Shown here: piece by piece, positions 1 through 64,000 of the stretch | Numbering within the stretch: position 1 is the stretch's first letter | Layout: each line of letters begins with the position of its first letter | Source: Paraniabella defluvii | Lineage (GTDB): Bacteria; Bacteroidota; Bacteroidia; Chitinophagales; Chitinophagaceae | Length of the DNA stretch: 64,000 nucleotides | Assembly (NCBI GenBank): GCA_019316985.1 | Contig: CP079215.1 | Span: 1,364,001-1,428,000 of the forward strand | Direction of reading: 5' to 3' | Notes under the pieces: model-generated | The model's database searches: none | Seen by the model: only the letters and a program-made list of their open reading frames with translations | Told to the model about the DNA's origin: nothing | Made by a program: the position numbers and the translations under genes

Positions 1-414
1 TCACGACGCGCACCACCGATACAGGCGTCAAACTTAAATTCTTCGATGGTATCTAAGAGGGTGTGCGTTTGTAACCAGTTACGGCTGGCAAATTTGCCTT
101 TGGGTTCTGTCAGCTTTTTCTCTCGAATGGTATCTTCAACCTTACGTACAATTAATTCTGCGCCCAACTCTTTGGCCAGGTTATCGCGGTATTATTCAGG
201 GCTTCAGGAAAATTATGCCCGGTATCAATATGTACTAAAGGAAAAGGAATTTTACCCGGTGCGAAGGCTTTTTGGCTAATTGAACCAGGGTAATGGAATC
301 TTTACCGCCACTGAAAAGTAAGGCAGGTTTTTCGAACTGTGCAGCTACTTCGCGCATGATGAAGATACTCTCGGCTTCTAACTGCTCTAAATAGTCTAAT
401 TCGTATTTGTTCAT
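1..414 (-). CDS. cysD: Sulfate adenylyltransferase subunit 2 (CysD), N-terminal part, frameshifted
   Basis: CysD is the small subunit of ATP sulfurylase, which makes adenosine 5'-phosphosulfate from sulfate and ATP in the cytoplasm. Reading leftward from the ATG at 412-414, the protein starts [16 protein letters not shown] and has the PP-loop SGGKDS and the following [10 protein letters not shown] motif, both typical of the family. The gene runs off the left edge, so the C-terminus (and any cysN) is outside the window. Two one-base losses break the frame, near 266 (AAAAGG became AAAAG) and near 190. It lies downstream of the CysH-type gene on the same strand, with about 150 bp between them in which I see nothing. 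Identity is secure; the frameshifts look like sequence errors. Confidence 0.88.
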
Positions 415-562
415 TTTTATTTTATTAGTCTCCCAGCTCCCATTTCAAAAAGAGAAAGGAAGACGACAATCGATTGTATGTTTGGATGAGCTTTAAACCG
501 GACGATGAAGTGTGCAACGCAATTACGTTGATAGCGGCACCGCAGCCGGGCTCATGATTATT

Positions 563-1256
563 TTAGCTGTTAACATGAAGGCCGCATTCCTTATGCGACA
601 CTTCCCACCACCACCTGCCCGCACGCGCATCTTCTCCCGGCTCAATGGCCCGGGTACAAGGTGCGCAGCCAATGCTGATAAACCCTTTATCGTGTAGCGG
701 ATTGTAAGGAATATTATTTTCCTGATATATTCGATCATTTGTTCGTAAGTCCAGTGAATTAACGGATTGAACTTATATAACTGGCGGGATTCATCCCATT
801 CCAGCATTTTCATTTCCTTCCTGTTATCAGACTGTTCGGCTCTTAAGCCGGTGATCCATACTTTAGCGCCCTGTAAAGCCCTGTTCAGGGGTTTCACCTT
901 GCGGATAAAGCAGCATTGTTTGCGATTTTCAACAGATTCAAAAAGGCATTTACACCCTTTTCATTTACAAATTGCTCCACATCCGCAGCCTCGGGAAAAT
1001 ATACCTGGATATTGGTTTTGTAACGTGCATTGGTTTTTTCGAGCAGGTCGTAATGCTCGTAAAAAAGACGCCCGGTGTCGAGCGTAAATATCTTTACAGG
1101 CAGGTTATTACGGGCAATTACATGCGTAAGCACCTGGTCTTCCTGGCCTAATGAAGTCGAAAAAACAGTTTCTTGCGGAAACTGCTTCAACACTATTGCT
1201 ATGGCTTCTGCAAGAGAAGCGTTTTCGATATCTTGTATTTGTTGTTCTGTAAACAT
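563..1256 (-). CDS. cysH: Assimilatory phosphoadenylyl/adenylyl-sulfate reductase
   Basis: Reduces activated sulfate to sulfite in the cytoplasm. The reconstructed protein (about 230 aa) has the PP-loop-like [12 protein letters not shown] segment, TLDTGRL, a CC pair in RKQCCFIRK, a CxxC in GCAPC, and the catalytic KECGLH near the C-terminus. The CC...CxxC set is known to bind a 4Fe-4S cluster and marks reductases that use APS rather than PAPS, so APS is the likelier substrate (inference). The frame is lost twice by one-base deletions, near 938 (T6 to T5 on the coding strand) and near 720 (GGG to GG). Without these the ORF reads cleanly to the stop at 563-565. It sits between the peroxiredoxin and cysD genes, all transcribed leftward, probably one sulfur-assimilation unit. 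Confidence 0.9.
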
Positions 1257-1272
1257 TCGCGGTTCATTCTTT

Positions 1273-1307
1273 ATGGTTCATGATTCATAGCACCAGCCAT
1301 GAACCAT
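1273..1307. terminator. Perfect 10-bp inverted repeat between peroxiredoxin and cysH
   Basis: ATGGTTCATG (1273-1282) and CATGAACCAT (1298-1307) form a perfect 10-bp stem with a 15-nt loop in the 70-bp gap between the peroxiredoxin stop and the cysH start. There is no T-run, so a classical intrinsic terminator is not supported. It could be an mRNA processing or stability hairpin that separates expression of the two genes. Related ATGAAC repeats flank it. Confidence 0.4.
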
Positions 1308-1325
1308 GAACTATTTACCCATGAA

Positions 1326-1959
1326 CTATAAATTAGGTTGCGGTGTATAACGCAGGTAAGGTTTTACCACTTTACACCTTTAGGGAACTTCTGAATCGCA
1401 TCTTCAGTACTGATGGCTGGCACCACAATTACATCTTCTCCATGTGTCCAGTCTGCAGGAGTTGCCACGCTATGATTCGCTGTTAATTGCAAAGAATCCA
1501 GTACACGCAATACTTCAGTAAAGTTTCTACCTGTAGAAGCAGGATAAGTAATAATTAATTTTACTTTTTATCAGGGCCTATAATAAATAAAGAACGTACC
1601 GTTGCTTTTTCAGAAGCATTCGGGTGGATCATATCATATAAAGTTGCAATATTTCTTTCAGGATCGGCCAGAATAGGAAACTCTACGTTGGTGTTCTGAG
1701 TTTCATTGATGTCATTACGCCAGCCGAAATGGCTATCCAGCGGATCAACACTTACCGCTAATACTTTCGTATTACGCTTTGCAAATTCTTCTTTCAATAA
1801 AGCAGTTTTACCTAACTCGGTAGTACAAACCGGAGTATAATCTGCAGGGTGAGAGAACAAAATTCCCCAACCATCGCCTAAATACTCATGAAATTTAATT
1901 TCACCTTCGGTTGATTGCGCCGTAAAGTCTGGTGCGATATCGCCTAATCTTAATGACAT
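1326..1959 (-). CDS. 1-Cys type peroxiredoxin (Prx6 family)
   Basis: Thiol peroxidase that reduces hydrogen peroxide and alkyl hydroperoxides in the cytoplasm. The protein starts MSLRLGDIAPDFTAQST and carries the peroxidatic site HPADYTPVCTTELG, where the Cys is catalytic. It continues through LAVSVDPLDSHFGW and, after repair, ends in the long Prx6-type tail VVKPYLRYTPQPNL. Total about 211 aa, normal for Prx6. Two one-base A losses break it, near 1566 (GPDKK|VKLIITYP) and near 1370 (KGVK|VVKPYLRY). The gene lies between an Rrf2 regulator and cysH on the same strand and has its own promoter with an overlapping dyad. Peroxiredoxin beside sulfate-assimilation genes fits co-control of thiol supply and oxidant defence, which is inference. 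Confidence 0.92.
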
Positions 1960-1985
1960 AGTATTATAATTTTAAAAGTGGATGG

Positions 1986-2027
1986 CAAATATAAGTCATT
2001 TTTCATAACCCACCAACTTGGTAGGGT
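1986..2027 (-). promoter_or_regulatory. Promoter with overlapping dyad upstream of peroxiredoxin
   Basis: On the minus strand a perfect Bacteroidota -7 box TATATTTG (plus-strand 1986-1993) is preceded, 19 nt upstream, by TTGG (2013-2016) as the -33 element. The -33 element lies inside an imperfect inverted repeat at 2007-2027 (AACCCACCAA, C, TTGGTAGGGT; 8 of 10 pairs match). A repressor bound there would block the -33 box. The Rrf2 gene immediately upstream is the obvious candidate regulator, but that link is inference. Confidence 0.65.
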
Positions 2028-2211
2028 ATTATCCCAAAAGTGCCAGTTTTTTGGCTCTTTTTAAGATGAAATCGCATAATAAATTGAAAAGCAGCACCGC
2101 AGAGGAGGCGAGGTAATACCCTGCCGGTACTGTTGATGCAGCCTTAATATGTGTAATTGCACCGCAAAGGAACCCGTTTGCCTTTTAAATTGCCAACGGG
2201 TGTTTTCGAGT

Positions 2212-2617
2212 TTAGTCTCTTAAATCTGCCAGCGTTTTACTTTCAAGCACCGCTAAGGTAGCATCCCGTACTTCTACCATAGCATCGTGCAGACCGCAAT
2301 GCTTTTCGTTACAATTATCGCATCGTTTATAGAAGTAAAGACTTACACAAGGCAACATAGCAATGGGTCCGTCTATAAGACGGATGATTTTAGCCATTTT
2401 TATAGTAGAAGGCTCAACTTTGAAGAAATATCCGCCTCCCTTCCTTTTTTACTGTCAAGAATATCCGCTTTTTTGAGTTCCAGCAGTATATTCTCTAAAA
2501 ACTTAAGGGGTATCTTTTTTTTTCGGAGATCTCCGAAATCAACACAGGTCCGTCCTTTTGCCTGTCGGCAAGATAAGTAAGAGCTTTAAATGCGTATTGA
2601 GATTTTTTGGTAAGCAT
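2212..2617 (-). CDS. Rrf2-family transcriptional regulator
   Basis: Winged-helix regulator, about 134 aa after repair. The N-terminus MLTKKSQYAFKALTYLA is the typical Rrf2 recognition-helix region and the C-terminal half ends EVRDATLAVLESKTLADLRD. A cysteine-rich stretch CDNCNEKHCGLHD, with one more Cys upstream, resembles the cluster-binding region of Fe-S sensing Rrf2 proteins, though the spacing (Cx8Cx2Cx4C) differs from IscR. Two one-base losses split it: an A-run that should be 10 has 9 (near 2520), and GGGG became GGG (near 2438). It is divergent from nothing and heads the run Rrf2, peroxiredoxin, cysH, cysD on one strand, so it is a good candidate regulator of sulfur assimilation. The effector (iron-sulfur status, O-acetylserine or oxidants) cannot be read from sequence. 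Confidence 0.85.
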
Positions 2618-2627
2618 ATAATAGTCT

Positions 2628-2663
2628 ACAAATTTACAAGAAATTTCTCATTTGCAAATTTGT
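2628..2663 (-). promoter_or_regulatory. Promoter plus inverted repeat upstream of the Rrf2 gene
   Basis: Minus-strand TAAATTTG (plus 2629-2636) is a perfect -7 box, 12 bp before the start codon, with TTTG (2655-2658) 18 nt further upstream as -33 box. The same stretch is a perfect 8-bp inverted repeat, ACAAATTT (2628-2635) and AAATTTGT (2656-2663), with AGAAATTTCT between the arms. Both promoter elements lie within the arms, consistent with autorepression. Confidence 0.65.
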
Positions 2664-2800
2664 ACTATATGAATAGACCGTTTTGTAATGGTATGTTGAC
2701 GGAGATAAGTAAATGTTTTGGATTGAGCTATCCCTGATCCGTATCCGGTTTTCAGTTCCCAGGCTTTTTAGCCTTTATCAGTGCACCGAACTTAACTTTA

Positions 2801-4634
2801 TCAGGATTCTTTACCCAACTTCTTTAATATTTTGCGCTTCAGCCTGGTGTAAAATTCTTTGTTAAACAAATTAGAATCGTGCATGGCTTTATAAATAAGG
2901 AACACACCCACCGGCACCAGCACAAAAGTAGAAAGCCACATTCCTGAAAATGCGCTCATTTCCATTTCCTTAGCCAGTTTTTCACCCCGGGTGGAAACAA
3001 AGTAAAATACCATGAAAAAAATGATCGCGAATATCATCGGCGTTCCCAAACCACCTTTCCGGATAATGGAACCCAGCGGGGCGCCTATCATAAACAATAC
3101 AATACAGGCCAGGGCCAGGGCAATTTTCTTATGCCATTCTATTTTATATTTCTGCAGAGTTTTTTCCTGCTCAAGAATATTGTTACCGTTCATTTCCAGG
3201 TTGTTCCTGAGACTTTCAAGGCTGCTTAACGCCCGTTCCTGTATCTGCTGCCGCGCACTATCGGGCAGTAAAGCAGTAAAGCTGTTAGGATCTTTCTTTA
3301 CCGGTTTTGCTTTCGCAGCAGCTTTGGCCACGCTATCTTTTTGGCTGCCGAACTATCTTTCTTATTTTTCGCCGTATCCTTTGCAGAAATTACCGGTATG
3401 GCCGCGGTATCTGCTCTCTTATTTTTAAGACTGTCCCTGTTACTATTTCTTTGAGGCGGTGGCGGAGCCAAAGGCTTCAGTCCCATTTTTATGGAATCTT
3501 TCCTTGCTTTACGCCTGGTTGAATCTGCTATTCGCTTCAGGCGAATGGAATCTTTCCTTGCCACCCGTTTCAGCGAATCAGCCTTCAGCTTGTGCCGGGC
3601 ACTATCCAGCTTTGCCCTGGCTCTTGCCGAATCTTTTTCAGCTTTAGTGCTGTCCTTTTTAACGCCCATATAGGCGTCTATATTCGCTTTGAAATTGAGT
3701 ATGGAATCAGGGATCTTAATATCTTTAGTGATACTATCCCTGTAATTTAAGATCATGAAGTTGGCATAAATCGTGGCTTCAAAATTCTTAGCTATTTCCC
3801 CGTTAAACTTGCTAATGGAGTCGATAGCTAAATTCAATTGCCGCATATTGTACATCCGCTCATTGTTAACGTTGGCGCTGTCATCTGTTTTGGTAAACTT
3901 AAAGGAGCTGATGTCCATCTGCATTTTATACTCCTTAAAACCAAGCCTGATATAGTCTGTGGTAGAATCTTCTTTGCCTCCCCGCTCCTCGTATCGCCAG
4001 CCGTTTTTAAAAACGATATCCAGGAAACGCTTGTCAGCCGAAGGTTTCATCACTCCATCCCTGGCAATCAAAAACGCATCCTGCAGGCTGTTATCGCCCG
4101 ACTGGTAAACGATCACATCCCTGATGATGGAATCGTTAGCTTCCTTTTGCCTATTTTGATCGCAAACTTGTCAATCCCATCAAAGAAAACACCTTCTTTA
4201 ATAGCAAATGCGGGTTTGGCCAGTACAATATCTGCCAGCAAGGTTCTCGACTTCAGGTTGGCTACCGGTATTACATAGTTAGAGAACAGAAACGCCCCGA
4301 ATGCGATACACCCGGCCACAATAAACAATGGCCGCATAAAGCGCATGAGCGAAATGCCTGCCGATTTGATGGCTACCAGCTCAAAGCTTTCGCCGAGGTT
4401 GCCAAAGGTCATTAATGATGAAAGTAAAACAGATAAAGGCAAAGCAAGAGGAATCAACACCGCACTTTGATACCAGATAAACATTAAAATAGTGCCCGCA
4501 TCCAGCCCCTTCCCAACAAAATCATCTATCCACAGCCAAAAGAACTGCATGATCAACACAAACAGCGTAATGAAAAAAGTGGCCACAAACGGGCCAATAA
4601 AAGCTTTTATTATTAGTTTATCTAACTTCTTCAC
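2801..4634 (-). CDS. LptF/LptG-family permease with a long charged insertion
   Basis: Inner-membrane subunit of the Lpt machine that lifts lipopolysaccharide from the inner membrane to the periplasmic bridge. N-terminal helices start MKKLDKLIIKAFIGPFVATF and the segment FELVAIKSAGISLMRFMRPL is typical of YjgP/YjgQ proteins; the last three helices lie around LALACIVLFMIGAPLGSIIRKG. Reconstructed length is about 610 aa, well above the roughly 360 aa of the E. coli proteins. The surplus is a periplasmic insertion of roughly 150 residues made of repeated [KR]xDS units (KKDS, EKDS, KLDS, KADS, RKDS, IADS). Two one-base A losses break the frame near 4145 and near 3338. LptF versus LptG cannot be decided. 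It is divergent from the hypothetical gene at 4660 with a 25-bp gap. Confidence 0.85.
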
Positions 4635-4659
4635 CTGCGTAATAGTATATCTTTACCTG

Positions 4660-5288
4660 ATGCAATCAGCAAAAATACAGCTTTCAGCCGAGCATATAAA
4701 GCTTGTGACCGATGCCGGATGGATTTTAACAAAGAATGAAATTCTGGCACGCATTAAAACCGCGTTTGAAGCACTTCACAGCTGGCAGCAGCATACTTTT
4801 GAATCTTATTTATTACCCGTTGACATATTAAAACCAGGAGAAAAAAATATCGCGCGGAAAATTACCTGGGCCTGCCATGGATTGTTTTAGACAATCCCCG
4901 TCATTTTATAAGAGGAAATGTATTTGCAATAAGAACTTTATTCTGGTGGGGCAGGTTTTTCAGCACTACCTTACATCTCTCCGGTAACTGGCAGCAAAAA
5001 ATGGAGCAAAAGCTTGTAAATGCTTTTGAACAGTTACAGCAGGACAATATAAAAATATGTTACAGCAACGATGAGTGGGTGCACGACGTCACCGCGCCTT
5101 CTTACATATCCCTGAAATTGATGAACAAGGAAAGTTTCCGGAAAATAATAGAGGAAGCTCCTTTTGTAAAAATTGTGGCCTATACCGGTATAGAAAATAT
5201 TGAAAACGCCACTGAAATACTAAAACAGCAGTTTGATTTTTTCATGAAACTAATAGGAAATAATAGCCAAAGTACGGTTACCCGTTAG
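4660..5288 (+). CDS. Hypothetical protein, about 209 aa
   Basis: I do not recognise this family. The protein begins MQSAKIQLSAEHIKLVTDAG and, after repair of one G loss near 4858, runs through RENYLGLPWIVLDNPRHF, FAIRTLFWWGRFFSTTLHL and ends GNNSQSTVTR. There is no signal peptide or membrane helix, so it is probably cytoplasmic. Composition is ordinary: aromatic-rich middle, mixed helical C-terminal half (KIIEEAPFVKIVAYTGIENIENATEILKQ region). The start ATG was chosen because it lies just outside the divergent lptG start. The neighbouring START-like gene faces it with a gap of about 20 bp. No function is inferred. Confidence 0.6.
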
Positions 5289-5309
5289 TTATTATTTATT
5301 TGTGAGCGC

Positions 5310-5693
5310 CTAGTTTCCCAGTCTGTGAAACAGATCTTTCACCTGGTAGTCCCAAAGCTGGCTTTGATCCTTTATTTCTCTTTTTTTCAGCAAAATCGGT
5401 AATCACAAGTATCGTTTGATTTGTTATTTCGGATTTGTCGATCTTAAATTCAAAATATTCGTCTTTCGGTGAGCCGGCCCACTTAAAACGGATAAAGCTC
5501 TCCTCTTCCTGCTCCAGAACCACAGCTTCCTCGTAGGTTCCGTTCCAGCCAAAAAGAACTTACCGTCACGTTCATCTACGTGCTCGGCAAACCATTCTCC
5601 CAACCCGTTAGAGGTAGCTAAAAACTCATACAATATAGTTGGGGAGCAGCGAACGGGATACTCCAAAGTGAACTTCTGTTTACTCATCGTCAC
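5310..5693 (-). CDS. START-like (AHSA1/SRPBCC) domain protein
   Basis: Small single-domain protein of about 127 aa in the START/SRPBCC fold, a hydrophobic-cavity fold. The sequence MSKQKFTLEYPVRCSPTILYEFLATSNGLGEWFAEHVDERDGKF is split here for length into recognisable parts: SPTILYEFL, GLGEWFAEHV and, later, EYFEFKIDKSEITNQTILVI and WDYQVKDLFHRLGN at the C-terminus. This arrangement is widespread and conserved in Bacteroidota, usually annotated only as START-like. Two indels break it: a T loss near 5555 (GKFFF|GWNGTY) and, unusually, a one-base A gain in an A7 run near 5385, needed to reach the conserved C-terminus. Its ligand is unknown. Confidence 0.75.
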
Positions 5694-5807
5694 GAAATAT
5701 TATTACTCAATAAGTCGCAATTATATAAAATTTATCAAACAAACAAAATTTATTTTTATTTAAGCTGTTGATGCGGTGTTTTTATATTAGGCAATATGCC
5801 CCGGCCT

Positions 5808-5846
5808 CAACACCCCGGATAGCGCTCCCCGGAGTTCGGGGCGTTG
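5808..5846. other. GC-rich imperfect stem-loop upstream of ffh
   Basis: CAACACCCCG (5808-5817) and CGGGGCGTTG (5837-5846) pair at 9 of 10 positions around a 19-nt GC-rich loop that itself contains CCCCGG. It stands out from the AT-rich 240-bp intergenic stretch between the START-like gene and ffh. It has no T-run. I do not see the conserved core of 4.5S RNA in it. It may be a small structured RNA or an old terminator. Confidence 0.3.
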
Positions 5847-5893
5847 TGGTCTTCTACCCCTGCAGAACAATTATCAACCCATCGAAAAAGCGG

Positions 5894-5901
5894 TATATTT
5901 G
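5894..5901 (+). promoter_or_regulatory. -7 promoter box for ffh
   Basis: TATATTTG matches the Bacteroidota TAnnTTTG -7 consensus and lies 33 bp before the ffh start codon. No clear TTTG -33 element is seen at the expected distance. Confidence 0.55.
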
Positions 5902-5934
5902 CACACATTTTGTAAAAAAGGATATCAGAATAGT

Positions 5935-7276
5935 ATGTTCAACAATCTACAGGATAAATTAGAAAGCGCCTTTAAAAACCTGAAAGGCCAGGGCAGGATA
6001 ACCGAACTTAACGTTGCATCTACCATAAAAGAAATCCGCCGTGCACTGGTAGATGCGGACGTCAACTATAAAATAGCGAAAGATTTTACTGATAAAATCA
6101 AGGATCAGGCTGTTGGAGAAAAAGTGATCAACGCCGTTAGCCCGGGCCAGTTGATGGTGAAAATCGTAAAAGATGAACTGACAGAGCTGATGGGTGGCGA
6201 AGAGGCTCCGTTTAACGCAAAAGGCAACCCTGCGGTGATATTGATTGCCGGCTTGCAGGGTAGCGGTAAAACCACCTTTAGCGGAAAGCTGGCTAACTTC
6301 CTGAAAACCAAGAAAGGCTTAAATCCTTTGCTGGTAGCTGCCGATATTTACAGGCCTGCAGCGATGGAACAGCTGCGTGTATTGGGAGAGCAGATTGGCG
6401 TGGAAGTGCATATCGAACAGGAAAATAAAGATGCAGTGAGCATTGCGCAAACTGCAGTGGCAAGCGCCAAAAGCAAAAATAAAAATGTGGTTATTATAGA
6501 TACTGCGGGTCGCTTAGCTATAGATGAGCAAATGATGACCGAGGTAGCTAATATTAAAAATGCTGTAAACCCGCAGGAAATACTTTTTGTGGTGGATAGC
6601 ATGACCGGGCAGGATGCGGTAAACACGGCCAAGGCGTTTAACGAGAGGCTGGATTTTAGCGGCGTGGTGCTGACCAAACTAGACGGCGACACCCGGGGTG
6701 GTGCGGCCATATCGATCAAGTACACGGTAAACAAACCTATTAAGTTTGTCAGCAACGGCGAAAAAATGGATGCGCTGGATGTTTTTTACCCCGAGAGGAT
6801 GGCGCAGCGTATATTAGAATGGGTGATATCACCTCGCTGGTAGAACGCGCCCAGCAACAGTTTGATGAAGAGCAGGCTAAAAAAATTGAAAGCAAGATCC
6901 GCAAAAACAAATTTGACTTTGCAGACTTTAAGGCGCAGCTGGAAATGATCAAAAAATGGGGAACATGAAAGACCTGTTGGGCATGATCCCCGGTGTAGGT
7001 AAACAAATTAAAGACCTGGATATCAGCGACGACAGCTTCAAGGGCATTGAAGCCATCATTGATTCGATGACGCCGGAAGAGCGCAGCAACCCAGACCTCA
7101 TCAATGGAAGTCGCCGTAAACGTATTGCCCTGGGTTGTGGTAAAGACATAGCAGAAGTAAATGCCTTTATGAAGCAATTTGAGCAAATGCGCGATATGAT
7201 GAAAAATATGAACAAAATGGGCGCTTTCGGCAAGATGATGCCGGGCGGACTGGGAGGAATGAAAAGGCCATTCTAA
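5935..7276 (+). CDS. ffh: Signal recognition particle protein Ffh
   Basis: SRP54-type GTPase that binds signal sequences and 4.5S RNA and targets ribosomes to the membrane. N domain begins [18 protein letters not shown]. The G domain has the P-loop [26 protein letters not shown] and [10 protein letters not shown]. The methionine-rich M domain follows with [24 protein letters not shown], and a Met-rich tail ending [10 protein letters not shown]. The ATG at 5935 gives the standard N-terminus. Two one-base losses split the gene, near 6819 ([13 protein letters not shown] needs GG where one G is read) and near 6955 (A7 read as A6 before MGNMKDLLG). Total about 447 aa, as expected. A strong terminator follows directly. 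Confidence 0.95.
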
Positions 7277-7305
7277 TACTTTTAAACCTATTTTCAGAAA
7301 CTAAG

Positions 7306-7330
7306 GGCACGGTTAAAACCGTGCCTTTTT
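7306..7330 (+). terminator. Intrinsic terminator after ffh
   Basis: GGCACGGTT (7306-7314) pairs with AACCGTGCC (7317-7325) through a two-base AA loop and is followed by T5, a classic rho-independent terminator 30 bp after the ffh stop codon. Confidence 0.85.
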
Positions 7331-7425
7331 GTATATGCAGACATGCCAAATCTTAACAAATCGTAAAAACTTAAAATTATTTTACTTTTTAAAAAGTTTG
7401 TGCTCGGTTTACATAAAAGTTTATA

Positions 7426-7433
7426 TACCTTTG
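7426..7433 (+). promoter_or_regulatory. -7 promoter box for rpsP
   Basis: TACCTTTG is a perfect TAnnTTTG -7 box, located 75 bp before the rpsP start and after the ffh terminator, so rpsP is probably transcribed from its own promoter. A TTTG lies at 7397-7400 but the 25-nt spacing is long for a -33 element. Confidence 0.6.
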
Positions 7434-7508
7434 ACCCCAAATCAACTGATAAACCCAATTGGTTTGGGAGTTAATAATTATTTTTAACGCCTTAAATTTC
7501 TATTTAAA

Positions 7509-7985
7509 ATGGCAGCTAAAATTAGATTGCAAAGACACGGCTCTAAAAAAAAGGCCCTTTTACTTCATCGTTGTTGCTGACGCCAGAAGCCCTCGTGATG
7601 GTAAATTTATTCAAAAATTAGGTACTTATAACCCACTGACTATTCCTGCTACTATTGAGCTGGATCGTCAAAAAGCGTTGGAGTGGCTGAACAAAGGTGC
7701 AACACCTACTGATACTGTTCGCCGTATCCTGAGCTTTAAAGGTGTATTATACCTGAAGCACTTATTACGTGGTGTAAAATTGGGTCTGTTTGATGAAACT
7801 GCAGCAATGCAGAAGTTCACAACATGGAGTGCAGAGCATGAAGAGCACATTAAAAGGCGCCAGCAGAAAGCTATCGACGAAAGAAAGCTAAACGCAAGGT
7901 AGCCAGTGCCGTTCCTCGTAAAGTAGCTGAACCTAAAGCAGAATCTCCTGCATCTGAGGCAAATGCTGAAGGCGGAGAAGCTTAA
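7509..7985 (+). CDS. rpsP: 30S ribosomal protein S16
   Basis: Small-subunit ribosomal protein needed for 30S assembly. It begins [20 protein letters not shown], the usual S16 N-terminus, and continues [15 protein letters not shown] and LGTYNP. As usual in Bacteroidota it is extended well beyond the 80-90 aa core, here ending in a Lys/Ala/Glu-rich tail ([18 protein letters not shown] and on to EGGEA). Two indels break it: an A8 run near 7550 that should be A7 for KKRPFYF (a gain), and an A loss near 7888 ([12 protein letters not shown]). Repaired length about 158 aa. An essential gene cannot be truly disrupted twice, so this is one of the clearest proofs of sequence error. Confidence 0.93.
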
Positions 7986-8010
7986 TAAGCTTATGGAACA
8001 AAAAATTAAA

Positions 8011-8046
8011 AGCGATCCGGCGATAAACCGGATCGCTTTTTTATTT
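8011..8046 (+). terminator. Intrinsic terminator between rpsP and rimM
   Basis: AGCGATCCGG (8011-8020) pairs with CCGGATCGCT through the 7-nt loop CGATAAA and is followed by a T-rich tail. It lies 25 bp after the rpsP stop and only 20 bp before the rimM ATG, so it either ends the rpsP transcript or attenuates rimM. Confidence 0.85.
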
Positions 8047-8065
8047 TCCCTTATTTTGCAGCATT

Positions 8066-8598
8066 ATGGCACAATCGCCTACCCCCGACTATATCAGCAT
8101 CGGCAAAATTGCCGGCACACATGGCCTTAAAGGCGATGTGGTGCTGAAGCATGCGCTTGGTAAAAGAACAGCGCTTAAAGATCTTAAAACCATTTTCGTT
8201 AAGGAAAAAACAGGGAGCTACCTTCCCTGGTTTTTAGAGAGCGCTAAAATTAAAAACGAAACTGAAACTTTTATTAAGCTGGAAGGACTTGACACAGTGG
8301 AAAAGGCGCGCTCCATTGTGCAGAAGGAAGTATGGCTTACAACAGCAGATTTTGAAAAGCATGCTGCTAAAAACTCAGTGATCAGCTTTATCGGCTACAC
8401 CATTAATGATAATGGTAAAGAAGTGGGACGAATTGAAGAAATTATTGAACAACCCCACCAGGTTTTATGCCGGTTACTGGTGGAAGGCAAAGAAGTATTG
8501 ATCCCCTGCATGAGGAAACACTGCAGAAGGTAGACAGTAAAGCTAAAATAGTTTATGTTACCCTTCCCGATGGCCTGCTGGATATTTACTTATCTTAA
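8066..8598 (+). CDS. rimM: Ribosome maturation factor RimM
   Basis: Assists 16S rRNA processing and assembly of the 30S head, where it contacts S19. The N-terminal domain starts MAQSPTPDYISIGKIAGTHG; GKIAGTHGLKGDV is the family signature. The C-terminal PRC-barrel-like part has FIGYTINDNGKEVGRIEEI and, after a C loss near 8505, IPLHEETLQKVDSKAKIV and LPDGLLDIYLS. Repaired length about 178 aa, normal for RimM. It follows rpsP, the usual arrangement, but with a terminator in between. Confidence 0.92.
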
Positions 8599-8654
8599 CT
8601 TAAAAATAAAATGCCCTAAGGGTATATCAACGGCGCTCCCGTACATTTGCCTGT

Positions 8655-9121
8655 ATGAACATCAAACAGCATATTGCCCATCACCTGGTAGAAGTACACA
8701 GGGGAGGTAACTGGACAGACGTTAGCATTGCCGGCACGTTGAAAGATGTTAGCTGGCAGCAGGCACTGATGATTACACTTTCTCTCCCAACAGCATTGCC
8801 ATGCTATTACATCACATTACCTATTGGAACCGTATTGTGGCGCTTCGCGGCCAGAATACCGAACCTGAAATCAACCAAAGTAATGGGATGAATGTTCCTC
8901 TGTTAACCAGTGCCGAAGCATGGGACGAGCTGAAAAAGGACAATATATATTCGGCGGAAGAACTGGCTACCATTGTTGAAGGATACGATATCGGCAGCTT
9001 ATACAACCCTATATTACCCGGATACTCCAGCGCCTATAAAAATTTCCAGGGCCAGGTGGAGCATGTACATTATCACCTGGGACAGATAGTAATGATAAAA
9101 AAATATGTGCAGCATTTGTAA
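8655..9121 (+). CDS. DinB-like (DUF1572-type) putative damage-inducible family protein
   Basis: Four-helix-bundle DinB-like protein of about 155 aa; related proteins use three histidines to bind a metal and some act as thiol transferases, but no activity can be assigned here. The N-terminus MNIKQHIAHHLVEVHRGGNW contains the first helix, with NSIAMLLHHITYWNRIVAL (second helix with HH) and VEHVHYHLGQIVMIKKYV (third helix with H) giving the expected His positions. One frameshift lies near 8775, between GTLKDVSWQQA and FSPNSIAMLL. The gene lies 56 bp after rimM. Confidence 0.65.
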
Positions 9122-9209
9122 TTACTGATGACTGCAGCTGAAATCCATTGAACATCTTTAACCTCGTTCTAATTGGGAACAGGCATAGCCAGCAATAGTA
9201 AGATAATTT

Positions 9210-9818
9210 TTATAAGTCACGGCAGGTAGCAATGATCCTGGTATCGCTCACATCGTTCCAGTTATCGATCTTAATAGAATCGCCCATACAGTTTACGCCA
9301 TATTGAGGCGGCGCTACATTGCAGGCCCAACAACTGATGCTGGTAAAATAAATTGTTCCCGACAAGTACAATCCTTTGCCCAGGTAGTGCTTAAATTCGG
9401 GACTACAGCTGGAAACCGTTTCCCATTTTTTCTTCATTTTACTGATATAAAAATCGTCGCAGGATTCCCGTTTACCAGTAAATATAGCTTCTATATTCTT
9501 TAGCCTGGAAGGATCAGTAAACCGGATAGTATCACCTGCACAATTGATACCCTTCCACCAACTAACCGGTGCAAAAGAACAGGATGCGGGATTACAGGTG
9601 GAATGATAGTAGTAAACCAGCTGCCCGTTGTAAGTAGCTTTAACAATGCGCATACCATACGGGTCGTATTGACCTTCAGCAAGCTTGAACTCATTGTATC
9701 CCTGTTGCTTGGCTATATTAATAACTGTCTCATCACATTTCTTGCTGGCACTGTTACTTTTGGAGCAAGCTTGCATCAGCAAAGAAAAAGCAGGTATCAA
9801 TAAAAAGTAGTATCTCAT
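9210..9818 (-). CDS. Hypothetical Cys-rich lipoprotein
   Basis: Intact 202-aa reading frame. The N-terminus MRYYFLLIPAFSLLMQACSK is a lipoprotein signal with lipobox LMQAC, so the mature protein is probably anchored to a membrane, facing periplasm or surface. The mature part has many cysteines arranged in repeated units that end in Cys, such as HSTCNPASCSFAPVSWWKG and ISCWACNVAPPQYG, and the two halves look like an internal duplication: CNPASCSF/WWKGINCAGDTI in the first half and CWACNVAPPQYGVNCMGDSI in the second. No family is recognised. It is one of the few genes in the window without a frameshift. Confidence 0.65.
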   Translation of the reverse strand: MRYYFLLIPAFSLLMQACSKSNSASKKCDETVINIAKQQGYNEFKLAEGQYDPYGMRIVKATYNGQLVYYYHSTCNPASCSFAPVSWWKGINCAGDTIRFTDPSRLKNIEAIFTGKRESCDDFYISKMKKKWETVSSCSPEFKHYLGKGLYLSGTIYFTSISCWACNVAPPQYGVNCMGDSIKIDNWNDVSDTRIIATCRDL

Positions 9819-9893
9819 TGGTGTTTGGTTTCATTTTTAGAACGTCGGGTAGTTATTAAATGCAACACCAATTTAAAAATTTATTTTTGGGAA

Positions 9894-11054
9894 GTGGACG
9901 CAGTTAAACCCTATATCGCACACTTCGATCTCGATTCCTTTTTGTGTCGGTTGAGCTGTTGCTTCGACCCGAACTTAAAGGGAAACCCGTTATTGTAGGT
10001 GGATCAGCCAACCGTGGCGTGGTGTCTACCTGTAGTTACGAAGCCCGTAAATTCGGCGTACACTCTGCCATGCCTATGGCAACAGCCATGAAGCTGTGCC
10101 CGCAGGCTATTGTGCTAAAAGGCACTTACCAGCAGTACAGTTATTATTCTAAAAAAGTTACAGATATTATTGCGTCTAAAGTGCCGCTTTTTCAAAAAGC
10201 CTCTATCGATGAGTTCTATTGCGATCTTACAGGAATGGACCGCTTCTTCAACGTAAGTCAATATACTCAGCAGCTCCGAACGTTTATTACAAAGGAAACA
10301 GGGTTGCCGATCAGCTGCGGACTGTCTTCTGCCAAATTCATCAGTAAAATGGCCACCAACGAAGCAAAGCCCAACGGATTTTTAAAGATCCCGCATGGTA
10401 AGGAAAAAGACTTTTTGTGGCCCCTGGGTATTGAAAAAATTAATGGAGTAGGTAAGCAAACAGAGCAACGCCTGAGAAGCATCGGCCTTCACACGATTAA
10501 AGACATAGCCCAGACACCCGTTGAGATACTGGAGAAAAAACTGGGTAAATGGGGGCTGGAGCTATGGCAGAAAGCACATGGGTTAGGTAGCGCCGAATTA
10601 ACAACCGAATGGAACCAGAAAAGTATGAGCCATGAAACTACTTTTCACGAAAACCAAACCAACATAGAGTTTCTTCACAGCCAGTTGGTAAGGCTAACCG
10701 AAAAAATGCCTACGATCTGAGGCAGGACGAAAAACTGACCGGCTGCCTTACTGTTAAGATCAGGTACGATGATTTTGAAACTACCAATAAGCAGGAAAGC
10801 TTCCTTATACATCTTTAGACGATGAGCTGATCGAAAAAGCGAAAGATATATTTGACAAGTTTTACCAACGGGGCCGGGCTGTACGGCTCATTGGCGTCCG
10901 GTTCAGTCAATTAGTAGACTCTGGCATGCAAATGAACTTATTTAACGACCAGCACAATAAATTAAACCTGTATAAAGCCGTAGATGATATCAAAAACCGG
11001 TTTGGCGATCAGCTGGTTTCAAAAGCCGTAGTGGGCAGAAAGAAACCAAAATAA
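9894..11054 (+). CDS. dinB: DNA polymerase IV (Y-family)
   Basis: Error-prone Y-family polymerase for translesion synthesis. After adding a T lost near 9944, the frame extends upstream to a GTG at 9894, giving VDAVKPYIAHFDLDSFFVSVE; the FDLDSFFVSVE segment holds the first catalytic Asp and the aromatic steric gate. The palm motif ASIDEFYCDLTG holds the SxDE catalytic residues and GVGKQTEQRLRSIG is the helix-hairpin-helix. The little-finger domain needs two more repairs, an A loss near 10706 (LTEKN|AYDLRQ) and a C loss near 10808 (SFPYTSLDDELIEKA). The C-terminus NLYKAVDDIKNRFGDQLV is typical. Repaired length about 387 aa. Confidence 0.93.
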
Positions 11055-11061
11055 CAACCTA

Positions 11062-11157
11062 TTCCCCAAATATTAGTATTTTCGGAGATCATGTTCCCCA
11101 AATATTATTATTTTCAGAGATTACATTCCCCAAATATTACTATTTTTGAAGCTCAAT
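11062..11157. repeat. Three tandem 32-bp direct repeats upstream of a DUF4143 ATPase
   Basis: Three head-to-tail units start with TTCCCCAAATATTA at 11062, 11094 and 11126, each 32 bp, and each continues nTATTTTc/tGGAGA-like sequence. Unit 1 and 2 differ at only a few positions; unit 3 is more diverged in its last third. The third ends about 10 bp before the ATPase start codon. Its TATTTTTG at 11141-11148 matches the TAnnTTTG -7 box, whereas units 1 and 2 have TATTTTCG and TATTTTCA, so the repeat may be a multiplied promoter/operator. Confidence 0.8.
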
Positions 11158-11167
11158 TTTGCTTTTT

Positions 11168-12277
<1,110 letters not shown>

Positions 12278-12379
12278 TTCCTGCGCAACCGTTTGTCTTT
12301 ATACTGTTGTCAAAAAGCTTTTTATTTGCAAAATCAAAAGCTTTGCAATCCAAAAAAATTTCATTTTTAATCAGGAAGT

Positions 12380-13562
12380 ATGAACGAAAAATTTACCCAA
12401 CGTATAGCAGGTGAAGTGGAAGAAAAAAAGCTCCGGCCTGTATAAAAGCGAACGCGTTATTAATAGTCCGCAGGAGCTGAAATAGAAGTTAACGGCAAAA
12501 CCGTACTCAATTTTTGTGCAAACAATTACCTTGGCCTTTCGTCACATCCCGATGTGATTAAAGCAGCGCATGAAGCCATCGATTCTCATGGCTATGGTAT
12601 GAGCAGTGTACGTTTTATTTGCGGAACACAGGATATCCATAAAGAGCTGGAAAAAAAGATCTCTGAATTCTTAGGCACAGAAGATACGATTTTATACGCG
12701 GCAGCTTTTGATGCAAACGGGGGCGTATTTGAACCTCTGTTTAATGATCAGGATGCTATTATTTCTGATGCTTTGAATCATGCCAGCATTATTGACGGTG
12801 TACGCCTTTGTAAAGCCCAGCGTTTTAGGTATGAGCATAATAATATGGAAGACCTGGAAGCTAAATTACAGGAAGCGGCCGGCTGCCGTAGCCGCATCAT
12901 CGTAACTGATGGCTCATTCAGCATGGATGGCACTATTGCCCAGTTAGACAAAATTGTGGCACTGGCCGAAAAACATGACGCGGTCATTATGATTGATGAA
13001 TGTCACTCATCAGGTTTCCTGGGTAAAACCGGTCGTGGCACCCACGAGTATCGTGGTGTAATGGGCAAAATAGATATCATTACCGGCACTTTAGGTAAAG
13101 CATTGGGCGGCGCATCAGGAGGTTTTACTTCGGGCCGAAAAGAGATCATTGATATGTTGCGCCAGAAATCACGTCCTTACCTGTTTAGCAATACGGTGGC
13201 GCCCTCTATTGTTGGTGCGTCTATTGCAGTACTGGATATGCTTTCAGCCTCCACCCACCTGCGCGACAAACTGGAATTTAACACCAAATATTTCCGGGAA
13301 AATGACGGCGGCTGGCTTCGACATTAAACCAGGCGACCACCCCATTGTACCGATCATGTTGTACGATGCAGTATTAGCAGCCGATTTTGCCGCAAAACTA
13401 TTAGAAGAAGGCGTATATGTTATTGGCTTCTTCTTCCCCGTGGTTCCCAAAGGCCAGGCGAGAATACGGGTACAACTGAGCGCGGGTCACGAACAGGATC
13501 ACCTGGATAAAGCCATAGCAGCCTTTACCAAAGTGGGTAAAGAACTGGGTGTATTGAAATAA
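12380..13562 (+). CDS. kbl: Glycine C-acetyltransferase (2-amino-3-ketobutyrate CoA ligase)
   Basis: PLP enzyme that splits 2-amino-3-ketobutyrate with CoA into glycine and acetyl-CoA in threonine breakdown. Conserved parts: [48 protein letters not shown], and the PLP-lysine region [15 protein letters not shown]. The C-terminal half includes [17 protein letters not shown]-like [19 protein letters not shown]. Frame breaks near 12431 (A run), 12475 (G loss, SPQ|GAEIEV) and 13305 (A loss, [12 protein letters not shown]). Repaired length about 394-395 aa, normal. Other alpha-oxoamine synthases are possible, but the N-terminus [14 protein letters not shown] and overall match favour Kbl. No tdh partner is adjacent. 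Confidence 0.9.
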
Positions 13563-13585
13563 TACACGTAATATTATATTCTCGT

Positions 13586-13620
13586 AAAGTCATGACAGCG
13601 GTTCATGACTTTTTTTTTTT
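13586..13620 (+). terminator. Intrinsic terminator after kbl
   Basis: AGTCATGA and TCATGACT pair around the short loop CAGCGGT and are followed by an uninterrupted run of eleven T, starting 25 bp after the kbl stop codon. Confidence 0.88.
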
Positions 13621-13709
13621 ACAGCATTCCTGATCGGGAGTAACAGCCTGGTTGACTAATAATAAACAGGTATCAAAATTATTATTACATATAGTTTACC
13701 CTCCTTCCA

Positions 13710-13760
13710 GCCAGTGAGGACACTGGCCAGGGCTATGCTGAGGTTTGTGTCTCACAAACC
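13710..13760. repeat. Pair of compact hairpins with a shared GTGAG(G)ACAC core
   Basis: Hairpin 1 (13710-13727) is GCCAGTG, loop AGGA, CACTGGC. Hairpin 2 (13742-13760) is GGTTTGTG, loop TCT, CACAAACC. Read on opposite strands the centres are GTGAGGACAC and GTGAGACAC, the same core apart from one G in a sequence full of one-base losses, while the outer stems differ but remain fully paired. They lie 14 nt apart in the 255-bp gap between kbl and the ABC1 kinase gene. No T-run follows either. The arrangement resembles a REP-like repeat pair. Confidence 0.6.
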
Positions 13761-13817
13761 AGTTGGATGCATTTCAATAAAATTGATGCCGGTTTGTTAT
13801 AACTATAACCTGCCTTT

Positions 13818-15136
13818 TTAATCCCTGAATTTTTCAAAATTATTAATAACGATATGGGTGGCTTTCAATTCATGCATCATATTGTACAAACCAAAAAAGT
13901 TCGGTTCATATAAATAAAATGCCGGGAACCCCTGTTGGTATTAAAGTTCCGCATTTCACTGAGCTTGGCATATTGCTGCCCTAACGCGGCTATCTCTTCA
14001 AAAAACTGTTCGTCAGAAAAATCGAAATGCTCCACGTTAAACGGGCGCGTAAATAACTCCAGCATGTCGTAAAACAACTGCTTAAAGTATGCTTTTTTTT
14101 CTTCCGGTGAATCGTCAGCCGTCAATATCTCCAGTTCGTATAATTTTTCTTCGAATAAGGATGGGTTTCTCAGGTTTTTCTGGTCGGCTAACTCAAAATA
14201 GGGTTTGTAAAAGTCAGCAGGAATTTCTTTGATACAACCAAAATCGATCACCAATAATTCGTTCTTGGCGGATATTAAAAAGTTGCCCGGGTGAGGATCG
14301 GCATGCAGTTTTCTAAGCACATGCAATTGATACATATAAAAATCCCAAAAAGTCTGTCCCAATAAATTCCTGTCTTCTTCACGTAGATCTTGCTGTATAT
14401 ATCCTGAAAAATGAATGCCGTCCATCCAATCCATCGTGAGGATCTTCTCACATGAGTATTCGGGGTAATAACCAGGAAATTTTATGTGAGGTAAATGAGC
14501 GCAGTCTTTCGCAAATTGCCGGCTTCGCTCCAACTCCAGCACGTAGTCGGTTTCTTCAAAAAGCTTTTGCTCCACTTCTTCAAAATATTTTTCTGAACCT
14601 TCTTTGCGAATATTAAACATGCGCATTGCGATGGGCTTCACCATCTTAAGGTCGGAAGAGATACTTTCTTTTACACCGGGATACTGAATTTTAACGGCCA
14701 GCTTTTTACCGTTTTTCATAGCCTGGTGCACCTGTCCGATACTTGCCGCATTGATCGATTCAGGTGAAAAATCATCAAAAATATCTTCGGGGTTTTTACC
14801 AAAATATTGGCGGAAGGTTTTACGCACCAAAGCCGCCGAAAGCGGAGGCACCGAAAATTGTGATAGCGAAAACTTATCTACATAGGCTGCAGGCAGTAAG
14901 TTCTTTTCCATACTCAGCATCTGTGCTACTTTCAGCGCCGAACCTTTTAGTTCTTTCAGGCTGTCGTAAATGTCCGTAGCATTTTGCTCATGCAGGTTAG
15001 CACGGGCTTCGGCTTCATCTTTGGTCAGCTTCTCCCCGTAATACTTAATATAATTAATACCCACTTTAGCTCCTGCCTTCAGTAAGTTACCCGCACGCCC
15101 TATTTTGCTGGTGGGTATAGAATTTAATGTCTTCAT
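13818..15136 (-). CDS. ABC1/UbiB (AarF) family atypical kinase
   Basis: Atypical protein-kinase-like ATPase of the ABC1/UbiB family; relatives support quinone or lipid metabolism. The hallmark KxGQ-type region reads LKELKGSALKVAQMLSME, the Ala-rich loop replacement is NAASIGQVHQA, the ATP-binding Lys is in KLAVKIQYPGV, and the catalytic and metal sites are LHADPHPGNFLI and VIDFGCIKEI. A T loss near 13902 truncates the frame; the repaired C-terminus is NRTFFGLYNMMHELKATHIV followed by INNFEKFRD, total about 439 aa. It follows a TetR regulator by 28 bp on the same strand, a pairing seen in other Bacteroidota. The substrate is unknown. Confidence 0.88.
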
Positions 15137-15164
15137 TCACCTAATATCTTTAATTGAAAAGCGC

Positions 15165-15837
15165 CTATCCCATTTGAAATTTCTCTTTCCATAAAAACTT
15201 TCCCAAGTCTAATACTTTGTTCATTATAGGATTGTTAACCACATCAAAACCTGTGTCGATCGTTTTTTCTATATAAATATCCGTTTTCTCAAAACCGGCT
15301 GATGTATCTTTTTCCAAAAATCAAGAATGCTTAAAAAGTGCATCCATAATACTTCTTCCTTCGATTTTCCCTTGAACTGCTTTATCAATTCAGGCGCTTT
15401 CTCAAACATGGCATCATTGTCGAATGAGAGTGTTTGAGTGAATTGCCTATGGCTGGTTTTCAAAGCGCGAAGCAACTGATACTGTTGTATAAAGTCTCCT
15501 TAAGCAACAACAATAGGAGCGACCGGTTGAGCGTAAAGTTTTCGAAAAGAATGAAGTATAGATTAAGGAGCTTTTCTTTTGCCGGCATAGCTTCAAAATG
15601 CTCGATCTGGCCGGCCAACTCCAGCGACCTGTCGAAAAAATGAACCAGGTAAGCCTGCTCCAAACTATCGAACCCCGAGAAAAAATCGTAAAAAGCGCTC
15701 TCCGTTAACTGGTGGTTTTTCGCAAACAGGTACACGCTCTCCGGGCGCTTACCATGCGTTAGCAGGTATTCGCTGTACCACTCCATTAAAGTGGTTTTGT
15801 CGATGGATTTTGCTTTCGTCTTATTTACATTTTTCAT
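15165..15837 (-). CDS. TetR/AcrR-like transcriptional regulator
   Basis: Repaired protein about 224 aa. The N-terminal helix-turn-helix region contains LMEWYSEYLLTHGKRPESVYLFAKNHQL split as LTHGKRPESVYLFAKNH and ESAFYDFFSGFDSLEQAYLV, which aligns with TetR-type DNA-binding domains where a Tyr-Phe pair follows the recognition helix. The rest is helical (MLRALKTSHRQFTQTL, DVVNNPIMNKVLDLGKFLWK). Breaks near 15478 and 15318, both consistent with single losses. I start at ATG 15837 (MKNVNKTKAKSID); a longer in-frame start at 15879 exists but looks artificial. It is probably cotranscribed with the ABC1 kinase and may control it. Confidence 0.75.
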
Positions 15838-16067
15838 AACGGGTTGTTTTTTGATGGAGATTATGTGCCGGGCAGTCAAAGCTAATCAAAGTATGCTGTA
15901 TTGCTATAGCTGTTTCTGCCTAGCATCATAACAAAAGGAAAACAAATAAGGTTGAAACGGCCTGGTGTTTTAATTTCTTTAACATAATGCTGTAAATTTA
16001 GCTTTGGGCTTAAAATATAGTCTTTCTCGTACGGGGCTATGCCGCCTGCAGGTTTTTATCTTCACTT

Positions 16068-16973
16068 ATGTTTAGAAGGCATATTATATTTTTATTTTTC
16101 CTCGTTGCCGTACAGCAGGCACTGGCGCAATCTAATATTCAACCGGCACAGTTTCCCTCACCCATGAGAGAAACTGTACGCAGGCATGAGCGGATTACAT
16201 TTGAGACGGAGCCTTCAAAGACGATCATACTCAACGGCATACTGGCTAAACCTATAACTATATATCTTCCCGCCAATCTCCGGAAAGCAAAACAGACCGA
16301 TTTATTGATCCACTTTCATGGTATAGCTCCCATTGTTGCCTACGCAGCCCATCGATACAAAAAGCCGTTAATAGCCGTTTCGGTTAACCTTGGCTCGGGC
16401 TCCTCAGCCTATGCGCAACCTTTTAACAATAATGCTGTTTTTGAAAAACTGAAACAGGCTGTTGTAGATACGGTAATGAAACGGCTGGGGCGCCCGTTGC
16501 CCGAAGGAAAATTATCTTAAGCGGGTTTAGCGCAGGCTATGGAGCCATCAGAAGTATTCTTTCCCAACCTGGTTTAATTAAAGACATTTATGCTGTTCTG
16601 CTTTTAGACGGCCTGCATACCAGCTATATCCCCGAAAAAAAAGTAATAGCAGAAGGAGGTTTGATCGACTCTGTCTCCCTTGAACCTTTTATTCAATTTG
16701 CCAGGAAGCAATCGATAAATCTTCTGGCAAAAAATTTCTCTTTACCCATTCTGAGATTTTCCGGGTACCTTTTCCAGCACTACAGAAACAGCCCACTATC
16801 TGCTGAAGACCCTTAACATTACAACCACACCCGTTTTAAAATGGGGACCTTTAGGCATGCAACAGATCAGCGAAGCGTCAGGACACCTTGCTGTGTTAGG
16901 CTTCGCCGGTAATACGGCGCCCGACCACATCGATCATTTTCACGGCTTATCCTATTTTTTAAGTAGGCTCTAA
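16068..16973 (+). CDS. Secreted alpha/beta-hydrolase-like protein
   Basis: The N-terminus MFRRHIIFLFFLVAVQQALA is a cleavable signal peptide ending before QSNIQPAQ, so the protein is exported. The mature domain looks like an alpha/beta hydrolase: LLIHFHG is the oxyanion strand-turn, and after repair KIILSGFSAGYGAIRSIL contains the nucleophile elbow GFSAG. A late HIDHFHGLSYFLSRL supplies a possible catalytic His. Three breaks lie near 16512, 16725 and 16757, each repairable by one added base. Repaired length about 302 aa. Substrate unknown. The neighbours are also exported hydrolases. Confidence 0.65.
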
Positions 16974-17057
16974 ATATCAGAGCGCGGCAATACTATTGTT
17001 AGCCTGCTCTGCAAAAAAGCCGGTTATTTTCTTTGCCGGAATGATGTAAATTGCCCT

Positions 17058-18593
17058 ATGTTAAAAATATCGTTTTACTTACCAGCTTTGTTATAGCTTC
17101 AACCGCAGGCTACACACAGGACACCAAATCCAAAACAACGGAAGCAGAAAAACCGCAGACTACTAAAAATGCTACTCCCGATCTGAAGTTTGACCCTGAT
17201 GCTACGGTTGTTACCTATCATACAGTTACCATCAACGGCAAAGCAATACCCTATAAAGCAACAGCTGGCACGCTACCGGTTTGGGATGCGGATGGAAAAG
17301 CTATTGCAGGCGTTTTCTTTGTTTACTATGAAAGAACAGATATTAAAGATAAAAGCTCCCGGCCTTTAACTATTTCCTTCAACGGCGGCCCCGGCTCCGC
17401 CTCCGTATGGATGCATATTGGCTACACCGGACCGGTATTTTTAAATATTGATGATGAAGGTTATCCTGTACAGCCATATGGCTACACCGCCAACCAGCAC
17501 TCTATATTAGATGCCACTGATATTGTTTATGTTGACCCGGTTAATACCGGTTTTTCCAGGATCGTTGGTAAAGATGTGGCGCGCGAAAAATTCTTTGGCG
17601 TAAATGCCGACATCAAATATTTAGGCGACTGGGTAAACAGTTTTGTAAACCGGTACGACCGCTGGGCTTCGCCTAAATTCCTGATAGGCGAAAGCTATGG
17701 AACTACGCGGGTATCCGGATTGGCGCTGGAGCTACAACAATCTCATTGGATATACCTGAACGGCGTGGTGCTCGTATCTCCAACCGACCTGGGCATAGAA
17801 CGTGGAACAGCTACCGATGCGGCCCTTCTCCTGCCCTATTATGCAGCCACTGCCTGGTATCATAAAAAGCAACCGTCAGATCTTTTACAAAAAGACCTGA
17901 CGGCAATGCTGCCAGAAGTAGAAAGTTTTACAATGAACGAATTAATACCCGCCCTTAATAAAGGCAGCCTTTTAGACGATGCTACCAAACAAACACTAGC
18001 CGCTAAAATGGCCCGCTACTCGGGTATGCCCGAAAAAGTTATTCTTCAAAACAATTTATCTGTGAACACTAATTTGTTTTGGAAAGAGCTGCTGCGCAAC
18101 GAAGGATTTACCATAGGCCGTTTAGATTCGAGATACAGAGGTATTGACAAGCAGGATGCTGGCAACAGTCCCGATTTCAACGCGGAGCTTACCGCCTGGC
18201 TGCATGCTTTTACGCCGCCTATTAATATGTATTTAAAAACGAACTGGGCTATAAAACCGACTTCCCGTACAATATGTTCGGTCCTGTTCATCCCTGGGAC
18301 AATAAAGGCAATCAAACCGGTGAGAACCTGCGACAGGCAATGGCTACCAATCCTTACCTGCATGTACTGGTACAGTCTGGTTATTACGACGGCGCCTGTG
18401 ATTATTTCAATGCCAAATACAACATGTGGCAGATGGATCCATCGGGCAAGCTTAAAAACAGGATGAGCTGGGAGGGCTATCGCAGCGGTCATATGATGTA
18501 CCTGCGCAAAGAAGATCTGAAAACCAGCACGCAGCACCTGCGTGAGTTCATCAAAAAGCCATTCCCCTGCAGGGTACGCCGGCCAAATATTAA
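17058..18593 (+). CDS. S10 family serine carboxypeptidase
   Basis: Exported S10 peptidase, an alpha/beta-hydrolase-fold carboxypeptidase. Restoring one A near 17065 gives a start at ATG 17058 and the signal peptide MLKNIVLLTSFVIASTAGYTQ. Family motifs: NGGPGSASVW (oxyanion hole), GESYGTTR (nucleophile Ser), GYYDGACDYFNAKYNMWQM (catalytic Asp region) and YRSGHMMYL (catalytic His). Breaks near 18237 and 18557 hide the Asp/His part and the C-terminus, which repaired reads REFIKKAIPLQGTPAKY. Length about 512 aa. Its TAA overlaps the stop of the convergent M14 peptidase by four bases. Confidence 0.92.
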
Positions 18594-20311
18594 TTGACCC
18601 GGTAAACAGGATACATAAGATAGGCTGGTTCTATCCAGGGCGAATTTTGATAAATAAAATTAAGCTGAGCAGCCGCGCTTTGGGCAAAGATGGTGTCCTG
18701 CCTCCGCCTGTATTCCAGCCTTTGCTGCAGCTCGGTGTTAGATTTTAAATACTCCGCAGCTACATCCTCAAAATGATAATCGGAGTAGCCTTCTTTTTGC
18801 TGAAGAATAGCATCGAAAAAATTCCATTTGAAATAGGAGTCTTCGGCAACAGGCTCCAGTGTTTCTATTAAAAAACGATTGGCCGCCTGGTTCATGGGAA
18901 TATACCAGTCTCCTTCCTGAACTGGATAGGGCGGGACGTAACACGAAGCTTTACTTCCGAATTAGGGTGATGACCTTCGTAGGGCCTTGGGGCAGCCTTA
19001 TAGTTTTCAATGGTGTACACGTCTACATTAATAACCGTATCGCTTTTAACAGGCTGCATTGCAATGTTGTTAGCCTTTAATCTTTCGATCACCTTCCACC
19101 AGCCCTGCGGAATGATATAGGCTTTAGGCTTGCTAACAACAGCAGCAGGTTTATAATTATTATAGAAAGGCACCTGCAGGGTATAAGGTTTGGTTGGGTC
19201 GTAATACAATCTTAGAAGTCCGGATACTTCACTAGGCTTGTAGCCGCTTTCATAACCTTTAAAGGTGATAGTTGTTGACTGCGTATGATCAGGCTGCCAG
19301 CAAACTGTAAACGTTTCTCTTCTACTAACTTCTTCTTTGGCAAGAGCTCTTAGTTCCAGTATTTTTTGCCGCTCGGCGCTGGCAAACTCAATAAAAGAGC
19401 TCATTAATTCGTAAGTAGATTGTACACGTTGGTAATAAGGTTTCAACATATGCGTTTCAGGCATAAAAGCAAACGTGTTCCACAAAGCAGCATACCCGCT
19501 GCTATAGCGCGGCGCATCCCAGAAAGCCTCCCATCCCTTCTCCACTTTTTCCCTGTGATCAAAGTTAACGTAAGGCACCAGGTCGTAGCCTTTATTCTTC
19601 ATTAAACGGTATAATGCCGGCTCCATCGTCTCGTTCAGGTATTGTCCCATTGCGCCACCCAATTTATTATGCTGAGAGGTAAGCAGGGTCATTACATGCT
19701 GGTAGTCGGCACCATTGCTTACATGGTTATCTATTAGGATATCCGGATCGGTTACATGAAAAATCTGGGCAAACGAAAGGGCTTCTTTGGAGTCTGATTT
19801 AATAAAATCCCGGTTCAGGTCAAGGTTTTGGGCATTTCCCTGAACCCGAAAGCCTCCGGGCCGTTTTGATCTACGCGATAGTCTTTGCTTCGGTTGAAGC
19901 AACCGCCAATATTATAAACAGGAATGATGGCCAGCACTACCTGGCGGGGTAGCTTCAGCTTTCCTTTCGCAATATCTGCGGCCAGTAACATACTGGCATC
20001 AATGCCGTCTGGCTCCCCGGGTGTATACCATTATTAATTAGTATAACAAGTCTTTTTCCCGCTTGATCTGCCTGTAGTCGCTAACACCATCGTTACTCAC
20101 TGTTACCAGGTGCAGTGGCAAGCCCGCATCGGTCATCCCCATGGTTCTTATGGATATTTTGCCGGATGCCTTATCCGCCTGTTTCCACCAGTCGATGATC
20201 TCACCATAAACAGGAGTCTCTTTCCCCGGATCGTTCGAACACCGTTACAGGTAACTGGGCAAAAGCGTGCGCCCCAATCAATAAGCAACCTGTCAAAAGC
20301 AGTTTTTTCAT
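18590..20311 (-). CDS. M14 family zinc carboxypeptidase
   Basis: Exported zinc carboxypeptidase of the M14 family. The start ATG at 20311 gives the signal peptide MKKLLLTGCLLIGAHAFA. The zinc site is NGIHPGEPDG (His and Glu) and LIDNHVSNG (third ligand His); LDLNRDF supplies the Asn-Arg substrate residues and FAFMPETHML the catalytic Glu. About five breaks (near 20240, 20060, 20020, 19855 and 18913) are needed to join the N-terminal domain, catalytic domain and C-terminal part (NQAANRFLIETLEPVAED). Repaired length about 573 aa, with a long C-terminal extension beyond the catalytic domain. It follows an SDR gene by 19 bp and converges on the S10 peptidase gene. Confidence 0.9.
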
Positions 20312-20329
20312 CTTATATATTTTCGTTCA

Positions 20330-21307
20330 TCAGTTTTCTTTACCCAGTGCATTATAGATGCTTGCCGCCCATCGGCGGGGTAGTGCACGTATAATATTGA
20401 AGTAAACCGGGCCGGCTTCCCCGGCACAATAATCATTTTTCTTTTTAAGGTTTTTCTTACAGCAAACTCTCCCACTCTGGCAGGAGGTACTTCCATAAAA
20501 TCGCCAAACCAACCCAGCTTTTCCTTAGTATCCTTTATTATTTCGGGCTTGGTGTATACCGGGCCAGGCGCCAGGCAACTTACGCTCACTCCTTTCTTTT
20601 TTAACTGGTATCTTAAAGAGTAGCTGAAAAATGTTACCGCCGATTTGGACGCGGAGTAAATATTTTTCACAGGAATGGGACTAAAACCAGCCATACTGCC
20701 TACATTTAAAATATAAGAGGGTTTATTTTTTTCCAGCAACGGCAAAAATGCTGAACCATCATAACCGGCGACTCCAGGTTGAGCGCTATCATGTACCTTA
20801 CGCTGTCGGCCGGAAGTTTCAGGAAATCCCTGGAGCCGCCCATACCTGCAACATTACATAGCATTTTAAGCGGCAGGTTATTTTTTCCATGCTCCAACGG
20901 GCCAGCCTGGGAGCAACGCTGTCATTCGTTAAATCGGCAGATAATATTTCCACCTGTATATTATATTTTTCTTCCAATAGCCGCTTTGCCTGCGCCAGGG
21001 GCTGGGGTGTACGCGCTACTAATACAAGATTGTAGTGCCTTTTGGCCAAAGCCTCGGCAATAGCATAACCAATGCCCTTGCTGCCTCCGGCTACCAGCGC
21101 AAAAGGTTGCTGATTCTTATACACCAGGGGAGAAGGCAGCTCCTGCGCCTGCCCTGTTACCCATAACACACTTATAATTCCGGTGAGCAGGAAAGCTCTT
21201 TTTTCTTTCAATATGCCGTGGAGTGAAAGAGGCAGAAGTTTCAGCAATTGAACAAACAACATCATAGGAGTGGGCTTTTTACAAATATTGCTTTTTATTT
21301 CAAACAT
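20330..21307 (-). CDS. Short-chain dehydrogenase/reductase (SDR)
   Basis: NAD(P)-dependent oxidoreductase. The dinucleotide motif is VAGGSKGIGYAIAEAL, the structural CNVAGMGGS corresponds to the NNAG motif, and the active site is YSASKSAV (YxxxK), followed by PGPVYT. A roughly 70-residue N-terminal extension with a hydrophobic segment (AFLLTGIISVLWVTG) precedes the fold, suggesting membrane attachment. Breaks near 20890, 20755 and 20430; the repaired C-terminus is PRRWAASIYNALGKEN. It probably forms an operon with the M14 peptidase 19 bp downstream. Substrate unknown. Confidence 0.82.
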
Positions 21308-21320
21308 TGATGATATTAAT

Positions 21321-21328
21321 TACTTTTG
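21321..21328 (+). promoter_or_regulatory. -7 promoter box for uppS
   Basis: TACTTTTG fits TAnnTTTG and lies 16 bp before the uppS start at 21345. It would drive the uppS-bamA-ompH cluster. No clear -33 TTTG is visible. Confidence 0.55.
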
Positions 21329-21344
21329 TCGCCGCTTTCATGGT

Positions 21345-22095
21345 ATGGATACCTTAATTAATCAAATCGACAGGAAAAACTCCCCAAACATATTGCCATA
21401 ATAATGGATGGCAATGGGCGTTGGGCGCAGGAACAGGAGAAGACCGTCTTTTCGGCCATTACCATGGCGTGGAAAGCGTTAGAGACATCGTGGAAGGCTG
21501 TGCCGAAATAGGCATTAAATTCCTGACCCTCTACGCTTTTAGTACTGAAAACTGGGATCGCCCCGAATATGAAGTGGTTGGCCTCATGGAACTTTTAGTA
21601 TCTACCATACGCAAGGAGGTAGAAACCTTGCATAAAAACAATATCCGCTTGCATGTAATAGGCGACATGAGCATGTTACCGGCTTATGCACAGCAAGAGC
21701 TGAATGAAGCACTCGAGATTACGGCAGGGAACAGTGGGCTCAATTTAATAATGGCCCTGAGTTATAGCGGCCGCTGGGAACTGCTAAATGCAGTGAAAAG
21801 CATTGCCAACGAGGTTAAAAACAATCGTTTACAGGTGGAGGCCATCGACCAGGACACATTACAGAAATATCTCTGCACCAGCAATTTCCCCGACCCGGAA
21901 TTAATGATCCGTACCAGCGGCGAATACCGTATCAGTAACTTTTTGCTGTACCAATTGGCTTATGCCGAGCTCTATTTTACCAATGTGCGCTGGCCCGAAT
22001 TCCGAAAGAATAATTTGTACGAGGCCTTGATAGATTACCAGGGAAGGGAGCGCAGGTTTGGTAAAACCTCCAAACAAATCGAAGAATCTAAGTAA
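21345..22095 (+). CDS. uppS: Isoprenyl transferase (undecaprenyl diphosphate synthase)
   Basis: Makes the C55 lipid carrier for peptidoglycan and other envelope polymers by cis-prenyl chain elongation. Motifs: HIAIIMDGNGRWA (catalytic Asp), FGHYHGVESVRDIVEGC, LYAFSTENWDRP, LNLIMALSYSGRWEL and DPELMIRTSGEYRISNFLL, all typical. Two single losses interrupt the N-terminus, near 21374 (DREKLPKHI) and near 21447 (EKTRLFGHY). Start ATG 21345 gives MDTLINQIDREKLPKHI. Repaired length about 250 aa. It leads into bamA, a conserved Bacteroidota arrangement that links lipid carrier and outer-membrane biogenesis. Confidence 0.95.
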
Positions 22096-22284
22096 TTGTG
22101 AAAGTTTACCGTAAAGCGCTTACACCTGTGCCTCTGCTATTGTATCAGCCTTTTTAACATGAGTTTTCCAATTTTTACCTTTAATTTGCCGCCGCAATGG
22201 GAATAATGTGTAACAGTGTGGTGATAAAATAATAACTTCCTGCTTTTGCAAAAACAAAATTGATTACCGATATTTAAATCCTTT

Positions 22285-25014
22285 ATGCGTTTTTTTTTTT
22301 CTTTACAGATTTTGCGTTACAATTATATCATTAACAACGGTAAACTATGTTTTTGCGCAAACAGACACCACCATTCCCGGCGGAAATCTTTCGCCTGAAA
22401 TGCAGGAATGGCAAAACCCCAGGCAACCCAAAGAGTACACCATTGCCGATTTGAAAGTAACGGGAGCCAATTACCTGGATTCTACCATTATACTTTCCGT
22501 TGCTGGTTTACAGAAAGGTCAGAAATTTGTTTATCCCGGCTCTGATATATTTTCCCGTGCCATTCAAAACCTCTGGAGACAAAAGCTGGTAGCTGATATT
22601 AAAATTTTCGTAACCAATATTATTGGAGAAAATGTAAGCATAGAAGTAGCAGTGAAAGAAATGCCCCGCCTGGGAGATTATAAGTTTGAAGGGGTGAAAA
22701 AAACAGAACAGGAAGAGCTGGTAAAGAAAACTGCCATTGCCAAGCAAACCACTATTCTTTCCGAGAATACACGGCGTAATATTATAGATGTTACCAAAAC
22801 CTTTTATGAAGAAAAAGGATTTTATGGGGTAAATGTGGAGCTCGTGGAGAAACCAGATCCCGTATTCAAAAACTCTAACTCTCTTACCATTAAAGTAAAT
22901 AAAGGCAAAAGAGTAAAAATAGATGGTATCAATTTCTTTGGAAATGAAAATGTTAAAAGCGTTAAGCTGAAAAAGCAAATGAAGGGAACCAAGGAAATGA
23001 CCAAAATGACATTATTCCCTTCATCCTATGTAAGTACCTACGGACCCATTAAACATTATAGTTTTGGAGAATATGTGAACGATTGGGGCTTTTTAACCGG
23101 AACCAAGTCCCTGGAAGTATTAGACCCTTATTTCAGGTTTAAATTCTTTTCTTCTTCTAAATTCAACCAGAAAAAATATACGGAAGATAAAGAGAAGGTT
23201 TTGGGATACTTCAACGAAAAAGGGTACCGTGATGCGCAGATACTGGCAGATACCCAGGTGATACAAGACAATAAAATGTATATTGATATTAAAGTAAATG
23301 AAGGGCGGAAATACTATTTTGGTACAACCACCTGGAAGGGCAACTCCGTATTCAATGATACTATTCTAAATTCTATATTAAATATTAATAAAGGCGATAC
23401 TTATGATGCCAGCATCCTGAATAAAGCATTGGGTATCGAACCCAGCCAGGATGCACAGGATATCCAAACGGCCTATCGCGACCGGGGCTACCTCTTTATT
23501 AATGTTACACCCGTAGAAACCAGGATCTATAATGATACCATCGATCATGAGATCAGGGTGGTAGAAGGTCCGCAGGCGCGTATCAAGAATGTAAATATCC
23601 GTGGTAACGAGCGTACCAAGGAGCATGTAATCCGTCGTGAGATGCGTACTTATCCGGGCGCACTGTATAGCCAAAGCGGCCTGATGCGTACCATCCGGGA
23701 ATTGAATGCATTAAACTATTTTGAACAGGAATCGATCAATCCGCAACCTGTACCTAACCAAAACGATGGAACGGTTGATATTAACTGGAACCTGAAGGAA
23801 AAGTCCTCCGACCAGTTAGAACTTTCTGCCGGTTGGGGTGGCGGTATAGGCTTAACCGGTACACTGGGGTTACCTTTAATAACTTCTCCATTAAAAATAT
23901 CTGGAAAAAGAAGCATGGGATCCGCTGCCGGTAGGCGACGGTCAGAAATTAAGCCTGCGTGTACAATCTAACGGTCGTGCATTCCGGTCGTATAATTTCT
24001 CTTTTACCGAGCCCTGGTTAGGAGGTAAAAAAGAAACTCTCTGATCCTTTCTTACAATAACAGTAAATATTACAATCTTGCGGGCTTCACTTCGCGCGGA
24101 ACCTACGAATATGATAAAAACAAGTCGCTTACCGTAAACGGGTTTTCTGTTGGTTTGGGAAAACAGCTGAACTGGCCGGATGACTATTTTTACATGACCA
24201 CAACGGTGGCCCTAACCCGGTATAATGTAAAAGAAATGGGTTATATCTACCAGCTTCCATTCAATACCGGGGTATCCAACAACCTTAGTTTAAAATTTGC
24301 GCTACAACGTAATTCTGTATCTGATCCTATCTTCCCGCGCAGCGGAAGCGACCTGATGTTTAGTGTGCAGGCAACTCCTCCTTACTCTTTATTCGGTTCT
24401 AAAGACGATCAATTCAAATTCGTAGAATACCACAAATGGCGTTTTAATTCAACCTGGTATGTTCCGCTAGGCAGGGCTAAGGGCGAGAATAAAGACAGGC
24501 AGTTTGTAATGAAATTAGCCGCTAAATATGGCTTTATGGGCAAGTATAATCCCAAAATGGAATTTTCGCCGTTCGAACGTTTCCAGCTGGGTGATGCCGG
24601 TTTAAACAATACTTTCTCCCTTACTGGTTTCGACATCATTGCGCACAGGGGTTATCCTATTTATAATACTTCTGATCCTACTATCAACCCCGATAACTCC
24701 AGTACCGGTAATTTCAATAATTTCTTTACCATCTTTAATAAATACCAGGCGGAGCTTCGCTATCCGCTCGTAACCAATCCAAGCAGCACCATTTTTGGTC
24801 TGGCATTTTTGAAGCGGCCAATGGATGGAAAGACTATAAAGACTATAATCCTTTCAAATTACGCCGTAGCGTTGGTTTAGGTATGAGGTTTTACCTGCCT
24901 ATGTTTGGATTGCTGGGCTTTGACTACGGTATCGGTCTTGACAGGTTGACTCCGGGTGGCGGATTGAAAGGTGCAGGTAAATTTACCTTTATGCTGGGCT
25001 TTGAGCCTGAATAA
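22285..25014 (+). CDS. bamA: Outer membrane protein assembly factor BamA
   Basis: Central subunit of the machine that folds beta-barrel proteins into the outer membrane. The signal peptide follows a T11 run whose length is off by one; repaired it reads FCVTIISLTTVNYVFAQ. POTRA repeats follow from about residue 60 (YTIADLKVTGANYLDSTIIL, RLGDYKFEGVKKTEQEEL, KRVKIDGINFFGNENVK, YYFGTTTWKGNSVFND, ARIKNVNIRGNERTKEHVI), five in total as expected. The barrel contains HRGYPIY, the loop-6 VRGY/F equivalent, and ends KFTFMLGFEPE, with the aromatic residue usual near the C-terminus. Breaks near 22300, 23885, 23912, 24035 and 24812. Repaired length about 910 aa. Confidence 0.95.
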
Positions 25015-25140
25015 AAGCAACATCTGGCATAGCTGTTAAAAAGATTTAACCATTTTGCTTTTACTTTGAGGCAACGATCGGGGTCTGGCATACGTCAAAC
25101 CTCAACATTCAAACGTTAAATAATACCATTAAAAACCCCT

Positions 25141-25164
25141 CCGAACGGAAACGACCCGAACGGA
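25141..25164. repeat. Direct repeat CCGAACGGA x2 in the ompH leader
   Basis: CCGAACGGA occurs at 25141-25149 and 25156-25164, 15 bp apart centre to centre, just before the first ompH gene. Each copy contains the small dyad CCG-AA-CGG. It might be a regulator half-site pair or an mRNA leader element; there is no independent support. Confidence 0.35.
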
Positions 25165-25181
25165 TATTAAAAAATAAAAAG

Positions 25182-25694
25182 ATGAAAAAAATTTTTGTTT
25201 TAGGTATTGCCCTATTGCTTGCCTGCGCCGGCGCTTTCGCACAAAAATATGCTGTTATCGACAGCCGTTACATTTTCGAAAAAATGCCTGATTACAAACG
25301 TGTGCAACAACAAATAGACGCACAGGCGGCTGCCTGGCAAAAGGAAATTGATGCCAAGCAGGCCGAACTGGATAAATTATATAATGATTATGATGCCGAA
25401 CAGGCCATGATGAGCGAAGATTTAAAAAAAAAAAAAAGAAGACGAATTATTTAACAAAGAAAAAACACTGCGCGACCTGCAAAAGAAACGCTTTGGTTTT
25501 GAAGGAGAACTATTCAAAAAAGACAGGAATTAATGGACCCGCTGCAAAAAAGAGTAGCAGAGGCCGTAAACAGGCTGGCAAAAGCGAATGGCTACGACCT
25601 GGTTTTCGATAAAAGTGAGGGCAAATCCATTATCTTTGCCGACCCTAAGTTGGATAAGAGCGAAGATATCTTACGCGAACTTAGATTGAAGTAA
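25182..25694 (+). CDS. OmpH/Skp family periplasmic chaperone (first copy)
   Basis: Skp-like chaperone that escorts unfolded outer-membrane proteins to BamA. Signal peptide MKKIFVLGIALLLACAGAFAQ, then the family start KYAVIDSRYIFEKMPDYKRVQ, a long charged helix (QAELDKLYNDYDAEQAMMSE) and the returning strand ANGYDLVFDKSEGKSIIFAD. A run of 14 A near 25430 and an A loss near 25519 break the frame; repaired length about 170 aa, as expected for Skp. Tandem OmpH genes after bamA are a common Bacteroidota arrangement. Confidence 0.9.
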
Positions 25695-25868
25695 TTTAAA
25701 ACTTGAAACAAACTCAACTGTGAAGGAAAATTTTTTGCTTCTACAATACAATTGAGTTTCCAAAAAGAAAAAACAAAAATGAAACGCCCGTGTAAATAAT
25801 TTCTTATAGGAGGATGCATATAGGGCGTTCCATCCGACCCAAAAAAAAAAAAAAAACAAAAAATACGG

Positions 25869-26431
25869 ATGAAACAAGTAAAATTTCTTGCGGTTGCGTT
25901 AGGTTTAGTATTGGTGAGCGCACTTTCGGCCAATGCACAGAAAATCGGTTATGTTAACGTTGATGCGTTGGTATTCAATTTGCCCGAAGCTCAAAAAACA
26001 CAACAGGAGCTTGAAAAATGGCAGCAGGACTCTATCGGGGAACTTATACAAGGTTATACCAGGAGTACCAGGAAAAAGATAGCGCTATGAAAAAAGCAAC
26101 TGGCTCAGTTAAACAAGTGTTGGAAAGAGATTTAGCACAATTGGGCGAAACGTTAGGTAACTGGCAACAAATTGCCGGGCAGGCATCTCAGGCCAAAGAA
26201 GCGCAATTGTTCAGCCCGCTTTATAAAAAAGTATATGATGCCATCAATGCTCATGCGAAAGAAAAAGGCTACACTTACGTTTTGAAGCAGGATGCTTTTG
26301 TAGTAGCGCCTGATGGCGATAACTTAAGTATTCCTATTGCTACCAAGCTGGGCATTAAAGTAAACCCGCAAGGTAATGCAACCCCGGCTGCAGGTGGAGC
26401 AACCACGGCACCTGCTACGCCTAAAAAATAA
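25869..26431 (+). CDS. OmpH/Skp family periplasmic chaperone (second copy)
   Basis: Second Skp-like gene, clearly paralogous to the one before it. Signal peptide MKQVKFLAVALGLVLVSALSANA, then QKIGYVNVDALVFNLPEAQK and helix segments YYQEYQEKDSAMKKATGSV and VLERDLAQLGETLGNWQQ. It ends in a low-complexity Ala/Thr/Pro tail (AAGGATTAPATPKK), as many Bacteroidota OmpH proteins do. One T loss near 26060 (GYYQEYQ) breaks it. Repaired length about 187 aa. A terminator follows, which closes the uppS-bamA-ompH-ompH unit before murI. Confidence 0.9.
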
Positions 26432-26454
26432 GCAACAAACCAATCATATTTTGC

Positions 26455-26485
26455 AAACCGCCTAACCAGGGCGGTTTTTTATTTT
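26455..26485 (+). terminator. Intrinsic terminator after the second ompH
   Basis: AAACCGCC (26455-26462) pairs with GGCGGTTT (26470-26477) around a 7-nt loop and runs into TTTATTTT. It lies about 24 bp after the ompH stop. Confidence 0.8.
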
Positions 26486-26563
26486 AGTACTATTGTATTT
26501 CAGGTATGTTTGCCCAAAGCCGGATGAGAAATTTTATGTACGTTTGATTTATAACTACAACTC

Positions 26564-27385
26564 ATGCAGCAGGTGGCCCCTATTGGCGTTTTTGATTCAG
26601 GATACGGAGGACTAACAGTTTTAAAAGAATTGATAAAACAGCTCCCGCAATATGACTATTTATACCTGGGAGACAATGCACGCGCGCCCTATGGCACCCG
26701 TTCATTTGATACGGTGTATCACTATACGCTTGATGCGGTAAAATGGTTTTTCGCCCGGGGCTGCCACCTGGTTATTTTAGCATGCAATACAGCTTCAGCC
26801 AAGGCGCTGCGCACCATTCAGCAAAACGACCTGCCGCAGCTGGCTCCTATAAAAGAGTGTTAGGTGTTATACGCCCTACTACAGAAATCATTGGTCAGTA
26901 TTCTGAAACCCGGGAGGTAGGCATACTGGCTACAAAGGGCACGGTGGCTTCAGGGTCTTACCCTATTGAAATTGAAAAATTTTATCCTGATATTAAAACC
27001 TACCAGGAAGCCTGCCCTATGTGGGTGCCCATTATCGAAAATAATGAAATGGACAATCAGGGTACCCATTATTTCATCAAAAAAACCTGCATAGCCTGTT
27101 TCATAAAGGCGAGAATATCGACGTGATTTTGCTTGCCTGCACACATTACCCCTTATGCAGCAGCAAATAAGAGAGTATGTACCGGTACAGGTAAAGCTGC
27201 TCACCCAGGGAGAAATTGTGGCTGAAAGTCTGCAGAACTACCTGCAAAGACATCCTGAAATAGAGGAGAAATGCAGTAAAGGAGCTCAGGTACAATTTTT
27301 TACTACCGATGCCACTGAGGATTTTGATGAAAAGGGATCTGTTTTCTTTGGCGCCCCGGTTAAAAGCAAACATATAAGCCTGTAG
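26564..27385 (+). CDS. murI: Glutamate racemase
   Basis: Cofactor-free racemase that supplies D-glutamate for peptidoglycan. Motifs: PIGVFDSGYGGLTVLKEL, YLGDNARAPYGTRS, the first catalytic Cys in LVILACNTASAKAL, and the second in LLACTHYPLM. Breaks near 26851 (LAPYKRVLGVIRP), 27085 (KKNLHSLFHKG) and 27163 (THYPLMQQQIREY), all single losses. Repaired length about 274 aa, normal for MurI. Its position behind bamA-ompH-ompH is conserved in many Bacteroidota, although here a terminator separates it. Confidence 0.95.
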
Positions 27386-27416
27386 CTAATCATTACCACT
27401 ATTTTACGCTTATATT

Positions 27417-28006
27417 ATGAATTACGACCTGATTTTGAACAATATTGCAAAACATGTTCGTTTCAATAGCGTGGAAACAGAGCAGTTTACATCTCTTATT
27501 ATTTACAAGGAACTATTTAAAAAGATTTCTTTTTAGAAGAAGGACAATCCTGCAATTATATAGCATTTGTTCATTCCGGAGCATTAAGAGCCTACCATAT
27601 AGATGCTGCAGGTAAAGAATCTACAATAATGTTTGCAATAACCGACTGGTGGATAACGGATATGTTTTGCTTTTTAAATCGAAAACCAGCCATGGTATTT
27701 ATTGAGGCGCTTGAAGACAGTCAAATATTCCTGCTTAGTAAAGAACATCTCGACAGGTTGTTTGATACAATGCCGAAATTTGAGCGGTTCTTCAGAATCT
27801 TAATGCAAAATGCCTATATCAGGGAGCAACTAAGAATAATTGAGAACCTGTCGTTACCCGCTGCTAAAAGGTATGATAACTTCCTGGCCAAGTATCCCCA
27901 GGTCATAAATCAGCTTACACAAAAGCAGATAGCCTCTTACCTGGGTATTACGCCCGAATTTTTAAGTACGATAAGAAAAAATAAAGCCCGGGGAAAAATT
28001 TCTTAA
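27417..28006 (+). CDS. Crp/Fnr-family transcriptional regulator
   Basis: Cyclic-nucleotide-binding-type sensor with a C-terminal helix-turn-helix. Repaired length about 196 aa. The sensor half has FLEEGQSCNYIAFVHSGALR and AYHIDAAGKESTIMFAITDWW; the DNA-binding helix is LTQKQIASYLGITPEFLSTI. One A loss near 27525 (FKKDFFLEEG) breaks the frame. The residues that bind cAMP in E. coli CRP are not conserved, as in most Bacteroidota relatives, so the effector is unknown. The small DUF4406 gene lies just downstream. Confidence 0.85.
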
Positions 28007-28066
28007 AGTATCTTAAGTGCTGCCGGTATTACAATCGGTTTCTTTGTCCCGATCAAAAAAAAGAAT

Positions 28067-28419
28067 ATGCTGATACTTATTGCCGGTCCTTACCGAAGTG
28101 GCACCCATGACAACCCGCAGCTGATGCAGCAAAATTTAAACAATCTTGAGGCGGTAGCCCTGTCGTTGTTCAGAAAAGGGTATACGCCCATTATTGGTGA
28201 ATGGGTGGCGTTACCCTGATCCGTTTAGCCGGCTCAACAAAACCCGGAGACGAAGCCTGGAACGAAATACAATATCCCGTTGCGCACCGGTTACTGGAAA
28301 AATGTGATGCTGTTTTTCGCATTGCGGGCGAATCGAAAGGGGCAGACGAAGACGTAAGAATTGCTACAGAAAGAGGACTAAAAGTTTTTTACCGGCTAGA
28401 TGAGGTGCCTGCGCTTTAA
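28067..28419 (+). CDS. DUF4406 / nucleoside 2-deoxyribosyltransferase-like protein
   Basis: Small protein of about 118 aa with the start MLILIAGPYRSGTHDNPQLM, matching the GPYxxG nucleotide-sugar binding loop of the nucleoside 2-deoxyribosyltransferase superfamily. The C-terminal half has NEIQYPVAHRLLEKCDAVFR, IAGESKGADEDVRIA and ERGLKVFYRLDEVP, as in DUF4406 proteins. A C loss near 28220 breaks the frame. Catalytic activity is not known for this group. It follows the Crp-like gene by 60 bp on the same strand. Confidence 0.7.
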
Positions 28420-28554
28420 TAAGCCTCCCTGTTGATTTTGACGGAGCAAGTGGATGACCACCTGATTGTCAGGAACTTTAGTAAATATCGGGAGTGAGCG
28501 GTAGCCGGCGGCAATCACTACAAAAATGTTGTTTTCTGCTTCTCAAATTTTCCC

Positions 28555-28562
28555 TACCTTTG
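28555..28562 (+). promoter_or_regulatory. -7 promoter box for rpmH
   Basis: TACCTTTG, a perfect TAnnTTTG -7 box, lies 102 bp before rpmH; TTTT sits 19 nt upstream in the -33 position. The rest of the 245-bp gap after the DUF4406 gene shows nothing I can name. Confidence 0.6.
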
Positions 28563-28664
28563 CCGTCCTTTCACAAACAGGGGATGTGGTGATCTTCTGT
28601 TCCGAAAATTAAACCGGCATGTTCTCCCATGCTATTAATTCAAAAGTGAAAAAATTAAAATAAA

Positions 28665-28820
28665 ATGAAACGTACTTTCCAACCGCACCGTCGTCGTCGT
28701 AAAACTGTTCATGGTTTTCGTAAACGTATGCAAACTGCTAATGGCCGTAAGGTGTTAGCAAGCCGCCGTGCTAAAGGCCGTAAAAAGCTTACTGTGTCTG
28801 ACGAAAGAAGACTGAAGTAA
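28665..28820 (+). CDS. rpmH: 50S ribosomal protein L34
   Basis: Large-subunit ribosomal protein of 51 aa, intact and translated here from the sequence. It starts [20 protein letters not shown] and includes [20 protein letters not shown] before ending [10 protein letters not shown], the family pattern. In many bacteria rpmH directly precedes rnpA and yidD. Here an AraC-like regulator and an SDR gene (1.5 kb) separate rpmH from rnpA-yidD, which looks like an insertion into the ancestral cluster. It has its own promoter and terminator. Confidence 0.96.
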
Positions 28821-28847
28821 TCTTTTAATAAGCTTTCAAATTATTCG

Positions 28848-28879
28848 TAGCTCCGTTTTTCGGAGCTATTTTTTTTTTT
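28848..28879 (+). terminator. Intrinsic terminator after rpmH
   Basis: TAGCTCCG (28848-28855) and CGGAGCTA (28861-28868) pair around T5 and run into eleven T residues, 28 bp after the rpmH stop. Confidence 0.9.
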
Positions 28880-28903
28880 GAAGTCACTTTTATTTCTATA
28901 ACT

Positions 28904-29328
28904 ATGGAGCAAAAAAATCGGGTAGCCGCGGCACCGAAATAGCAGCGCAATATTTTGCTTTTCTGGATCAGCACCTGGCCGATATACTCGAGGACAGAGT
29001 GGATGAAATGCTTACCATCAGCCAGATTGCACAACAGCTATTTGTTGCACCAGGCCATTTAACCAATACCCTTACCAGGGAAACAGGACACCATCCCTGC
29101 TATTATTACGACCTTAAGATTATTGAAGTTGCCAATAAACTATTGCTCAACAGCAATTTATCCGGCGCCGAAATAGCACGCAGGCTTACTTTCGACCCTT
29201 CTAACTTCGTTAAATTCTATAAGAGCATTACCGGCATTACTCCTGCCATTTTCCGCGAAAAAGAACCTTACCTCCCATATTACCCATTGAACAGAAAAAA
29301 TACCTGCGCCTGGTTTAAAATTCTGTGA
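28904..29328 (+). CDS. AraC-family transcriptional regulator (short form)
   Basis: Short AraC-type regulator of about 140 aa consisting almost only of the double helix-turn-helix domain. After an A-run correction near 28917 the start is MEQKKSGSRGTEIAAQYFAF. Helix one is LTISQIAQQLFVAPGHLTNT, and the second half LSGAEIARRLTFDPSNFVKF with GITPAIFR is the family signature. The far C-terminus may be in the wrong frame. It lies 69 bp before an SDR gene on the same strand, a common regulator-target pairing, so it probably controls that gene. Confidence 0.82.
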
Positions 29329-29396
29329 CTGTCACCATACCCTTTTGTAAAACACACAGGAATTTTGTGTCATCTTTTTAATTCAAACTAAAAAAA

Positions 29397-30152
29397 ATGA
29401 CAAACAGAATAGCTCTGATAACCGGGGAAGCAGGGGACTCGGCAAAAACGCAGCCCTGGCATTAGCTAAAAAAATGTAGATAGCATTATAACCTATCACA
29501 GCCAGCACGGAGAGGCAGACCAGGTTGTAAAAGAAATTGAAGCATTGGGTGCCCAAGCCGTAGCGCTTCAATTGGATATTGCTGAAGCGGGCAGTTTCAA
29601 CAGCTTTATCGATACAATAAAGGGTATACTTGCCCAAAAGTGGCAAAGAGAAGACCTTGATATTTTAGTAAACAACGCAGGCATTGGTATTCATAAACCT
29701 TTTGCAGAAACCACTGAAACAGACTTTGATACTTTAGTAAATATACAATTCAAAGGACCCTTTTTTCTCACTCAGAAAATGCTCCCGGTTTTAAAAGACG
29801 GGGAAGCATCATTAATATATCCAGCGGATTAGCCAGGTTTTCTACTCCCGGCTATTCCGCGTACGCAGCTATGAAGGGAGCTATGGAAACGTTAACGCGC
29901 TACCAGGCAAAAGAATTGGGAGCTCGTGGCATTCGCGTAAATATTGTTGCTCCAGGCGCTATTGAAACAGACTTTGGCGGAGGTGTTGTAAGGGATAATA
30001 AGCAGCTTAATTCGCTTATTGCCTCCCAAACAGCATTAGGTCGTGTGGGCCTGCCTGATGATATTGGCGGTGTTATTGCGTTGCTTTGTATGCCGGAAAT
30101 GAGCTGGGTAACAGCACAAAGACTAGAGGCATCCGGAGGTATGTTCTTGTAA
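29397..30152 (+). CDS. SDR-family oxidoreductase
   Basis: Classical short-chain dehydrogenase of about 252 aa. After repair the cofactor loop is ALITGGSRGLGKNAALAL, then LDILVNNAGIGIHKPF, the catalytic SSGLARFSTPGYSAYAAMKG (Ser, YxxxK), and PGAIETDFGGG. It ends MSWVTAQRLEASGGMFL, the usual SDR C-terminus. Breaks near 29430 (G loss), 29478 (A loss) and 29808 (G loss, KDGGSIINISS). It sits behind the AraC-like regulator and interrupts the rpmH-rnpA neighbourhood. Substrate unknown. Confidence 0.88.
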
Positions 30153-30301
30153 ACTGCTGCTATTTCTTTATCAGGAGCAAACACATCTAACCGTTCGGGC
30201 AGTAGCGCATGAGAACACGCGCTACTGCTTTATCATCTAATTCCCCGTAGGAATATTACAGGTTTTATATCTTTACAGCTGCAATATGCACGTACTCTAA
30301 A

Positions 30302-30702
30302 ATGCCTACTCATATTTTCCTAAATCGCAACGGCTTAAAAGCCGGAAGAAATTGCAACAGGTTTTTGCAGAGGGGAAAAGCGTGCGTACAAAAGACCTCC
30401 GGCTGGTGTACCTGAAAGAAAAAGAGGAGGCAACCGATATCAAATGCGGCGTAGGATTAACTACAAGGAACTTTAAACATGCGGTAGACCGCAATCGTAT
30501 TAAACGATTATTACGCGAAGCTTACCGGCTGCAACAACATGATTTAAAAAGCTATATAGCGGCTCATCCTGCAAGCATGTCGTTATTTCTGCTTTATACA
30601 GGAAGAGAATTGCCCCGTTACCGGGATATTTATGACAATGTTGGGGTAGTTTTGCAAAAATTACTGAAAGCCTTACATGCGGCAATTCCTGAAAATACTT
30701 AG
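30302..30702 (+). CDS. rnpA: Ribonuclease P protein component
   Basis: Protein subunit of RNase P, which matures tRNA 5' ends. After one repair near 30315 it starts with [20 protein letters not shown], and has the RNR-type signature [20 protein letters not shown]. Length about 133 aa. Its 3' end overlaps yidD by 26 bp, the usual translationally linked arrangement. The RNA subunit gene rnpB was not seen in the window. Confidence 0.92.
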
Positions 30703-30942
30703 CTGGCCTTTTATCGGCCTTATTAAGATATACCAGTGGGTTATTTCGCCCTGGCTGGGCCCCAAGTGCAGGTATACGCCTACCTGTTCTCACTACTCGC
30801 TGCAGGCTTTTAAGAAATATGGCCTTTTTAAAGGATTCTGGTTGTCGGTAAAAGAATATCCCGTTGCCATCCCTGGGGAGGAAGTGGCTACGATCCGTTC
30901 CGTAAAAATGTTCAAAGTTTAAAGTTTGGAAATGAGCTTTAA
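30677..30942 (+). CDS. yidD: Membrane protein insertion efficiency factor YidD
   Basis: Small membrane-associated protein that helps YidC-dependent insertion. [20 protein letters not shown] is followed by the signature [20 protein letters not shown] with its conserved cysteines. An A loss near 30855 hides the rest; the repaired sequence is [18 protein letters not shown], the canonical YidD motif, ending at 30942 (about 88 aa). The start overlaps rnpA by 26 bp. Confidence 0.93.
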
Positions 30943-30966
30943 ACATTTCAATTTTAAATTTAAAAA

Positions 30967-31340
30967 ATGATTTCCGGTATTGGACTAGATGTAATTGAAG
31001 TAGAACGTGTTCAGCAAAAAATAGAAAAAGAGCAGGGTTTCCGGGAATTGGTTTTCGGGCAGGAAGAGATTGAGTACTGCGAGCCCAAAACACATAAATA
31101 TGAGCACTACGCCGCCCGGTTTGCGGCAAAAGAAGCCTTATTTAAAGCATTGGGCACCGGCTGGGCCAACGGCACTGCGTATAATGAAATACTTATTTTG
31201 GGGATGACGCCGGCAAACCCGAAATTCATTTAAAAGGAGAAACAGCCAAAACTCTTCAACAAATCGATCTCACCAGGGTAAAGATATCCATCAGCCACCT
31301 TAAAAATATTGCTGCAGCTGTAGTTATTATTGAATCTTAG
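30967..31340 (+). CDS. acpS: Holo-[acyl-carrier-protein] synthase
   Basis: Transfers 4'-phosphopantetheine from CoA to acyl carrier protein. MISGIGLDVIEVERVQQKIE carries the metal-binding Asp (GLDVIEVER), and HYAARFAAKEALFKALGTG carries the second metal site (FAAKEA). A G loss near 31203 breaks it; repaired it runs GDDAGKPEIHLKGETAKTL and ends ISHLKNIAAAVVIIES. Length about 124 aa. Its TAG overlaps the stop of the convergent ricT gene by three bases. Confidence 0.93.
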
Positions 31341-32647
31341 TTGCCCTGCTTGTTGTTATTTTCCCTTTTTCTTGGCTGGTTTTGATGCTGCGGTTTATTA
31401 CCGGTATTCCGTTGCTGCTGCGGGCGGTTATTCCCTCCCCTGCTTTGACCTTGTTTTTGCTGCTGGCCTTGTTGTGCGGCGCCCTGGTTGGCATTAGCAG
31501 CCTGGCTGGCCTGCGAAGGACCGCTTCTCCGCTGCTGCTTGCGTTTTTGTCTGCTCTTTCCAGGCTGCGCAAAGAGATCTGACCCACCACGTCTACAAAG
31601 GCAGGTTCAACTTCCTTAGGCTTGGTAGATACCACTTCAACGGCTTCCAGCTCTTCGGGAACAATATTCTGGCGGTTTAACGATTTGATCTTTCGAACCC
31701 TTTCTATAGTGAGGGGTATTGTTTGTTGCTGTCGGGCAGCGAATACCACATCAGATTTTTAAAAATGTCTTTTTTGATCAGGTAGGCCCTTCCTTTAGCT
31801 ACTTCTAACTGGTCGCAGTCGTTCGGAAAGCCCTGAAGTGCATCCAGGTAAGTATCAATTCGTAGTTCAGGCAACATTTTAACCGCCCGCACTGGCCACT
31901 AACTTGGTTTGATTAATGGACAGGTTCTGGTAACGGGCTATAGACGTGTTTACCGATTTAAATTCGGTAAGCCATGTAGCACAGCAAAGTTCGCGGCCGC
32001 AGCTTCCTATGCCCCCTACTTTCCCGGCTTCCTGGCGGGCGCCTATCTGGCGCATTTCTACTTTTACCTTAAACTCTGTGGCATATACTTTTATCAGCTC
32101 TCTGAAGTCTACCCGCCCGTCGGCTATATAGTAAAAGGTTGCTTTTCTTCCATCCGCCTGCATCTCCACCTGGCTGATCTTCATATCCAGCTTTAGCTGG
32201 CGGGCAATGGCCCTGCTCCTGATCACAGCTTCGGGCTCTCTTTGTTTGTTAATTACCCTTTGCTCCAGGTCCCTTTCAGTAGCCAGCCTTAATACCTTTT
32301 TCATATCAGGATTGGCTTCCTTAACTCCGTATTTTTTTCATTTGCAGGCGAACAATTTCACCCGTTAAAGAAATTTCGCCCACATCAAATCCACTTACTC
32401 CTTCCACCGTAACCAGGTCGCCCTTCTCAAAAAAGTGAACAGTTGTGTTCCTGAAAAAGTCTTTCCTGGTACCTTTATTAAAGCTCACCTCCACTACATT
32501 ACAATGACTGTCCATATCGGCAATCGGCAAATTGCGCAGCCAGTCATAGGTATTCATCCGATTGCAGCCACCTGTACTACAGCCTCCGTTGCTTTTGCAA
32601 CCACCCGGCTTGCTGCCATTAGCAGTACCACAACTTGTACAACCCAT
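31337..32647 (-). CDS. ricT: PSP1-domain protein RicT-like, with Cys-rich head and Gln/Asn-rich tail
   Basis: RicT (PSP1) is part of a 4Fe-4S-containing complex that in Bacillus influences RNA processing; Bacteroidota homologs are less studied. The core matches: IGSCGRELCCATWLTEF, NLSINQTK, and after repair CGRLKCCLNYELDTYLDAL, the paired Cys motifs of the family. The N-terminus MGCTSCGTANGSKPGGCKSN adds a glycine-cysteine-rich head with five Cys. The repaired C-terminus is a long Gln/Asn-rich tail (NQGAAQQGQQQKQGQSRGG, NRPQQQRNTGNKPQHQNQ, ending NNNKQGN). Breaks near 32330, 31895, 31865, 31725 and 31560. Length about 440 aa. Next gene upstream on the strand is holB, as in other Bacteroidota. 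Confidence 0.9.
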
Positions 32648-32871
32648 TGTTTGAATATTATAAAAACGGAAAAGTGCAGGCGGAATATGGCGTACAAAAA
32701 AATGCCCGCAGGATCAGGCCCTACGCATCAGGACAATATAAAAAACTGTTAATCAGTTTATTATGAACACCTCGCCAAAAACAAGGTTAAAATGTACGCA
32801 CTTGTCTCTCCTCCTCTACACTATTCAACTTCCTCTGAAAAAAATTATTTATCTCCACAAAACCTGTTACC

Positions 32872-34073
32872 TCAATCATTCAAAAGTACAACATTGTCCT
32901 GAATGATATGATAAATTTTAATAGTAAGGGCCATAAACAGCATCTTACCATTAGCGTTTCTTTCAATATAATAAGCAGCATTATCCAGCTCCTCAATGAT
33001 CGCCTGCTGCTGTTCGATACCTGTGATCCTGTTCAGGCGCAAAGCAAAATCGCGTTCCTTATCAGGGTATTGTTGGGCCAGGTCGGGCATCACCTGTAAT
33101 CGTAAAGCCAGCTGCAGTAAATGATTAAAATACCGTAAAAACTGTTTTTGCCCTTCACGCCCTACCTGCCCTATTTCATCCACCCATTTTGATTGCGCCA
33201 CCGGCCCTGTTTTCATAATGCTGTTTAACCAATCGCGCAACAGATTTTGCCAGTCTTCGTCTGAGTGCTGCATAATCTGCAGCGCCTCGCGGTAATTTCC
33301 TTCGCTGATGGCTGCCACACGGGATGCCGTGGTTTCATCGGCCTTATTACGGCTGATCAATGCCTCTTTTATTTCCGCGTCGGCCGGCTGAGGTATCTTA
33401 ATAAGCTGACAACGGCTCAGGATCGTTTGTAATATTTGTCCTTCGTTTTCGGCTACCAGTAAAAAAACAGTTTTCTCAGGTGGCTCTTCTATTAGCTTTA
33501 ACAGCTTATTTCCTTCATTACCCAGGTATTCGGGCAGCCACATTACCAACACCTTATACCCTCCTTCAAAACTCTTCAGGTTTAGTTTCCGTATAATATC
33601 ATTACACTCGTTAGCCGTGATATTCCCTTGCTTATTTTCAGCTCCTATAAACTGGAGCCAGTCGTACACGTTTCCATAAGGATAACTTTTGATGAATTCG
33701 CGCCATTCAGTGATATAGTCGGCGCTTAAAGGTGGGGTTCCCGCCTTTTTGGTAACTACGGGGTAGCTGAAGTGAATATCAGGATGGGCTAATTCTGCTG
33801 CCTTTTGGCAGGAAGGACAAATACCGCAGGCGTCGGTTAACGCTTCCGGTTGGGTAGCGGGTAAATCGTCGCCGAATAAAGATGGCCCCAGGTCTTTCGG
33901 CAAGCTGTTCGCCTTCTCACACACAATATATTGAGCAAATGCCAACGCCAATGGTAAACCACCCGCACCCTCTTTACCTAAAAAAGCATGGCATGCGCCA
34001 GGCGGTTGTCCCGCATTAATTCCGGCAATTCTTCTTTCAGGTGCGACTGCCCGATAACATCTTTAAACTGCAT
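32872..34073 (-). CDS. holB: DNA polymerase III subunit delta'
   Basis: Clamp-loader subunit. Start ATG 34073 gives MQFKDVIGQSHLKEELPELM; after a T loss near 33985 the sequence AHAMLFLGKEGAGGLPLALA shows the degenerate P-loop expected for delta', which does not bind ATP. A zinc-type cysteine region CGICPSCQKAAELAHPDIHF follows, then KLLKLIEEPPEKTVFLLVAE and the conserved ILSRCQLIKIPQP (SRC motif). Length about 400 aa. Lies upstream of ricT on the same strand, with about 220 bp between them, where I see nothing clear. Confidence 0.88.
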
Positions 34074-34234
34074 GGATGCAAAATAAGACTATAATTAATA
34101 CGTCGTAGCAAAGTGAGCCGAATCCTCATTGAGTGATACCTTTTAAGTTTGATACCCGTCGGTCGCCGGAACGAAGTTGTTGAACTGGAAATGAACAAAA
34201 AATCAGGAAATTTGTAATACGAGATAATTATAAC

Positions 34235-35644
34235 ATGAAGATCGAACAAATTTATACCGGCTGTCTGGCGCAGGGCGCTTATTATATTACTTCAGGAAAT
34301 GAAGCCGCTATTATCGACCCTTTGCGGGAAGTAACTCCTTATGTGCAGCGTGCAAAAAAGACGGTGTAAGGATTAAATATATATTTGAAACGCATTTTCA
34401 CGCCGATTTTGTAAGCGGACATGTGGACCTGGCTGCAAAAACCGGCGCAACCATTGTTTTTGGGCCTACTGATGCAGCTATTGGCTACGATGCCCTGATT
34501 GCCGCAGACGGTCAGGTATTTGAGATTGGAAATATCAAAATAAAACTGATTCACACGCCGGGCCACACATTGGAGAGCAGCTGCTACTTGCTGTTAGACG
34601 AGAAGGGTACAGAAAAAGCCCTTTTCACCGGCGACACCCTGTTTATAGGAGATGTGGGCAGGCCGGACCTGGCTCAAAAAGTATCGTCTGACCTAACCAA
34701 AGAAAAGTTGGCCGGAATGCTTTTCGAATCGCTTCGCGCTAAAATAATTCCTTTACCAGACGATGTAATTATTTATCCTGCCCATGGGGCCGGCAGCGCC
34801 TGTGGCAAAAACATGAGTAAGGAAACCAGCGATACCCTGGGACATCAGAAAAAAACCAACTATGCTTTAAATATGGCCCTGAACCGGGAAGCGTTTGTAG
34901 ACCAGGTTACCGAGGGCCTTACACCGCCCCCAATACTTTCCGCAGAATGTACAAATGAATATTGAAGGCTACGACAATATCAATGAAGTGATCGAACGCG
35001 GAACGCAGGCGCTTTCACCGGAGGCGTTTGAAGAAGCCGCCAATCATACCGGAGCTGTAGTTTTAGATACACGAAAAGCAGATGACTTTTCCAAAGCTTT
35101 TGTACCAGGTTCCATTAATATAGGTATCGACGGCAGCTTTGCTGTTTGGGTGGGCACCCTGATACCGGATGTAAAACAGGAGCTACTGATAATTGCAGAC
35201 GAAGGCCGTGAAGAAGAAGTGGTAACACGTTTAGCCAGGGTGGGCTACGATTATTGTATAGGTTATTTGAAGGGCGGAATAGAAGCCTGGAAAGCGGCAG
35301 GCAGGGAGCTGGACTATATTGAAAATATTTCAGCTACTGAACTTGCAGCTGTTAAGGACGCTGCTATCATTGACGTTAGAAAAGAAACCGAGTTTGAGCA
35401 GGAGCATATTAAAAACGCGCATAACGCTCCCCTGGATTATATCAACGATCACCTGTCGGCAATCAACCGCGATAAAACGCAATATATTCATTGTGCTGCA
35501 GGATACCGGTCGATGGCATTTGCCTCAATTCTAAAAGCACGCGGTTTTGAAAACGTGGTGAATGTAACGGGCGGCTTTAAAGCGGTGAAAGAAGCCAATC
35601 AATTTGATATTGTGAAAGGGAATACCAGCGGGCCGGCTCATTAA
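34235..35644 (+). CDS. MBL-fold hydrolase with two rhodanese domains (persulfide dioxygenase-like)
   Basis: About 470 aa. The N-terminal metallo-beta-lactamase domain has YIFETHFHADFVSGHVDLA (HxHxDH-type metal site), LIHTPGHTLESSCYLL, FTGDTLFIGDVGRPDLA and VIIYPAHGAGSACGKNM, close to ETHE1/BLH persulfide dioxygenases. Two rhodanese-like domains follow. The first (GAVVLDTRKADDFSKAF) has no Cys at the active-site loop (LIIADEGREEEVV), while the second has YIHCAAGYRSMAFA with the catalytic Cys. This fits sulfide or persulfide handling. Breaks near 34363 and 34932, both single losses. Its TAA overlaps the stop of the convergent GGCT gene. Confidence 0.88.
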
Positions 35645-36069
35645 GACTGTTTACGCTCCAGGTAATCCATCATATTTTCTGACTCAATAATGGGCTTGCC
35701 TGTTACGTCTTTGTTATACCAGTAGATCCACGCAATCACTTCGTCGCCCGCTTCTGTAGTGGTGGTCACCAATTCCCTTTTGTAATAAATATCCTCCCCG
35801 TCGTCAGGGTAGAGGCCTTCATAATCATCCAGTTGGGCCAGGATAAACGACAGTTCCTTGGGATTGCGGATTTCGTATAATTCGCCTCTTATAATCCGCC
35901 CGGTATCATTGGAAGTGCCCACCGGGAAGGTGCCCATGTCATATATAGTGCCTTTTACCGTAGCAGTTCCTCGTAACCTGAAATACTTTGAGATGTACTC
36001 ATAGGCAGGACTTTTAAAACCGCTGAGCAGCGATCCGTAAACAAAAAGAAAATGACTATGTGTTTGCAT
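35641..36069 (-). CDS. Gamma-glutamylcyclotransferase-family protein
   Basis: Intact 142-aa member of the GGCT/AIG2-like fold. The diagnostic substrate loop is FLFVYGSLLSGFKSPAYEY (YGSL), and the catalytic acid corresponds to the Glu in LAQLDDYEGLYPDDGEDIYY. RELVTTTTEAGDEVIAWIYW is the usual C-terminal strand. Family members cleave gamma-glutamyl peptides or related amides, but the substrate is not certain. It lies downstream of the LUD-domain gene on the same strand and converges on the MBL-rhodanese gene with overlapping stops. Confidence 0.88.
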   Translation of the reverse strand: MQTHSHFLFVYGSLLSGFKSPAYEYISKYFRLRGTATVKGTIYDMGTFPVGTSNDTGRIIRGELYEIRNPKELSFILAQLDDYEGLYPDDGEDIYYKRELVTTTTEAGDEVIAWIYWYNKDVTGKPIIESENMMDYLERKQS

Positions 36070-36103
36070 AAAGTTTCGTTTGATATGAAGGTGTTACACC
36101 GGT

Positions 36104-36737
36104 TTAGCTTTTATCATCTACCAGGAAAACATACACTTCTTTAGGTCCGTGCACTCCTACAACCAGGGTTTTCTCAATATCGGCTGTACGGCTCGGCCCG
36201 GTTGCAAATGTAATCAGCGACGGCAGCGAAGCGCCATATTTTTCCTTAATCCCTTCCAGCGCCTCTTTTATATCATACACTAACTGACTGGTGTAGGCAA
36301 TGCAAATATGTACCGGTGCATAAACACTTGTATTACGGCCACTTTGCTCCGCAGCACTCATTACAATGCTGCCGGTTCTGGCTACCAGGTATTCACAGCC
36401 GGTAACGGCAACATCACAACCCGCCAGCTTATGAAAGTCATTCAGGAAACTGAGGCTCCCCGTAAAGCCTGGGTTAGCTGATCATCTATACAATAAATAG
36501 ACTTCCATCCCTGGGCCAAAGCTAATTGATTGAACTGATGCACAAGGTCCTTCTCATCAAAACAGAAGGCAAATTTGCCCTGCAAAGCCGTAAACCGCTC
36601 GGCAAATTCCACTTCAATATCCTGTCCGAGTGGTGTAAAAACAGGAGATTGTCCTTCGCTTTTTGGGAACGGGATAGGCGTTGGTTGTGCCAACGCCTCT
36701 CTTATTTTTTTAAAATATTTCCCCTTGCAGACTGCAC
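36104..36737 (-). CDS. LUD-domain (LutC-like) protein
   Basis: LutC/YkgG-like protein of the LUD fold; LutABC oxidises L-lactate in Bacillus, but solitary LUD proteins have no assigned role. The N-terminus RGNILKKIREALAQPTPIP requires restoring one A near 36710; a second loss lies near 36455. Typical motifs: AGCDVAVTGCEYLVARTGSI, LITFATGPSRTADIEKTLV and VVGVHGPKEVYVFLVDD. The GTG at 36737 starts two bases after the ftsH stop, so translation is probably coupled to ftsH. Partners lutA and lutB are not in the window. Confidence 0.83.
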
Positions 36738-36739
36738 TT

Positions 36740-38798
36740 TTATTCCTCGTTAGTTGAAGACGTATTGGTACTGCTGTTATAAGGCGGCAGTGTACTTACA
36801 TCCGCATCGCCGCTTGTAGTTGGTAATACCACGTCTGCCAATGCCTTCTTCTCTTCAAAAGGACGCTTGCCTATCAAACGCTCCAGGTCATCTTTAAATA
36901 ATACTTCTTTTAGCAACAGTTCCTCGGCAATAATGCGTACTTCTTCTTTTTCTCTTCAATCAGTGCCTTCGCTCTTGCATACGCGGTATCCGAAAGCTTC
37001 TTTACTTCCTCATCTATCAGCTTGCCGGTTTCTTCGCTATAAGGTTTCTGGAAACTGCCTTCATTCTGCGGATCATAGAAGGAAATATTACCGATACGCT
37101 CGTTCATACCATAAATACTGACCATTGCATAGGCAGTACGGGTAACCTGCTGCAGATCGCTCAGCGCCCCGGTCGAAATTTTTCCAAAAACACTTCTTCA
37201 CTGGCCCTTCCACCCAAAGTCATACACATATCATCTTCCAGCTCTTCGGTAAGCGTGAGGTATTTCTCCTTGGGCAGGTACTGTGCGAATCCAAGGGCAG
37301 CGGTACCCCGCGGTACGATTGTTACTTTTAAAAGCGGGTGCGCATGCTCTAAAAACCAGCCGGTTACAGCATGGCCTGCTTCATGATAAGCGATCACCGC
37401 TTTTCATCGGGTAATATGATCTTGTTTTTCTTTTCCAAACCACCAATAATACGATCGATAGCATCATTGAAGTCCTGCATTTCCACCTCGTTTTTGCCAT
37501 TTCTGGCGGCTATTAACGCGGCTTCATTACAAACATTAGCAATATCGGCACCTGCAAAACCAGGCGTTTGAGCCGCTAATTTATGGATGTCCAGGTTTTG
37601 TGAAGTTTTGATCTCCTTCAGGTGTACTTTGAATATGGCTTCACGTCCTGCCAGATCGGGCTTGTCAATAGATATCTGCCTGTCGAACCTGCCCGGCCTT
37701 AATAAGGCCGAATCCAATACATCGGGCCTGTTGGTGGCAGCTAATACAATGATGCCCGAATCGGTACCAAAGCCATCCATTTCCACCAACATCTGGTTCA
37801 GGGTACTTTCGCGCTCATCGTTGCTCATCATGGCATTTTTACCACGGGCACGGCCAATAGCGTCAATCTCGTCTATAAAAATTACACAAGGCGCTTTTTC
37901 ACGGGCCTGCTTAAACAGGTCGCGTACACGGCTGGCGCCCACGCCCACAAACATCTCCACGAAATCGGAGCCGCTCAGGCTAAAGAAAGGCACCTGTGCT
38001 TCGCCGGCCATAGCCTTGGCCAGTAAGGTTTTACCTGTGCCGGGAGGGCCTACCAATAAAGCGCCTTTGGGTATTTTACCCCCAGGCTTGTATATTTTTA
38101 GGATTGCGAAGGAAATCCACAATCTCCATTACCTCTACTTTTGCCTCATCCAGTCCTGCAACATCTGCAAACGTAATATTTACCTTGGTGCCTTTGTCAA
38201 ATAAGGTGGCTTTTGACTTACCAATGCTGAATATGCCACCCGGACCGCCAGCACCGCCGGCACCGCCGCTCATTTTACGCATCAGCAATATCCAAACACC
38301 CAGTAACAGCACAAATGGTAACAGGTACCCTATTGCCTTGCCCAGAAAGTCGTTGTCGGACCTCACTTCCGGCTCAATCCTGGCCAAATTCGGGTGTCGC
38401 GCATAGAATTTCTCCATCTGGTCATTAAATACCTCCGGACTGGCAATTTCAAAATCAAATTGTGGGGTTTCTTCCCCACCCTTAACTAAATTTTTATTCG
38501 CATTAGGATACGCCGCCAAAGAATCTGTTTTTATCCAAACCCGCACCCTGTCCTTATTAGTAACAATGATGTATTTTGAAACATGCCCTTTCTGCAGCAT
38601 ATTTTGGAACTGGGATATATTGATTTCCTGCCTGGATGACCCTAACGGATTCAGGAACTGGAAAGCCAGCATAATGGCCAGTATAATGATAAAAGCCCAG
38701 TAGCTGCCAAACTTTGGCCCTTTCTTCGGCTCTCCCGGTGAACTATTTTTATTATTGTTATTTGTAGAAAACGGATTTCTCTTTTCCTGCTTCGCCAT
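36740..38798 (-). CDS. ftsH: ATP-dependent zinc metalloprotease FtsH
   Basis: Membrane-bound AAA+ protease for quality control. The N-terminus [20 protein letters not shown] is followed by TM1 ([17 protein letters not shown]), a periplasmic domain and TM2 ([19 protein letters not shown]). AAA motifs: [31 protein letters not shown], and [11 protein letters not shown] of the second region of homology. The zinc protease site is [13 protein letters not shown]. The C-terminus is Ser/Thr/Asn rich, ending SSTNEE. Breaks near 38095, 38080, 37395, 37185 and 36945, all homopolymer losses. Repaired length about 685 aa. Next to rsfS upstream and the LUD gene downstream on the same strand. Confidence 0.95.
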
Positions 38799-38858
38799 TT
38801 TTTCTGTTTGATGTATAAGGTAAAAACCTTGTAAATTGTTTATTAAGACTTTAAATAT

Positions 38859-39255
38859 TTATTGATGCTCTTCTACCACGGCATCGCTCCACATTTCCTC
38901 CAGGTTATAAAACTTGCGGGTTTCAGGCTGCATAATGTGTATCACCACGTTTACAAAATCTACCAATACCCATTGCATGCTTTGAAACCCTTCTTTGTGA
39001 AAGACGTTTTCCCCGCAATTTTCCTTTACCTTCTCCTCAATATTATCGGCAATAGCTTTTACCTGCGGTTGGCTGGTAGCCTCGCACACAATAAAAAAAT
39101 CAGCCACAGCCTCCGGAATTTTTCTTAAATCAAGCGAAACGATATTCTCCCCTTCTTTTCCTGTATGGCGGCGATGATGGATTTGAATAATTTAGAATTT
39201 TTGTAAGTTTTCCAGATAAATTTCTGCGTTTTGTTAGCGAAGCCAATGGTTCCAA
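38859..39255 (-). CDS. rsfS: Ribosomal silencing factor RsfS
   Basis: Binds L14 of the free 50S subunit and blocks subunit joining in starvation. The core reads SKLFKSIIAAIQEKKGENIV, then SLDLRKIPEAVADFFIVCEA, QPQVKAIADNIEEKV and MQWVLVDFVNVVIHIM, all standard. Breaks near 39212 and 39155 need one base each. I place the start at the TTG at 39255 (EPLASLTKRRNLSGK follows), because the ATG frame upstream gives an implausible N-terminus; an ATG lost to an indel there is possible. About 134 aa. Divergent from birA, an arrangement common in Bacteroidota. Confidence 0.9.
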
Positions 39256-39392
39256 TAGAAGATGTGATTTTAATTAAAAGAAGATTTAATACCGAAAAGT
39301 GAAACATTAGACGCGATGGCAGTTCCCGGCTCATCACTTTATTTATCCGTGTTTCAGGATTCCTTATTTAATTTGCCCAAAAATAGCGAATA

Positions 39393-40172
39393 TTGGCACA
39401 ACAATCAGCACATAATTGCCCTTTTCCGCCTGTAATCGAACTTTTATCCATCGATAGCACCAATAATTATGCCCTAAGCCTGCTAAAGCAGGTAAACCTG
39501 ACGGAGCGTCAGGAACCGCTGCAGCACGGATCGTCAGTTTTTGCACACGAGCAGTATGCGGGCAAGGGACAGCGGGGCAAAAGCTGGCAATCGCAAAAAG
39601 GAGAAAACGTTCATTTAAGCGTGGTGCTTACCCCTCAAAAAATTGGTCTGCACCGTCAGTTTTTACTGATTGCATTGGTAGCATTGGGCGTAAGAGCTGT
39701 TTTTGAACGACATGCAAAAAGCGATATTTTCATCAAATGGCCTAACGATATCTATTTTGGCGACCGTAAAGCAGGCGGTATTTTAATTGAAAATATTATT
39801 AACGGGAGAGAATGGAAGTGGGCAGTGGCCGGAATAGGACTTAATATTAACCAGGTTAACTTTTCGGAGGTAAGCGGCCGGAAACCGGTATCGCTAAAGC
39901 AAATAACCGGGCAAAGTTTCGATTGCCTTCAACTGGCACGCGAGGTGAGAGATGAAGTACTGCATCAATATGAAAATGCAGACATTTCAGGCCTGATGGC
40001 TGAATACAACCGTTTTTTGTATAAAAAGGAGGAAATCGTCGTCTTTGAAAAAGATCATACAATATTCGAAGCAGTGGTTAAAGAGGTATCTCCGGATGGC
40101 AAGCTACACGCCCGGGCCGGCGCTACTCATGTTTCCTTCGACTTTGGAGAAGTGAACTGGCTGATTTCCTAG
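39393..40172 (+). CDS. birA: Biotin--[acetyl-CoA-carboxylase] ligase
   Basis: Attaches biotin to the carboxyl carrier protein. Intact 259-aa ORF. It lacks the N-terminal repressor helix-turn-helix of E. coli BirA, starting directly near the catalytic domain: LLSIDSTNNYALSLL, EQYAGKGQRGKSWQSQKGE (the GRGRxG-like biotinyl-AMP loop), IKWPNDIYFGDRKAGGILIE and AVAGIGLNINQ are the family signatures. The start is TTG 39393 (reading MAQQSAHNCPF); an upstream ATG in frame is not obvious. Divergent from rsfS across about 137 bp. Confidence 0.93.
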   Translation: MAQQSAHNCPFPPVIELLSIDSTNNYALSLLKQVNLTERQEPLQHGSSVFAHEQYAGKGQRGKSWQSQKGENVHLSVVLTPQKIGLHRQFLLIALVALGVRAVFERHAKSDIFIKWPNDIYFGDRKAGGILIENIINGREWKWAVAGIGLNINQVNFSEVSGRKPVSLKQITGQSFDCLQLAREVRDEVLHQYENADISGLMAEYNRFLYKKEEIVVFEKDHTIFEAVVKEVSPDGKLHARAGATHVSFDFGEVNWLIS

Positions 40173-40208
40173 AGGCTTTACTTATATTTATGCTTCCAAA
40201 ACAAGCTT

Positions 40209-40944
40209 ATGAAAAGTTAGCTATACCCTGTCACTACTTATCTCCTTTGCGGCTTTAAATGCTCAGAAATATAAGATCAATATCCGGGCAGGTGGTAATA
40301 CATCCATTATTTCAAAGTTTGAAAACTCCAACACCTGTGTAGAAGATTTTTAATACCCAACTATTACGATATCATTTCCGGAAGCCGTTTTTTTGGCGGA
40401 TATAACCTTTGAAAAAAAGATGAAAAACAATTGGGAGTATAGGCCTGCCGGTGGACTAAATCAAATGAATTACACTTACTATGGCTTTATTGCAATTCCC
40501 GAAAATGCAAATGTGCCGAATGAACAGGCTTGGGAGAACCTGGTAGACCTAAAAAGCCTGCACGATGATTATGGCGATACAAAATGCTTTATCTCACATC
40601 GTGTGCATTTAACCTTTCAAAAATTGGAACAGATTTACAATCACCGCCGGTCCTGAATTAATTACCTTTTAAGCAAAAAGTATTTTAACAGTATCCTCTT
40701 AATACAGACCTAGCGAAAGAGGGATAGGAGGATGGCGTTTTCGAAGCAAGGGGCGATGCAAAAATTATTGATCGGAGCAACATTAGCGGCAAAGTACTAT
40801 ATAACATCCGTCTATACGCATCGGCAGGAGGGCCGAACATATTCAACTCTCTTTACAAAAAAGAGCGTACGTCTGACGATGTTTACAGAAAACACCCCTA
40901 TTCAGGTAGAATTAGGAATAGGATATAATATTGCCCATTTTTAA
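40209..40944 (+). pseudogene. Outer-membrane beta-barrel protein, heavily frameshifted
   Basis: The signal peptide is clear (ATG 40209; LSLLISFAALNAQ after repair) and the C-terminus VELGIGYNIAHF ends in the Phe expected of an outer-membrane barrel. Between them fragments in different frames carry barrel-like segments (NIRAGGNTSIISKFE, YDIISGSRFFGGYNL, NWNRFTITAGPELITF, ISGKVLYNIRLYASAGG). At least five or six indels are needed over 0.74 kb, more than the local average, and some joins are uncertain, so it could be a true pseudogene or just a bad stretch. The family cannot be named; PorT-like barrels in Chitinophagaceae look similar. Confidence 0.55.
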
Positions 40945-41315
40945 TCAGGAAGAAGCCGTTGTTGCGGCAGTTGTTGCTGCAACGGCCGCTGCCGCTGCTG
41001 CCATAGCCGCCGCATTGGCCTGGTCCTGTGCCGCAGCGCCAGTGTTGGCATTCGCAATGCTAATAAAGCTATATCCCCAACCCTTTAATTCATTCTTCCA
41101 GCGAAAAGAGCCATCTCTCGAGCTCAGGCAAAGTAAGATACCTGATACGCCTATATAAAGCTTGTCGTCTTCTAAAAATATTTGCCCTACAGTGTAGCTT
41201 AAAGTAGTTTTAATATACTCTTTCAACTTCACCTCCCATGCTATTTCCCTGTTTTCTTATCAATAGCCGCCACCCGGCCGTTACTTAAAATATACAATTT
41301 ATTGTCGGTTATCAT
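40945..41315 (-). CDS. Small PQQ-like beta-propeller repeat protein with Ala-rich tail
   Basis: About 123 aa. The frame repaired near 41244 reads MITDNKLYILSNGRVAAIDK, KTGKIAWEVKLKEYIKTTL and FLEDDKLYIGVSGILLCLSS followed by RDGSFRWKNELKG, i.e. about two propeller blades of the PQQ type (xxGxxxW motifs IDKKTGKIAWEV and SRDGSFRWKN). The C-terminal 24 residues are Ala/Thr only (NAAAMAAAAAAVAATTAATT). Two blades are too few for a closed propeller, so it may be a remnant or an oligomer. Its stop codon abuts the stop of the convergent outer-membrane gene. Confidence 0.6.
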
Positions 41316-41351
41316 ACCTTTAAAGTTAAGCAATTAGCCGGCACAGAGTAT

Positions 41352-42137
41352 TTATTTGGTAAGCTTTTTCAACAGCAGTTCCGGTTCATTCGTAGTAATG
41401 AAATCAATATCCTGCACCAGGAACTCGTCCATTATTTTTTCATCATTCACAGTCCAGGCGTTGGTTTTAACACCTAAAGCCTTAGCGTTTTTGATCCAGT
41501 TCTTATCTTTTTGAAAAACACTGTAGTGATAGTCTGCATCCAGCTTGTCGGCCTTTAATTTCTCTGCCGATACGTCGCCGTTCAAATATTGCACAGGCGC
41601 TGAAGGTTCCATTTCTCTCACCCTTTTACATACATCATAATCAAAAGCGATGTAAACCGTTTGCGCCTGTCCTTTAAGGCTTCGAACCATCTCTACTACT
41701 TTTGTAGCCAGGCGGAGCGAGCGCTCTTTGCTGATTTTAGAGGTTTTTATTTCAGCCACCATAATAGTTTTCTTCTGGCCATAGCCCTCTTTCAGGTATG
41801 CTTCGAGCGTTGGTATTTTTTCTCCGTTTGCAAGCGTTTTGGTTAATAACTGCTGATAGGTATTGGTTTCTATCTCCATCCCTAAAAATTTAGGATCATG
41901 ATTTACCACCAGTACCTCATCGCTTGTCATATGTATATCAAACTCGGTGCCGCCACAGCCTATCGCTATAGCAGCCTTCAACGATGCAATAGAATTTTCG
42001 GGAGCGCCGGTATTTTTAAAGGCTCCCCTATGGGCAATTACTTTATTCATAAAAGTTGGGGTTTTCACTACAGCCTTCTGAGTAGAGCAACCGCAGGCCA
42101 AGGCAGCCAGTACAAACGCAAAAATTAAATTCTTCAT
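41352..42137 (-). CDS. Glycerophosphodiester phosphodiesterase lipoprotein
   Basis: Hydrolyses glycerophosphodiesters to glycerol 3-phosphate and an alcohol. Intact 261-aa ORF. MKNLIFAFVLAALACGCSTQ is a lipoprotein signal with two candidate lipobox cysteines (LAC, ACGC), so it is envelope-anchored. The GDPD motif is present: VIAHRGAFKNTGAPENSIAS (HRG, EN), GCGGTEFDIHMTSDEVLVVN and HDP, which provide the catalytic His pair and the metal ligands. Clean reading without frameshifts. Confidence 0.9.
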   Translation of the reverse strand: MKNLIFAFVLAALACGCSTQKAVVKTPTFMNKVIAHRGAFKNTGAPENSIASLKAAIAIGCGGTEFDIHMTSDEVLVVNHDPKFLGMEIETNTYQQLLTKTLANGEKIPTLEAYLKEGYGQKKTIMVAEIKTSKISKERSLRLATKVVEMVRSLKGQAQTVYIAFDYDVCKRVREMEPSAPVQYLNGDVSAEKLKADKLDADYHYSVFQKDKNWIKNAKALGVKTNAWTVNDEKIMDEFLVQDIDFITTNEPELLLKKLTK

Positions 42138-42207
42138 ACAGCAAAATTATATTTTGAAAAGGATGAAACTGCCGGAAAGATAATTATTTATAATTTGATA
42201 AAATACT

Positions 42208-42582
42208 TTAGGGAGCAACGGTTGAAGAGCCGGTACTTTTATCAGAAAGATAAAACCTGCCTGCAATCTCTTCATCGCTTTCGGCCTCCCTGGCCTCACA
42301 TTCCAATCCACAATTATAATAACCTACTTTTAAAGTTTGCCAAAGATAGGTAGCAATAAAACGAACCAGTCCCAGGCGCTCATATTGCTCGATATGCTTT
42401 AATTCGTGCCGCAGCCATTTTTCGTTGTTCAGGAAATCTTCCTTTGAAACGCCATATAAATGAATACGGTTCCCCAGCACTATTGCTACATTGCTGCTGC
42501 GCAGCTTTTGCGCCGCCAGCCTTGCTATAAACGATTTTTCCTTTATGGTGAAAGATTTCACGGGTACAAAACTACGCAACAA
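42208..42582 (-). CDS. DUF4157-like protein with an HExxH motif
   Basis: Intact 124-aa protein. MLRSFVPVKSFTIKEKSFIA is followed by IVLGNRIHLYGVSKEDFLNN and WLRHELKHIEQYERLG, an HExxH motif as in DUF4157 and related minimal zinc-metallopeptidase-like domains, then a helix LVRFIATYLWQTLKVGYYN and ECEAREAESDEEIA, where the Glu-rich segment could supply the third metal ligand. Proteolytic activity is not shown for this family. Located between the GDPD gene and the YceI terminator. Confidence 0.65.
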   Translation of the reverse strand: MLRSFVPVKSFTIKEKSFIARLAAQKLRSSNVAIVLGNRIHLYGVSKEDFLNNEKWLRHELKHIEQYERLGLVRFIATYLWQTLKVGYYNCGLECEAREAESDEEIAGRFYLSDKSTGSSTVAP

Positions 42583-42667
42583 ATGTAATCATCAACAGGA
42601 GGTGAATAATTCGGGTTTTATGGGCCAGGCCAGAATGCCCGTACAGACGGGGCAGGCGTAAAGCCTC

Positions 42668-42698
42668 AAACAAAAACGGCCTCCGTTGGGAGACCGCC
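42668..42698 (-). terminator. Intrinsic terminator of the YceI gene
   Basis: On the minus strand CGGTCTCC pairs with GGAGGCCG (one G-T pair) around CAAC and is followed by GTTTTTGTTT, starting about 25 bp after the YceI stop codon. Confidence 0.75.
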
Positions 42699-42722
42699 TT
42701 GTATAGTTTTCCTTCTTATCTT

Positions 42723-43246
42723 TTAAGCTTCTTTTACTATCTCAATATTAGCGATCAGCTTTACATCTTCGCTTACTGCAATGCCCCCGCTTCTGTAACG
42801 GCGTTCCAGGTAAGGCCAAATTCTTTACGGTTGATTTTACCGGTAACTTCAAAACCACCTACTGTTTGGCCATACATACTTAAACCCACACCACCGTGCT
42901 CTACGTTAAAAGTAACCGGCTTGGTTACGCCTTTCAAAGTAAGATCACCGGTCAGCTTGTAATCATCCCCGTCTTTTTCAATGGAGGTAGAAACAAATGT
43001 CAGCTTAGGATAGGTTTCTGCTTCGAAGAAATCAGCTCCTTTTAAATGAGCGTCTCTTTGTTCTACACCTGTATCAATACTATCAACATCTGCGCTAAAT
43101 GTAATTTTAGCATCAGAAAAGTCTTCTTTCTCTGCTACTACTGTTCCTTCGAAGTTTTTGAATTTTCCGGATACGGTTGAAATTACCAGGTGCTTTACTT
43201 TAAAACCTACTTCTGAATGCATTGCATCTATTGTCCAAGTTGCCAT
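42723..43246 (-). CDS. YceI-like lipocalin-fold protein
   Basis: YceI proteins fold as a lipocalin-like barrel that binds polyprenoids. MATWTIDAMHSEVGFKVKHL is the canonical N-terminus, with SGKFKNFEGTVVAEKEDFSD and LTGDLTLKGVTKPVTFNVEH. No signal peptide is present on this start, so it is probably cytoplasmic, as in several Bacteroidota paralogs. A G loss near 42783 hides the end, which reads VTEAGGIAVSEDVKLIANIE and IVKEA. Length about 174 aa. A terminator follows. Confidence 0.88.
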
Positions 43247-43357
43247 GCCATAAAATTTATTTTTTTGTGATTTATAACACAAAACTACATTTCATTGTTG
43301 CAACAGCAATTAATGTAGATTAAGAAAACCCGGCGAGATGATAAAGCAATGTTAAAG

Positions 43358-44022
43358 CTATCCTAAGGCGTTATTTAAGTAGTTATTGAGTGGCAGCAGG
43401 GTTTCGAAGGCAGCGGTAACTTTGTCAGCAGCGTTTTGCTGGTCAGATCCGAATCCCTTATGTCAGTAAGCGCTACAAAGCTTTTATGCTTTAAATATTC
43501 AGCAGCGGGATTGTCTGGCTCATAGCCTTTCGGCACGCGGGACAACACCTGGCCTTCTTCCACCGAAAGGCTGCCATAGGTTGTTTTGAATTTTCTGGAG
43601 AGGATAATCTTTTCAAAGTCGGCGAGATTATAATCTATTTCCTGCCGCACTTTGGCCAGCATCTCGGCAGGCGGCTGCCACATACCGCCGCCGGTGAAGC
43701 TTGCCCCGGGCTCGAGGTGAAAATAATAGCCGGGTGTCATCGACTTCTTACCTTCGCTGTTAATAAAAGCGCCAAAATTGGTTTTATACGGGGTTTTATC
43801 TTTAGAAAAGCGAATGTCCCTGTTAATACGGAACATACAATCTTTGGCCGACAGGTGCGAAATAGAAGGATCAATTTTTGAAAATCTCTGAATTACCGTA
43901 TCAATAAACGCAGCAAAATCCTGACGAGCGTTATCATAATTTTTACGGTTTTCATCGAACCAGGATTTGGTATTGTTAAGTTTTAAGTCTTTTAGAAACT
44001 GCAGGGTAGAAGATTGTAGCAT
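43358..44022 (-). CDS. DUF2461 family protein
   Basis: About 221 aa of the DUF2461 family, of unknown function and common in Bacteroidota. Diagnostic parts: STLQFLKDLKLNNTKSWFDE, YDNARQDFAAFIDTVIQRF, CMFRINRDIRFSKDKTPYKT and PGYYFHLEPGASFTGGGMWQ. A loss near 43421 breaks the end, which reads TAAFETLLPLNNYLNNALG after repair. Start taken at ATG 44022 (MLQSSTLQF). It lies downstream of the ABC exporter block on the same strand and could be cotranscribed with it. Confidence 0.88.
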
Positions 44023-44077
44023 AGTCAAAATGTTTCGGCTAAATTAATCAGAATAGCAGAAAACATCATTTATACAT

Positions 44078-44833
44078 TCACCCTTTTATTTTTTGGAAAA
44101 CATATATGCCGTAACCAGCAATTGCGAACAATAAAGAATAAATTACCGAATAGAAAATAACAGTATCCGCAACCGCGCTACCCTGCCTGGCATAAAGCAT
44201 GCTATAAACATACGGGCTGAGGTATACATACTTCCATTTAAACGCAATGAGTGTAATTATTACACCTGCCAGGCCTATTCAAGCGGGGCAATAAAGTTTT
44301 TTAACCGAAAGCTTATAATATACTGCAGCGTTACAATAGGCATGCAGGAAAGTAAATAGTAGCTGTTTATTTTTAAAAAGTGCATCCAGGGTATCGGTTG
44401 ATCCGGAAACCGATGGTCTAAAACAAGGCAGGGAATAACTGCGGAAAGCACCACACCTATATTAAAAAAGAAAAAACTTAAGTACCATCAGTAATAATAC
44501 AAAAAGCTTTGCTCCATAAATAGTACTGTATTTCTGAGGTGTAACATTAAGCTGCTTCCAGCTGTTATTTCTAAACTCCACCTGGGCTATAAGGCTGGCA
44601 GCAAGCATCACGCCTATAGGAAGCAGAAAGAACGACATATTCATCCAGAGTTCGCGTAAGTAAATTTGCCATATAGGCGTGTTAAACTCTTTATTAATGC
44701 TTTTACCTGTCCGGAAAAAGTTAATACAGTATAATAACGGAATCAGAAAGCCACCAATGACACATAACCAGGAGGCCGCGCTGTTCTTTGTTTTCAGCCA
44801 TTCGCTTTGTATTGAACTCAAAAATCTGCTCAT
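44078..44833 (-). CDS. ABC-2 type transporter permease
   Basis: Six-helix permease of an ABC exporter, about 252 aa. MSRFLSSIQSEWLKTKNSAA is the typical cytoplasmic start, then ASWLCVIGGFLIPLLYC, FFLLPIGVMLAASLIAQVEF (the ABC-2 loop with EFRNNSWKQLNVTP), and FVLLLMVLKFFLF. After repairs near 44470 and 44280 it continues PWMHFLKINSYYLLSCMPIV, IITLIAFKWKYVYLSP and YSLLFAIAGYGIYVFQKIKG. The start codon lies one base after the stop of its ATPase gene, so translation is coupled. Confidence 0.82.
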
Positions 44834-44834
44834 T

Positions 44835-45738
44835 TTATCCGGTTATAGTTTGCATAAATATCGTTTCCAGGTCCTGGCTTTCTACCATCACTTCATACAC
44901 ATCAATACCTTCCCACCAACATTCTGGTTAATTGGGCTGTTACTTCTTTTTGCCTAAACGCTACCTTCACCGATCCGTCATTCTTTTCGAAAGAGATGCC
45001 GCGCGATGTGAAAATTTCCGCTACTTTGTCTGTATGGCTTGTTTTGTATATCACGGCTGCATTGTTCGCCCTTTTTGCTTTGAGTTCACTCATCGTGCCT
45101 TCAAATAACAAGGCACCTCGATGAATTAGTCCGATATGTGTAGCCACCTTGTCTATTTCAGAAAGCAAATGGCTGGATATCAAAACCGTGATGCCCTGAT
45201 CCTGATTCAGCCGCCGAAGTATTTCCCTTATTTCAACAATCCCGTTGGGATCAAGGCCATTGGTGGGCTCATCAAGAATGAGCAACGAAGGGTTATGAAG
45301 CAGGGCTATAGCAATAGCTAACCGTTGCTTCATCCCCAGTGAAAACTGTCCTGCCTTTTTATTACCTGTAGATCCAAGACCCACGATATCCAACACCGCC
45401 GCGATTCTCGACTGAGGGACCTTATAAACATTTTGAAAGACCTTTAAGTTATCTGTAGCTGAAAGATGGGCATAAACAGAAGGTGATTCAATCAGGCTAC
45501 CCACTTTATTAAGAATATCGATCCGGTTTTGACTGAAGTCTTTACCCAGTACTTTTACCATTCCCTGTTGCTTACGGATCAGGCCCAGGATAAGCTTCAG
45601 CGTGGTTGTTTTCCCCGCCCCGTTCGGACCTAAAAAGCCGTACACAGCTCCTTGGGGCACCTGGAGGGTTACATTATTGAGCACGGGCTGCCCGTTCCCA
45701 AACCGGTATGCCAGGTTGGAAGCTTCGATGGAGAACAT
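44835..45738 (-). CDS. ABC transporter ATP-binding protein
   Basis: ATPase of the adjacent exporter, about 301 aa after repair. Walker A LGPNGAGKTTTLKLI, signature FSLGMKQRLAIAIALL, Walker B LLILDEPTNGLDPNG, switch His in TVLISSHLLSEID. The C-terminal third (KTSHTDKVAEIFTSRGI, EKNDGSVKVAFRQKEVTAQL) is the domain typical of BcrA/GldA-like antibiotic and lipid exporters. Indels near 44918 and 44912 hide the C-terminus, which reads YEVMVESQDLETIFMQTITG. Cotranscribed with the hypothetical exported protein upstream and the permease downstream. Confidence 0.9.
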
Positions 45739-45755
45739 ACTGCATTACTTAGAGA

Positions 45756-46540
45756 TTAAGGAATCGTTACAGGCTTAAAGCTGCCAACAAACTTATAAGG
45801 TGCGCTTACAATAGTTTCCGGTGCAATTCCCGCATTTACCGAATCTATGAGCACCTCTTTACCTATTGAAAGTGTAGAATTATTTTTAGCGGCCAGGTTT
45901 AGCTTGCTTAACCGGATATGCGCATCGATATTAACTTTAGAATTATCGCTCTTTATCGTATAAGATGGAATGAGAATGCGGTTGCTCTCGGTTACAGAAT
46001 CACTTATATCCGGCCTGTGGTCAAGCACGGTAACTATATTCAATTCTGCGTTTTTGATAAATCAAACTCCAGGGCTTTCGTATACCCGCCATTTAAAGTG
46101 TTTACGGTTATAACCGCGCCCTCTGCTATTACCGGTACTTCCCTATTTAATACCAGTTCCAGCTCAGCTCCTGCCCAATAGCTTTCCTGGCCGTTAATCG
46201 TTTCTATTTTAGGCTGGTAGTGAATAACCAGTGTATCGCCTTTATAGCTGATCAGCCTGCTGCTATCCCCGTGCTGCTCGCTGCTGTAATTGATCCATTT
46301 ATACCTGTTCGTTTCGCCGTATTTGATATTGCATTTCAACATCTCGTTACGAATACTGCCTTCAATTTTTATGAATTTAAACGGCTGTAAAGCGCCTGCT
46401 GGCACATTATCGTAGCCGTTGGAGTTTTTAACAATATAGTGCTCATTTTTTATTGCTGCTTTAAAGCTCATCATGAGTACTAATGGAAGGGAGAATACCA
46501 ATACGAGAAGCAGGATCAATAGTTTATTGCTGGTTTTCAT
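45756..46540 (-). CDS. Membrane-anchored hypothetical protein of the GntR-ABC block
   Basis: About 261 aa. MKTSNKLLILLLVLVFSLPL with VLMMSFKAAIK forms one N-terminal membrane anchor; the rest is predicted extracytoplasmic. It contains YDNVPAGALQPFKFIKIEGS, GDTLVIHYQPKIETINGQES and strand-rich repeats (ISDSVTESNRILIPSYTIKS, SKVNIDAHIRLSKLNLAAKN) resembling the head-GIN-type beta-helix proteins of Bacteroidota (DUF2807-like), though I cannot confirm this. One A loss near 46045. It sits between the GntR regulator and the ABC ATPase with short gaps, so it probably works with the exporter. Confidence 0.65.
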
Positions 46541-46632
46541 CAGTATATTTTTTATGTCTGCCGGATTAGACCGGTCAAACGGTTCTTTAATCGGAGGACA
46601 AACGTTTTGATAATATGCAACGTTTGATTCGT

Positions 46633-47003
46633 TTAGGAATATTGTTTTTTAAATTTTTCGTATTTCTGTTTCAGATCCTCTGGTTCTATACCTAACAAAA
46701 ACATGTTGCGAAAAAACAGCGGCATCTCCTTCTCCACAAACTCCTGCCTGCGGTAGCCTGCAGCATTTTTTACCCCGTCTATTGTTATAAAATATCCAAT
46801 GCCCCTTTTATCGTAGATAATATTTTGCTGCTTTAAAAAGTCGTAAGACCGGGCTACCGTATTAGGGTTTACTTCCAACAGCATAGCCAGTTCCCTTACA
46901 CTGGGGATTTTAGTATCGGGGGCCATTCTTTCAGCAAAATCCTCTCGCACACATAGTCGGCTATCTGCAAATAAATGGCTTGCGCATTATTATCGAATTG
47001 CAT
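46633..47003 (-). CDS. GntR-family (YtrA-type) transcriptional regulator
   Basis: Short GntR regulator of about 124 aa, winged helix plus a short C-terminal helical tail, as in the YtrA subfamily that controls ABC exporters. After a C-run repair near 46921 it reads MQFDNNAQAIYLQIADYVCE, then PSVRELAMLLEVNPNTVARS and YDFLKQQNIIYDKRGIGYFI, the signature helix-turn-helix. The tail (FFRNMFLLGIEPEDLKQKYE) is family-like. It lies between the two ABC transporter pairs, the third gene from the promoter at 48.7 kb where a YtrA-like dyad overlaps the transcription start. Confidence 0.88.
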
Positions 47004-47130
47004 AATAATTTATTTCTGTATTGAAAAATCAGATCTGTTTCTCTTTTAGTTTTATCCAGGTAATTACCCATAAAAAGGAGTAATCAAAAATTTAAGAAAT
47101 ACGAGCATACTTTCTTTTAAAAAGGCGATA

Positions 47131-47829
47131 TCACATATTCCTTGTAAGTGCCGGGGCCCCAGGTATGTCGTTCGAAACGGTGAAAAGATCAAAATTATGG
47201 TCGGGAAAAGCTTTGGCTATTTTAGTGATATAAAAAATAAAAGAAAAGATAAACGCAGCAATTAATACAATAGTAATAATAAAAGAAAATCGTTTAAAGG
47301 CCACGGAACCTAATAAGAATACGGCCTGCACCGCAAAGAAGGCATATATAAAATTCAGCAGCACTACACTAAAATTTTCATCACGGCTCCAGTTTATTTT
47401 CCTGTAAGAGTATTCGCCCGGGTATTTATCTATCAACACCTGAATATAAGACTCGGCAAGCATTTTCAAAAGCGAAAAGCATAGCAGGTAAACCAGCGAG
47501 AAAACAATAAGATTAAAGAACAGCACGGCCAGGAATTTTTCCAGGTGACTGGCCGGAAAGCTGATCCAGTAAATACCTTTATCCTTTGTGCCCAGCATAT
47601 TAAATGCAGTACTGGCAAAAACCCCGCCTGTTATAAACAGCCCGAACAGCCCTATTACATAGGGCACTTCTTCATTATATTGTTTACCACCGTTTACTGC
47701 CCATATCGTAAAAACAATACCCAGTAGTCCTAATAAAGCCAGTGCAGACATCCAGTACATGCGCCGGTTCTCTATCCACTGCTTCGCTATTAGCTGTGCT
47801 AACCTTTTAAAACTAAAATTTGCAGTCAT
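47131..47829 (-). CDS. ABC transporter permease-like membrane protein
   Basis: 232 aa with about six membrane helices and no break in the main part. MTANFSFKRLAQLIAKQWIE is the cytoplasmic N-terminus, followed by MYWMSALALLGLLGIVFTIW, VIGLFGLFITGGVFASTAF, AVLFFNLIVFSLVYLLCFSL, AVQAVFLLGSVAFKRF and SFIITIVLIAAFIFSFIFYI. The end is ambiguous: the shown frame ends IPGAPALTRNM, while a shift near 47165 gives WGPGTYKEYVISPF. It follows its ATPase gene by 11 bp and precedes the GntR gene. Confidence 0.75.
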   Translation of the reverse strand: MTANFSFKRLAQLIAKQWIENRRMYWMSALALLGLLGIVFTIWAVNGGKQYNEEVPYVIGLFGLFITGGVFASTAFNMLGTKDKGIYWISFPASHLEKFLAVLFFNLIVFSLVYLLCFSLLKMLAESYIQVLIDKYPGEYSYRKINWSRDENFSVVLLNFIYAFFAVQAVFLLGSVAFKRFSFIITIVLIAAFIFSFIFYITKIAKAFPDHNFDLFTVSNDIPGAPALTRNM

Positions 47830-47840
47830 ATATATAAGGT

Positions 47841-48680
47841 TTAAGGTTGTTGTGTAAATATTGTATTGATGCCATTACCGTTTGTTACAACTGCTTTATA
47901 CAATAATTCGAGGTCTATTTTAGAAATCCTCCCTATAAGTATTTGCCGTTACAATTACATTGCCTTTCAAAGACTCTTCCCTGTACAGTGCATTTTTGGC
48001 GTCTTCATCGTCAAATGAAACCCTGAACGAAAGTTTGGAGCTGATATCATCAATAGTCTGATCAAATAAAATATTTCCTTCATCAATGATCGTGATCCGG
48101 TCTATCAGGTTTTCGAGGTCTTTTACCTGGTGTGTACTGATAATAATGCATTTATTATCATCGATAGCGCCGGCAATTACTTTTCTAAACTGGCTTTTAC
48201 TCATGATATCCAGGCCGTTTGAAGGCTCGTCCATCAACAGGATGGAAGTGTTGCAGGCCAGGGCAAAGCTGATCAACACCTTCTTTTTCTGACCATAACT
48301 CATTTGCTGCAGGCTGTTCTCCAGCGGAATGCTGAACTCTTCCAGGTAAGTGTTGAATTGCTGCCTGGAAAACCCGGGATAAAAGGGCGCATTACAGGAT
48401 ACAAATTTTTCAATCGCCACATCGGGTAAGTAAAATTCTTCAGGAACAATAAATACATCCCGCAAAAAAGCCGGCTGGCGTTTGCCTGGCTCATATCCCA
48501 ATGCTTCAATTTTTCCCTGGCTCGGGAATAGCGAACCTACTATATTTTTTAACAGCGTGGATTTCCCGGTTCCGTTTTTACCCAGCAGGCCATAAATATG
48601 CCCCGGCGCAAAAGACAGGGAAAGACCATTAAAGATCTTCTTTTTTTATAGGAAAAATGCAGGTTGTGGATCATTATCAT
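47841..48680 (-). CDS. ABC transporter ATP-binding protein (YtrB-like)
   Basis: First gene of the minus-strand exporter block, about 280 aa after repair. The repaired N-terminus reads MIHNLHFSYKKKKIFNGLSL with Walker A GLLGKNGTGKSTLLKNIVG; the signature is LQQMSYGQKKKVLISFALA and Walker B ILLMDEPSNGLDIMSKSQF, with the switch His in CIIISTHQVKDLENL. Indels near 48645 (A run) and 47938; the repaired C-terminus is SKIDLELLYKAVVTNGNGIN. Its promoter region carries a GntR-type dyad. Two start codons (48680, 48674) are possible. Confidence 0.88.
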
Positions 48681-48694
48681 AATTAGTGATTTGG

Positions 48695-48748
48695 TGTACT
48701 ATTAATGTAGTACAGTGCAAATGTAGCATTAGTTTTCGTTTTTCCAAA
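48695..48748 (-). promoter_or_regulatory. Consensus promoter with GntR/YtrA-type dyad at the transcription start
   Basis: Minus-strand TTTG (plus 48745-48748), then 19 nt, then TACATTTG (48718-48725) is an exact Bacteroidota promoter. Immediately downstream TGTACTA (48695-48701) and TAGTACA (48708-48714) form a perfect 7-bp inverted repeat with 6-nt spacing that covers the expected start site. Palindromes of this GTACTA/TAGTAC type are what YtrA-subfamily GntR regulators bind, and such a regulator is encoded in the operon, so autorepression is likely (inference). Confidence 0.78.
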
Positions 48749-48792
48749 TTTTCTTTATAAAACCTTCATTTTCCATTTCCCTTTTTATCAGT

Positions 48793-48800
48793 TATTTTTG
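48793..48800 (+). promoter_or_regulatory. -7 promoter box for cysE
   Basis: TATTTTTG matches TAnnTTTG and lies 24 bp before the cysE ATG; TTTT is in the -33 position 20 nt upstream. It is divergent from the exporter promoter about 45 bp away. Confidence 0.55.
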
Positions 48801-48824
48801 TCTACTGTGTTAATAGGATAAAAA

Positions 48825-49657
48825 ATGAGTGAAGATTTTATCAAGTTTCTGTTTAATAGAAATTCCAGGTGCTTCTCCGGCTTTCCCGATAAAGGCGCCG
48901 TGGAGGGTTTTATTGATGAATTATATACCGTGCTGTTCCTGCCCAATGATATTGACCATAAGTGCGAGGCGCAGTTAAGAGACCAGTTTACTTCGTTAAA
49001 GGAAAAGTTCACCCGCCTGCTGCAGGATGTGATTGAAGATGCTGTGCGTATAAACGAAATAAAGGATACTTATTTTGAATCGCTTCCCGGTATTTTCAGC
49101 ATGCTGCTGAAAGATGCCGAAGCGTTGCTGCAGTCCGATCCGGCAGCTAAATCGCTGGAAGAAGTAATGGCTGCTTATCCGGGCTTTTATGCCACGGCGG
49201 TGTACCGGCTCTCGCACCTCTTGCATGAACTGCAGGTTCCGGTGTTACCGCGTCTTTTCAGCGAATATGCTCACGGTAAAACCGGCATAGATATTCACCC
49301 CGGCGCTTCTATAGGGCATTCCTTCAGCATCGACCATGGTACAGGAGTTGTGATAGGGAAACCACGTTGATCGGTAACCATGTAAAGATATACCAGGGGG
49401 TAACCCTGGGCGCGTTAAGTGTAGCCAAAACGCTGGCTACCACCAAGCGCCATCCTACTATAGAAGATAACGTGGTTATTTATTCGGGAGCCACTATACT
49501 GGGAGGCGACACAACAATAGGCAAAGACAGTATTATTGGAGGTAATGTATGGTTAACGAATAGTGTGCCGCGTAATTCGGTTGTATACCATAAAAGCGAA
49601 ATAGGCGTAAAAGATCTCCTGCCGCCTGACGGAAATATTTTGAATTTTGTAATCTGA
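48825..49657 (+). CDS. cysE: Serine O-acetyltransferase
   Basis: Makes O-acetylserine, the first step of cysteine synthesis. The N-terminal helical domain ([20 protein letters not shown] to [20 protein letters not shown]) is followed by the left-handed beta-helix: [40 protein letters not shown] and QGVTLGALS, then [29 protein letters not shown] holds the catalytic His. One G loss near 49363 (IGE|TTLIGN). Repaired length about 277 aa. Followed at once by cysK, the enzyme that uses its product. Confidence 0.94.
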
Positions 49658-49732
49658 TTAATGGCGATAGCTTCCGGTAAACCTTTTGCCGGCCATCTGT
49701 CCAACGCCGTTGGTCTACTAAAAATATACACA

Positions 49733-50640
49733 TTGAAAGCGCAAAACATCCTGCAAACCATTGGCGGTACGCCACACGTTCAAATCAACCACCTGTTTGG
49801 CAATAAGCATAAGGTATGGATCAAGCTGGAAAAGGCTAATCCGGGCGGAAGTATTAAAGACCGTATTGCCTTAGCCATGATTGAAGATGCAGAACAAAAA
49901 GGACTGCTGCATAAAGACTCCGTTATTATTGAGCCAACCAGCGGCAACACAGGTATAGGATTGGCCCTGGTGGCAGCTGTAAAAGGCTATAAGCTGATAT
50001 TGGTAATGCCCGAAAGTATGAGTATAGAGCGGAGAAAATTAATGAGCGTGTACGGAGCAGAATTTGTGCTAACTCCGCGTGAAAGAGGCATGACGGGCGC
50101 CATAGAAAAGGCAAACGAGCTGGCAGCCACTACACCTAATGCATGGATCCCGCAGCAGTTTAATAATGAAGCCAATACTGCTATACACCGGAAAACAACA
50201 GCAGCAGAGATATTACAGGATTTTCCCGAAGGTATAGATTACCTGATTACCGGGGTGGGTACCGGGGGCATATAACCGGTGTTGCCGAGATACTAAAAGA
50301 GCAATTTCCCAATCTTAAAGTGTTTGCTGTAGAACCTGAGCTCTCGCCTGTTATCAGCGGCGGGGCTCCAGGCCCTCACCCCTTCAGGGCCTGGGAGCCG
50401 GCTTTATTCCGCATTTTAAAAACCGAAGTACTAGACGGCGCGATAACTGTTGGCAAGGACGAATCTTTCGACTATGCCAAAAGACTGGCTAAAGAAGAAG
50501 GGATTTTTGCCGGCATATCCACCGGGGCAGCTTTGGCTGCCGTTGCCAAAAAGCTTCCTGAAATTCCGGAAGGAGCTACTGTTCTTACTTTTAATTATGA
50601 TACCGGAGAAAGATATCTGAGCATCGAAGGACTTTATTAA
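49733..50640 (+). CDS. cysK: Cysteine synthase A
   Basis: PLP enzyme that converts O-acetylserine and sulfide to cysteine. Starting at TTG 49733 it reads [18 protein letters not shown], then [20 protein letters not shown] with the PLP lysine, [19 protein letters not shown], and [20 protein letters not shown] after a G repair near 50270. The upstream ATG at 49661 would add 24 atypical residues, so I prefer TTG or a damaged ATG here. Between 50375 and 50415 the reading is locally shifted: family-like [16 protein letters not shown] appears as [15 protein letters not shown], one indel compensated by another. About 303 aa. Confidence 0.93.
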
Positions 50641-50653
50641 TGTAAAGATGATA

Positions 50654-50746
50654 GTTGACGGATGACAGTTGAAGGGGAAGCAGTTTGGCCTGATTAAGTC
50701 TATAGAGAATTGATACCCTGTCAACTGTCATCTACTCACTGTCAAC
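50654..50746. terminator. Long-arm inverted repeat between convergent cysK and OppC-like gene
   Basis: GATGACAGTTGA (50661-50672) and TCAACTGTCATC (50721-50732) are perfect 12-bp arms, and GTTGAC (50654-50659) with GTCAAC (50741-50746) extends them outward. The loop is 48 nt. The repeat fills the 110-bp gap between the stop codons of two convergent genes, so a bidirectional terminator or transcript-end hairpin is plausible, though there is no T-run. Confidence 0.5.
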
Positions 50747-50750
50747 TTTC

Positions 50751-51833
50751 TTACAGCTTTCCCTTTACATTCAGCGCATCCCTGAGCCCGTTGCCCAACA
50801 GGTTAAACGCCAGCACTAATATCATGATGGCAAAGCCCGGTGCCAGCGCCAGCATCGGGTTTTGCGTAATAATAAAGTTGTAATTTTCTTTGATCATCAA
50901 CCCCAGCTGGGCATGGGCGGCTGCACGCCTACCCCTAAAAAACTCAGACCGGCTTCAATAACTATAGCCGAAGCAAAGTTGGCTGCGGCAATTACCAGTA
51001 CAGGCCCTACAATATTGGGCCATATATGCACCGCAATAATCCTGATATTTCTGAAACCCAGCGCCCTGGCTGCTTCTACATACTCCAGTTCCCGTACCGC
51101 CAATACCTGTCCGCGTACCAAACGCGCAACATTTACCCACATCGTAAGGCCCACCGCAATAAATACCTGCCAAAAGCCTTTGCCCAATGCCAGCGTAATG
51201 GCAAATACCAGCAACAGTGTAGGTATGCTCCATATCACGTTGATGAACCACATGATGAGATCATCGGTTCTGCCCCGGTAAAAGCCTGCCAATGATCCCA
51301 GTATAAGGCCAATACTGATAGAAATAATTACTGTGATCAATCCCACACTCAGGCTTACCCTTGTTCCCACAATTAGCCTGCTCAGTATATCGCGTCCATA
51401 ACTGTCCGTTCCCACCCAATATGTTTTTTAGTAACGGGCCTATCAGCAAGGGCGCTTTTCACAAAGCTGATCCGTTCGCTCACGCCTTCGTCAATGTATT
51501 TCTCTGCAACAATACTATCACCTTTTATACTGTATTTGTTAACAGGTATAAAATGATAAGCATCGGGCTGGCCATACAATAATTTACCGAAAAAATTCGC
51601 AGGCTCATAAGCCTCTTTTTTAACCAGCAGGAATTGCTTTCTGGCCCCGGCTTTTCGCCGCCTATTTCAAGAATGATCCTGTTAGAATAAGGCGATCCGT
51701 CTGGCGCAATAAAATAGCAAAATACAGCAGTAAAAACAGCAATGATGATCACCACCAGCCCGGCCATGGCGCCCTTATTCTTTTCAAGCCTTTTCCAGGC
51801 GGCATTCTTAAATATACTGTTCATTAAACTCAA
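50751..51833 (-). CDS. OppC/DppC-like ABC transporter permease
   Basis: Inner-membrane permease of a peptide or nickel-type importer, about 360 aa after repair. N-terminal LEKNKGAMAGLVVIIIAVFT and FCYFIAPDGSPYSNR, then an unusually long periplasmic insertion (AYEPANFFGKLLYGQPDAYH, VAEKYIDEGVSERISFVKSA) before HIWVGTDSYGRDILSRLIVG and the core. The EAA loop is EYVEAARALGFRNIRIIAVH with WPN. Breaks near 51655, 51420 and 50905. C-terminus AFNLLGNGLRDALNVKGKL is standard. No OppB, ATPase or binding protein is adjacent, so it may work with partners elsewhere, as in other Bacteroidota. Confidence 0.88.
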
Positions 51834-51845
51834 CCGGTCGTATGT

Positions 51846-52945
51846 TTATATATTGTTAAGTTCACCTTCTATTTCTTCAATAGTTGGTAAACTGCTTTTG
51901 AAATGCTCAGGAAGATTTTCTGCTATAGTGAATTCGCTCACCCCCATGGGTTTTCCTAAATCGCGCAGTGCAAATTCTACCTCAATATTATTCTTTTCCC
52001 GGCAAAGTAAAATTCCTATTGTAGGATTGTCGTCTTGTTGTTTTACGAGCGAGTCTACTGCTGATAAATAAAAGTTTAGCTTGCCCGCATATTCTGGGAT
52101 AAACTTCGTGTTTTTCAACTCTATCACTACGTAACATTTAAGCCGTGTGTGATAAAATAACAAATCGATATAATATTCGTTATCTGCAATGGCTAACCGG
52201 TACTGCCTGCTTACAAAAGCGAAACCTTTGCCGAGTTCCAGTAAAAATTTGGTAATATGCTCAATTAACTGACCTTCAATCTCTTTTTCCCGGGCCCCAA
52301 AGGCCAGATTCATAAAGTCAAATATATAAGGATCTTTGAGCGTTTGTTGGGCTAATTCGGATTGGGGTTCGGGCAGAGTTTTACTGAAATTAGATACCGC
52401 TTTGCCAGATCTTTTAAAAGATCTGTTTTTATTTGTAGCGCCAGTACATCACGGCTCCAGTTATTGGAGATGGTATGCTGTATATAGAACGATGCTTCGT
52501 CAATTCCTTTTGATTTGGAAAAGATCAAAATATTGTGCCCCCATGGAATTTTTGAAACAAGCTGTATAATTTGTCCAACAGGCTGTTGGACGATTTCATT
52601 GCTGGAATCTGTTACCTTTTGAAAAGAATCTGTTTCTGAATCAGGGTGTCCAACAAATTGTTGGAGCAATTCATTTTTATAGAAAAAGTAGAATTGTTTG
52701 CAATAAAAGAGATTACTTCTTGACAACCCTTTCATTTCGGGAAATTCTTTCTTTAGGTCTTTAGCTACTTGATCAATAAGCTTACTGCCCCAAATATTTT
52801 CTTTTTCAGTAATCATTTTACCCAGCTCCCAGTAAAACCCTACCAAAACGCTATTAACAGCAATTGCAGCTTTTGCTTGAGCAGATCGGACTCTCAATTT
52901 GAGCTCGGTTAACCATTTTCTATATTGTGCGTCATTAAAGTTCAT
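51846..52945 (-). CDS. DUF1016 / YhcG-type PDDEXK nuclease-domain protein
   Basis: About 365 aa. N-terminal DUF1016_N: KAAIAVNSVLVGFYWELGKM and WGSKLIDQVAKDLKKEFPEM plus GLSRSNLFYCKQFYFFYKNE. C-terminal nuclease part: SGKAVSNFSKTLPEPQSELA, LLELGKGFAFVSRQYRLAIA, and NEYYIDLLFYHTRLKCYVVI with ELKN, which holds the Asp and the E-x-K residues of the PD-(D/E)XK fold. One A loss near 52410. Proteins of this group are widespread and accessory, with possible roles in DNA processing or defence, not established. It lies between a glycosyltransferase and an OppC-like permease on one strand. Confidence 0.85.
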
Positions 52946-52986
52946 TGTTAATAAAAGATACAAAAATTTAGTATTATTAAGAAGGC

Positions 52987-54125
52987 TCATTTCACCTTCC
53001 TTCCCTTCCATTCATAACTACCAAAGGTTCCCAGAAAACCGGAAATAATGGTATAGCCAATATGAAGCGGCTGAAAAAAAAAAAATACTTCAACAGGTTT
53101 TGACGATTAAAAAACCGGCTTACCCTGCTTACAAAGGGTAGCTCTATTAAGGTTTTTAGTACAATAAAAGCTCCAAACGCATATAAATAAACAATATTGA
53201 AAGCAGATAATATTAAAAGTGCCAGAAATGAACAATTGAAAAGATACACCAGCAGCAATACTATAAATATTCTTTTATCATCATAACTGGTAGCTTTGCT
53301 GGCCCACCTGATGCGCTGGTTAAAAAGGCTTTCCAGGTAGGCGCGGCTTCTGTTTCCACAATAGCTTCTTTTGCTTTAAGATATCCTATCTGGTTGGGAT
53401 AACGTTTCCATATTTTATGCATCAGCAGCATATCATCGCCCGACGCAATGTTATCAATTCCTTTAAACCCATCTACTTCATAAAATACTTCCCTCTTATA
53501 GGCGAGGTTGGCCCCGTTACACATATTGTGTTTTTTACCGGCTACCGATGCACCGGTTATACCCTGCAATGTTAAAAATCCAATGCCTGAAAAATATACA
53601 AAATGGATTCTCTCTTTTCTTTTGATGACGTTCCCGCGAAAAAAACTAACGGGGCCGCCACAAAAACCGGTTTTCTATCGCTGATAAAGGAGGCCAGTAC
53701 CTGCAACCATCCTGGCGTCACTATACAATCTGCATCGGTACATACCACCCATTCATTTTTGCAGCGGCAATTCCTGTTTCAATAGCTTTCTTCTTATAAG
53801 AGTTAATGCGGTCTTCTTTCAACTGTACTAACCTTATCCCCTCGTACCGGCTCACGATGGATGCGGTTTCATCTGTTGAATGATCATCTACCACAATAAC
53901 TTCAAATAAATCGTGTGAATAGGTTTGTGCCAATATACTTTCCAACAGCGGCCCGATATTATTGGCCTCATTTCTCGCAGGAATAATGATTGAAAAAGTA
54001 GTACTGGGTATCATAATACTTTTGGGTGCATATTCGGGCAGCGAACGCCAGTTATTATTATAATAAAAGATCACTGCAGCATACAGTGCCAGCAACAATA
54101 ATATTCCAACAAATAAGAAAACCAT
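52987..54125 (-). CDS. Family 2 glycosyltransferase (membrane-bound, processive type)
   Basis: About 380 aa. A membrane helix at the start (MVFLFVGILLLLALYAAVIF), then FSIIIPARNEANNIGPLLES and VIVVDDHSTDET, the GT-A nucleotide-sugar site; NEWVVCTDADCIVTPGWLQV (DxD) and ASGDDMLLMHKIWKRYP; FLNQRIRWASKATSY is the QxxRW acceptor motif. C-terminal helices follow (LVYLFNCSFLALLILSAFNI, VYLYAFGAFIVLKTLIELPF), and a last stretch PLHIGYTIISGFLGTFGSYE ends WKGRKVK. Breaks near 53760, 53325 and 53030. Resembles poly-N-acetylglucosamine or glycan synthases; product unknown. Confidence 0.87.
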
Positions 54126-54275
54126 GGCGCAAAACTAAAGTCTGACCTTTTATTTACCCGATTTATTTCATGGCCCTGAAAACCTCTTGCTGGCGGCCGC
54201 TTCTTTATACAATCTTAAGCCGGATCAATAAATAATTTTATGTTTTTGCAATTCAAAAATCTTCCTAACTTTAAT

Positions 54276-54293
54276 TAGTTGTTAAAACAACTA
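54276..54293. promoter_or_regulatory. Perfect MarR-type palindrome before the MarR gene
   Basis: TAGTTGTT (54276-54283), AA, AACAACTA (54286-54293) is a perfect 8-bp inverted repeat ending one base before the MarR start codon. TAGTTG...CAACTA is a well-known MarR-family operator pattern. An imperfect -7 box TAACTTTA lies just upstream, so binding would block transcription of the MarR gene and the acyl-CoA dehydrogenase behind it. Confidence 0.75.
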
Positions 54294-54294
54294 T

Positions 54295-54734
54295 ATGCCA
54301 AACAACCATTTTAAAAAAGTGAGCTATATAGCTTTATAACAGGAATTGCAAGCACGGCCATAGCACGAAGATTACAGAAGAAGTTCAACCATGCGGATTT
54401 GAATATGACAATAGAGCAATGGAGCGTACTTTATCATTTATGGAAAGAGGACGGCATTAGCCAGCAGGATCTGTGCCAGGCCACGTTCAGAGACAAGCCC
54501 AGTATGACCCGGTTGGTAGATAACCTGGAGAAAGCTGGCTTGGTAACGCGGATCGCATCAAAAACCGATCGCCGGAAAAACCTGGTGTATTTGACTGACA
54601 AGGCCAAATCCCTCCAGGATGCGTGTCATGGGTTGGCAGCGGAAACCGTGGAAGAAGCCCTTGCCGGCGTAAGTAATGCAGATATTGAGATTTGCAGGGT
54701 AGTGTTAAAGCAGGTGTATGAAAATTTAAAATAA
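54295..54734 (+). CDS. MarR-family transcriptional regulator
   Basis: About 146 aa. After one repair near 54335 it begins MPNNHFKKVSYIA and continues ITGIASTAIARRLQKKFNHA, then the winged helix-turn-helix NMTIEQWSVLYHLWKEDGIS, QDLCQATFRDKPSMTRLVDN and LEKAGLVTRIASKTDRRKNL (wing with DRR), all typical of MarR. It lies 30 bp before an acyl-CoA dehydrogenase gene, and its own operator sits at the start codon. The ligand is unknown; an acyl-CoA or fatty acid is a reasonable guess from context. Confidence 0.9.
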
Positions 54735-54763
54735 TTGATTCCATATAATTAAATTCTACATTT

Positions 54764-56555
54764 ATGAGTGCCGCCAATGATACCAGAGAATTAATAAAGG
54801 GAGCCGAATGGCTGATCAAAGAATCATCGCCCGCCTCAACTTTTACCAGTGAACAATTCGGTGAAGAGGAACTGATGATACGTGACATGTGTACCCAGTT
54901 TCTGGCAGCAGAAGTAATGCCTATACTGGACAGGATTGATAGCCTGGAAGAAGGTTTAATGAAGTCGCTGGTGCAGAAAGCGGGGACCAGGGTTTACTGG
55001 CAGGCGCTTTTCCCGAAGAATATGGCGGACTGGGCAAAGACTTTATTACATCAACGATCATTAATGAATACCTTGGAGCGGGCCATTCTTTTTCAGTGGC
55101 CATTGCCGCCCACACTGGTATTGGCACATTACCTATTTTATATTTTGGGACTGAAGAGCAAAAGCAAAAATATATCCCCAAGCTAATAACCGGCGAGTGG
55201 GCGGGTGCATACGGACTGACAGAACCCAACGCAGGCAGCGATGCGCTGAGTTCGAAAACCACAGCCAAATTGAGCGAAGATGGAAAACACTATATATTAA
55301 ATGGTCAAAAATGCTGGATCACCAACGGTGGATTTGCGCAGGTATATACTGTATTTGCAAAAGTGGACGGAGACAAGTTTACCGGCTTTATTGTAGAAAG
55401 AGGCACCGAAGGGTTTACCAACGGGCCGGAAGAGCAGAAAATGGGCATTAAAGGATCATCAACCGTACAACTATATTTCCAGGATGCTAAAGTACCGGTT
55501 GAAAATGTATTAGGCGAAATAGGCAAAGGGCATAAAATTGCTTTCAATATTTTAAACATAGGCCGGCTAAAGCTGTGTGCAGCTGCATTAGGTGGCGCTA
55601 AAATGGCATTTGAGACCTCGGTTCAATATGCTAAAACCAGGGAACAATTTAAACAACCGATCGCCAATTTCGGTGCCATTAAGCATAAGATCGCAGAAAT
55701 GGCCATCCGTATTTTTGCGGCAGAATCGGCTTTATACCGTACCGCCAAATGGATTGATGAATGGGAAAAAAAGCTGTTGGAAGAAGGCAAACCCTTTAAT
55801 GAATCGTTGCTGGGAGCAGCCGAAGAGTATGCCATAGAATGCGCTATGCTAAAAGTATATGGCAGCGAATTGCTCGACTTTGTTGCAGATGAGGGTGTAC
55901 AGATTCATGGAGGCAACGGCTTCAGCGCAGAGTATAATATTTCACGCGCTTACAGGGACAGCCGTATTAACCGTATTTACGAGGGAACCAACGAGATCAA
56001 TCGTTTGCTTACGCTTGATATGACCCTGAAAAGGGCCATGCAGGGACGTTTGAACCTGATGGGCCCTGCTATGGAAGTGCAAAAGGAGCTGATGAGCATT
56101 CCCGATTTCGGGGAGGATGATGAAACACCTTTTACTGCCGAAAGGAAATTGATCGCCAATTTTAAAAAAGCCATACTGATGGTTTCGGGGCTGCGGTACA
56201 AAAATTGATGATGCAGATCGAAAGCGAGCAGGAAGTGCTAATGAATATAGCCGACATGGCCATTAATACCTTTCATGCAGAAAGTGTATTACTTCGGGTA
56301 ATGAAAATAGTTGAAGAAAAGGGAAGCGAAAAAGCAGCGCTGCATATAGACATTATGCAGACATTTTTATACGATGCTGCGGATGCTATTCATAAAAGCG
56401 GAAAAGATGCTGTTAATGCATTTGCCGATGGTGATGAACAGCGTATGATATTGATGGGATTGAAACGTTTTACAAAAGCTGCACCATTTAATACAAAAGC
56501 TGCGCGCAGAAGAATTGCCGATGCGGCTTTAAATGCGGGTAGGTTCCATTTTTAG
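54764..56555 (+). CDS. Acyl-CoA dehydrogenase family protein (long form)
   Basis: FAD-dependent oxidation of acyl-CoA, first step of beta-oxidation or a related pathway. Parts: FITSTIINEYLGAGHSFSVA, GAYGLTEPNAGSDALSSKTT (FAD and substrate region), NGQKCWITNGGFAQVYTVFA, TREQFKQPIANFGAIKHKIA and QIHGGNGFSAEYNISRAYRD, with INRIYEGTNEINRLLTLDMT holding the catalytic Glu. Length about 597 aa, longer than the usual 380; the extra 170 residues form a C-terminal helical domain (NIADMAINTFHAESVLLRVM), as in VLCAD-like or ACAD9-like enzymes. Losses near 54986 and 56192. Follows the MarR gene. Confidence 0.9.
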
Positions 56556-56580
56556 AATGGAGTATAATTAAGAGCTTACA

Positions 56581-56612
56581 AAAATGCCGGTTAATATTAA
56601 CCGGCATTTTTT
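56581..56612 (+). terminator. Intrinsic terminator after the acyl-CoA dehydrogenase
   Basis: AATGCCGGTTAA and TTAACCGGCATT pair perfectly around TA and run into a T-tract, about 27 bp after the stop codon. Confidence 0.9.
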
Positions 56613-56728
56613 ATTCACGTTGCTTCTACAATAATTCTACACTCAATCTGAATAATGATGCCTAAATACGCCCCGCTGGCATAATATTATAGCACGATTT
56701 TAGCTGCATAAAAGGCATATTATATAAT

Positions 56729-57827
56729 ATGAAAACCCTCCCATAGCCTGCTTATATTATTAATGCTGCTAACTGCGTTCTGTACCAGTAATTCAAAAAG
56801 AACAACGTACCGTCGCAGCCGTTGCCAGGATCAGTAGTGCCTGACACCCCGCTGGTAAAACTGGGCGCCTATTATTTCGGGGGCTGGTACGAGGGTTCCA
56901 GCCATATTAAACCGTCATTGGTAAACGACTATCCCGAGCGAAGGCCCGTATGGGGCTGGACTACCAATACCGCTGAAGCGATGAAAGCGCAGATAGACCT
57001 GGCCGCAGATGCCGGCTTATATTTTTTAGTTTTTGCTGGTATTTCAATACGCAGGATCTTACAGAGAACCGGCCGGCCAATAATGCAATCACACTTTTCA
57101 GAAATGCGCCTAATAAAAACCGGCTAAAATTTTGCTTCCTGGTGGCTAATCATGATGGATACCGGATCAACCCGCAAAACTGGCCTGCGCTAAAAGAGCA
57201 TTGGAAAAATGCATTTAAAGATTCGACTTATTTAAAAGCAGATGGCAAACCGTTGATCATTTTCTTCGACCCCGCTAACCTGGTGGCCAGTTTCGGTGGC
57301 GCAGATGTATTAAGAACCGTACTCAATAATTTCAGGGATGAAGTCAGCGCCATGGGGTTTCCCGGGGCTGTAATTGCCGGTTGTCCGTCTACCTCGGTCA
57401 ATGGTATATTGGGGCGGTAGCTGCCGGCTTTGATGCCCTTACAGGATACAATTATCACAGCTCCGGCTTCTCTTCCGAAATAGCAACGCCTATCTCCAAC
57501 ATGACAGCTACAGAATCCAGCACTTTATGGCCCAGATTTATAAATGCCGGCGTTTATTATATCCCGGTAGCTACTCTTAACTGGGATGTACGCCCGTGGA
57601 GCAGCACACCGCTGACCGAAAAGTATTTTACCGGCTTTGGAAAAAGCTCGGTAGAAAACTCCGTTACAACTCTAAAAAAATGGATCCTGGATCATCCGTC
57701 TACAGTCACCAAAGAAAAGCTGGGCATGCTGTATGCATGGAACGAATATGGTGAAGGCAGTTGGCTGACGCCCTCGGAACTGTTGAAGGACAGTTTATTG
57801 CAGGGATTAAAAAGCGGGTTGAAATAA
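56729..57827 (+). CDS. Lipoprotein with a GH99/WbsX-like domain
   Basis: The domain resembles the GH99-like/WbsX family of glycan-active TIM barrels: LGAYYFGGWYEGSSHIKPSL, RRPVWGWTTNTAEAMKAQID, ANHDGYRINPQNWPALKEHW, KADGKPLIIFFDPANLVASF and the C-terminal AWNEYGEGSWLTPSELLKDS, close to the WNEWxEG motif. A lipobox LTAFC at the start suggests export and lipidation; the exact start is blurred by an indel between ATG 56729 and ATG 56763. Further breaks near 57037 (LVFCWYFNTQDL) and 57410. Substrate unknown. Confidence 0.72.
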
Positions 57828-57852
57828 ATATCTCAAACAATTGCCTTTTTTT

Positions 57853-57860
57853 TAATTTTG
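57853..57860 (+). promoter_or_regulatory. -7 promoter box before the DUF3857 pair
   Basis: TAATTTTG fits TAnnTTTG and lies 40 bp before the first DUF3857 gene. No convincing -33 TTTG is seen. Confidence 0.5.
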
Positions 57861-57900
57861 CAGCGCTAATTAACGTAAAGATTAAACTAACTGATAACTT

Positions 57901-59913
57901 ATGATATCTATGATTCGTGTGGCAATGCTGGGCATTGGCTGCTTTGCTGTACAGGCTATTTCAGCGCAGGGTAAAAATAATTTTAAGTTTGGAAAGGTAT
58001 CCGCAACAGATTTTGATGTTACATCGCCGGCTATTGATACCGCCAGCAATGCTGTTGTTCTGGCCGACATTGGCAGTTCTACACTGGAAGGCAATAACAA
58101 AGGATTTTTCTCGCTTAAATACACCCACCTGCGGCGTGTAAAAATCCTTAATAAAAAGGGTATGGATGCTGCAGATATTTCTATTGTACTATACACTTCG
58201 GGGAATGCTGAAGAAAAACTGGATGAATGTAAAGCCTTAACCTACAATCTCGAAAATGGTGATGTAAAACAAACCAAACTGGAAAACAGTAGTATTTTTA
58301 AAGAAAGGCTGAGCAAAAATGCCGTAGTCAGAAAATTTACATTTCCCAACGTAAAGGAAGGTTCCATTCTTGAATATACTTATACCATTACTTCAGACTT
58401 TCTTACCCACCTGAGGCCCTGGGAATTTCAGGGTACCAGCTGGCCGCGTGTTTACTCGGAGTATACTGTAAAGATCCGCAGTTTTTCAGCTATGTGTTCC
58501 TGGCCCAGGGATATATTTCACTAAAGAGTGAGAACAGCAGCAAAATGCAATCCTTCAATATTTCGGAACAGAACGGCACACAGGCTTCCCGGCAGTTTGC
58601 ATTAAGCGGTTATGAAAATACCAACCGCTGGATAGCCCGTGACGTGCCCGTGCTGAAAGAAGAAAACTATACCTCTACCATTGAAAATCACCTGTCAAAA
58701 ATAGATTTCCAGCTCAAACAAACTGAGTTTCCCGGCCAAACGCCTACAGAATACATCGGAAGCTGGGCCAAGGCTGCAGAGAACATGTTAAAGCGGGAGG
58801 ATTTTGGTACTGAAATCACCCGGGCCAACCTATGGCTCAATGATGATATAAAAAACATTACGGAGGGCGCCAACTCTAACCAGGAAAAAGCAAGGCGTTT
58901 GTATGCTTTTGTTCGCGACAATTTTACCGCTACCTACAACGCAGGAGTATATCTTAATGATAATACTACTTTAAAGGAGATTTTCAGGAAAAAAAGCGGC
59001 AATGTAGCAGAGATCAATTTACTACTGATCGCCATGTTACGCAATTCCGGTCTTACTGCCAACCCGGTAGTCATCAGTACAAGAGGCCATGGCTGGGCGC
59101 ACCCTATTTACCCGTTAATGACAAAATACAACTACCTGGTATGCCAGACACTTGTTGACGGGCAGCCGGTTTACCTTGACGCATCCCGGCCTAAAATGGG
59201 ATTCGAAAGCTGTCGCCCGATTGTTACAATGGGCCGGGGTTTGTGGTAAAGCAGCAACCGGTTAATATTTCCTTTGAAGCCGATTCGGTTTCAGAACACA
59301 AAACAACTATGATATTTTTAACGCAGGATGATAAAAACGGCCTTAAAGGTTTTTTTAAATCAACTCCGGGCTATTATGAATCCACCACCCTTAGAAGCAG
59401 GCTGGCAAAGAGAGTATGGACGACCTGGTAAAAGAGGTCAAAAAAGCTATTCGTTTCCTGTAGTTATCAAAAACCAGTTTGTAGATTCGTTAAACCAATT
59501 CGACCATCCGGTAACCCTGGGCTATGATATGAACTTCGATTTTGAAGATCAGGATATCGTGTACTTCAACCCTATGTTTTCTGAAATCACGACTAAAAAC
59601 CCTTTTTCAGCGGCAGACCGGAAATATCCGGTAGAGATGCCTTTTAAAGTATCTGAAAATTATATACTCAATATGGACATCCCCGAGGATACAAGGTTGA
59701 CGAAATCCCGAAATCTGCCAGGGTAAGGTTAAATGAAAATGACGGCATGTTTGAATATTTAATATCGGCAACTGATCGAAAAATTATGCTTAATTGCAAA
59801 ATTGAATTAAAAAAGCCTATTTCCCGGCTGAGGACTACCAGACTTTACGTGAATTTTTTGGGTATGTTACCAAGAAGCAAAGCGAACAGATTGTGTTGAA
59901 AAAGATAAAATAA
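57901..59913 (+). CDS. DUF3857 / transglutaminase-like exported protein (first of two)
   Basis: About 670 aa. Signal peptide ends around CFAVQAISAQ. The DUF3857 domain (FSLKYTHLRRVKILNKKGMD, ALTYNLENGDVKQTKLENSS, FTFPNVKEGSILEYTYTITS) precedes a transglutaminase-like region (NQEKARRLYAFVRDNFTATY, GNVAEINLLLIAMLRNSGLT, VVISTRGHGWAHPIYPLMTK). The catalytic Cys expected after KxGN(A/C) is replaced: the loop reads KKSGNVAEINLLL, so catalysis is doubtful, but the later GHG could keep a His. Breaks near 58480, 59205, 59235, 59395 and 59690. Twelve bp before a paralog, probably cotranscribed. Confidence 0.83.
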
Positions 59914-59925
59914 CCTTACCTGTTT

Positions 59926-61826
59926 ATGAAAAGTTTTTTGTGCTCTTTGCATTTTTAATACTGGCACATTGCAGCCCGGCACAGTATGCCGTAAAAGATA
60001 TTCCGGATGTGCTCACTAAAAATGCCCACCTGATAAAAAGGCTGGACGATATACGTATTGATATTAAAAGCCCGGGCAAGGCTTATTATTACAGGCATTA
60101 TGTTTATACAATTATGTCTGAGGCGGCAGAACGTTATGCTTATTTTGTTGACTACTACGACAAATTCAGGGATATCATCAGTATTTCCGGCACACTTTAC
60201 GACGCATCAGGCAATAAAATTAAGAACGTAAAGAAAAAGACATTGCCGACGAAAGCGGTAACGGGAATAATCTGGCCGACGATGCACGTTATAAGGTGCA
60301 TAATTTTTATCATAAAAGCTATCCTTATACGGTAGAATACGAAGTAGAAGGAGAAATGAAGGGCATTTTTAACCTGCCTGAATGGCAACCGGTGCCGGCG
60401 CCCGAAATAGCCGTGGAACAATCTTCTTTAACCGTTATAACACCCAAAGATTATACACTACGTTACAAACAGCTGCTTTATACAGGCAATGTACGCACCA
60501 AAGATGAAAAATCATCTAAAATATACCAATGGCAGTTAAGTAATGAAACTGCCAAACCGGATGAGGCTTACGCTCCCGGATGGGACAATATTTCTACCCG
60601 TGTAATGATTGCGCCCTCTTCGTTTGAATTTGGCGGTTATAAGGGTGAAATGAGCAGCTGGCAAAACTTTGGCAAGTTTATGCTTTCACTTTATAACGGG
60701 CGTGATATACTGCCGGAGGATATTAAAGCCAAGGTACACCAGCTTACAGATCATTTAAAAACGAAGCGTGAAAAAACCGAAACGCTGTACCGTTTTATGC
60801 AGGATCATACCCATTATATAAGCATTCAGCTGGGAATTGGAGGCTGGCAACCCTTAGATGCCACTTACGTAGCCAGTAAAAAGTATGGAGATTGTAAGGC
60901 GCTTTCCAATATATTGTTGCGCTGCTTAAAGAAGCAGGCATTAAAGCCAATAATGTTCTCATAAAAGCGGGGGAAGGTAAAACTGATATTCTCAGCGATT
61001 TCCCATCTAACCAGTTCAATCATGTAGTGGTATGTGTACCGAATGGTAAAGACTCCATCTGGCTTGAATGCACCAGTCAAACTGTATCTCCCGGATACAT
61101 GGGGTCGTTCACCGGCAACAGGGAAGCACTGCTGGTAAGCGAAGGTGGCAGCACAATAGTTCATACCCCCGTTTATCGTAAAGAAGACAACCTTCAGATA
61201 CGCCATATTAAAGCTGCTATTGATAATAATGGTAAGCTTACCGCGAAAGTGAGCACCACCACGAGTGGATTACAACAAGACGATCTTCATTCGCTTATCC
61301 ATAACAGCTCTCCCGACGAACAAAAGAAAAGATTACAACGTATTTTCACTTTGTCCAATTATGATGAAGTACCGGCTTTTACCTATTTAGAAAGCCGGGA
61401 GTCGGCTTTACCAAGTGTGAACGAAACACTGGAGCTTGTGGCAAACGATTATGCCAGCATCACAGGAAAGCGCTTATTCATTCGTCCCAATATTGTTTCC
61501 ACCTATACTTCAAAACTTGCGGAAACTGAAAAAGAACGCACGATATCGTATATACTTATGCTTTTGTTGATAGGGATACAGTAAATATCACCATTCCTGA
61601 AGGTTACCAGATAGAATCTATGCCCCCACCGGTAAAACTGGACAATCAATTTGGAGCTTACAATGTTTCTTATAAAATCGAAAACCGTTCTATTTTACTG
61701 ATACGCAGTTACGAACGTAACGCCGGCACTTTTCCCGCGAAAGATTATACCAGCTTTGTAGATTTCTATAATAAGATCTATAAGGCAGACCAGGCGAGAA
61801 TGGTTTTTGTAAAAAAGGAAGAATGA
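59926..61826 (+). CDS. DUF3857 / transglutaminase-like exported protein (second of two)
   Basis: About 635 aa. After repair near 59935 the start is MKKFFVLFAFLILAHCSPAQ, a signal peptide or lipoprotein signal. DUF3857: YYRHYVYTIMSEAAERYAYF, VHNFYHKSYPYTVEYEVEGE. Transglutaminase-like core: TETLYRFMQDHTHYISIQLG, GGWQPLDATYVASKKYGDCK, where the Cys of KYGDCKALS is the catalytic Cys that the first paralog lacks, then VVVCVPNGKDSIWLECTSQT. Breaks near 60240, 60930 and 61553. It ends 22 bp before the convergent cytochrome gene. The pair may act together, with this one as the active member. Confidence 0.85.
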
Positions 61827-61848
61827 CCGATTTGTTTAATTATTCTAC

Positions 61849-62241
61849 CTAGTCGCCTTCCGGGTAGGCATTTCCCTTATGACAAGTGTTACAGCTGATA
61901 CGGGTCAAAAAAGCGGGTGCACTTTGGTATCGTAATTAAAATAGTTCTTATTGATATCTATTGTCAGCCGCATCATGCGCCGGGCTTCTTTTTACAGGGT
62001 TATTGTCTGAAGCAAAATTGAGCGTAGTATCCCCGTTTTTTATTTCCCTGGTATGACAAAAATCACAGGTAACACCCAACCCTTTGTTATAGGTCAGCAT
62101 CAGGCTATCCAGTTTTTCATCACTGATATCTTTTGGTAAAACCTTAAGATTGCGTTCCTGGGAAGAGCGGGTAGCAACAAAGCCCACCATGAGCAAGCAG
62201 CTGATTCCCAGCATCACAAATGATAATTTTGTTTGAAGCAT
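61849..62241 (-). CDS. Diheme c-type cytochrome (reaction-centre cytochrome family-like)
   Basis: About 131 aa. Signal anchor MLQTKLSFVMLGISCLLMVG, then SSQERNLKVLPKDISDEKLD and the first heme site GVTCDFCHTRE (CxxCH). Repairing losses near 61985 and 61915 gives MMRLTIDINKNYFNYDTK and the second site TRISCNTCHKGNAYPEGD (CxxCH). In Bacteroidota these short proteins are annotated as members of the photosynthetic-reaction-centre cytochrome c subunit family, without photosynthesis. It faces the periplasm; redox partner unknown. Confidence 0.82.
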
Positions 62242-62316
62242 CAGGCAATTTAAGTAAAAACAGTCATGCAATTGTCAAGCCTAACGTGAATCCCCTGCTA
62301 AAATCTTACCTTTGCG

Positions 62317-62324
62317 CTCGATTT
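62317..62324 (+). promoter_or_regulatory. -7 promoter box for the oxidoreductase beta subunit
   Basis: TACCTTTG fits TAnnTTTG and lies 10 bp before the ATG at 62335, implying a very short leader. Confidence 0.5.
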
Positions 62325-62334
62325 TAAAAATAAG

Positions 62335-63357
62335 ATGTCAGAAGTTTTAGCGCCCACATTAACAGCAAAAGATTTCGCTACAGACCAGGAGGTAAGGTGG
62401 TGTCCCGGTTGCGGCGATTACTCCATATTAGCACAGGTTCAGCGTATTATGCCTGGCCTGGGTATTCCCAGGAAAATATAGTGTTCATATCGGGTATTGG
62501 CTGCAGCAGCCGTTTCCCGTATTACATGAATACATACGGTATGCACTCTATTCACGGTCGTGCCACGGCTATTGCCAGCGGTTTAAAAGCTGCAAGACCA
62601 GAATTAAGCGTGTGGATCGTAAGCGGCGATGGCGATAGCCTCAGTATTGGCGGTAATCATACCATTCACCTTTTAAGGCGTAATTTCGATGTTAATTTGT
62701 TGGTTTTCAACAACCAGATTTACGGTTTAACCAAGGGGCAATACTCTCCTACTTCCGAAGAAAATAAGATAACCAAGTCAACTCCTTTTGGCAGTATCGA
62801 CCATCCTTTCAACCCGGCAGCTTTGGCCCTGGGCGCTGACGCTACTTTTGTAGCCAGAACAATGGACCGTGATCCAAAGCATATGCAGGCAATGCTTTTA
62901 AGAGCGAATGCCCATAAAGAGCTTCCTTTTTAGAGATTTACCAGAACTGTAATATCTTTAATGATGGGGCGTTTGAAATTTTCACTGAAAAAGTACCAAG
63001 CCTTCAGAAACCTTATTCCTGGAGCAAGGTAAGCCCCTGATATTTGGAGCAGAAGGCAACAAAGGTTTAAGACTGGACGGCTTTAAACCACAGGTAGTAA
63101 CCATCGGGGAAGGCTACAGCGCCGATGATCTCTGGATACACGACGAGCGGGATATTTACAAAGCACAGATTTTAACCCGCATTTTCGACGATCCTGCCAT
63201 TGAAGGGCATTTACCCAGACCGTTTGGTGTGTTTTACGAAACAGACAGGCCTTGTTACGAAGAAATGATGGCGCTTCAGCTCGAAGATGCTATTGCGCGT
63301 AAAGCCCCTGATCTGAACGCTTTATTAAGAGGCAAGGAAACCTGGACGGTTCAGTAA
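62335..63357 (+). CDS. korB: 2-oxoacid:ferredoxin oxidoreductase subunit beta
   Basis: TPP-binding subunit of 2-oxoglutarate (or another 2-oxoacid):ferredoxin oxidoreductase. The start [20 protein letters not shown] is followed by [19 protein letters not shown] (metal or cluster Cys), [40 protein letters not shown], then [20 protein letters not shown] (TPP-Mg DG motif) and [20 protein letters not shown]. Breaks near 62475, 62930 and 63000. Repaired length about 342 aa. The alpha subunit normally sits beside it but is not in the window on either side, which is odd. Substrate could also be pyruvate or branched-chain oxoacids. Confidence 0.92.
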
Positions 63358-63366
63358 GCAGGTCGG

Positions 63367-63919
63367 TCAAAGTGTGTTATTCCTGTAGGCAGATAATTCA
63401 TGTAAATATTTATCTATTTTAAGCCTCCAGGTATTGATCTGGGAGGCATTGATGCCCATTTTAGTATCTGCTTTCATTTGTTTCAGTTCGAGCGCAAGAG
63501 CACTCATTTGGGTATCATAGATTTTACTAAACGTCTGTGAGGGATCTGATTCAAATGTGGCCTCTTCATAATTTTTCCTCATTCTCCTTGCATAGCATTC
63601 AAATAAGTCAAAATGCAATTGAAAAAACTTTAAGCTGATATTATTTTTTCTTTGCGGATGTATCCATGAAGCATTTTTGTCCATTACAGTAAAAACTTCG
63701 TATCTGATTTTTGAGGAAGACGCATTTTTTTATAGCTGGAAGGTAAAAGACAAAATATTTCACCGAAAAAGCCCGGTACATCGATTGGGGCTCCTTAAAA
63801 TCAGACCATTTCAATTTCCTGTCTTCCTGCCATTTTAATGTATCTGCAGGAACTTTATTTTGTGAGCTGGCATTAATCCATACCCCCATAAAAATAAGAA
63901 TTACGAAAAAATGTCTCAT
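63367..63919 (-). CDS. DUF922-like exported protein
   Basis: About 185 aa. MRHFFVILIFMGVWINASSQ is a signal peptide. The mature start ADTLKWQEDRKLKWSDFKEP matches DUF922 (W-x-DF), and, past an indel near 63700, LHFDLFECYARRMRKNYEEA matches the family's HFD..E.YAR motif that belongs to a degenerate HExxH peptidase site. Between the halves the frame is not fully recoverable. Ends 9 bp from the convergent korB stop. Confidence 0.65.
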
Positions 63920-63947
63920 TAGCATAGGTTTTGTAATATAGTTAGTT

Positions 63948-63955
63948 CAAAAGTA
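63948..63955 (-). promoter_or_regulatory. -7 promoter box of the DUF922 gene
   Basis: On the minus strand TACTTTTG fits TAnnTTTG and lies about 28 bp before the start codon. On the plus strand an ATG at 63993 near the window end may begin another gene, but too little remains to call it. Confidence 0.45.
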
Positions 63956-64000
63956 TAGAAAATAAGCATTCTGAATTATTAACTTTACACATATGCTTCT

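Follow-up and report, generated by a model that had tools for sequence, protein, structure and literature searches.

Operator-like tandem arrays upstream of AAA_14-DUF4143 ATPase genes covary with two residues of a predicted recognition helix

Control of a gene by its own product, through operators at the promoter of that gene, is already known. The C proteins of restriction-modification systems are thought to bind inverted repeats at their own promoter and thereby set their own level, and type II toxin-antitoxin operons carry palindromic operators that overlap their own promoter. Repeated inverted sites also lie next to the gene of archaeal Orc1/Cdc6. The ATPases examined here belong to the AAA_14-DUF4143 family, for which we take COG1373 to be another name, and their gene family is identical to that of PDC-S01 in PADLOC. 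All five relatives scanned with PADLOC matched PDC-S01 models (E values down to 1e-188); because the copy in our window is broken, the window gene takes the PDC-S01 name from two relatives, L035 and L005. Phage defense is a candidate role that rests on this PADLOC label. In the accessible text of the source, PDC-S01 ranks fourth in frequency among prokaryotic defenses (29,494 bacterial and 9,986 archaeal systems), and validation is pending for most PDCs (PMC12988326). The accessible parts of the descriptions of PDC-S01 give counts and the ATPase and PD-(D/E)XK domains; they give no mechanism and mention neither upstream arrays nor a DNA code for it (PMC12988326, PMC13356809).

The scheme that we propose for DUF4143 ATPases resembles that of the C proteins in being linked to defense and in having inverted repeats at the gene's own promoter. 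The difference is that a C protein is a small regulator on its own, whereas the DUF4143 reader, ATPase, and nuclease-like domain would be one protein; in place of a separate small helix-turn-helix regulator, we found a single AAA_14-DUF4143 protein of about 370 amino acids. Unlike a type II toxin-antitoxin operon, the window locus has a single gene, and the sites form a row of two to five units at fixed spacing. Archaeal Orc1/Cdc6 and Orc1-2 are like the DUF4143 ATPases in that a winged helix comes after the AAA+ core (2qby, Z 12.3; 1w5t, Z 11.9), but the DUF4143 ATPases add a C-terminal PD-(D/E)XK-like domain, and their sites lie at the gene's own promoter and differ for each gene. Sites at the gene's own promoter, one mark of an autoregulator, were observed, and reading of those sites by the protein's own DNA-binding domain is indicated by way of the coupling described below.

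A preliminary description of the window, by which we mean the whole 64,000-nucleotide stretch of DNA analyzed, had reported three near-identical 32-bp units in front of a DUF4143 ATPase gene. This was confirmed: a tandem array of three head-to-tail units occupies positions 11061 to 11156, and its lag score of 41 was reached by none of 2,000 dinucleotide shuffles (shuffle maximum, 18), compared with scores of 17 or less in the other 300-bp stretches of the window, taken every 50 bases. TRF placed the repeat at 11061 to 11146 (period 32, 2.7 copies), with a score of 130 that was the highest among 21 rows for the window. Operator-like unit 1 (11061 to 11092, ATTCCCCAAATATTAGTATTTTCGGAGATCAT; delimited by TRF and unit comparison), unit 2 (11093 to 11124), and unit 3 (11125 to 11156) all read on the plus strand, and their pairwise identities are 27/32 between units 1 and 2, 27/32 between units 1 and 3, and 24/32 between units 2 and 3. 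The second half of unit 3 is worn; in an ortholog alignment, the corresponding unit of genome G003 retains the mirror arm GGGGAA. The array begins six bases past the stop codon (11052 to 11054) of a dinB-like frame, and 11 bases separate its end from the ATG at 11168, in agreement with the roughly 10 bp described earlier. The -7 box of Bacteroidota is TAnnTTTG, and each unit has an octamer resembling it: TATTTTCG in unit 1, TATTTTCA in unit 2, and TATTTTTG in unit 3. Read from the sequence, only the last of these (11141 to 11148, plus strand) fits TAnnTTTG, as had been claimed; the accompanying claim of a TATTTTxG in every unit fails at unit 2, which has no G at the eighth base.

Scattered copies of the unit in its own genome, a candidate that we considered, were rejected, and the earlier statement that there is no other copy extends to the whole genome, where extra matches stay at the level of reversed controls. 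A 21-base core with up to three mismatches recovered the three units and one 3-mismatch match (the reversed control pattern gave three), and a 15-mer with up to one mismatch recovered the three units and one further site (reversed control, one). The lone 3-mismatch match is the start of a frame that we read by eye as a sugar kinase. The exact window unit is thus confined to the window locus in its genome, and elsewhere it was found at orthologs of that locus.

The interrupted gene behind the array (11168 to 12277, plus strand) was identified by Pfam as an AAA_14-DUF4143 ATPase gene, with a full-length match that contains five stops (two TGA, one TAG, and two TAA). The AAA_14 domain (PF13173) spans 11168 to 11524 and the DUF4143 domain (PF13635) spans 11756 to 12043; both exceed the curated cutoff in L035, L005, and two open pieces of the window gene. 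The flanking dinB-like and kbl-like frames are broken too (9944 to 13562), and the genome, a single contig, has a completeness of 72%; the broken frames and the completeness together suggest an indel-rich assembly. The names dinB, kbl, typA, and rarA are our own reading of the frames. The chromosomal setting is ordinary, between housekeeping-like genes. The ortholog in G003 (L035) has an open frame and an array of the window unit type. The window genome also has a second DUF4143 gene, L005, with a different unit sequence that likewise forms a 32-bp repeat directly before the start, and a third DUF4143 match (L007, 1441 to 1790, minus strand), which lies after a rarA-like gene, has no AAA part, and looks like a truncated remnant.

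Arrays of this kind are common in front of DUF4143 genes. A significant tandem array preceded the start codon in 118 of 208 DUF4143 rows, mostly from Bacteroidota, and 92 of these arrays had a period of 31 to 34 bp; among 416 control genes, 17 had any array and none had that period. The preliminary description had proposed enrichment over other promoters as a check, and enrichment was present in the first survey sets (50/82 plus 47/81, hence 97/163 rows, against 17/416 other genes) under a criterion that no shuffle of 200 reached; the 31- to 34-bp period occurred in 74 of those 163 rows and in 0 of the 416 controls. The totals of 82, 163, and 208 rows each include the window gene twice. A further sample, consisting of a phylum-wide draw (148 genomes, 56 matches, 50 taken) and one viral contig, yielded arrays in 21 of 45 rows. 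The survey drew on the window genome (G000) and 38 relatives (30 loci and 60 stretches) and on 80 genome-collection loci, a few of the loci being MAGs titled as other phyla (Cloacimonadota, Delongbacteria, WOR-3, and Caldisericaceae). Start codons were set by HMM, and rows with no N terminus, with fewer than 200 upstream bases, containing N, or identical to another were dropped before the 163 were counted. The control split was HMM based and excluded any gene whose own upstream sequence ran into that of a DUF4143 gene. It replaced a first control set (46/336 positive, 9 at a period of 31 to 34), in which DUF4143 genes had been missed by a P-loop pattern and which was also contaminated by divergent neighbors sharing an array. 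PF09820 as a control family gave too few matches (4 in 39 genomes), so AAA_21 was taken instead; at its 30 loci, 2 of 87 control genes were positive.

What the family shares is, on these comparisons, an architecture rather than a sequence. The exact 32-bp unit was rejected as a family-wide motif because both unit types that we scanned proved lineage specific; array sequence differs by lineage. The earlier suggestion of a general, little-described DUF4143 leader therefore holds for the architecture and fails for the 32-bp sequence itself. The period class of an array was that of the nearest array-bearing relative in 96 of 113 genes (80 in the 32- to 34-bp class, 13 in the 22- to 23-bp class, and 3 in the 37-bp class). 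Where a tandem array is absent, a single long inverted repeat often lies close to the start codon, and either a tandem array or an inverted repeat was found in 126/163 DUF4143 rows versus 43/416 controls; the remaining 37 of the 163 rows had neither, which counts against a family-wide operator reading. On the branches of L014, L031, L032, L034, and L010, one long inverted repeat ends 0 to 6 bases from the start codon.

Most 32-bp units consist of a 16-bp half-site, in its common form TAATCNCCAAAATTTA, and the reverse complement of that half-site. Because the units are mirrored 16-bp half-sites, an array of about two to five units has a dyad at each 16-bp step, and its repeat length of 32 bp is close to three helical turns. 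With arrays folded on their period, dyad symmetry (P ≤ 0.05) was present in 69 of 81 rows of the 32-bp class, in which the window gene is counted twice, and in 60 of 76 rows of a stricter set. The other classes gave 7/15 (33 to 34 bp), 8/15 (22 to 23 bp), and 3/3 (37 bp), and the less regular dyads of the 33- to 34-bp and 22- to 23-bp classes count against a general operator reading. Spacings of 22 to 23 and 32 to 34 bp would suit binding to a single face of the helix; a spacing of 37 bp is a poorer fit, since it is no whole number of helical turns, and this also counts against the reading. The end of the array lies a median of 20 bp from the start codon (92 arrays with a period of 31 to 34). 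In 112 of 208 DUF4143 rows, compared with 66 of 416 controls, a TAnnTTTG stood no more than 60 bp from the start. Among the 92 arrays, it was found within that distance in 56 and overlapped or abutted the array in 42 of the 56, a pattern that favors the multiplied promoter or operator put forward in the preliminary description.

To place these sites beside the protein, we used an AlphaFold2 model of L180 from Pedobacter psychroterrae (pLDDT, 90.1). AAA_14 and DUF4143 lie in one chain, modeled as an AAA+ core, a winged helix (helices 196 to 208, 216 to 223, and 227 to 239, followed by a strand), and a C-terminal PD-(D/E)XK-like domain. The Walker residues G24 to K30, D80, and E81 are conserved, and across 48 sequences D324 and K339 are invariant and E337 is nearly so; in the model, these three residues look like a PD-(D/E)XK signature. 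The best structural matches were the archaeal ATPases Sso1545 (2fna) and Pab2304 (2qen), each with a Z of 16.2 over about 250 residues at 15 to 20% identity; the likeness spans residues 1 to 276 of the model and hardly covers the C-terminal domain. A sequence search for solved relatives gave three matches, all of them weak and all to VCP-like ATPases in their AAA core. The stretch of the window gene that aligns with the winged helix (approximately residues 200 to 250 of L180) lies at about 11756 to 11908 on the plus strand, and by frame reading the codons equivalent to D226, K227, and K228 (motif GVDKKT) lie at 11837 to 11845 on the same strand.

Half-sites of the 32-bp class were aligned from the DNA alone and compared by mutual information with 291 variable protein columns in 77 genes. 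These 77 exclude four rows of less than 300 amino acids (the window gene twice, L069, and L096); the L069 array was used in the half-site alignment and left out of the coupling. The best of the 291 columns for base 5 was residue 226 (z of 15.7; next, 8.3), and the best for base 6 was residue 228 (z of 15.4; next, 6.0). Both residues sit at the start of the recognition helix of the winged helix in the L180 model. At base 5, D226 went with C in 47/48 genes, S226 with G in 12/15, and N226 with A or G in 7/8; at base 6, N228 went with A in 26/31, K228 with C in 17/17, E228 with G in 8/8, Q228 with G in 4/5, and H228 with C in 4/4. The exceptions thus include 3 of the 15 S226 genes and 5 of the 31 N228 genes. 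Asparagine is known to prefer A, lysine or histidine a G on the opposite strand, and aspartate or glutamate C, and by these side-chain preferences the residue-base pairs are chemically sensible. For the window gene, with its motif GVDKKT, the code assigns C to both base 5 and base 6 of the half-site (TATTCCCC).

Kinship was controlled for with 38 disjoint sister pairs, in which residues 226 and 228 again ranked first, here of 299 columns. Residue and base changed in concert in 8 sister pairs for 226 and in 12 for 228, with 3 and 5 discordant pairs (Fisher P of 8e-6 and 1e-5, respectively). Among genes outside the fit with an identity of at least 0.38 and a confident site reader, the code was obeyed in 18 of 20 (226) and 15 of 16 (228), under limits (identity of 0.38, score of 8) that were chosen without being fixed beforehand; with no score limit, the figures were 37/49 and 36/43. 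Bases 7, 8, and 9 had as top columns residues 27, 51, and 135, which lie outside the winged helix and had lower z values; we take these signals as rare-residue effects. A run over all bases gave high z values to the near-invariant columns 25, 27, 120, and 135, with residue 25 coupled to base 2, and when it was repeated with bases 4 to 10 only, residue 120 was gone from the top columns for its base. One pair of paralogs in 25 within genomes had the same code (P of 0.02 against shuffling, with some half-sites coming from the weaker reader); with one genome kept for the genus, the count was 1/20 (P of 0.27), which gives no support to insulation between paralogs.

The ortholog of the window gene in G002 lies outside the coupling fit because its frame is broken. 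All three of its units read TTCACC in place of the TTCCCC of G000 and G003, and units 2 and 3 carry the mirrored change on the opposite arm too. Its helix motif is GVDKNT, compared with GVDKKT in the window gene, G003, and G001 (C at base 6). G002 agrees with the code and, set beside its relatives, shows a natural switch of one residue and one base between orthologs (K228 with TTCCCC, N228 with TTCACC).

Seventeen genomes, with G000 as the window genome, were compared across the genus. The array and its DUF4143 gene precede a kbl-like gene in 5 of the 17 (G000, G003, G001, G002, and G012), with the dinB tail ahead of the array in all of these except G001, whose upstream flank differs; in G008, dinB precedes kbl with no DUF4143 gene between. 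From this shared position, the gene and array at the kbl locus look inherited by descent, and a mobile-like cassette is at most a candidate reading of this locus, whose ends are not delimited. Scans of the 17 genomes with two unit types, the search that the preliminary description had asked for, placed every match upstream of a DUF4143 gene (7/7 in three genomes and 11/11 in seven genomes); the DUF4143 genes used for placement had been found independently of the unit scans. Seven further orthologs form a second group, whose arrays are by eye plainly more conserved than their surroundings; one member (L063) is short of 32 bp, or one unit.

Direct reading of each array by its own ATPase, which the preliminary description had raised as one possibility, is strongly supported by the coupling of the site to the predicted recognition helix. 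We consider it probable that each ATPase binds its own promoter array, with cooperative autorepression as the most likely consequence of that binding, since the array runs into the promoter and the A/T stretch of the half-site resembles the -7 box. Dimers would bind each dyad, and neighboring dimers would cooperate on one face of the DNA. Binding to the array would exclude RNA polymerase and so keep a potentially harmful ATPase-nuclease scarce; expression might be released by a change in ATP or oligomer state or by invading DNA that titrates the protein off the array. A tentative extension, to which we give a minor share of our confidence, is that the array is a tripwire: the ATPase-nuclease would sit on its own promoter sites, and losing that contact in infection, whether to competing phage DNA, to an anti-repressor, or to transcription running through the array, would both raise its level and arm it. 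If that were true, the setting of the site by readable residues could let paralogs of one cell run as separate circuits and could make the operators of tens of thousands of uncharacterized members predictable from protein sequence.

Other readings were weighed against autorepression. It seems unlikely that the ATPase binds the array as an activator or a start platform (for Orc1/Cdc6-like assembly, DNA cutting, or self-marking) rather than mainly as a repressor. Its fold kinship with AAA+ winged-helix proteins, including the Cdc6/Orc1 initiators (2qby, Z 12.3), its conserved Walker residues and D324, E337, and K339 pattern, and repeated inverted sites by the gene that recall archaeal origins would all fit such a role; however, the arrays run into a -7-like box just before the start codon, the usual place of a repressor, and the window gene occupies an ordinary chromosomal place among housekeeping-like genes. 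Reading of the arrays by another host regulator or by a sigma factor is, we think, very unlikely. Although the half-site includes a stretch resembling the general -7 box, unit sequences differ among the genes of a single genome, both scanned unit types were found only before DUF4143 genes, and the unit tracks two ATPase residues better than it tracks any other column of the ATPase.

Mirror-symmetric units and the paired arm changes in units 2 and 3 of G002 would also fit pairing in RNA, as hairpins of the messenger leader. That the repeats act in this way is nonetheless highly improbable: a -7-like box in or at the end of the array puts most of the array upstream of the predicted transcript, the coupling is to a DNA-reading helix, and the sole Rfam match (STnc180, 10985 to 11157, minus strand) reached 22.1 bits against a gathering score of 50 and is probably due to chance. 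Neutral duplication at one locus, which the preliminary description had named as grounds for abandoning its proposal, draws on the observation that the exact unit occurs only at the window locus and its orthologs. That observation stands, but arrays of the same period and unrelated sequence occur family-wide, arrays are retained in orthologs, and the unit is coupled to the protein, so that we regard this explanation as scarcely credible. Overall, the interpretation in the preliminary description is partly supported, and cooperative autorepression is the reading that we prefer.

As far as searches of the open literature, preprints aside, show, what is new is the combination of gene-specific operator arrays and a readable code in a very common AAA+ nuclease-like defense candidate. 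Each gene of the 32-bp class receives a predicted cognate DNA site, a molecular property that is directly testable, and the arrays and code offer a handle for footprints, reporters, and structures. One widespread protein would combine an ATPase, a nuclease-like domain, and the putative reading of specific DNA sequences.

Relatives of the protein also occur in 313 plasmid records, 12 phage records, and 2 viral contigs, the two viral relatives having come from one scan of a viral collection. One 14.9-kb IMG/VR contig has a DUF4143 gene with a 32-bp array (L285, 2890 to 2960) beside an SNF2-like helicase frame. In a Balneolales MAG, two adjacent DUF4143 genes (L128, 2501 to 3640 and 3864 to 4988) each have their own 32-bp array, with different half-sites, and genome G060 has at least nine DUF4143 genes, some of them side by side on one contig (L237, L265 to L268, L270, L273, and L276). 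Seven hand-chosen plasmid records from outside Bacteroidota were examined. Tandem arrays at 0/200 shuffles were present on the Treponema (32 bp), Rhizobium (22 bp), and Sulfitobacter (23 bp) plasmids, and by eye the Treponema gene fits the code at base 5 and misses it at base 6. The Moraxella plasmid has an inverted repeat at 0/100 shuffles, the Thermus plasmid a short inverted repeat at 1/100, and the Paracoccus plasmid a 45-bp lag at 1/200; the Desulfosarcina record had no repeat (best, 4/100 shuffles). On a 12-kb Bacteroides finegoldii plasmid record, a DUF4143 gene (L289, 5986 to 7116) shares a stretch with tet(Q) and a gene with an RteC domain and is preceded by a weak 33-bp repeat (1/200 shuffles). 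The DUF4143 gene of Thermus thermophilus pTT27 (L290, 24854 to 26074) has a 23-bp inverted repeat upstream and is presumed to be TT_P0211, a DUF4143 gene that, in the accessible text of the source, which draws no connection to self-regulation, was 6.6-fold up with plasmid only when Argonaute was present (PMC4406477).
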